32,968 nucleotides of DNA from Aquabacterium sp. GTDB taxonomy: Bacteria; Pseudomonadota; Gammaproteobacteria; Burkholderiales; Burkholderiaceae_C. The DNA lies in assembly GCF_004297345.1 (NCBI RefSeq), contig NZ_SCTN01000485.1:1-32968 (forward strand). The letters run 5' to 3'. Shown piece after piece: positions 1 through 32,968 of the stretch. Numbering within the stretch: position 1 is the stretch's first letter; each line of letters begins with the position of its first letter. The translations under genes were made by a program, and so were the position numbers. The notes under the pieces are model-generated. The model was not told the origin of the DNA, did not search any database, and was given only the letters and a program-made list of their open reading frames with translations.

Positions 1-585
1 CCAGAAGTGACCGATCCCGTTGATCACGCCTGCGGCCATGATGGGAATCCACAGCATCTGCACGGCCCACACGGTGATGCCGATGGCACCAAACAGCGCC
101 AGATCGATCAGCAACATGGCAATGGGGCCCCAATTATTGCGGGGGGTGTACAGGTTGCGCTCCAGCCAGTCATCGGGCGTGCCGTGACCATACTTCTTGA
201 GCGTCTCGGCCTTCATGGACTCGTCGCGATACAGCTCACGCCCCTCCAGCAGCACTTTCTTGATGCCGCGGGTAACTGGGCTGTGCGGATCTTCTTCGGT
301 TTCGCACTTGGCGTGGTGCTTGCGGTGCACCGACACCCACTGCTTGGTGACCGTGCTGGTGGTCAGCCACAGCCAGAAGCGGAAGAAATGGGAGGGAATG
401 GCATGCAGCTCCAAGGCACGATGCGCCTGAGCACGATGCAGAAAGATGGTGACAGAAGCAATCGTGATATGCGTCAAAACCAGTGTGTAGGCAACAATTT
501 GCCACCAACTGGCGTCTGTCAGACCTTGGATCGCCCATTGCACGAGGGCATCATGCAGCGACCCGAAAAACTCGGAAGAAAACAT
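1..585 (-). CDS. Acyl-CoA (delta-9 type) fatty acid desaturase, partial
   Basis: Not listed as its own frame in the ORF track; I read it by reverse-complementing from the ATG at 585, which stays open for 195 codons to the window edge. The product is an integral membrane di-iron desaturase that puts a double bond into acyl chains, so it affects membrane fluidity. Two of the three histidine boxes are visible: HRAQAH (residues 50-55) and HRKHH (87-91). Hydrophobic stretches lie at about 28-48, 66-80 and 158-185. The last residues, NGIGHFW, match the region before the third histidine box, which is outside the window. The start follows AAAGG six bases upstream and a good promoter (611-638). Family assignment is firm; the exact substrate (acyl-CoA or acyl-lipid) cannot be told. 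Confidence 0.9.
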   Translation of the reverse strand, partial: MFSSEFFGSLHDALVQWAIQGLTDASWWQIVAYTLVLTHITIASVTIFLHRAQAHRALELHAIPSHFFRFWLWLTTSTVTKQWVSVHRKHHAKCETEEDPHSPVTRGIKKVLLEGRELYRDESMKAETLKKYGHGTPDDWLERNLYTPRNNWGPIAMLLIDLALFGAIGITVWAVQMLWIPIMAAGVINGIGHFW

Positions 586-610
586 CAGGGACCTTTCAAC
601 GGGACGCGAG

Positions 611-638
611 ATTGTAGAGGTCCCCGAGAATTTGTCTT
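611..638 (-). promoter_or_regulatory. Sigma-70-type promoter of the desaturase
   Basis: On the minus strand AAGACA (638-633, four of six matches to TTGACA) and TACAAT (616-611, five of six matches to TATAAT) are separated by 16 bases. Transcription would start near 604, leaving a leader of about 19 bases before the ATG at 585 with an AAAGG ribosome site. Seen by eye, not tested. Confidence 0.5.
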
Positions 639-653
639 TGTCCAGAAACAATA

Positions 654-689
654 AAGGGTTGCCACGCGGTCAAACGCGTGACAACCCTT
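654..689 (-). terminator. Rho-independent-type terminator after the porin/binding-protein unit
   Basis: Fifteen-base arms AAGGGTTGTCACGCG and CGCGTGGCAACCCTT (minus strand) flank a six-base loop. The single non-Watson-Crick position is a G-U wobble when read as minus-strand RNA but an A-C mismatch in plus-strand RNA, which favours action on minus-strand transcripts. It is followed by UAUUGUUU and lies just past the stop of the phosphate-binding-like gene (702), so it most likely ends that transcript and insulates the desaturase promoter. Confidence 0.75.
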
Positions 690-701
690 GCCTGGAGAGA
701 C

Positions 702-1133
702 TTATTCCACGGTCAGAACAACTTTGACCGTGCTATCCACGGCAGACTTTTCGATATAGCCAATGGCATCCACGTTGGAGGCCACATGCTTCTTCACGTC
801 AGCGGCGCTCGGCACTTCCTTGGGAGGCGTGGCCTTACCAGAGAAGGTCAGACGCGCCCAGGTGGCCTTCACCTGCGCAGACGACTTGCCAGCAGCCTTG
901 CTGTAGAACATGTCGCGCGCTGCAGTCGATTCAGGCAGGTCTGCGGGCACCGCAGTCTGACCGGTCGGCAGCGTCGAGGTTTTACCCAGGAAGATGGCGG
1001 CGGCTTGTTCTGGCGTCATCGATGCCAGCGAGCTCTTGGGGTTGACGATCACAGCGACCTGCGCGCTGGCTGCTTGAGCCAGGGTCAGAAGTGCAACTGC
1101 GGCGGCGGCTTGAAGGGTGTGCTTGATGTTCAT
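702..1133 (-). CDS. Short periplasmic phosphate-binding-like (PstS-like) protein
   Basis: A 143-residue exported protein. Residues 1-24 form a signal peptide with a likely cleavage after ASA. The mature part has the pattern of small PBP-like proteins usually annotated as phosphate ABC transporter substrate-binding protein: VNPKSSLASMTPEQAAAIFLGK near the N-terminus, then STAARDMFY and DAIGYIEKSAV near the end. It is far shorter than true PstS (about 320-350 residues) and no ABC permease or ATPase is nearby, so I do not infer phosphate import. It is the second gene of a unit with the porin upstream (17-base gap) and has a good AGGGAG ribosome site 7 bases before the ATG. The ligand is unknown. 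Confidence 0.75.
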   Translation of the reverse strand: MNIKHTLQAAAAVALLTLAQAASAQVAVIVNPKSSLASMTPEQAAAIFLGKTSTLPTGQTAVPADLPESTAARDMFYSKAAGKSSAQVKATWARLTFSGKATPPKEVPSAADVKKHVASNVDAIGYIEKSAVDSTVKVVLTVE

Positions 1134-1150
1134 GTGATGCTCCCTTCCGC

Positions 1151-2530
1151 TCAGAACACGAAGTCAACCGAAACGGACAACACGTTGACCGTTCGCTTGG
1201 AGTTCAGGAAATTCTGAGCCGTGGTGGTAGCCGGATCGGGAATCAGGAACATGCCATTGGAATCTACCGGCTTGATGATGTGATCGACTTGGGCCTTGAT
1301 CGCCATATTGCTTGTGGCATCCCAACGCACCCCCAACGTCGTCGTCTTCTGGTCAAGCTTTTCAACCCCCAGAACCTGATTCACGCCGCCCTGTACCGTC
1401 AAGATATACGCATCCAAACCGGTGCCGGAAAGCTGAGTGACCGGATTCGCTGATCTGCGATTTGTCACAACCTTGGAGAGACCGATGTAAGGGGTGAATT
1501 TCTCAACACGGTAGCCCAAAGTGCCGTACCAACCTGTCGTGTCCGTCACGAAACTGTCAGTTTTACGCTTTGTATACTCGCCATTGAATACCCAATTGTC
1601 TTGGTCATAGCTCAAGCCAAAACCTGTGAAGGTTGCATTCACGCCGGAAGGATTAACCAGCGCATCGACCTGATTCAATTGCCCAAGAATGACTTGACCA
1701 GTCGCACCAAGCCCCCCCGCAATTTGACCGCGACGCAATGCACCTGCGGCGGCAGCACCTTGCGAAGTCGCAGAATCACCTGCAATTGTTTGCCCTGAAG
1801 CCAAAGCGCGCAGGTTGCTGTTGCTTTCGGAATTCAGGGTCAATTTCCCCTGACTCCGGCCGAGACGCATCGACCAGCCTTCACTCAACTCGGCTTGGAT
1901 ATTCAGGCCAATCTGCCCTTGAATCAACACCTCCGTTGGCGCTTTCACACTTGCCGAATTAAAGAGGGCCTTTGAATCACCCGCCCACAAGGTCGCCGTC
2001 ACGGTAGAGGCACCTATACTCATCTGATAACTCGCGTCAGCCCCCTGGAACTGACTAACCGGCACCTGACCGTAGACATCCAGATTTGGACGAACAGTGG
2101 TGTTCGCATAACCGACGTCGCGAAAATCAGAAATCATGAAGTAGGGAGCACCCATGCGGCCTGCACGAAGCGATAGGCCAGGCAAAGCTTGCCATTTAGC
2201 AAAGGCCCACTCAATGTTGGGGATGTACTGCCCCTCCGCATCGTACTTGGTCATGACCTGAGCGGTACCTGAGACGGTAGGCGCAAACTTGTACGTGCCC
2301 TGAACGGCAACTTTACTATCAGGACTCAGGCTTCCACGCTTGGTAGCACCACCCCCTTGACCAGGATAGTTGAACTCCGCATCGTCCGTACCGTTCTTAA
2401 CAGCACCCAAGGTGCCAAAACCAGACATCCGGAAGTTGCCATCAGGCGACTGGTACTCAGCATGAGCACCCATACAGGTGACCAAAGCTGCGGCCGCCAA
2501 GGGTAGGCGCCGAAGTTTTTTCTCTGACAT
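1151..2530 (-). CDS. Outer-membrane beta-barrel porin-like protein
   Basis: A 459-residue protein with a signal peptide (about residues 1-24, cleavage after AHA) and the typical last residue of an outer-membrane barrel: it ends VDFVF, with alternating hydrophobic residues in the final strand. The N-terminal SGFGTLG strand and repeated amphipathic strands with short turns fit a porin. A Gly/Ala/Gln-rich segment around residues 240-290 probably forms a large loop. The start has GAGGAG eight bases upstream. Base composition is lower in G+C than the neighbours (the 60 bases from 1561 are about 40% G+C by hand count), which may mean transfer or relaxed codon choice. It is co-oriented with the periplasmic binding-like protein, suggesting one uptake or sensing task. 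Substrate unknown. Confidence 0.75.
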   Translation of the reverse strand: MSEKKLRRLPLAAAALVTCMGAHAEYQSPDGNFRMSGFGTLGAVKNGTDDAEFNYPGQGGGATKRGSLSPDSKVAVQGTYKFAPTVSGTAQVMTKYDAEGQYIPNIEWAFAKWQALPGLSLRAGRMGAPYFMISDFRDVGYANTTVRPNLDVYGQVPVSQFQGADASYQMSIGASTVTATLWAGDSKALFNSASVKAPTEVLIQGQIGLNIQAELSEGWSMRLGRSQGKLTLNSESNSNLRALASGQTIAGDSATSQGAAAAGALRRGQIAGGLGATGQVILGQLNQVDALVNPSGVNATFTGFGLSYDQDNWVFNGEYTKRKTDSFVTDTTGWYGTLGYRVEKFTPYIGLSKVVTNRRSANPVTQLSGTGLDAYILTVQGGVNQVLGVEKLDQKTTTLGVRWDATSNMAIKAQVDHIIKPVDSNGMFLIPDPATTTAQNFLNSKRTVNVLSVSVDFVF

Positions 2531-2671
2531 AGGAGGGACTCCTCAACAGGGTTGACGGGACGCCAATTCGGACTGCTCCACCTGATGCTTTTGGTATCGG
2601 CTATATGTCCGAATGCGCGACCACTTTGCCTAAGGGCTTGGCGGTTGTCGTCAGAGTAGTGTTACCACTTG

Positions 2672-2695
2672 ACACCTATCCCCTGAATAAGGTGT
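2672..2695. repeat. Inverted repeat ACACCT / AGGTGT upstream of the porin
   Basis: Six-base perfect arms separated by 12 bases, in the roughly 200-bp gap between plsC and the porin. No U-tract follows on either strand, so it is more likely a protein-binding site or a weak plsC terminator stem than a classic terminator. No strong promoter hexamers were found nearby. Confidence 0.3.
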
Positions 2696-2713
2696 ATCGC
2701 AACGTGCAATTTT

Positions 2714-2735
2714 TCACTAATGCACGAATTAGTGA
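2714..2735. repeat. Perfect 22-bp palindrome over the plsC stop codon
   Basis: TCACTAAT, a six-base spacer, then ATTAGTGA: perfect eight-base arms, A+T-rich in a high-G+C setting. The TAA stop of plsC (2731-2729) lies inside the right arm. It could be an operator for the porin promoter or a stem ending the pyr-plsC transcript; the absence of a U-run after the stem on the minus strand argues against a simple terminator. Confidence 0.5.
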
Positions 2736-3523
2736 TTTGAAACCTGAAGGAATTGAGCCGTCTGGGCCTGTAAGGACTCGGCCAACGCCCTTCTGTCAGC
2801 GTGCGTCACTGTCTGCAACGGCAGGATCTGGGCATGCACACACAGGCCTCTGGCGGTGACGATCCACCACAGGGATTGCATGAGTGTGGTGTCGCCAACA
2901 TAGGCTGCGATGGGGCTCACGGCGTGCTGAGGGTCGCTATAACGCAACACAACAGGTTGTACAGGGGCCGGCGCATCGATGGCCGCCTGCAACAGGTTGG
3001 CGTGGAAATGCATCACGCCATGCCCATCGCCTGTGGTGCCCTCCGGGAAGACCGCCACGGTGTGCCCCTCGCGCATGGCTTGGGACATGAGCCCCAGCAC
3101 GCGCATGGCATCCCGCCGGCGCTCACGCCTCAGGTACAGGGTTCCGGCAGCCGTCACCAAGCGCCCGACGAGCGGCCATTTCGCCACCTCGGCCTTGGAG
3201 ACAAAGCGGGATGGCACCACGGCATTGATGGCCACGATGTCCAACCAGGACACATGGTTGGACACCACCAGCTTGGCGCCGGGCCGTGCCTGGCCTTGCA
3301 CTTGAAGGCGTATGCCCAGAATGGCGAGCAACTGGCGAGACCAGCGGCTGGTTTCGTCATGCCAACCCTGCTCGTCCAATCCCGGCCAGATCGCATAGGA
3401 GCGCACGTAGCCCACCAGCAGGTGCAGCAGCACGCGCAGCAGCCGCCAGGCCGCCAACGGCACAGCCGTGATCAAGCCCAGGCCTGAGGGGCCGGGGGAT
3501 CGCTCGCCCAAGGCTGCACTCAT
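2729..3523 (-). CDS. plsC: 1-acyl-sn-glycerol-3-phosphate acyltransferase
   Basis: A 264-residue membrane-associated acyltransferase that transfers an acyl chain to lysophosphatidate to give phosphatidate. Both key motifs are present: NHVSWLD (H90-X4-D95, catalytic) and FPEGT (159-163, glycerophosphate binding). A hydrophobic N-terminal segment (about 17-40) is likely the membrane anchor. The ORF track extends upstream to 3853, but the correct start is the ATG at 3523, which overlaps the TGA of pyrC' as ATGA and implies translational coupling as the last gene of the pyr operon. Family is certain; a role with lipid A or ornithine lipids cannot be excluded because PlsC-like enzymes vary in substrate. 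Confidence 0.88.
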   Translation of the reverse strand: MSAALGERSPGPSGLGLITAVPLAAWRLLRVLLHLLVGYVRSYAIWPGLDEQGWHDETSRWSRQLLAILGIRLQVQGQARPGAKLVVSNHVSWLDIVAINAVVPSRFVSKAEVAKWPLVGRLVTAAGTLYLRRERRRDAMRVLGLMSQAMREGHTVAVFPEGTTGDGHGVMHFHANLLQAAIDAPAPVQPVVLRYSDPQHAVSPIAAYVGDTTLMQSLWWIVTARGLCVHAQILPLQTVTHADRRALAESLQAQTAQFLQVSNH

Positions 3524-4863
3524 GCTGCAGCGCTGTCGGGTTCTGCTTCGTGGGCCACCTGCCCGGCTACCAAGGTCAACTTCACGCGGCCCACTAACTC
3601 GAACCCGGTCGAACTGAAGGCAAACGGCGTGTGCTTGCCCTGGCTGACCAGCGCAGATGGCTCCACGATCCAGCGGGCAGCCGGATCGAACACAACGACG
3701 TCGGCCACGCCGCCAGCCACCAGGCGGCCAGCGCTGGATGACAGCGACCCCAGCGCATCGCCCAGCACCTTGACAGGGCCTTGGGTGACCACGGACAAGG
3801 CGCGACGCAATTTGTCGGGCGCAGGCTTGTCCCCCTGATCGGCGCCGGACCACTTGAGCGCCAGGCTCAGCAGCAATTCCAGGCCCGTCGCGCCTGGTTC
3901 TGCCTCGCCGAAGGGCAAGGTCTTCTCGTCTTCGTCCACCGGCGTGTGATCGGACACCAATGCGTCCAGCGTGCCGTCAAGCAGACCGGCTTGGAGCGCG
4001 TCGCGGTCGCGGCCCTGACGCAGCGGAGGCGTCAGGCGCATGGCGGAGTTGAAGTAGCCGATATCGATGTCGGTCAGCAGCAGGGAATTGATGCTGACGT
4101 CGGCAGTGATAGGCAGGCCTTGAGCCTTGGCCTGACGGATCAGTTCGACACCTGGAGCGCTGGAGATGCGGCAAATGTGCACGCGCGCACCTGTGGCGCG
4201 CACCAGTTCGATGATCGTGTTGAGGGCGATGGTTTCGGCGGCAACCGGCACGCCAGACAGGCCCAAACGCGTGGCCACAGGGCCGCTGGCCGCCACACCT
4301 TTGCCAAGCCAGGCATCCAGGGGACGCAGCCAGACCGTGTAGCCAAACGTTGATGCGTATTGCAGCGCGCGTTGCAGCACCTGCGTGTCCTTGACTGGCA
4401 CTTCGGCTTGCGAATAGCCCACGCAGCCAGCTTCATGCAACTCGGCCATCTCGGTCAGTGTTTCGCCCTTGAGGCCGCGGGTGAGCGCACCCAGCGGGAA
4501 CAAACGGCAGCGGCTGAGCTTGCGGGCACGCAGCTTGAGCATCTCGACCAGGCCGGGTTCATCCAGCGTCGGATCGGTATCGGGCAGACAGACCACGCTG
4601 GTCACGCCGCCAGCGGCCGCAGCCGCGAGTTCGGACTCCAGCATGCCTTCGTGCTCGTGGCCGGGCTCTTTGAGGCGCGCGGCCAGGTCCACCAGGCCGG
4701 GCGCCACGATCATGTTGGTGGCGTCGATCACACGGTCAGCCGCGAAATCGCCGTTGACGTTGCCAATGGCGCTGATGCGGCCGGAAGTGATGGCCAGGTC
4801 ACCGATTTGGTCCAGGCCGGAAGCGGGGTCGACCAGGCGGCCGTTCTTGATCAGAATCTTCAT
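3520..4863 (-). CDS. pyrC': Non-catalytic dihydroorotase-like subunit of aspartate transcarbamoylase (PyrC')
   Basis: A 447-residue amidohydrolase-fold protein of the dihydroorotase family. The metal-binding HxH of active enzymes (DxHxHLREPG) is here DLAARLKEPG, so A61 and R63 replace both histidines. The later TPHHL-type metal segment reads SINSLL (about 250-260). The SDHTP motif near residue 304 is kept but lacks the usual following histidine. In Pseudomonas an inactive PyrC' is needed to assemble the PyrB dodecamer, and the gene here follows pyrB by 7 bases, so the same structural role is the best inference. A separate active dihydroorotase must lie elsewhere in the genome. Overlaps plsC by four bases (ATGA). 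Confidence 0.9.
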   Translation of the reverse strand: MKILIKNGRLVDPASGLDQIGDLAITSGRISAIGNVNGDFAADRVIDATNMIVAPGLVDLAARLKEPGHEHEGMLESELAAAAAGGVTSVVCLPDTDPTLDEPGLVEMLKLRARKLSRCRLFPLGALTRGLKGETLTEMAELHEAGCVGYSQAEVPVKDTQVLQRALQYASTFGYTVWLRPLDAWLGKGVAASGPVATRLGLSGVPVAAETIALNTIIELVRATGARVHICRISSAPGVELIRQAKAQGLPITADVSINSLLLTDIDIGYFNSAMRLTPPLRQGRDRDALQAGLLDGTLDALVSDHTPVDEDEKTLPFGEAEPGATGLELLLSLALKWSGADQGDKPAPDKLRRALSVVTQGPVKVLGDALGSLSSSAGRLVAGGVADVVVFDPAARWIVEPSALVSQGKHTPFAFSSTGFELVGRVKLTLVAGQVAHEAEPDSAAA

Positions 4864-4870
4864 GATGTGT

Positions 4871-5830
4871 TCAAGCCTCGTTGCCAGCGATGATGGACAT
4901 GACGGCCATGCGGACCGCGATACCGAAGGTCACCTGCGGCAGGATCACGCTTTGCTTGCCATCGGCCACGGCGGAGTCGATTTCGACGCCACGGTTGATC
5001 GGGCCCGGGTGCATCACGATGGCGTCAGGCTTTGCCAGGGCCAGCTTGGCCTCGGTCAGGCCGAACTCCTTGAAGAATTCGCCAGCGCTGGGCAACATGC
5101 CGCCGCTCATGCGTTCGTTTTGCAGGCGCAGCATGATGATGACGTCCGCACCGCGGATACCCTCCTCCATGCTGTGGCACACGCGCACGCCCATCTCGCG
5201 CAGATCGCCAGGCACCAGGGTGCGAGGGCCCACCACGCGCACTTCGGGCACGCCCAAGGTGGTCAAGGCATGGATGTTGGAGCGGGCCACGCGCGAGTGC
5301 ACGATGTCGCCCACGATGGCCACGGTCAGGTTGCTGAAGTCCTTCTTGAAATGCCGGATCGTGTACATATCCAGCAAGGCCTGCGTGGGGTGCGCATGGC
5401 GGCCGTCACCAGCATTGACCACGTGCACATGCGGCGCCACGTGCTGGGCAATCAGATAAGGCGCACCCGACTCGGAGTGGCGCACGATGAACATGTCCGC
5501 CTGCATGGCGCTCAGGTTCGAGATCGTGTCCAGCAGGCTCTCGCCCTTGGACGCCGATGAACGCGCGATGTCGAGGTTGATCACGTCGGCGCTCAGGCGC
5601 TTGGCGGCGATCTCGAAGGTCGTGCGGGTGCGGGTGCTGTTCTCGAAGAACAGGTTGAACACGCTCTTGCCACGCAGCAAGGGCACCTTCTTGACCTCGC
5701 GCTCGTTGACGCTCAGGAATTGCTCGGCCGTATCCAAAATCTGGTGGATATTGGCCTTGGGCAGCCCTTCAGTGGACAGCAGGTGGATCAGCTCGCCGTG
5801 CTTGTTGAGCTGGGGGTTGTTCTTGTACAT
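4871..5830 (-). CDS. pyrB: Aspartate carbamoyltransferase, catalytic chain
   Basis: Catalyses carbamoyl phosphate + L-aspartate to N-carbamoyl-L-aspartate, the committed step of pyrimidine synthesis, in the cytoplasm. The carbamoyl-phosphate loop [10 protein letters not shown] (S65-T70), the SASKGES loop, HPTQALLD and HPGPINRG are all intact. The track begins at a TTG at 5833, but ATG at 5830 is better: it overlaps the pyrR stop as TGATG and has GAGAGGG a few bases upstream, giving 319 residues, the normal length. No pyrI regulatory chain is present; the partner is the PyrC' protein encoded 7 bases downstream, as in class A transcarbamoylases. Confidence 0.96.
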
Positions 5831-6354
5831 CAAACCCTCTCGAAATGAAATTGGAAACGGCCTTCAGGCGTGCGGTCCAGCGAGACGCGCTCGTTGGCAG
5901 GCAGCGTGATGCGGGCGGCAGACAAGGCAGGCTCGATCGGCAACTGGCGACCACCACGGTCCACCAGCACGGCCAGGGTCACGCTGGCGGGACGGCCGAA
6001 GTCGAACAGTTCGTTGATCACGGCGCGCGTGGTGCGGCCGGTGTAGAGCACATCGTCGATCAGCAGGATGTGGCGGCCTTCCACCTCAAAGGGCAAATGG
6101 GTCGCATCCTTGGTCGCGCTCATGCCGCGTGAGCTGTAGTCATCACGATGCAGGGCCGACGAGATCACGCCGTGCGGGGTCTTCAAGCCCAGATCGGTGT
6201 TGAGGCGTTCAGCCAGCCAGGCGCCACCCGACCAGACGCCCACCAGGGTCGTCTCCGGCGTGACGATGCGGCGAATGCCCACCAGCAGGCTGTCGTACAG
6301 GGCCTCGGCATCGAGGTGCAGGGCATGGTTCTGCGCAGGGGACGGATTGCTCAC
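5830..6354 (-). CDS. pyrR: PyrR bifunctional pyrimidine regulator / uracil phosphoribosyltransferase
   Basis: A 174-residue type I phosphoribosyltransferase. The PRPP loop is clear as [13 protein letters not shown] (about 96-108), and the N-terminal HRDDY region matches PyrR. In Bacillus, PyrR binds the pyr mRNA leader to cause attenuation and also makes UMP from uracil and PRPP. Here the start is a GTG (6354) preceded by GAGAGG, only 9 bases after ruvX, and it is joined to pyrB by a one-base overlap, so no room exists for an attenuator just upstream. Salvage activity or an RNA target elsewhere in the transcript are both possible; regulation in this organism is not shown by the sequence. Confidence 0.93.
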
Positions 6355-6363
6355 TGGGGCCTC

Positions 6364-6771
6364 TCAGCTTTCGGATGGCTCGGAATGATCGTTGAAATAT
6401 TGTTGCAGCAAGATGGCAGCCGAGGCCGCATCCAGATCGCGTGCGCCCATGGCGATGGCCTCGGTGGTCGAGTAACGCTCGTCCACCTCGTGCACGGGCA
6501 GATGGAATCGCCCGCGCAACTGCCCACCGAACTTGCGTGCGCGAACGGTATTGTCGTGCTCAGCGCCGTCAGGATGAAAGGGCACACCGATGACCAGCGC
6601 ATTGGGGCGCCACTCTTCGATCAATTGCCCGATCTGCTCGAAACGAGGCTTGCCTTCGGCCGCGATGGTGCGCAGCGGCTGGGCCTGGCGCGTGAGGCTG
6701 TTGCCCGTGGCCACGCCCACTCGCTTGAGACCGTAGTCAAAGGCGAGATAAGTCAGAACCGGCCCGCTCAT
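6364..6771 (-). CDS. ruvX: Putative pre-16S rRNA nuclease / Holliday junction resolvase-like YqgF
   Basis: A 135-residue RNase H-fold protein of the YqgF family, which processes the 5' end of 16S rRNA in E. coli and resembles RuvC. Expected acidic residues are visible: AFDYGLKRVG (D12), VDERYST (Glu after Asp) and LDAASAAILLQQYF (Asp). Length is normal for the family. The ATG overlaps the yqgE stop as ATGA, a pairing (yqgE-yqgF) that is widespread in proteobacteria. It is the second gene of the operon that continues with pyrR. Confidence 0.93.
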   Translation of the reverse strand: MSGPVLTYLAFDYGLKRVGVATGNSLTRQAQPLRTIAAEGKPRFEQIGQLIEEWRPNALVIGVPFHPDGAEHDNTVRARKFGGQLRGRFHLPVHEVDERYSTTEAIAMGARDLDAASAAILLQQYFNDHSEPSES

Positions 6772-7355
6772 GCGTGCCCGGCCTCGCCCATCAGGAAGTT
6801 GCGGTCGATGCCAAGCAGAGACAAAGCCTTGTCATAGCGTTGTTCAACCGGCGTATTGAAGATGATCTCGGGTTCAGCATCTACATTGAGCCACCCGTTG
6901 CGGCCCAATTCTTCTTCGAGCTGCCCGGCGCTCCAGCCCGAGTAGCCCAGGGTGATGAACACCTTACGTGGGCCGGCACCGTTGGACAACGCTTCCAGCA
7001 CATCGCGCGAGGTGGTCATCTCCAGGCCATCGGCGATCTTGAGCGTGGAGTTGTAGTGGCCGCCTTCCGCATCCAGACTTTCATGCAGCACGAAACCACG
7101 CTCGGTCTGAACCGGGCCACCAAAAAACACCGGACGACTAGCCAGATCCGATCGCTCCAGGCTCAGGTCAACCTTTTCGAAGAGCTTGCGCAGATTGATG
7201 TCAATCGGGCGATTGATGACCAAGCCCAGCGCACCTTTTTCGTTGTGCTCACACATATAGACCACCGCACCGGCAAAATTGCCGTCCTTCATCCCCGGCA
7301 TGGCGATGAGGAACTGGTTGGTCAGATTGATGGGGTTGGGCGCGCCTGCAGACAT
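6768..7355 (-). CDS. yqgE: YqgE/AlgH family protein (DUF179)
   Basis: A 195-residue conserved protein with no agreed molecular function; the Pseudomonas relative AlgH was first linked to alginate control. Family signatures are NQFLIAMPGM near the N-terminus, CEHNEKGALGLVINRP (about 35-50) and the LGYSGWSAGQLE segment. It heads the operon yqgE-ruvX-pyrR-pyrB-pyrC'-plsC and overlaps ruvX by four bases. A TAAAAT -10-like hexamer (7367-7362) ends only six bases before the ATG and no Shine-Dalgarno is seen, so a leaderless transcript is possible. Confidence 0.93.
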   Translation of the reverse strand: MSAGAPNPINLTNQFLIAMPGMKDGNFAGAVVYMCEHNEKGALGLVINRPIDINLRKLFEKVDLSLERSDLASRPVFFGGPVQTERGFVLHESLDAEGGHYNSTLKIADGLEMTTSRDVLEALSNGAGPRKVFITLGYSGWSAGQLEEELGRNGWLNVDAEPEIIFNTPVEQRYDKALSLLGIDRNFLMGEAGHA

Positions 7356-7361
7356 CCCGCG

Positions 7362-7367
7362 ATTTTA
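7362..7367 (-). promoter_or_regulatory. Candidate -10 element of the yqgE-pyr operon
   Basis: TAAAAT on the minus strand (five of six matches to TATAAT) lies six bases before the yqgE ATG. With usual spacing, transcription would start at or beside the A of the ATG. The -35 region is poor (ATGAAC at 18 bases). The site lies in the short divergent gap between yqgE and the photolyase. Confidence 0.4.
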
Positions 7368-7452
7368 GACGCGCCAGCCCTGCCCGTTCATGCAGATTCC
7401 CGCATTTACCCACCAGCAACCCGTGCTTGCCGACCGAAGCGATACTCCTGAC

Positions 7453-9048
7453 ATGCATCCGGTATTCGATTCCGCCCTCGTATGGTTCCGGCGCGACTTG
7501 CGCAGCACGGATCACGCCGCGCTCTACCACGCTTTGAAAAACGCCCGCAAAGTGTGGTGCGCCTTCGTGTTCGACACGGACATCCTGGATGAACTGCCTC
7601 GCTTTGACCGTCGCGTGGACTTCATCCACCGCAGTGTGATCGAGCTGGATCAGGCGCTGGAGGCGCTCGGCCAGCAGCATCCTCTGGCGCAATTGACCTC
7701 GTCAGCAGCGAGCGGCGCCACCACCGGCCTGATCGTGCGGCACGGCTCAGCCAAAGTCGAAATCCCGAAGCTGGCAGCGCAACTGGGCGTGCAGGCGGTT
7801 TACGCCAATCACGACGACGAACCTGCAGCACTGGAGCGCGATGCCTTCGTACGCGGCCCCTTGAGCAACATCGGCGTGGCCCTGTTCACCTCGAAAGACC
7901 ATGTGATCTTCGAGCGCAACGAGGTGCTCACAGGCAATGACTCGCCCTATGGCGTGTTCACGCCCTACAAGAACGCTTGGCTCAAGAAAATTGATCCTTT
8001 CTACGTCAAACCCTACCCTGTTGAACGCTTCAGCGCTCAATTTGCAACTATCCCAGCCAAAGTTCACCCCATTGGCCAAGCCAGAGTGCCGTCACTGAAA
8101 GCACTGGGCTTCGAAGAGGTGGGGTCGTTGAAGATCCCTGCCGGCATGAGCGGCGCCCAGGCCCTGCTGGACGACTTCCTGCACCGCATCGATCGTTATG
8201 ACGAAACGCGCAACTTCCCCGGTGTCAAAGGGCCCAGCTACCTGTCCACCCACCTGCGCTTTGGCACGGTGTCGATCCGCCAGCTCGCTGGCCTGGCATG
8301 GGAGCGCGCCAAAGCGGGCTCCTCAGGCGCGCAAACGTGGCTGTCGGAGCTGATCTGGCGCGATTTCTATCACCAGATCCTCTTCCACCATCCCCATGTG
8401 GTGGGCCAGGCTTACAAGCGCGAATACGACCTCATCAAGTGGGCCCACGGTGCGCACGCCGAGGCGAACTTCAAGGCCTGGTGCGAAGGGCAGACCGGCT
8501 ACCCGCTGGTGGATGCAGCCATGCGCCAGCTCAACGAGACAGGCTATATGCACAACCGCCTGCGCATGGTCGTGGCCAGCTTCCTCATCAAGGATCTGGG
8601 CATCGACTGGCGACGCGGCGAGGCCTACTTCGCCGAAAAGCTGCTGGACTTCGATCTGGCCGCCAACAACGGCGGCTGGCAGTGGGCGGCCTCCAGCGGC
8701 TGTGATGCCCAGCCCTGGTTCCGCATCTTCAACCCGATCAACCAGAGCGAGAAATTCGACCCGCAGGGCAAATTCATCCGGCGCTATGTGCCCGAGCTGG
8801 CCGCCCTGCCCGACCAGGCCTTGCATGCACCCTGGCTGGCTCGCCCGGCCGATCTGGCCAGTACGGATGATGTCGTGATCGGCCGCGACTACCCCAAACC
8901 ACTGGTGATGCACGATGTGGCGCGACAGGAAACGCTGGACCGCTATGCCGTGGTCAAAACGGTGACAGACAAGGACATCCAGAAGCTGGCGCGCAAGAAG
9001 GCACCACGCAAAACGGCCGCAAAGAAGAAAAGCGCGAACAGTACCTGA
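7453..9048 (+). CDS. phrB: Deoxyribodipyrimidine (CPD) photolyase
   Basis: FAD enzyme that uses blue light to split cyclobutane pyrimidine dimers. The N-terminal photolyase domain begins LVWFRRDLR and includes a typical antenna-binding fold. The C-terminal FAD domain has WLSELIWRDFY, the MHNRLRM helix and NNGGWQWAASSGCDAQP, hallmark residues of class I CPD photolyases. The ORF opens at 7390, but the ATG at 7453 places LVWFRRDLR at the usual distance and gives 531 residues; neither start has a clear Shine-Dalgarno. After the family's usual end there is a Lys/Arg/Ala-rich tail (KKAPRKTAAKKK). Monocistronic, divergent from yqgE, convergent with the GGDEF gene 20 bases away. Confidence 0.93.
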   Translation: MHPVFDSALVWFRRDLRSTDHAALYHALKNARKVWCAFVFDTDILDELPRFDRRVDFIHRSVIELDQALEALGQQHPLAQLTSSAASGATTGLIVRHGSAKVEIPKLAAQLGVQAVYANHDDEPAALERDAFVRGPLSNIGVALFTSKDHVIFERNEVLTGNDSPYGVFTPYKNAWLKKIDPFYVKPYPVERFSAQFATIPAKVHPIGQARVPSLKALGFEEVGSLKIPAGMSGAQALLDDFLHRIDRYDETRNFPGVKGPSYLSTHLRFGTVSIRQLAGLAWERAKAGSSGAQTWLSELIWRDFYHQILFHHPHVVGQAYKREYDLIKWAHGAHAEANFKAWCEGQTGYPLVDAAMRQLNETGYMHNRLRMVVASFLIKDLGIDWRRGEAYFAEKLLDFDLAANNGGWQWAASSGCDAQPWFRIFNPINQSEKFDPQGKFIRRYVPELAALPDQALHAPWLARPADLASTDDVVIGRDYPKPLVMHDVARQETLDRYAVVKTVTDKDIQKLARKKAPRKTAAKKKSANST

Positions 9049-9068
9049 GGCGCTGACGATACGCCGAC

Positions 9069-10178
9069 TTAGAACAGCTCGACGTCGCCGACGTGCGTGT
9101 CTTCCGACTTCAGCACACCTTCACGCACCAGCGCCTCGTAACACAGCACTTGATTGCGCCCCTGGTGCTTGGCTTGATAAACGCCCTGATCCGCACGGGA
9201 GAAGGACACGTTGGGCGTGTCCTTGTGCTCGATCTCGGTGAAGCCCACGCTCACCGTCACCCGGTTGATCTGCGGGAAAGGATAGGACTCGACGTTCTTG
9301 CGGAAGCGCTCGAAAGCGCCCATGGCATCGACCTCGGTACCGCCACGCAGCAAGATCACGAATTCCTCGCCGCCAAATCGGTACAGGCGATCGTAGTGAC
9401 GGAATGACTGGCGCATGATGCGCGCCACCAGCACCAGCACTTCATCACCGATCAGGTGGCCAAAACCATCGTTGACCTTCTTGAAGTGGTCGATGTCCAC
9501 CACGCCAAGCCAGTAGCCTGTTGCAGGAACCGAGCGGCGCTCGCCGGCCGGCACCTGGTAGGCGTCCGCCGTAACAGGCATCGAGGCCTTCAGAAACGTG
9601 GCATCGAAGGTCTGACGGTTGAGCAGCCCCGTCAAGGCATCACGCTGGCTGGATTCCAGCAAATTCTGGAAGTTGCCAAACACCTTGAGCAAGGTTTGTA
9701 TCGGGCGCAAGGATTGCAGCGAGAGGGGCTTTTCAGACCAGACCTCCAGCACACCAGGCAAACCCACTTCGACCAGCAAAGGCAATACCGTCACGTGCCG
9801 CAAGCCAGGCTCGGTCACCTCTTCACTCAATTCGGCCTGCTCCAGCAAGCGCGAATCCAGCACAGAGGCACGCATGGGATAGGCCGCCAGAGGGGGCAAA
9901 GACTCCAGATCCACCCAGGGCGGATCACTGACCGTCAATTGACCACGCCTGGCCAGGCCGCTGCACAGCCAGTGCCGAGGTTCGTCGTCGCGACCGACCA
10001 GGCGGTACACGCCCACACTGGTCACCGACAACAACTCCAGCACCCCCTGAGCCAGCGACACATCCAGCATCTCGCGATCGCGCTGAGCAGTCAGGGCCGC
10101 CAGATGGGAAATGGCATCCTCCACGACCGGTTGCACGGTCACGTGGTGTGATGGAGGAGGTGTGGTGTGCGCCAACAA
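9069..10178 (-). CDS. Diguanylate cyclase with N-terminal GAF-like sensor domain
   Basis: About 369 residues. The C-terminal half is a complete GGDEF domain: DALTGLLNR start, DIDHFKKVND Mg/GTP region and RFGGEEF active loop, so it should make c-di-GMP from two GTP. RHYD five residues before GGEEF is an intact inhibitory I-site. The N-terminal 170 residues resemble a GAF-type fold; no membrane segment is seen, so it is cytoplasmic. The track start is a TTG at 10178, 17 bases after the chpA stop; no good ribosome site supports any start, and GTG codons near residues 13-15 are alternatives. Same strand and spacing suggest it is the last gene of the Pil-Chp operon, linking that pathway to c-di-GMP (inference). 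Confidence 0.9.
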   Translation of the reverse strand: MLAHTTPPPSHHVTVQPVVEDAISHLAALTAQRDREMLDVSLAQGVLELLSVTSVGVYRLVGRDDEPRHWLCSGLARRGQLTVSDPPWVDLESLPPLAAYPMRASVLDSRLLEQAELSEEVTEPGLRHVTVLPLLVEVGLPGVLEVWSEKPLSLQSLRPIQTLLKVFGNFQNLLESSQRDALTGLLNRQTFDATFLKASMPVTADAYQVPAGERRSVPATGYWLGVVDIDHFKKVNDGFGHLIGDEVLVLVARIMRQSFRHYDRLYRFGGEEFVILLRGGTEVDAMGAFERFRKNVESYPFPQINRVTVSVGFTEIEHKDTPNVSFSRADQGVYQAKHQGRNQVLCYEALVREGVLKSEDTHVGDVELF

Positions 10179-10195
10179 GTCAGTACTACTGTGGA

Positions 10196-13100
10196 TCAGG
10201 CCACCACCTCATGCAGAGCGGCATAGCGGCCCACCAGGGCCAGCAGCTCTTCTTCACCATACGGTTTGCCCAGGTAGTGGTTCACACCCAGTTCGGTCGC
10301 ATAGTCACGATGCTTCTGAGCAATACGTGAGGTGATCATGATGACGGGCAGATCAGACAATTTTTGATCCGCACGGATGTTGCGTACGAGGTCGAAACCA
10401 TCCATGCGGGGCATTTCAATGTCCGACAGTATCACTGCGGGGCGCTCTTGTGCCAGCAATTCGAGGGCTTCCAACCCATCTTTTGCGAGCATCACGCGAT
10501 AACCTTCACGAGCTAGCAGGCGCTGGGTCACCTTGCGCACGGTCAAGGAGTCATCAACGACCAGCACAAGCGGGGTCTGCGCCTCCGTGGACTCCGTCAC
10601 GGTCTTGGCCGTTGGCTTGTTGTTAGGCAGCAGCCAACCGTCGAGCTCCGAGCCCGCTGCGGCCAGTGCTTGCGTCGTCTGAGCCTGAGCGCGGTCACCG
10701 TACACGGTCGCCAAAGCCACCGGGTTGTAGATCAGCGACACGGCGCCCGATGCCAGCAGCGTCATCCCGGCCAGGCCAGGCAAGCGAGCCAGTTGCGGCC
10801 CCAGGTTCTTGACGACCACTTCCTGGTTGCCCAGCACTTCGTCGACGTGCAGCGCAATACGTTGCTGCGCCGAGCGCACGATCACGATCGGCAGGCTACG
10901 GCCACCTTCCATGCCGCGCGGACTGAAGTCCAGCAGCGAGCCCAGCCAGTAGAACGGCAGCACCAGATCGGCAAAGCCGTAGGAGCCTTGCTTGTAGGCC
11001 TGCTCAACCTCTTGCGGACGCGCGCGACGCACCATCTCGATCAGATGGGTTGGCACGGCGATGTTGATGGCGCCACAACGCAGCATCACCACCTTCGTGA
11101 CAGCCGTGGTCAGCGGCAGGATCAGCGTGAAGCTGGTGCCCTTGCCTGCCGAGGTCGCCGTTTCGATGCGACCGCCCATGGCGTTCACTTCGGATCGGAC
11201 CACGTCCATGCCGATGCCACGACCAGCCAGCTCGGTGACCGACTCGGCCGTCGAGAAGCCGGAGGTGAAGATCAGTTGAGACAGTTCGGCTTCGCTGGGC
11301 GTGTCATCCGGCAGCAGCAGGCCCATGGCCACCGCACGCTTGCGGATGCGCTCCAGGTTCAGGCCGGAACCGTCATCACGGAACTCGATGGCCACTTCGT
11401 TGCCCTCATGGCGCAGGGCCACGATGACCTGACCGGCGGCATCCTTGCCTGCGGCCGTGCGTGCAGCCGCATCCTCGATACCGTGGGTGATGCAGTTACG
11501 CAGCAAGTGCTCGAAGGAGCCTGTCATGCGTTCCAGCACGCCGCGGTCGATTTCCGTGGAACCGCCCACAATGTCCAGACGCACCTGTTTGCCGGTTTCC
11601 TTGGCCGCCTGGCGCACCACGCGGTACAAGCGATCAGACAGGCCGTCGAACTCCACCATGCGGGTGCGCAGCAGATCGTCCTGCAGGTCACGCGTCAGGC
11701 GGGCCTGGGCGGCCAACTGGTCTTCTGCCGTTTCAAGGTTGCGCTGCAAGGTGCGCTGCACGGTGGCCACGTCGTTCACCGACTCGGCCATCATGCGGGT
11801 CAACTCCTGGAATCGCGTGTAGCGGTCAAACTCCAGTGGATCGAAGTTCTGGCTCTGTGCACGGGCTGCTTCCATGCGGGTGCTCAGCTGGGTTTCAGCT
11901 TGCAACTCGATGTCACGCAGTTGTTGGCGCAGACGCTCCAGGTTGTCCGTCAGGTCGGTCAACGAACCGCGAATCTGCCCGACCTGCGATTGCAAGCGCG
12001 TGCGGGTGATACTGACTTCACCCGCGTGGTTGACCAGGCGATCCAGCAACTGAGGGCGCACGCGCACCACGGCTTGCGAAGGCGCATGGGCATGCTCGCG
12101 GTCCAGCCGCGCGGTCGGGCCTTGCGCGGCCCGAGGCAAGGTGCCCCAGTCGATCGGTGCCAGCTTGACCTCGGGTTGCTGGCGAGACGTGATCGGCGAC
12201 ACCACCTCGGATGCCACCTCAGGTGCAGCGACTTCAACCGGCGCTGCTGTCGATGGCTCGACAAGCTCGCGCGCTGGCGCCGCGCTCAAACGCTCAGGCG
12301 CGGCCACCACGGGCTCGGCTGGCGGCAAGTCGCGGTTGACCTGCTCGTCATAGCTTTGCGCATCATTGGCACGCAAGGCTTCGAACACTTCAACCAGCCG
12401 GTCGACGCGCCCTTCCAACGGGGCGATGTCGGCGTGCGTGATTTGATCGGACGCCAACAGGCGCTCGATCGTCGATTCCATTCGGTGAGCCAGTTCACCC
12501 AAACGCATGGCACCGGCCAGGCGTGCACCACCCTTGAACGTATGCAAGGTACGCATGCAGGCCGCCGCGGCCGCCGGGTGATCCGGCATCTCCAGCCACT
12601 GGCGCGTCTGGCTGGCCAATTGAGGCAGCAATTCCTGCGCTTCTTCCTCGAAAATCGGGAACAAGTCAGGATCGACGTTGTCCTGCGCATCGATGTCGGA
12701 CTCATCATCCCAATGCACCGGACCAGCCCCCGTCAGCGGCTGCGATGTCGACAGGCCTGATTGCAAGGGATCGGTATCAGCCGACAGGGGCGACAACTCA
12801 CGGAACTCGGCCACACCCAAAGGCGCAGGCTGGGTGACCTCGACCTCTTCAGCCGAGCGAACCAGGCGCAGGTGCGGGCGGGCATCCTCGACTGGCAGAT
12901 CACCCAGCTGAGAATCGCTCAAGACGATGGCTTCAGCGTCTTGCGGAGCTGGCGCAAAAGGATCGGTCTGTGCGTCGCTGGCGGCCTCGTCATCGAGGTC
13001 ACTGACCAGGCTACGCGCTTCGATGCGGCGCGAGGCGTCGTGGTCGTACCACTCCAGGCGGCGCATCAACTCATCTGATGGCGTCTTGAGGAAACCTGCC

Positions 13101-16100
13101 GCGAACTGATGCAGCAAGCGACGGATTTCTTCTGCTGCCTCGTTGAACAGGGCAGCGGCCTCGGTTTCGCCACCACCCAGCGCTTGCGAACGCATCAAGG
13201 CGTGCTCCAGCAAGCGGGCCAGTTGAGACAACTCGGTATAGCCCACGGTGCCGGAGTTACCTGCCAGCGAGTGCGCCAGCGCAATGGCCTCGTCGCTCAC
13301 AGGACGGTGCAACTCAAGCGCCCACTCGCCCAGCGCAGTGGACAAGCGGCGAGATTGCTCGTCTGCTTCGTTCAGGTAGATGTTGAACAGCGGGATGCTG
13401 ATGCGCAGCGGCCCCACCACCTTGACCTGTTCGTCCGCACTCTCTGCATCAGGCGAAGGATCGGCATCAACAGGCACATCGACCGCATCAAAGCCAGCGG
13501 GCTCGACAGGGATCACGACATCCAGATCGGCGGCCTGAGTGGGATCGTCATCGTCCAGGATCACGACCTCTTTGGGATCGGTCAGTTCGACCTCACCCAA
13601 TGGCGCTTCTTCAATCTGCTCATGCTCCGAATACAGCGCAGCAGGCGCGGACGGTGCGTGAATGGTTTCAACTTCGATACCGCTTGCCGCATCAGGCAGC
13701 ACAAGCTCATTGGCAGGAGAAGCCAGATCCAGCACGATCAACTCGTGATCGGGCACAGGCTCGGGCATCAGCGACTGAGGCTGAGTGTCAACCTCAGGCA
13801 AGGCATCCAGATCGAGAACGGTGTCTGACTCAGGGACGTCGATATCCAGCAAAGTGACATCGACATGAGGCAGCTCATGGACATCTTGACCAGACTGCGG
13901 CGGCAGATCAGGCAAGTCCAAATCGTCGAACGACAGTGTCTCGACAACCGGCAGGGACTCGGCCTTGATCTCGTCGACAGCCTGACCCAGGGAGGGCAAC
14001 TCCCAATCGGGCTCGGTGAAGGACTCGGTGAAAGCGGGGCGAGGCTCAGCCTGCAACGCAGGCGCCGGCTCGATCTCTTCTACGTCCGGCAGTTCGGGCT
14101 GAATCGGCTCGGCCAGTACTGCAATGACGGGCTCTGGCGGTTCTTCTGGCAGGCTCTCCGCCTCGGCTGCCGGCGCGGCACCCGTTTCAGCAATGGCACG
14201 GCGCTCACCGCGCAGGCGCAAGGCATCGGCCACATCGATCACAGGCTGAGCAGACCAACCCTTGTCCTGCTTGGCAGAGATGGCATCTGTCCACAGTGCA
14301 AAGTGGCCCAGCACATCAGCCGTCACGGCTTGCAGATCGGCACTGGCAGGCTCTTGCGATGCCAGCCAGGCGTTGTACATCTGCTCGCAAGCCCAACCAG
14401 CCTCGCCATACTCCTTGAGTCCCACCATGCGGGAACTGCCCTTGAGCGTGTGGAACCCGCGGCGCACGGCTGTCAGCGAACCCACATCATCGGGCTGTGA
14501 AGCCAGATGAACCAAGGCCTGCTGCATGTTGTCGATGACCTCGCGCGCTTCCTCCAGGAAGATGTCGCGCATTTCATCGTCTTCTTCCAAACCCGTTTCC
14601 TCAGGCGCAGCCGCAGCGGGCGCCAGAGACAGCGGCGCCTGCGGCGGGAACTGTGGCTCGGGCTGCAGGGTTTCGGCGTCAGACACCGATTGCGTGAAGT
14701 CGCTCAGCACCTGCGAGACCTGCTCGCGGGCAGCGGCCAGAGCCGTTTCGTCCTCGCTGGCCTGAGCGGATTCCAGAGCGGCCTGTGCCGCTGCCACGCT
14801 CTCGGCCAGCCCAGCCTGCTCCTGCACGTGCTGCGTGTCAGCCAGCTTCTGCAGTTGCTCGGAGACCTCGGTCAGGGAAGCGTCATCACGCTCCAGCACC
14901 TCGGCCACCTCTTCGGCCACCGCGTGTGCTTCCTCCTGCTGCACATGCTGCGCAACAAACTCTACCGGGTCAGCCTGGGTTTTTTTTTCCCGGCCCATCA
15001 CGGGCGCCAGCACGCCAGTGGCTTCGTCCATGGTGAACAGGGACTTGGCCAGCGCGGGCTGCACGCCCATCATGTCGATCAGGAAGCCCAGTGCGCCCAG
15101 ATTGGTAGCCAGGCGATCGAACACGCCATCCTGCGCAGCCTGATCCAGATCGGCATCAGGCACCAGCAGGTGATCCACGGCTTCGCGCATGCGCACGGTG
15201 GCGTGCGCCGCGACATCCAGGCCCAGCACGGCCAGCACGCCGCGCATGGATTGCAATTGCGAAGGCACATTGACCAGCGGGGTCACGTCCTTGGGATCGC
15301 GGAAGAACTGATCGATGTGCTTTTCGCAATCGCTCAGGGTGTTGCGCAACTCTTGCACCACACTGCCAATGGTCTGGCGATCGGAGACACGGCGATACAG
15401 CGCTTCCATCCAGGCTTCCAGCGGCTGGGCTTCATGGCCTTCGCTGATGTTCTGAATGCGCTGAGCCAGGCGCTGCACGCGCTGCTGCTGATCCGGATTG
15501 TCGAACTCGCCGTCCTCCAGCGAAGCTTCCAGGTAAAGCAGGCTGGTAGCCACTTCCATGGCCAACGCAGGAGCCGGTGCCTGAGCCGCCTGCACGGTGG
15601 TCTGCACGGCATGGGTCAAGGCATCAGCCAGCACCTGCCCGTCAGGGAACAGGCGGCGCAGGGAGTCGGCCACCAGCGAGAACTGCTCGTTCAAACCACC
15701 CAGGCGCAAAAGCTCGCCTGCCGCGACGGCAGACCAGCCATCCTTGGCACCGGCCACGCGCTTGAGGGCCTGTGCCACCCAGGCGGGGTCGTACTTGCCC
15801 AGCGCCGAGGCCTGCAGATCCACAGGCTTGTGGCGCTCCAGACCAAATGTGCGGCGCACACGGGCCAGCACGGAGTGCTCGGCAGCAGGCACATCAGAGG
15901 CCTGCGCGCAGAAGAACAGGAGTTCATTGGCCAGTCGGTCAGACGGCGTGGCGTTGCCCTTGACCAGCACACGCAACTGGCTGAGCAGTTGCGACAGCAC
16001 ACGCTTGGCGTGCACGGTCAGGGGCACATGGGCGCCGGCCAGACCTTCCAGGAAACCGCTGGCCAGCATCCACGTGGCCGATTCGCGGTGCGCGGATCGC

Positions 16101-16762
16101 TGCACGGCGCCACTGGCCAATGCGGCGCACAGATCGGCCAAAGCCACAGCATCAGCGGGCTGATTGCGCTTGAGCAGGTTCAGCAGGCCGGTTTCGAAAT
16201 CATCAACAGTGCGCGCATCGGCCGCACGGGCCGACACGTTCTCAGGCGGTGCCAGCGGCGCCTCCAGAGACAGATCAGGCCAGTCCTGCGACCACAGATC
16301 GGTGGGACGAGGCAACACACTGCCCACGCGGGCCATCAACGCCTCATATTGAGGAAACAGCGCCATGGCCGAAACAGGCTTGCCAGCCAGTCGGCGGCTC
16401 ACGTAATCGAGCAGCGCAAACGACGCCTTCTCGACGTCGCGCACCGCATCTTCGGTGATGGACTGTGGACGATTGACGAACTTCTGGACCACCGCTTCGG
16501 CGGCACGCAACAAGGTGGCACCAGCAGGCACACCAGCCAACTCCAGCGCACCCACACCCTGGTGGATCTGCTGACGGGCCGTGCGCAGGATCGCAGGGTC
16601 CATGGCGTCCATGTCGGACAGCCCGGCTGATGTCACATCCTTGAGGCAACGATGCAGCGCCTTGTGTGCCGAGTCCAGCGACTTGCGCAGTTCCTCATGC
16701 ACCCAGGCCAATGCACTGAGGTCGTCAGATGGCGAGGGATCGTCGTGGTGCAAGCTGTCCAT
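10196..16762 (-). CDS. chpA: ChpA/PilL-type hybrid chemosensory histidine kinase with multiple Hpt domains
   Basis: A 2188-residue CheA-family kinase of the type IV pilus chemosensory pathway. Visible in order: an N-terminal Hpt-like helix bundle with H67; a degenerate Hpt-like unit in which Q504 replaces histidine (LQSMRG); Hpt with H771 (HTLKGSS); a long acidic Pro/Glu/Asp linker (about 860-1110); Hpt with H1164 (HSLAGNS); Hpt with H1407 (HTFKGGA); dimerisation helices from about 1590; the ATPase domain with N-box HLLRNCITHG (about 1755), DDGSGL and GRGIGMDVV; a CheW-like domain; and a receiver with VDDSLTVRK, acceptor D2114 and the GKP lysine. A run of nine A lies in the coding strand at 14988-14980. 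The gene follows pilJ by 16 bases. Pseudomonas ChpA has a comparable multi-Hpt design. Confidence 0.95.
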   Translation of the reverse strand: MDSLHHDDPSPSDDLSALAWVHEELRKSLDSAHKALHRCLKDVTSAGLSDMDAMDPAILRTARQQIHQGVGALELAGVPAGATLLRAAEAVVQKFVNRPQSITEDAVRDVEKASFALLDYVSRRLAGKPVSAMALFPQYEALMARVGSVLPRPTDLWSQDWPDLSLEAPLAPPENVSARAADARTVDDFETGLLNLLKRNQPADAVALADLCAALASGAVQRSAHRESATWMLASGFLEGLAGAHVPLTVHAKRVLSQLLSQLRVLVKGNATPSDRLANELLFFCAQASDVPAAEHSVLARVRRTFGLERHKPVDLQASALGKYDPAWVAQALKRVAGAKDGWSAVAAGELLRLGGLNEQFSLVADSLRRLFPDGQVLADALTHAVQTTVQAAQAPAPALAMEVATSLLYLEASLEDGEFDNPDQQQRVQRLAQRIQNISEGHEAQPLEAWMEALYRRVSDRQTIGSVVQELRNTLSDCEKHIDQFFRDPKDVTPLVNVPSQLQSMRGVLAVLGLDVAAHATVRMREAVDHLLVPDADLDQAAQDGVFDRLATNLGALGFLIDMMGVQPALAKSLFTMDEATGVLAPVMGREKKTQADPVEFVAQHVQQEEAHAVAEEVAEVLERDDASLTEVSEQLQKLADTQHVQEQAGLAESVAAAQAALESAQASEDETALAAAREQVSQVLSDFTQSVSDAETLQPEPQFPPQAPLSLAPAAAAPEETGLEEDDEMRDIFLEEAREVIDNMQQALVHLASQPDDVGSLTAVRRGFHTLKGSSRMVGLKEYGEAGWACEQMYNAWLASQEPASADLQAVTADVLGHFALWTDAISAKQDKGWSAQPVIDVADALRLRGERRAIAETGAAPAAEAESLPEEPPEPVIAVLAEPIQPELPDVEEIEPAPALQAEPRPAFTESFTEPDWELPSLGQAVDEIKAESLPVVETLSFDDLDLPDLPPQSGQDVHELPHVDVTLLDIDVPESDTVLDLDALPEVDTQPQSLMPEPVPDHELIVLDLASPANELVLPDAASGIEVETIHAPSAPAALYSEHEQIEEAPLGEVELTDPKEVVILDDDDPTQAADLDVVIPVEPAGFDAVDVPVDADPSPDAESADEQVKVVGPLRISIPLFNIYLNEADEQSRRLSTALGEWALELHRPVSDEAIALAHSLAGNSGTVGYTELSQLARLLEHALMRSQALGGGETEAAALFNEAAEEIRRLLHQFAAGFLKTPSDELMRRLEWYDHDASRRIEARSLVSDLDDEAASDAQTDPFAPAPQDAEAIVLSDSQLGDLPVEDARPHLRLVRSAEEVEVTQPAPLGVAEFRELSPLSADTDPLQSGLSTSQPLTGAGPVHWDDESDIDAQDNVDPDLFPIFEEEAQELLPQLASQTRQWLEMPDHPAAAAACMRTLHTFKGGARLAGAMRLGELAHRMESTIERLLASDQITHADIAPLEGRVDRLVEVFEALRANDAQSYDEQVNRDLPPAEPVVAAPERLSAAPARELVEPSTAAPVEVAAPEVASEVVSPITSRQQPEVKLAPIDWGTLPRAAQGPTARLDREHAHAPSQAVVRVRPQLLDRLVNHAGEVSITRTRLQSQVGQIRGSLTDLTDNLERLRQQLRDIELQAETQLSTRMEAARAQSQNFDPLEFDRYTRFQELTRMMAESVNDVATVQRTLQRNLETAEDQLAAQARLTRDLQDDLLRTRMVEFDGLSDRLYRVVRQAAKETGKQVRLDIVGGSTEIDRGVLERMTGSFEHLLRNCITHGIEDAAARTAAGKDAAGQVIVALRHEGNEVAIEFRDDGSGLNLERIRKRAVAMGLLLPDDTPSEAELSQLIFTSGFSTAESVTELAGRGIGMDVVRSEVNAMGGRIETATSAGKGTSFTLILPLTTAVTKVVMLRCGAINIAVPTHLIEMVRRARPQEVEQAYKQGSYGFADLVLPFYWLGSLLDFSPRGMEGGRSLPIVIVRSAQQRIALHVDEVLGNQEVVVKNLGPQLARLPGLAGMTLLASGAVSLIYNPVALATVYGDRAQAQTTQALAAAGSELDGWLLPNNKPTAKTVTESTEAQTPLVLVVDDSLTVRKVTQRLLAREGYRVMLAKDGLEALELLAQERPAVILSDIEMPRMDGFDLVRNIRADQKLSDLPVIMITSRIAQKHRDYATELGVNHYLGKPYGEEELLALVGRYAALHEVVA
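14980..14988 (-). repeat. A9 homopolymer within chpA
   Basis: Nine consecutive A on the coding strand (T9 on the plus strand) encoding part of REKKTQ at about residues 592-595, between the degenerate Hpt-like unit and the H771 Hpt. Such a run is rare in this high-G+C sequence and is a known type of slippage site for polymerase or reverse-phase switching; no effect is shown here. Confidence 0.8.
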
Positions 16763-16778
16763 GGGTCAATGCGCTCTC

Positions 16779-19118
16779 TCAGGAAGCGATCTTGAATCGG
16801 GCCACCGATTGCTGGAGTTCGTTGGCGGTACGGGACAACTCACGCACCAACTGCGTAGTCGAACGGGTACCTTCACCGGTCTGCTCGGTCACGGCGAAAA
16901 TGTGCTGGATGTTGGCCACCACCACGTTCGCCGATTCGGCTTCACGCAAGGCTTGCGAGGAAATCTGCTCAATCAGCTCGGCAAGGCGGCGTGACACGCG
17001 GTCGATGTCGCCCAGCGCGGAACCGGCGGCGTCAGACAGTCGGGCCCCTTCCACCACACCCTGCGTGGAGCGTTCCATAGCGGCCACGGCATCTTGCGTG
17101 TCAGTCTGAATGGTACGCACCAACGCAGCAATTTCACGGGTCGCATCGCCGGAACGTTCAGCCAGACGCTGCACTTCTTCGGCCACCACAGAGAAGCCGC
17201 GACCGGCTTCACCCGCAGATGCCGCTTGAATGGCGGCGTTCAAAGCCAGCACGTTGGTCTGCTCGGTAATGTCAGAAATCAGCTCGGTGATTTCGCCGAT
17301 TTCCTGAGAAGACTCACCCAGTCGCTTGATGCGCTTGGAGGTTTCCTGGATCTGCTCACGGATGGTGTTCATACCGCCGATGGCGTTCTGCACGGCAGCC
17401 AGACCGGAGTCAGCGGCGGCCAGCGATTGGCGCGCCACCTCGGCGGAGTGCTGGGCTTGCGCGGACACCTCGTTAATGCGGCCGGCCATCTGCAGCACCG
17501 ACTCACCGGTTTCGCGGATCTCGCGCAGTTGCTCGTCAGATGCGGCCAGCAGTTCGGTCGACGTGGTTTCCACCTCACCGGTGGTTTCCGTCACCCGTTG
17601 CACCGTGCCTTGCACTTGCGACACCAGGTTACGCAGCTCTTCCACCGTGAAGTTCACCGAGTCGGCGATGGCGCCGGTGATGTCTTCCGTCACGGTTGCT
17701 TGTTGCGTCAAGTCACCTTCAGCGACCAGTTGCAGTTCGTTCATCAGTCGCAGAATGGCCGCCTGGTTGGCGTCGTTCACGCGCTTGGCTTCGCGCTCCA
17801 TGCGCTCGGCTTCCTGCCGCTGTTGCTCAGCGATCTGACGACGGTGCGTTTGATCGGTCACGAACACACGGAACAGGCCGTAGGCCGAGGCCACGGTCAC
17901 CAGCAGCGACACCAGAATCATGGCCACGTTCAGGCCACCGATGCCAGCGCCCTCGGTCAGCTTCTGCTGCACGGTCTCCAGGCCCTTGCGCAGAGGCTCG
18001 GAGTCATCGATCACCGCCACCTGAGCATCACGCGCAGCCACCAGGCCTTGCAGCGAACCCAGGATGAAGGTCGATTGCGTGCGGGTGCGTTCGAAGATTT
18101 TCAGCAGGGCTTCCAGCTGCTCACGCACAGCCGGATCCTTGGAGGCCACCAGCTTCAACTCGCCATTGCCGTTGAGCATGCCTTCGGCGATTTCCTTGAA
18201 GGCGTTCAAGTCCTTGCCCAGCAGGAACACGGCCTCGGTCGACACGCCTTCCACGGTCAGGAATTCGTTGGCCGACTTACCGATACGCTGCGTCAGCATC
18301 ACCAACTGGTTGAGCGACGACATTTCAGAGGAAGACACACCGCCCTTGTCGATCTTGGTCGAGGCGATACCTTCGGCCAGATCCAGCAGTTCGGACGACT
18401 GGCTGTTGACTTCACGCAGGGCCTGGCTCACCTGAGTCAGGGTCTGCTTCTGCTTCAACACGTAGTCGGCGTTCTTCTCGGCGCGGTCTACCAGAGGCAG
18501 CAGCTTGGTCAGCTCTTCCTTAGCAGCGCCATGCACTTCGCTCAGACCCAGCTTGGCGTCGCCCTTGTCCAGACCACGCACGTTGCTGGCCAGCACCTTG
18601 GAGCTATCGGCCACTTCGCCGAAAGCCTGTGCACGACCGATCAAAGCCTGCGAGACCGACTTCGCCAGACGTTGCGACTGCATCAGCGCCTGACCGGTTG
18701 CCCCGGTTTGCGCGGCGCGACGGTCTGCGGAGGTCACCGACAGGAAGGCCGACAAGAGCAGGCCCACCATGCCGACACCCAAGGCGCCGCCGATGAAGCG
18801 CTGCTGTTTGTCCAGGCGCCACTGACCGATAACGGGCAGGCCGGTCTGGGGCTCCAGCAAAGCGTTGGGCGTGTCAACAGCCTCGTTCTTGAGCCGGTTG
18901 TCGTGATAGTCGGGCGGGAACTCGGAAGGCGCAGCCTCCGAGATGATCGAGTCCGACGTGATCGTGCTGCCCGGCTGAAGGGTTGAAGGCGCAGCCTGCG
19001 TGTCCACAGACTGGGCACCCGAGGACGTGACCATCCCTTCGGTGCTCAAGGCTTCCGACTGGACCTCCTCGTCGTCCTGTGTTTTGCCCAGGTCCTTGAT
19101 TCGACTCAGGAAACTCAT
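16779..19118 (-). CDS. pilJ: Type IV pilus methyl-accepting chemoreceptor
   Basis: A 779-residue receptor that feeds the PilI/ChpA complex. The track starts at a TTG (19133); ATG at 19118 with GGAG nine bases upstream fits better. The first 108 residues are a polar, Ser/Thr/Glu-rich extension, then TM1 (about 109-128), a periplasmic region of some 260 residues with two PilJ-type helical sensing units, TM2 (about 393-415), a HAMP-like linker, and the signalling hairpin with tip [24 protein letters not shown] near residue 623. [11 protein letters not shown] is characteristic of PilJ rather than flagellar receptors ([12 protein letters not shown]). It has no C-terminal CheR-binding pentapeptide. 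The long cytoplasmic N-terminal extension is longer than I would expect from Pseudomonas PilJ. Confidence 0.94.
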
Positions 19119-19169
19119 GTCCTTACACTCCAAACAGTCAGCTGTGACAGCCAGACGGGGTTGAGCCCG

Positions 19170-19712
19170 TCAAACATCAATTTTCAAAAAGGCCTCGTCA
19201 GCCACCAGGCTGGCCAGGTCGAGTTCGTACCAGGTGCGCCCTTGCACGTCGTTCAATTGCTGGCCGATGAAATGGGGGCTGGGCGCGCCTGAACCTGCCT
19301 CAGCGGGCGTCAGGGCACTGGCGTTACGCAAACCCATCAAGCGATCGATCAGCAAGGCTGCATTCATTTGCAAACCCGAGTTGAAGGCGATCAGGCGGCC
19401 GGCATCGCGTGCGGCCACTTCGGCCAGGTTGCGGGTCTGGCGCTGCGGCAAGCCCAGAAAGGCCGCCATGTCGATCACACCGTGCAACTGCCCACGCAGG
19501 TTGGCCACACCCAGGAACCAGTCCTGGCTATGAGGCACGGGCTGAATGGTGGACAGCGGGAAGATTTCGCCCGCTTGATCCAGCGACAGCAAAAAGCCGT
19601 GACCGGCGATCTCGACGGCCAGCCAGCTGCGAGCAGGCGCCTGCTGGCGCACCATCTGCAGACGATCTGCCAGACGTTGCTGCAACTCCCTCAGGGCTTC
19701 TTTATTGGCCAT
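19170..19712 (-). CDS. pilI: CheW-like adaptor of the Pil-Chp pathway
   Basis: A 180-residue CheW-domain protein that should couple PilJ receptors to the ChpA kinase. The CheW core is recognisable from WLAVEIAGHGFLLSLDQAGEIFPL through the LGVANLRGQLHGVIDMAAFLGL segment, which is the conserved CheW NLRG/D region. ATG at 19712 is the first start in frame. It lies 41 bases after pilH and 51 bases before pilJ, in the conserved pilG-H-I-J order. Confidence 0.92.
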   Translation of the reverse strand: MANKEALRELQQRLADRLQMVRQQAPARSWLAVEIAGHGFLLSLDQAGEIFPLSTIQPVPHSQDWFLGVANLRGQLHGVIDMAAFLGLPQRQTRNLAEVAARDAGRLIAFNSGLQMNAALLIDRLMGLRNASALTPAEAGSGAPSPHFIGQQLNDVQGRTWYELDLASLVADEAFLKIDV

Positions 19713-19753
19713 CTGGATGCGCTCTCTTGTTCTTTCTTCTTACCCTGCCGATC

Positions 19754-20119
19754 TCAGCCGAAGGCTTTGATCTTGGACAGCAGTTCTTCAGGATTGACCG
19801 GCTTGACCACGTAATCACGTGCGCCCTGGCGCATGCCCCAGACGCGGTCGGTCTCCTGGTTCTTGCTGGTGCAGATGATGACCGGCACGTTGGCAAACGA
19901 CGGATCGCGCGTGATGGCGCGCGTCAACTGGAAACCATTCTGACCGGGCATGACCACATCCATGAGGATCAGGTCGGGCTTTTCTTCCTGCAGACGGCGC
20001 ATGGCTTCTTCGCCGTTCTCGGCCGTTTTCACCTGGTAGCCCTTTTTCGTGAGCAACTCGGACAGCACGTGCAGTTCGGTCTTGGAATCGTCAACCAGCA
20101 ATATTTTCTGAATAGGCAT
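19754..20119 (-). CDS. pilH: Single-domain response regulator PilH
   Basis: A 121-residue CheY-like receiver. The acidic pocket VDDS (D10, D11), phosphoacceptor D54 in LILMDVVMPG, the switch threonine in IICTSK and the conserved lysine in VVKP are all present. No output domain. In Pseudomonas PilH acts with or against PilG, influencing pilus retraction and serving as a phosphate sink. Start ATG has GAGGAG six bases upstream. Identification as PilH rather than PilG rests on its position second in the operon and on the NGFQLTRAI sequence. Confidence 0.93.
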   Translation of the reverse strand: MPIQKILLVDDSKTELHVLSELLTKKGYQVKTAENGEEAMRRLQEEKPDLILMDVVMPGQNGFQLTRAITRDPSFANVPVIICTSKNQETDRVWGMRQGARDYVVKPVNPEELLSKIKAFG

Positions 20120-20181
20120 TTCAACTCCTCAGTGCACGCTCGTTTTGGCTTTCAGCCAGCCGGCGCACACACATTATTCAC

Positions 20182-20198
20182 CCTGTCAGACAGACAGG
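20182..20198. repeat. Small hairpin between pilG and pilH
   Basis: CCTGTC and GACAGG flank five bases in the 98-bp pilG-pilH gap, the largest gap within the operon. There is no U-run after it on the minus strand. It could modulate read-through or mRNA processing between the two response regulator genes. Confidence 0.3.
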
Positions 20199-20217
20199 CT
20201 TACAGGCTCTGTTGCAC

Positions 20218-20616
20218 TCAACCGGCGCTGTATTGCGCCACGGCCTGCAGCAATTGGTCTTTGGTAAAAGGCTTGGTCAGGTAATCCTGCGATCCCACCA
20301 TGCGCCCGCGCGCCTTGTCAAACAGACCATCCTTGGAGGACAGCATGATCACCGGCGTGCTCGTGAAACGGGGGTTTCTTTTGATGATGGCGCAGGTCTG
20401 ATACCCGTCCAGACGGGGCATCAAAATGTCACAAAAAATAACATCTGGATTGTGGTCATTGACCTTCGAGAGCGCGTCAAAACCATCTTCGGCCAGCACG
20501 ACTTCATATCCACCCTGTTTCAGGAAGATTTCCGCACTGCGACGAATGGTGTTGCTGTCGTCAATGACCAGCACTTTGGTTGCCGCCTTCACTTCGGGGC
20601 TATCTGCTTCAGACAC
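20218..20616 (-). CDS. pilG: Single-domain response regulator PilG
   Basis: A 132-residue CheY-like receiver, first of the two in the Pil-Chp cluster; in Pseudomonas PilG promotes pilus extension and cAMP signalling. VIDDSNTIRR, acceptor D63 in IFCDILMPRLDG, the IMLSSKDG switch region and the LTKPF lysine are intact. The track opens at a TTG (20664), but a GTG at 20616 is preceded by a perfect GGAGG with nine bases between (20630-20626), and gives the normal PilG length. It lies 66 bases after the rubredoxin gene. Confidence 0.92.
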   Translation of the reverse strand: MSEADSPEVKAATKVLVIDDSNTIRRSAEIFLKQGGYEVVLAEDGFDALSKVNDHNPDVIFCDILMPRLDGYQTCAIIKRNPRFTSTPVIMLSSKDGLFDKARGRMVGSQDYLTKPFTKDQLLQAVAQYSAG

Positions 20617-20630
20617 GGACGCGTTCCTCC
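20614..20630 (-). promoter_or_regulatory. Ribosome-binding site that fixes the pilG GTG start
   Basis: GGAGG (20630-20626) is followed by nine bases and GTG (20616-20614). It is the clearest Shine-Dalgarno in the operon and argues against the upstream TTG of the ORF track. Confidence 0.7.
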
Positions 20631-20682
20631 AGACTGTCAGAGCCCTCGTCAGGCCCTGAACCAATTCAATTCGATCAAGGAA

Positions 20683-20856
20683 TCAGACCTGAACCATCTC
20701 GAAGTCGTCCTTGCGTGCACCGCACTCGGGACAGACCCAGTTCATCGGAACGTCTTCCCAGCGGGTGCCGGGCGCGATACCCTCTTCAGGTAATCCGGCG
20801 GCTTCGTCATAAATCCAGCCACAAATCAGGCACATCCAGGTACGAAACTCGTTCAC
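20683..20856 (-). CDS. rubA: Rubredoxin
   Basis: A small single-iron electron carrier. The two cysteine knuckles CLICGW and CPECGA, with the DEAAGLPEEGIAPGTRWEDVP loop between them, are complete, so the iron site is intact. The ORF track begins at GTG 20943 (86 residues), but rubredoxins normally start a few residues before the first CxxC; a GTG at 20856 gives 57 residues and lies just downstream of a TACAAT -10-like element. No strong ribosome site supports either start, so the exact N-terminus is uncertain. It is the first gene before pilG, an arrangement I recall as common in Burkholderiales, divergent from the thiD-like gene. Confidence 0.9.
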   Translation of the reverse strand: MNEFRTWMCLICGWIYDEAAGLPEEGIAPGTRWEDVPMNWVCPECGARKDDFEMVQV

Positions 20857-20889
20857 GTCGGTCCAAACCAGCTTGAATACAATGAACTG

Positions 20890-20895
20890 ATTGTA
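20890..20895 (-). promoter_or_regulatory. Candidate -10 of the rubredoxin-pil-chp operon
   Basis: TACAAT on the minus strand (five of six matches) in the divergent gap to thiD; transcription would begin about 25-30 bases before the preferred rubredoxin GTG. I could not find a convincing -35 at 16-18 bases, so an activator or another sigma factor may be involved. Confidence 0.35.
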
Positions 20896-20966
20896 GCCAT
20901 CAGCCGCTCCCGCAAATCCGAGGGTTTGTGGGCACGGGCTCACCTTCTAGCCAATACTGCACACGC

Positions 20967-21920
20967 ATGAACGCCCCACAGACAGGTCCAACAGACCACA
21001 CCGCCGCCGAAGACCAGGACGCGGGCTCGCCAGCATGCGTCATGAGTTTCAATGCCAATGACGCCAGCGGCGCATCCGGCATTGGTGCCGACATCGCCAC
21101 CATTTCCGCCATGGGTGCGCACGCGCTGCCCGTGGTCACCAGCCTGCTGATTCGCGATTCCGCCGAGGTGTTCGAGTCGCACGAGATCGATTCCGACGCC
21201 ATCGTGGACCAGGCGCGCAGCGTGCTGGAAGACGTCACGATCGCATCGTGGAAAGTCGGCTTCCTGGGCAGCGCCGATGGCATCAGCGCCGTCGCCGAGA
21301 TCCTGTCCGATTACACAGACATCCCGCTGGTGTCCTATTTACCCAACATGTCATGGCTGGAAGAAGACGCCCAGATGGCCTATCTGGAAGCCTTCCGCGA
21401 ATTGATCCTCCCCTCTAGTCACGTGTTGGTGGGAAACCACAAGACCCTGACCGATTTCCTGCTGCCGGAGTGGGATGCCGAACGCGCGCCCTCCGCCCGC
21501 GAGCTGGCCGTGGCCGCCGCCGAGCACGGTTGCGGTTACGTGCTGGTCACCGGCGTGCAATTGCCTGACCAGTTCATTGACAACGTGCTGGCGTCGCCGC
21601 AAGGTGCCGTTGCCGGAGAGCGATTCGAGCGTTTCGAGGCCAGTTTTGTGGGCGCGGGTGACACCCTGTCCGCCGCACTGGCTGCCATCCTGGCCAGCGG
21701 AACCGAACTGGATGTGGCTGTTTCGGAGGCCTTGAGCTTCCTGGATCAGGCGCTGGATTCGGGCTTCCGCCCTGGCATGGGTGGCGTGGTGCCCGACCGT
21801 TTCTTCTGGGCCTTGCCTCCTGGCGAACAACCACCCGAGGGTGTCGTGACCGACGAATCCACCCACCCGGAGATGGACGACGCCAACATCCCGCCGCCCC
21901 ACGCGCGCAACGTCCACTGA
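20967..21920 (+). CDS. thiD: Hydroxymethylpyrimidine/phosphomethylpyrimidine kinase-like ribokinase-fold protein
   Basis: A 317-residue PfkB/ThiD-fold kinase. ATG at 20967 is preferred over the upstream in-frame ATG at 20928 because the first 13 residues overlap the divergent promoter. The nucleotide/catalytic motif is VGAGDTLSAALAAILASG (catalytic Asp in GAGD), and SFNANDASGASGIGAD aligns with the ThiD N-terminal AGSDPSGGAGIQAD pattern but is altered. The PSARELAVAAAEHG and VTGVQLPDQFIDN segments recall the Comamonadaceae version annotated as ThiD. The usual ThiD GTGC motif is GAGD here, closer to pyridoxal kinases. Annotation by fold is safe; the true substrate is less sure. It is followed by hemL after 28 bases. 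Confidence 0.8.
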   Translation: MNAPQTGPTDHTAAEDQDAGSPACVMSFNANDASGASGIGADIATISAMGAHALPVVTSLLIRDSAEVFESHEIDSDAIVDQARSVLEDVTIASWKVGFLGSADGISAVAEILSDYTDIPLVSYLPNMSWLEEDAQMAYLEAFRELILPSSHVLVGNHKTLTDFLLPEWDAERAPSARELAVAAAEHGCGYVLVTGVQLPDQFIDNVLASPQGAVAGERFERFEASFVGAGDTLSAALAAILASGTELDVAVSEALSFLDQALDSGFRPGMGGVVPDRFFWALPPGEQPPEGVVTDESTHPEMDDANIPPPHARNVH

Positions 21921-21948
21921 TCTTTTCGATCGATAGTTAGCAGTCCGC

Positions 21949-23241
21949 ATGACCACGAACGCCTCGCTTTTTGAACGCGCCCAGCGCGTCATCCCTGGCG
22001 GCGTCAACTCGCCCGTGCGCGCCTTCCGCGCCGTGGGCGGTACGCCCCGTTTCATCACCCGCGCCCAGGGCGCCTACATCTGGGATGCCGAAGACAAGCG
22101 CTACTTCGACTACATCGGCTCCTGGGGCCCGATGATCCTGGGCCATGGCCACCCCGAGGTGGTCGAGGCCGTGCAGAAGGCCGTGCTGGAGGGCTTCTCG
22201 TTTGGCGCCCCCACCGAGCGAGAGATCGAACTGGCCGAAGAGATCCTGAAGATCGTGCCCAGCGCCGAGCAGGTGCGCCTGGTGAGTTCGGGCACCGAAG
22301 CCGGCATGAGCGCCATCCGCCTGGCGCGTGGCTTCACCGGCCGCAGCAAGCTGATCAAGTTCGAGGGCTGCTACCACGGCCATGCCGACGCGCTGCTGGT
22401 CAAGGCCGGCTCGGGCCTGGCCACTTTCGGCCACCCCACCAGTGCGGGCGTGCCGCCTGAAGTGGTGCAGCACACGCTGGTGCTGGAGTACAACAACATC
22501 GCCCAGATTGAAGAGGCCTTCGCCACGCAAGGTGCCGATATCGCCTGCGTGATGATCGAGCCGATCGCCGGCAACATGAACTTCGTGCGCGCCAGCGTGC
22601 CCTTCATCAAGCGCATCCGCGAACTGTGCGACCAGCACGGCGCCTTGTTCGTGTTCGATGAAGTGATGAGCGGTTTCCGCGTGGCCCTGGGCAGTGCACA
22701 GAGCATCTACGCCAAGGCCCTGCCTGGCTTCAAGCCGGACATCAGCGTGTTCGGCAAGGTGATCGGTGGCGGCATGCCGCTGGCCGCCTTTGCCGCATCG
22801 AAAGAGATCATGGCCAAGCTGGCGCCGCTGGGCCCGGTCTACCAGGCCGGCACGCTGTCGGGCAACCCGGTGGCCACCGCTTGCGGCCTGGCCACGCTCA
22901 AGCTGATCCAGCGCCCCGGCTTCTTCGAGGCTTTGTCGGCCTCCACGCGCAGCCTGATGGCGGGGTTCGAAGCCGAAGCCAAGGCAGCCGGTGTCGAGCT
23001 GACCACCGATTGCGAGGGCGGCATGTTCGGCTTCTTCTTTGCCGATCACCTGCCCCAGCACTACCAGGCCGTGATGGCCAAGGGCACGGACAAGTTCAAC
23101 AAGTTCTTCCACCTCATGCTGGACCAGGGCGTGTACCTGGCGCCCGCCATGTATGAGGCCGGCTTCGTGAGCGCGGCTCACACGGCCGATGACATCGCCC
23201 AAACCGTGGCGGCAGCCGGCCAGGCCTTCTGCCAACTCTGA
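21949..23241 (+). CDS. hemL: Glutamate-1-semialdehyde 2,1-aminomutase
   Basis: PLP enzyme that converts glutamate-1-semialdehyde to 5-aminolevulinate, the first dedicated tetrapyrrole precursor in the C5 pathway. 430 residues, normal length. The Schiff-base lysine is K270 in [14 protein letters not shown]; the N-terminal [11 protein letters not shown], the cofactor-phosphate region [15 protein letters not shown] and FDEVMSGFR are typical. Placed between the thiD-like gene and mpl, with 7 bases to the latter; mpl probably reads from the same transcript. Confidence 0.97.
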
Positions 23242-23248
23242 GTCTTTC

Positions 23249-24625
23249 ATGCACATCCACATTCTCGGCATTTGCGGCACCTTCATGGGTGGCGTGGCCG
23301 CCCTGGCCCGCGAAGCCGGCCACCGTGTGACCGGTTGCGACGCCGGTGTCTACCCGCCCATGAGCGACCAGCTCCGCGCCCTGGGCATCGATCTGATCGA
23401 AGGCTATGGCGTTGACCAGATCGACCTCAAGCCCGATTTGTTCGTGATCGGCAACGTGGTCTCGCGTGGCAACCCGCTGATGGAAGCCATCCTGGACGCG
23501 GGCCTGCCCTACACCAGCGGCCCGCAATGGCTGAGCGAAAACGTGCTGCAGGGCCGCCATGTGCTGGCCGTGGCCGGCACGCACGGCAAGACCACGACCA
23601 CCTCCATGCTGACCTGGATCCTGGAGTTCGCTGGCAAGCAGCCGGGCTTCCTAGTGGGTGGCGTGCCGCAGAACTTTGGCGTGTCGGCCCGCCTGGGTGA
23701 CATCGCTGCTGATACGCGCCCTGCATCGGGCCATCCCTTCGTCATTGAAGCGGATGAATACGACACGGCCTTCTTCGACAAGCGCAGCAAGTTCGTGCAC
23801 TACCGCCCGCGCACGGCCATCCTCAACAATCTTGAGTTCGACCACGCCGACATCTTTGCCGACCTGGCCGCCATCGAGACGCAGTTCCACCACCTCGTGC
23901 GCACCGTGCCTGGCACCGGCCGCCTGGTGGCGAATGCCCGTGAGGAATCGCTGGACCGCGTGCTGGCGCGCGGTTGCTGGAGCGATGTGGCGCGCTTCGG
24001 TGTGCGTGGCGATACGCCCGGCTTCCGTGCCCGCGGCGAGCCGCACTCGTTTGACGTGCTCAAGGCTGGCGTGCTCGTCGGCCGGGTTGAATGGGCGCTG
24101 CAGGGTGAACACAACCAGATGAACGCGCTGGCCGCCATCGCGGCTGCCGAGCATGTGGGCGTGACGCCTCAACAAGCATGCGAAGCCCTGGGGCAGTTCG
24201 CCAACGTGAAGCGCCGCATGGAAGTCAAAGGTGAGGTCAAAGGCATCACCGTTTATGACGACTTTGCCCATCACCCCACCGCCATCCGCACGACCGTGGA
24301 CGGCCTGCGCCGCAAGCTGGCGCCGGGCACACGCATCCTGGCGGTGTTCGAGCCTCGCTCCAACACCATGAAGCTGGGCACCATGAAGGCCCTGCTGCCC
24401 TGGTCACTGGAAGAAGCCGATCTGGCCTTCTGCCACAGCGGCGGCCTGGGCTGGGATGCCAACGAAGCGCTGGTGGAGATGGGCGATCGAGTCATCGTGG
24501 CCGATACGATCGACAGCCTGGTGGCCAAGGTGGTCAAACACGCGAAGCCCGGTGATCAGATCCTGTGCATGAGCAACGGCGGCTTTGGTGGCGTGCACGA
24601 TAAGCTGCTCAAAGCCTTGGCTTGA
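23249..24625 (+). CDS. mpl: UDP-N-acetylmuramate:L-alanyl-gamma-D-glutamyl-meso-diaminopimelate ligase
   Basis: Cell-wall recycling ligase that attaches recovered murein tripeptide to UDP-MurNAc using ATP. The Mur-ligase layout is clear: an N-terminal Rossmann segment (HILGICGTFMGG), the P-loop AGTHGKTTTT (K114), the central EADEYDTAFFDKRSKF motif that marks Mpl among Mur ligases, NNLEFDHADIF, and the C-terminal DDFAHHPTAI. The ORF opens at 23189 inside hemL; the ATG at 23249, 7 bases after the hemL stop, gives 458 residues, the usual Mpl length. Confidence 0.95.
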   Translation: MHIHILGICGTFMGGVAALAREAGHRVTGCDAGVYPPMSDQLRALGIDLIEGYGVDQIDLKPDLFVIGNVVSRGNPLMEAILDAGLPYTSGPQWLSENVLQGRHVLAVAGTHGKTTTTSMLTWILEFAGKQPGFLVGGVPQNFGVSARLGDIAADTRPASGHPFVIEADEYDTAFFDKRSKFVHYRPRTAILNNLEFDHADIFADLAAIETQFHHLVRTVPGTGRLVANAREESLDRVLARGCWSDVARFGVRGDTPGFRARGEPHSFDVLKAGVLVGRVEWALQGEHNQMNALAAIAAAEHVGVTPQQACEALGQFANVKRRMEVKGEVKGITVYDDFAHHPTAIRTTVDGLRRKLAPGTRILAVFEPRSNTMKLGTMKALLPWSLEEADLAFCHSGGLGWDANEALVEMGDRVIVADTIDSLVAKVVKHAKPGDQILCMSNGGFGGVHDKLLKALA

Positions 24626-24640
24626 GCTGACGGGATTGAG

Positions 24641-24680
24641 TTCACCGCATGAGCCGCCCGGGAGGACGGCTCACGGCGAA
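24641..24680. terminator. Imperfect hairpin between convergent mpl and ugpQ
   Basis: TGAGCCG (24650-24656) pairs with CGGCTCA (24667-24673), and TTCACCGC/GGCGAA extend it with small bulges. It sits in the 60-base gap between two convergent genes. There is no U-tract on either side, so it may be a weak two-way terminator or an mRNA 3'-end stabiliser. Confidence 0.45.
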
Positions 24681-24685
24681 TCCGC

Positions 24686-25498
24686 TCAACAAGCGAACTC
24701 TTCGGCCTCGACCATCAGTCTGGCCGGATTCGCACCCAGCCGTGCCTGAGGCTCGAACAGGTCCACCCGATCGGTAATCAGGCCATCCAGGCCTGACAGC
24801 CACAAGGTGCTGGCGCGCGAAGCGTCATTGACCGTGTAGGTCAGCACCTTCAGGCCACCTGCGTGGCCGGCCGCAATGCGTTCTTCGTCCAGTTGCGTCT
24901 GGTTGACCACCAGCGCCTGGCAGCCGAGAACCAGCGCCGTATCTACGGCATCGCGGCTCCACTTGTCCAGCAAGAGCGCACGAGGCAAGTCGGGCTGAGC
25001 CTCCTGTGCGGCCCTCAGCGCCTCGACGCTGAATGAGCTCAACAAGGGCTTGATCTGCGACTGCGCCCACAAGCGCGCCACATGCTGCGCCACCACCCGA
25101 CCCGTGCGCACCTCTTCGCCCGGCGTGGGCTTGATCTCCAGGTTGACCATCAAGCCCAAGGCCTGCAACCAGCGCGCCAGCGACTCCAGCCTCAGCAAAG
25201 GCTCGCCGGCATAAGTGCGGCCATGCCAGCTGCCAGCGTCCAGGCGCGACAAGGCATCCCACTTCAGAACACCGGCCACGCCCTGGCCATTGGTCGTGCG
25301 GTCCAGTTCGGCGTCATGCAACAGAAAAGGCTCGCCATCGGCGCTGAGCTTGACATCACATTCAAACATCGCAAAACCGTGTTCGGCGCCCAGGCGGAAG
25401 GCCGCCATGGTGTTTTCAGGCGCGAGCTTGCCGGCACCTCGGTGGGCGATCCAGCAGGGATAAGGCCAGAAAACGGCATTGGTTCCGGTATGGGTCAT
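24686..25498 (-). CDS. ugpQ: Glycerophosphodiester phosphodiesterase (cytoplasmic UgpQ type)
   Basis: Hydrolyses glycerophosphodiesters to glycerol-3-phosphate plus alcohol. GDPD family signatures: AHRGAGKLAPENTMAAF (catalytic H19), ECDVKLSADG (E47, D49 metal ligands), LLHDAELDRTTNG (H61) and VNLEIKP. 270 residues with no signal peptide, which matches cytoplasmic UgpQ rather than periplasmic GlpQ. The track runs upstream to 25762, but the ATG at 25498 fits the family start; the extra 88 codons have no homology-like features and overlap the divergent gene. A perfect palindrome lies 19 bases upstream. Confidence 0.93.
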   Translation of the reverse strand: MTHTGTNAVFWPYPCWIAHRGAGKLAPENTMAAFRLGAEHGFAMFECDVKLSADGEPFLLHDAELDRTTNGQGVAGVLKWDALSRLDAGSWHGRTYAGEPLLRLESLARWLQALGLMVNLEIKPTPGEEVRTGRVVAQHVARLWAQSQIKPLLSSFSVEALRAAQEAQPDLPRALLLDKWSRDAVDTALVLGCQALVVNQTQLDEERIAAGHAGGLKVLTYTVNDASRASTLWLSGLDGLITDRVDLFEPQARLGANPARLMVEAEEFAC

Positions 25499-25516
25499 GG
25501 CGAACTCGACTTCTGA

Positions 25517-25542
25517 GTATTCTGAACTGGTGGTCAGAATAC
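25517..25542. promoter_or_regulatory. Perfect 26-bp inverted repeat upstream of ugpQ
   Basis: GTATTCTGA and TCAGAATAC, nine-base perfect arms around eight bases, 19 bases before the ugpQ start and about 190 bases before the divergent oxidoreductase. The size and place suit a dimeric repressor site over the ugpQ leader or promoter. A direct repeat TTCTGA (25511-25516) adds a third half-site. Confidence 0.5.
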
Positions 25543-25662
25543 CGATTTGAGCTGAGCCTAAACGAAGCCAGAAGCCCCTGTCGGTTGCCCTTTTCTGCCC
25601 GAGGGCTTGACCTGCTGCGTTAACATCTCGCCTCAGGCGCGAAAACCACCCTCCCCCGCAGT

Positions 25663-25689
25663 GCCTGGGCGTTATCCCAAACCCCAGGC
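25663..25689. repeat. Inverted repeat in the leader of the DUF3683 gene
   Basis: GCCTGGG and CCCAGGC (seven-base perfect arms, 13-base loop) lie 44 bases before the ATG at 25734. It might fold in the 5' untranslated region or be an operator. No further evidence. Confidence 0.35.
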
Positions 25690-25733
25690 GAATTGCTCTT
25701 TGTTGAACCGGTTTGTTCGCGTCTGGCGCCTTC

Positions 25734-28700
25734 ATGAACGCACCCATCGAGTTGACCCACATGACCGCCCAGGCCGCCGACGCACACGGCGACGGCCAGC
25801 CCCGCCTGCGCGAGATCCCCTACAACTACACCTCCTTCTCGGATCGTGAAATCGTCCAGCGCCTGCTGGGCCAACGTGCCTGGGAGGTGCTGAGCCTGCT
25901 GCGCACCGAGCGCCAGACCGGCCGCTCCGCCCGCATGCTCTATGAAGTGCTGGGCGACATCTGGGTCGTGCAGCGCAACCCCTATCTGCAAGACGACCTG
26001 CTGGACAACCCCAAGCGCCGCGGCCAGCTGATCGAGGCCCTGCATCACCGCCTGGGTGAGGTCGATAAGCGCCGCCAACCCACCAAGAACGCGGGCAACG
26101 ACAGCTCGCGCGACACCCTGGTCGGCGAACTGCTGAACGCCGCCCGTGGTGCGATCGACCGCTTCGCGCGCACGTTCGAGCACATGGGCGAGTTGCGCGA
26201 GCGCACCAACAAGGTCCTGCGCAAGGTCACCCGCCACGACAACATCAAGTTCGATGGCCTCAGCCGCGTTTCGCACGTGACCGACGCCACCGACTGGCGC
26301 GTCGAATACCCCTTCGTCGTCCTCACACCGGACACGGAAGAAGAGATGGCCGGCCTGGTCAAGGGCTGCGTCGAACTCGGCCTGACCATCATCCCGCGTG
26401 GGGGTGGTACCGGCTACACCGGTGGCGCCGTGCCGCTGACCTGGAAGAGCGCGGTGATCAACACCGAGAAGCTCGAGCAGATGACCGAAGTCGAGATGGT
26501 GACCCTGCCTGGCGTGAGCAAGCCCGTGGCCACCATCTGGACAGGCGCCGGTGTGGTGACACAACGCGTGGCCGATGCGGCCGAACGTGGCGGCTTCGTG
26601 TTCGCCGTGGACCCGACTTCTGCCGAAGCCTCGTGCGTGGGCGGCAACATCGCCATGAACGCCGGCGGCAAGAAAGCCGTGCTGTGGGGCACTGCGCTGG
26701 ACAACCTCGCCTCGTGGCGCATGGTCACGCCCGATGCCGAGTGGCTGGAGGTCGTGCGCCTGGACCACAACCTGGGCAAGATCCATGATGTAGCGACCGC
26801 CAGTTTCGAGCTGAAGTACTTCCAGGCCGATGGCAAAACGCCGATCCGCACCGAACGCCTCGACATCCCCGGCCGCGTTTTCCGCAAGGAAGGCCTGGGC
26901 AAGGACGTCACCGACAAGTTCCTCGCCGGCCTGCCCGGCATCCAGAAGGAAGGCTGCGACGGCCTGATCACCAGCGCCCGCTGGGTCGTGCACCGCATGC
27001 CCAAGCACGTGCGCACCGTGTGCCTGGAGTTCTTTGGCAATCCCACCGAGGGCGTGCCATCGATCGTCGAGATCAAGGACTTCATGTTCGAGGAAATGAA
27101 GCAGGCTGGCGGCGCCATCCTCGCAGGCCTGGAACACCTGGACGACCGCTATCTGCGTGCCGTCGGTTACGCCACCAAGAGCAAGCGCGGTACCCTGCCC
27201 AAGATGGTGCTGGTGGGCGACATCGTCGGTGACGACGAAGACCGCGTGGCCCGCGCCACCAGCGAAGTCATCCGCCTGGCCAATGGCCGTTCGGGCGAGG
27301 GCTTCGTGGCCGTGAGCGCCGATGCCCGCAAGAAGTTCTGGGCCGATCGCAAGCGCACCGCCGCCATCGCCAAGCACACCAACGCCTTCAAGGTGAATGA
27401 AGACGTGGTGATCCCGCTGCCGCGCATGGGCGAGTACACGCTGGGCATCGAGCGCATCAACATCGAGCTGAGCCTGCGCAACAAGCTGGCGATTGCCGAT
27501 GCGCTGACGGCCTTTGTGCAAGGCGGCAACCTGCCCATGGGCAAGGTGGAAGACGCCGAAGAGCTGCCCAGCCCCGAGCAGCTCGCCGAGAAGGTGTCTG
27601 CCGCGCTGGCACAGCTCAACGCCGTGCGCACCCGCTGGCAGTTCCTGTACGACCACATCGACAGCCCGCTCACGCAAGTAGGAGATCAACTGGTCGCACT
27701 GGGCTATGAGCAGCATCGCAACGGCAGCTACAGGCCCGCTGAAGGCGACACCGTCTTCAACCTGCTGCAAACCTGGACGATCCGCGCCAGCTGGAAGCGC
27801 GAGATCCGCGACGAACTCGCCAAGATCTTCAACGGTGCCGCCCTGAGCACCATCGTCGACGAGCTCAAGCGCATCCACAAGCAGGTGCTGCGTGGCCGCG
27901 TGTGGGTGGCCCTGCACATGCACGCCGGCGACGGCAATGTGCACACCAACCTGCCCGTCAACAGCGACAACTACGAGATGCTGCAGACGGCGCACGAAGC
28001 CGTGGGCCGCATCATGAAGCTGGCGCGCAGCCTGGACGGCGTGATCTCCGGCGAACACGGCATCGGCATCACCAAGCTCGAATTCCTGACCGATGACGAG
28101 ATGGCCAACTTCACCGCCTACAAGCAGAAGGTGGACCCCGAAGGCCGCTTCAACAAGGGCAAGCTGCTGCGCGGCTCGGCCTTGAAGGCGCTGGGCGATG
28201 ACGTGCACGCCGCTGACCTGACCGAGGCCTACACGCCCTCGTTCGGCCTGATGGGTCATGAATCGCTGATCATGCAGCAGTCGGACATCGGCGACATCGC
28301 CACCTCCGTCAAGGACTGCCTGCGCTGCGGCAAGTGCAAACCGGTGTGCGCCACCCACGTGCCACGCGCCAACCTGCTCTACAGCCCACGCAACAAGATC
28401 CTGGCCACCTCGCTGCTGGTCGAAGCCTTCCTGTACGAAGAGCAGACGCGCCGTGGCGTGTCCATCAAGCACTGGGAAGAGTTCGAGGACGTGGCCGACC
28501 ACTGCACGGTCTGCCACAAGTGCCTGACGCCCTGCCCGGTCAAGATTGACTTCGGCGACGTGTCAATGAACATGCGCAACCTGCTCAACAAGCTGGGCAA
28601 GAAGAGTTTCCGCCCAGCTGGTGCCGCCGGCATGGCGATGCTCAACAGCAACAACCCGCAGACCATCAAGCTGATCCGCACGGCCTTGGTCGATGTCGCC

Positions 28701-29729
28701 ATGCCGCTGCAGCGCGTGGCCAATGACGTGATGAAGGTGGTGGCCCGCAAGCAGACCAGCGCACCGCCAGCTTCGGTGGGCACCGCGCCGCTCAAAGAGC
28801 AGATCATCCACTTCGTCAACAAGAAGATGCCGGGTGGCCTGCCCAAGAAGACCGCCCGCGCCCTGCTGGACATCGAAGACAAGGACTACGTCCCCATCAT
28901 CCGCAACCCCAAGCAGACCACGGCCGATACCGAGGCGGTGTTCTACTTCCCTGGTTGCGGCTCGGAACGCCTGTTCTCGCAAGTGGGCCTGGCCACGCAA
29001 GCCATGCTGTGGCATGCCGGCGTGCAGACCGTGCTGCCTCCAGGCTACTTGTGCTGCGGTTACCCACAACGTGGTGCCGGCCAGTTCGACAAGGCCGAGA
29101 AGATGATCACGGACAACCGCGTGCTCTTCCACCGCGTCGCCAACACGCTGAACTACCTGGACATCAAGACCGTGGTCGTGTCCTGCGGCACCTGCTACGA
29201 CCAGTTGCAGGGCTACCAGTTCGACAAGATCTTCCCGGGCTGCCGCATCATCGACATCCACGAGTACCTGCTGGAAAAGGGCATCACCCTCCAAGGCAAG
29301 GGTGCCTTCCTGTACCACGATCCCTGCCACACGCCCATGAAGCTGCAGGATCCGATGAAGACCGTCAAGGCCCTGGTGGGCGATGGCGTGATCAAGTCGG
29401 AGCGCTGCTGCGGTGAGGCCGGCACGCTGGCCGTGAACCGCCCGGATATCTCCACGCAGATCCGCTTCCGCAAGGAGCAGGAGATCCGCAAGGGCGAAGC
29501 CGAGTTGCGTGACAAGGGCTTGCTGGGCGAGAAAGACAACGTCAAGGTGCTGACTTCGTGCCCCGCTTGCCTGCAAGGCCTGAGCCGCTACGAGGACGAC
29601 GCCAAGACCGGCCTGCTGGAAGCCGACTACATCGTGGTTGAGATGGCCAAGCAGATCCTGGGTGACAACTGGATGCCTGACTATGTGGCGCAAGCCAACA
29701 ACGGTGGCATCGAACGCGTGCTGGTCTGA
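25734..29729 (+). CDS. FAD-linked oxidase / Fe-S (DUF3683) oxidoreductase, YdiJ-like
   Basis: A 1331-residue flavo-iron-sulfur dehydrogenase. The order is: N-terminal DUF3683-type region (about 20-100), FAD_binding_4 with [15 protein letters not shown] near 221 and [16 protein letters not shown]-oxidase C-terminal part with [11 protein letters not shown] (about 729) and GEHGIGITK, two 4Fe-4S motifs [11 protein letters not shown] (about 862) and [12 protein letters not shown] (about 924), and two CCG domains (FPGCGSE near 1071 with CCGYP and CGTCYD; HDPCHTP near 1193 with CCGEAG and CPACLQG). This matches a fused dehydrogenase/GlpC-like subunit that oxidises a 2-hydroxy acid and passes electrons on; E. 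coli YdiJ is a D-2-hydroxyglutarate dehydrogenase relative. Substrate here is inferred. The track start is a TTG; the ATG is preferred. Confidence 0.88.
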
Positions 29730-29731
29730 TC

Positions 29732-30178
29732 ATGGGACAACTCGATACATCGCGCGCCGTAGGCTGCGAACTGTGCACGCAGGACGGGGGCGTCCTCGTC
29801 GTGCGCACCGACAAGCTGCGTGTGATCCGCGCCACTGATGCGGATCACCCGGCCTTCTACCGCGTGATCTGGAACGACCACGTGGCCGAGTGGACCGACC
29901 TCGTGCCGGAAAACCGCAGCCACATCATGCAGACCGTGGCCAAGGTCGAAACGGTGCTGCGTGAAGCGCTCGCCCCGACCAAGATCAACCTGGCCTCCCT
30001 GGGCAATGTGGTGCCGCATCTGCACTGGCATGTGATCGCCCGCTATGACTGGGATGCCCGCTGGCCTGCGCCGGTGTGGGCCCCCAAGCAGCGCGAGGTG
30101 GACGATGCCGCCAAGCGCCTGGCCCTGCCTCTGGAAAAGCTCGATGCGCTGATCGCCAGCGCCTTGCTGGCTCGCTGA
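29732..30178 (+). CDS. HIT family protein
   Basis: A 148-residue histidine-triad nucleotide-binding or hydrolase protein. The triad is PHLHWHVI (H96, H98, H100), with the typical upstream NLASLGN. It starts two bases after the stop of the DUF3683 oxidoreductase and is surely cotranscribed. The N-terminal CELC pair (C12, C15) is common in this subgroup and could bind a metal. The exact nucleotide substrate is not predictable. It converges on the tetR gene 15 bases away. Confidence 0.93.
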   Translation: MGQLDTSRAVGCELCTQDGGVLVVRTDKLRVIRATDADHPAFYRVIWNDHVAEWTDLVPENRSHIMQTVAKVETVLREALAPTKINLASLGNVVPHLHWHVIARYDWDARWPAPVWAPKQREVDDAAKRLALPLEKLDALIASALLAR

Positions 30179-30193
30179 GTTCGAACTACGCCG

Positions 30194-30847
30194 TCAGGCA
30201 GGCGCGCTTTCCGCGCCTCCTGATGCACTGCTCTGGCGCCGTGCAAGTTGCCGCTCCATGCGCACGTAATGGCTCACCATGTGAGCCAGGCCATCGACCA
30301 GCTCGTCATACGAAATGGGCGGATTGGGATCCGACATGTGGCGAATCACGGTGAACATGCCCGCGTTGACGAAGATGTAGCTCATCGCCGCAAAGCGCCG
30401 CATGCCGGCGTACTGCGGGTTGTGCAGCAGGAACTGCACGATGATGTCGCCCAATGAGCGCGAGACATCGCTCAGGTCGAAGCGCACATCAGCATTGAAC
30501 ACCTCGCGGGCGTACTTCAGGTAGCGCTGATCATCGCGCAGCAGCAAGGCCTGCACGTCGTACAGGATGGTTGGAATCGCCTCCGTCAAGGGCAGGCGCA
30601 CGATGCGCGGCGTCAAAGGCTGCAGCACGCCGATCAGATCCCGCACGAAGCGATCCCGCATCGCCTCATAGATCGCTTCCTTGTTCTTGAAATACTCATA
30701 CAACGAGCCCACGCTGACGCCGGCGATGTCCGCGATGTGCGTCGTCGTGGTGCCAGCCAAGCCATGGCGCCCCAGGCTGATGTAGCCCGCATCCAGGATG
30801 GCTTCGACGGTGGACTTGGCTCGCTGCTGTCGGGGAACGCGTTGCAT
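30194..30847 (-). CDS. TetR family transcriptional regulator
   Basis: A 217-residue one-component repressor. The N-terminal HTH is clear (about residues 28-60): GTTTTHIADIAGVSVGSLYEYFKNKEAIYEA. The C-terminal ligand domain is helical and not assignable. It is divergent from the predicted metal-dependent hydrolase gene, the usual layout for a TetR repressor and its target, and the shared 135-bp gap contains phased CCGAAT half-sites that are a candidate operator. There is no clear ribosome site at the ATG. Confidence 0.92.
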   Translation of the reverse strand: MQRVPRQQRAKSTVEAILDAGYISLGRHGLAGTTTTHIADIAGVSVGSLYEYFKNKEAIYEAMRDRFVRDLIGVLQPLTPRIVRLPLTEAIPTILYDVQALLLRDDQRYLKYAREVFNADVRFDLSDVSRSLGDIIVQFLLHNPQYAGMRRFAAMSYIFVNAGMFTVIRHMSDPNPPISYDELVDGLAHMVSHYVRMERQLARRQSSASGGAESAPA

Positions 30848-30888
30848 GGGCAGTAGGCCTGTGGCCGAAATACTGGGATCCCGAAGAT

Positions 30889-30916
30889 CCGAATTGAATC
30901 CGAATAAACATTCGGA
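30889..30916. promoter_or_regulatory. Candidate TetR operator: phased CCGAAT half-sites
   Basis: CCGAAT occurs at 30889-30894 and 30900-30905, and its inverse ATTCGG at 30910-30915. The second and third form a palindrome TCCGAAT-AAAC-ATTCGGA (30899-30916). Spacings of 11 and 10 bp place all three on one face of the helix. Near matches CCGAAA (30865) and CCGAAG (30881) continue the pattern. Located midway between the divergent tetR and hydrolase starts. Confidence 0.55.
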
Positions 30917-30982
30917 ACAAACTGGCGCTGATTATCGTGCACGTCAAGCAAACGTGCCAGCCTCAGTACGGAGACGCCAACC

Positions 30983-31867
30983 ATGACCGATACCACCGCA
31001 ACACGTTCCCTCACCGGCGCCCAGGTGGGCATTCCGCCCCGCCACATCGATTTCAAGTTCTCACGCAACGCAGACCGCTACTTTTTCTACGACAACAACC
31101 CGCTGGCCAGCCTGCTGTTCGTGGTCTTCTCCGGTGCCTTCCCGCCGGGCGAACGCTTCTTCATGGAGTCGGTGCGCCACTTCCGCGACCAGATCACCGA
31201 TCCGGTGCTGAAGGCCCAGGTTTCGGGCTTCATGGGCCAGGAAGCCCTGCACAGCCGCGAGCACGGACGCCTCAATGAGCTGTTCCGCGAACGGGGGCAG
31301 GATGTGGATCTGGCTGAACGCTATGTGCGCTTCGGCCTGCGTCAGCTGGAGCGCTTCTCGCCCCGCCTGCAACTGGCTTGCACCACCATGATGGAGCACT
31401 TCACCGCACACCTGGCCGAAGAGTGGCTCACCAACAAGGCCCTGACCGAATCATCCGATCCGGAGATGCTCAAGCTCTGGTACTGGCACGCGCTGGAAGA
31501 GCTGGAGCACAAATCCGTGGCCTACGACGTGTTCGAGCTCATCGGCGGCACGCAGAAAGAGCGCAAACAAGCCGGCTGGCTGGTCGGCACCTTCGTGATG
31601 CCTTTCGTGGTCGCAGCCTGGGTGCGCCTGCTGATCAAGGAGGGGCACTTGTTCAACCGTGCAGAGAACCGCCGTGGCTACAGGGCGCTATTCGGACGCG
31701 GTGCGCTGATCAGCAACGTGCTTCGCCACATGCCCAAGTTCTGGCGCCGCAAGTTTCACCCACAGCAGCAGCAAACGCAGGAACTGGAAGAGACCTGGCG
31801 CGCTCGACTGTTCGGACCGCAGGGGGATCTGATCGAGGTCTACCGCAACCCCAAGGCTACAGCCTGA
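30983..31867 (+). CDS. Predicted metal-dependent hydrolase (PF10118-like, ferritin-like helices)
   Basis: A 294-residue protein resembling the Metal_hydrol family (COG3687). Candidate metal ligands are arranged like a ferritin-type di-iron site: E57/E62, EALH (E87, H90), MEHF (E138, H139) and EELEH (E172-H176). A hydrophobic segment (about 199-217) could be a membrane anchor. GGAG lies nine bases before the ATG. It is divergent from a TetR gene and probably its target. Biochemical function is not known for the family as far as I recall; a monooxygenase or hydrolase role would both fit. Its last 11 bases overlap the end of the convergent chemoreceptor gene. Confidence 0.82.
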
Positions 31868-32968
31868 ACTTGCCAACCACTTGCGTCAGCGTCTGCGCTT
31901 GAGACTTCAGACTCTCTGCTGCAGCTGCTGACTCCTCAACCAGCGCAGCGTTCTGCTGCGTCATCTGGTCGAGTTGCGTCACAGCCGAGTTGATCTGGCC
32001 AATGCCCTGCGATTCCTGCTCGGCAGCCTGCGTGATCTCGCTGATGATCTGGGTCACGCGCTCGACGCCGGCCACGATGTCCTGCATCGAAACGCCGGCT
32101 TCTTGCACCAGCTTCGTCCCCGCTTCCACACGTTCGGTGGACGAGTTGATCAGCGATTTGATCTCACGCGCGGCATCAGCGCTGCGCTTGGCCAACGATC
32201 TCACCTCGCCAGCCACCACGGCAAAACCGCGCCCTTGTTCACCAGCACGCGCGGCCTCAACGGCTGCATTGAGGGCCAGGATGTTCGTCTGGAAGGCAAT
32301 GCCATCGATCACGCTGATGATTTCGTTGATCTTGCGCGAGGCCGTGTCAATGTCAGCCATGTTGGATACGACCTGTTCCATGACATTGCCGCCACGCTTG
32401 GCCGCGTCCGAGGCGGAGTGGACCAGGCTGTTGGCCGAGCGCGCGGACTCCACCGTGTGACGCACGGTGCCGGTCAACTGCTCCATGGACGAAGCCGTTT
32501 GCTGCAAGCTGGAAGCTGTGTTCTCTGTGCGGTTGCTCAAATCCTGATTGCCTGCGGCGATCTCGGATGAAGATTGCCCGATCGAGTTCGCCGCGGACTG
32601 CACCGTCAGCAGCGACGAGGACAGCTCGCGCACCATGCGCCCGAGCGCATCCAGCAACTGCCCGACCTCGTCATTGCGTTGGCTGTGAATGTCCTGATCA
32701 AAATGCCCTTGCGCCACCTCTTCGGCAGCATGCGCAGCCAGATGAACATCGCGAATGATCCGGCCTTGCGTCAGCCAGGCATAGCCAAAGGCACCACCGG
32801 CACCCAACAGGCACAACAAGGCAATCAACATGATCTGACGGCTGGCACTGGCCTCCATGGCCAGGGCATCCTGGTTTGACTGCTGCTGCACCTTGCCCAC
32901 CAGCACACCCAACTGGCCAATCATCTTCTTGTATTGCTCGTCGGTAGCCTGCATGGCCGCCACGCCGG
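31857..32968 (-). CDS. Methyl-accepting chemotaxis protein, partial (5' end outside window)
   Basis: About 370 C-terminal residues; the frame remains open to the window edge, so the GTG at 32963 in the track is not a real start. Visible: the end of a periplasmic four-helix sensor, a TM segment ([21 protein letters not shown]), HAMP, and the full signalling domain with tip [31 protein letters not shown], the standard class of flagellar-type receptors (unlike the PilJ tip). The C-terminus ends GKFRL with no NWETF-like tether. Its stop lies inside the end of the hydrolase gene (11-base tail-to-tail overlap). Which kinase it serves is unknown; no flagellar che genes are in the window. Confidence 0.94.

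Follow-up and report, generated by a model that had tools for sequence, protein, structure and literature searches.

A conserved porin gene pair in Aquabacterium encoding a single-domain PstS-like protein, and its recurrent association with signalling genes across Proteobacteria

The window analysed here is the whole 32,968-nucleotide stretch of contig NZ_SCTN01000485.1 from an Aquabacterium sp. assembly (GCF_004297345.1; 4.63 Mb, 98% complete, 626 contigs). Near its start, a porin gene and a gene for a small exported protein lie on the minus strand, separated by 17 bp and followed by an intrinsic terminator. The small protein resembles PstS and we refer to it as sPBP, a label given here to the 143-aa PstS-like protein. 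The features of the locus are as follows.

654..689, minus strand: intrinsic terminator 3' of the sPBP gene, with a 15-bp stem and a T-rich tail
702..1133, minus strand: sPBP gene, encoding an exported protein of 143 aa with a signal peptide, corresponding to PstS domain II alone
1134-1150: 17-bp gap between the porin and sPBP genes, containing the ribosome site AAGGGAG
1151..2530, minus strand: porin gene, encoding 459 aa with a signal peptide and a C-terminal Phe (ORF, AlphaFold2 and Foldseek)
1201..2400, minus strand, limits approximate: exchanged porin body, from a drop in DNA identity and a tree conflict
1655..1828, minus strand: porin residues 235-292, the helical outer loop L5, which is hypervariable (pairwise identity 0.16)
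2054..2149, minus strand: constriction loop L3 of the porin, residues 128-159, with strand limits taken from the AlphaFold2 model
2558-2622: imperfect palindrome of 16 nt, 5' of the porin gene, weak
2714..2735, no strand: perfect inverted repeat of 8 bp, 5' of the porin gene, a putative operator

This layout agrees with an earlier note on the same DNA, in which a porin was followed after 17 bp by a 143-residue PstS-like protein and a terminator; all of these elements were confirmed from the open reading frames and the 15-bp stem. The palindromes that it placed before the porin are present but weak. No pst transporter genes were seen among the window ORFs, as the note had also said, nor were any found among the annotated genes around the pair in plasmid relatives, and no signalling gene was found beside the window pair. 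The gene order pyrC-plsC-porin-sPBP-desaturase is kept in 17 Aquabacterium loci, likewise with no signalling gene, and stem-forming sequence was present 3' of sPBP in the 17 Aquabacterium loci examined, several of them with changed stems in which pairing is kept. Since the terminator is retained within Aquabacterium, the desaturase gene that lies past it is probably transcribed separately. The pair of Roseateles, Mitsuaria and relatives lies a few genes away from pyrC-plsC, with an MCP gene after it; Roseateles depolymerans is one host of the linked order porin-sPBP-MCP. Elsewhere in the window (9069-20664) there is a Pil-Chp-type chemosensory cluster, comprising a 2188-aa ChpA-like kinase and PilJ/I/H/G, which adjoins a GGDEF protein and looks ordinary for the group.

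The AlphaFold2 model of the porin (pLDDT 89.3) contains 16 strands, and Foldseek matched it to ordinary trimeric porins, namely VhChiP, OmpC, OmpF and also OprP. The general features of the 16-strand porin superfamily (the 16-strand barrel, the constriction loop and the C-terminal Phe) are all present, the last being found in 145 of 151 porins of the family. No Pfam model matched the window porin, Porin_O_P included; 18 of 43 relatives match Porin_4 and a single one gives a weak match to Porin_O_P. The protein shares its 16-stranded fold with the phosphate-selective porins OprO and OprP, the latter being among its Foldseek matches, but it belongs to a different sequence family and general porins match it equally well. 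Within the genus, pairwise identity is highest in the constriction loop L3 (0.89), intermediate in the strands (0.60) and outer loops (0.35), and lowest in L5.

The porin is lower in G+C than its neighbours, as had been noted before (53.8%, with a GC3 of 0.58 against 0.66-0.88 in the 23 other window genes, sPBP excepted), and it is the only one of the 25 window genes with a negative codon-usage score (-0.12). The atypical composition proposed for the pair is thus confined to the porin, the score of sPBP being normal (+0.22). Together with the presence of some relatives on plasmids, the low G+C and the unusual codon use seen in the porin could be taken to indicate a foreign cassette of recent import, but the comparison with related genomes contradicts this. 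Relative to the nearest species (locus L046), the porin is 59% identical at the protein level against 90-99% for pyrC, PlsC, sPBP and the desaturase, and DNA identity, which is 82-99% on both sides, falls from 93-99% to 49-73% inside the porin and recovers at the porin 3' end. In the porin tree the window groups with L048 at full support, whereas in trees of the flanks it groups with L046, and an AU test on the porin rejects the window+L046 grouping (p 1e-10). The flanks on either side have the same history as sPBP, with the deviation limited to the porin body, and these sequence comparisons indicate that the porin body was swapped by recombination among relatives and that the pair itself was not imported. 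Given also the synteny in Aquabacterium and the retained stem-forming terminator, recent import of the pair is very improbable. The 'self-contained cassette' of the earlier note does not stand in this sense, low G+C being found only in the porin body of a pair that is syntenic in 17 Aquabacterium loci. As findings that would speak against it, the note had named an ancestral pair with typical codon use and no co-regulation, or unlinked genes in relatives; the pair is indeed ancestral in this Aquabacterium, but the genes have not come apart in relatives (see below).

The PstS-like character of sPBP is remote but real, and is limited to the second PstS domain. The window protein has no Pfam match, and when sPBP and 47 relatives were scanned with Pfam, PBP_like_2 was the sole family matched, with no match to the YfiR family. 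In NCBIfam, sPBP scores below the threshold for TIGR02136 and aligns only with profile positions 117-226 of 295. A profile of 46 sPBP relatives searched against the PDB retrieved PstS-type proteins (best E 4e-9). The AlphaFold2 model, built from an alignment that left out six rows from plasmid records, is a single confident domain (pLDDT 94.9), and all of its top Foldseek matches are PstS-type proteins of which about half is covered (TMq ~0.62-0.66, TMt ~0.35), so that the predicted structure identifies sPBP as a stand-alone domain II of PstS. Domain I is missing, and the model does not show the two-lobed periplasmic binding protein fold. The PstS domain II ligands, an Arg and a Ser-Gly-Thr/Ser motif, align to sPBP positions 66 and 70-72, which are Leu/Gln and variable across the 46 relatives. 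Invariant residues are found elsewhere (Phe76, Trp92 and Gly99), as are the nearly invariant Gly50, Gln87, Phe97 and Pro104. With the ligand positions variable and the invariant residues in other places, a PstS-style phosphate clamp is unlikely. The sPBPs, which fall below curated cut-offs, are a family of their own.

These features bear on the possibility that sPBP is a small periplasmic solute-binding protein, which takes phosphate or another anion let in by the porin and hands it to a receptor. The remote homology to PstS would be in keeping with such a role, and binding proteins that report to MCPs or GGDEF proteins are a known arrangement. However, sPBP has a single lobe, variable residues stand in place of the domain II ligands, and no pst genes adjoin the window pair; we consider this role improbable. 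Anion capture, which the earlier note had offered, is not borne out in the form of a PstS-type site; with both the second lobe and the ligand residues missing, phosphate capture was dropped as the main reading. Compared with the PstS of PstSCAB, sPBP retains the fold of domain II but differs in having one lobe rather than two and no conserved ligand residues, and it is coupled to a porin instead of being accompanied by ABC transporter genes.

The porin and sPBP genes are linked over a wide range of Proteobacteria. HMM and phmmer annotation of 157 sPBP loci (the contig scan being run with a closer alignment from which eight distant rows were left out) shows a porin adjoining sPBP in 148, upstream in 124 and downstream in 24, and no porin neighbour in 9. 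This adjacency, together with the pair's own terminator, upholds the earlier view of the two genes as a conserved unit. The sPBP family occurs in 125 of the 369 sampled genomes of the class Gammaproteobacteria at E <= 1e-3, and in ~88 of them, or about a quarter, at E <= 1e-15 (count from the table), with up to 11 copies per genome; it is also present outside the class. Porin and sPBP distances correlate (Mantel r 0.82), a value to which shared ancestry contributes.

An MCP, GGDEF/EAL or histidine kinase (HK) gene lies within 700 bp of the pair in 79 of the 157 loci, many of which are from related genera and so not independent. Most of the neighbouring signalling genes counted (72/81) are on the same strand as the pair, and such genes number 0.52 per locus near the pair compared with 0.03 per kb in the outer flanks, a strong enrichment. 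The class of signalling partner shifts repeatedly along the sPBP tree, a GGDEF/EAL gene being adjacent in 19 relatives, and the sensor domains of the linked partners vary (four-helix bundle, dCache or unassigned); the periplasmic segment of the linked MCPs is ~145 aa long. Plasmids of Massilia and Ideonella carry the order porin-sPBP-MCP-GGDEF protein, Caballeronia has porin-sPBP-GGDEF/EAL, and further examples are found in P. aeruginosa and Pseudoalteromonas plasmids and in Photobacterium, where an HK gene lies beside sPBP-porin. About half of the loci, including that of the window, have no adjacent signalling gene, and some of these may have none at all. The recurrent signalling partners fit the earlier suggestions that the pair might 'sense' or serve an 'outer-membrane role not yet described'.

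The survey also turned up several unusual arrangements. Three porin-less sPBPs (L221, L229 and L230) have a dCache MCP beside them in the first case and a histidine kinase nearby in the other two. Two or three porin-sPBP pairs stand in tandem at L209 (2306-8789, G070:C41), L216 (3639-7140) and L310 (G704). The window genome holds a second, divergent pair (L003, 8244-9561 of G000:C433), which is cut at the contig end and is convergent with a gyrB/parE-like gene. In the same genome, a porin paralogue follows a response regulator and a 1066-aa protein on the minus strand of G000:C601 (L247, 17-5600) and stops at the contig edge; this locus is likely a third module, truncated before its sPBP, since it matches the HK-RR-porin-sPBP arrangement of L161-L165.

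In four genomes from two families (L196-L199), sPBP forms the C-terminal domain of a 563-751-aa protein, in which a cytoplasmic J-like domain is followed by one TM helix, a low-complexity linker of 218-330 aa and then sPBP. The N-terminal parts are 30-59% identical among the four; the J-like domain passes the Pfam DnaJ cut-off in two of them, and the HPD motif is absent from its usual place. Positive residues precede the TM helix in most, and a porin gene adjoins three of the four fusion genes. On this predicted topology, the fused sPBP would sit in the periplasm near the porin, on a tether long enough to span that compartment. Nothing else hints as strongly as these fusions at a role of sPBP as a contact domain that joins the porin to the inner-membrane side, and the J-like/TM/linker/sPBP proteins deserve study as a family in their own right. 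Further apparent fusions derived from long open frames (L200, L202, L310 and L311) were rejected as start-site or overlapping-frame artefacts in G+C-rich DNA.

On balance, we favour a trans-envelope sensory or regulatory unit to which the pair contributes the outer-membrane and periplasmic half; the whole would be made up of the porin, sPBP as an adaptor and an inner-membrane signalling protein. The main rival is that sPBP is a porin-specific assembly factor, gate or tether (a chaperone, a plug or a link to the inner membrane), with the neighbouring signalling genes watching the porin or its solute independently of sPBP. The linkage to porins is tighter than that to signalling genes (148 versus 79 of 157 loci), no signalling gene is linked to the window pair, and the J-like domain of the fusions is suggestive of a chaperone theme. 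On the other hand, a pure chaperone leaves the recurrence of three unrelated signalling classes unexplained, the sPBP of L221 lies beside an MCP with no porin, and the J-like domain is cytoplasmic and has no HPD at the usual place. We therefore regard a dedicated assembly or gating role as unlikely, if the most serious of the alternatives. In the trans-envelope unit that we infer, sPBP would dock at the periplasmic face of the porin and would also contact the inner-membrane sensor, to which it would report the state of the porin, be that solute occupancy or passage, or the condition of the envelope. Reading the porin on behalf of a sensor would make sPBP an adaptor rather than a scavenger of solutes. 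Entry through the porin would be governed by the conserved constriction loop L3, and the variable outer loops may be exposed to phages or other attackers of the cell surface. A porin body that is exchanged locally, with sPBP left in place, would fit selection on the exposed surface.

In the window genome, the pair might signal through an unlinked chemoreceptor, or it might have been reduced to a porin with an accessory protein. The window sPBP clade is nested, with modest support, inside an MCP-linked clade of the sPBP tree. Simple loss of the MCP in Aquabacterium was rejected, since the genome has, at another place, an MCP whose sensor region is related; such an MCP is found in every one of the 12 Aquabacterium genomes sampled, that of the window among them. 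The copy in the window genome (G000:C170, 583 aa) is unlinked; compared over sensor and HAMP region, it and the MCPs linked to the pair in Roseateles and Pseudorhodoferax are reciprocal best matches. Among 37 genomes, the MCP is only loosely co-distributed with the window-type pair, being present in 21 of 24 with the window-type pair and in 7 of 13 without it (Fisher p 0.04, uncorrected for relatedness). In the MCP tree, the unlinked MCPs group with three linked MCPs (Ideonella L010, G009 L294 and G018 L300; SH-aLRT 99), and these accompany other sPBP subtypes than that of the window. The claim of a partner acting in trans is weakened, because the MCP tree and presence profile place this MCP nearer to another sPBP subtype; on these sequence relationships the unlinked MCP is a candidate partner.

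The closest analogy in logic may be YfiBNR of Pseudomonas aeruginosa, in which the outer-membrane YfiB, the small periplasmic YfiR and the inner-membrane GGDEF protein YfiN are encoded together (PMC4655355, PMC3375315). The likeness lies in the three-part combination of an outer-membrane, a small periplasmic and an inner-membrane signalling protein. However, YfiR belongs to a different fold family from sPBP, YfiB is an OmpA-like lipoprotein whereas the outer-membrane partner of sPBP is a 16-strand porin, and YfiN provides a GGDEF output whereas the sPBP pairs are most often linked to an MCP and the window pair to no output at all. Binding proteins are also known to report to chemoreceptors or cyclases, as in PstS-CtpL, MBP-Tar and NspS-MbaA. 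The linked sPBP loci resemble these in having a binding-protein-like periplasmic partner beside an MCP or GGDEF/EAL protein, but sPBP is half a binding protein with no ligand cleft and has a dedicated porin as its constant partner. By analogy, then, the unit would resemble both YfiBNR and binding-protein-dependent receptors in its logic, while failing defining features of YfiBNR and of PstS.

More tentatively, the pair may belong to a widespread class of porin-coupled trans-envelope receptors, in which a half binding protein with no phosphate site reads the state of the porin dedicated to it and drives interchangeable outputs (chemotaxis, c-di-GMP, phosphorelay and, by fusion, a J-like-domain protein); this wider proposal is possible but we would not yet bet on it. 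No description of a porin-sPBP module was found in the literature searched, for which subscription papers were mostly out of reach. The question of porin reading is testable, because linked versions occur in culturable Roseateles, Paucibacter, Variovorax and Pseudoalteromonas. If the proposal is true, many proteins annotated as 'phosphate ABC transporter substrate-binding protein' would be misnamed, and outer-membrane permeability would itself be a sensory input, with porin readers wired to chemotaxis, c-di-GMP and kinases.
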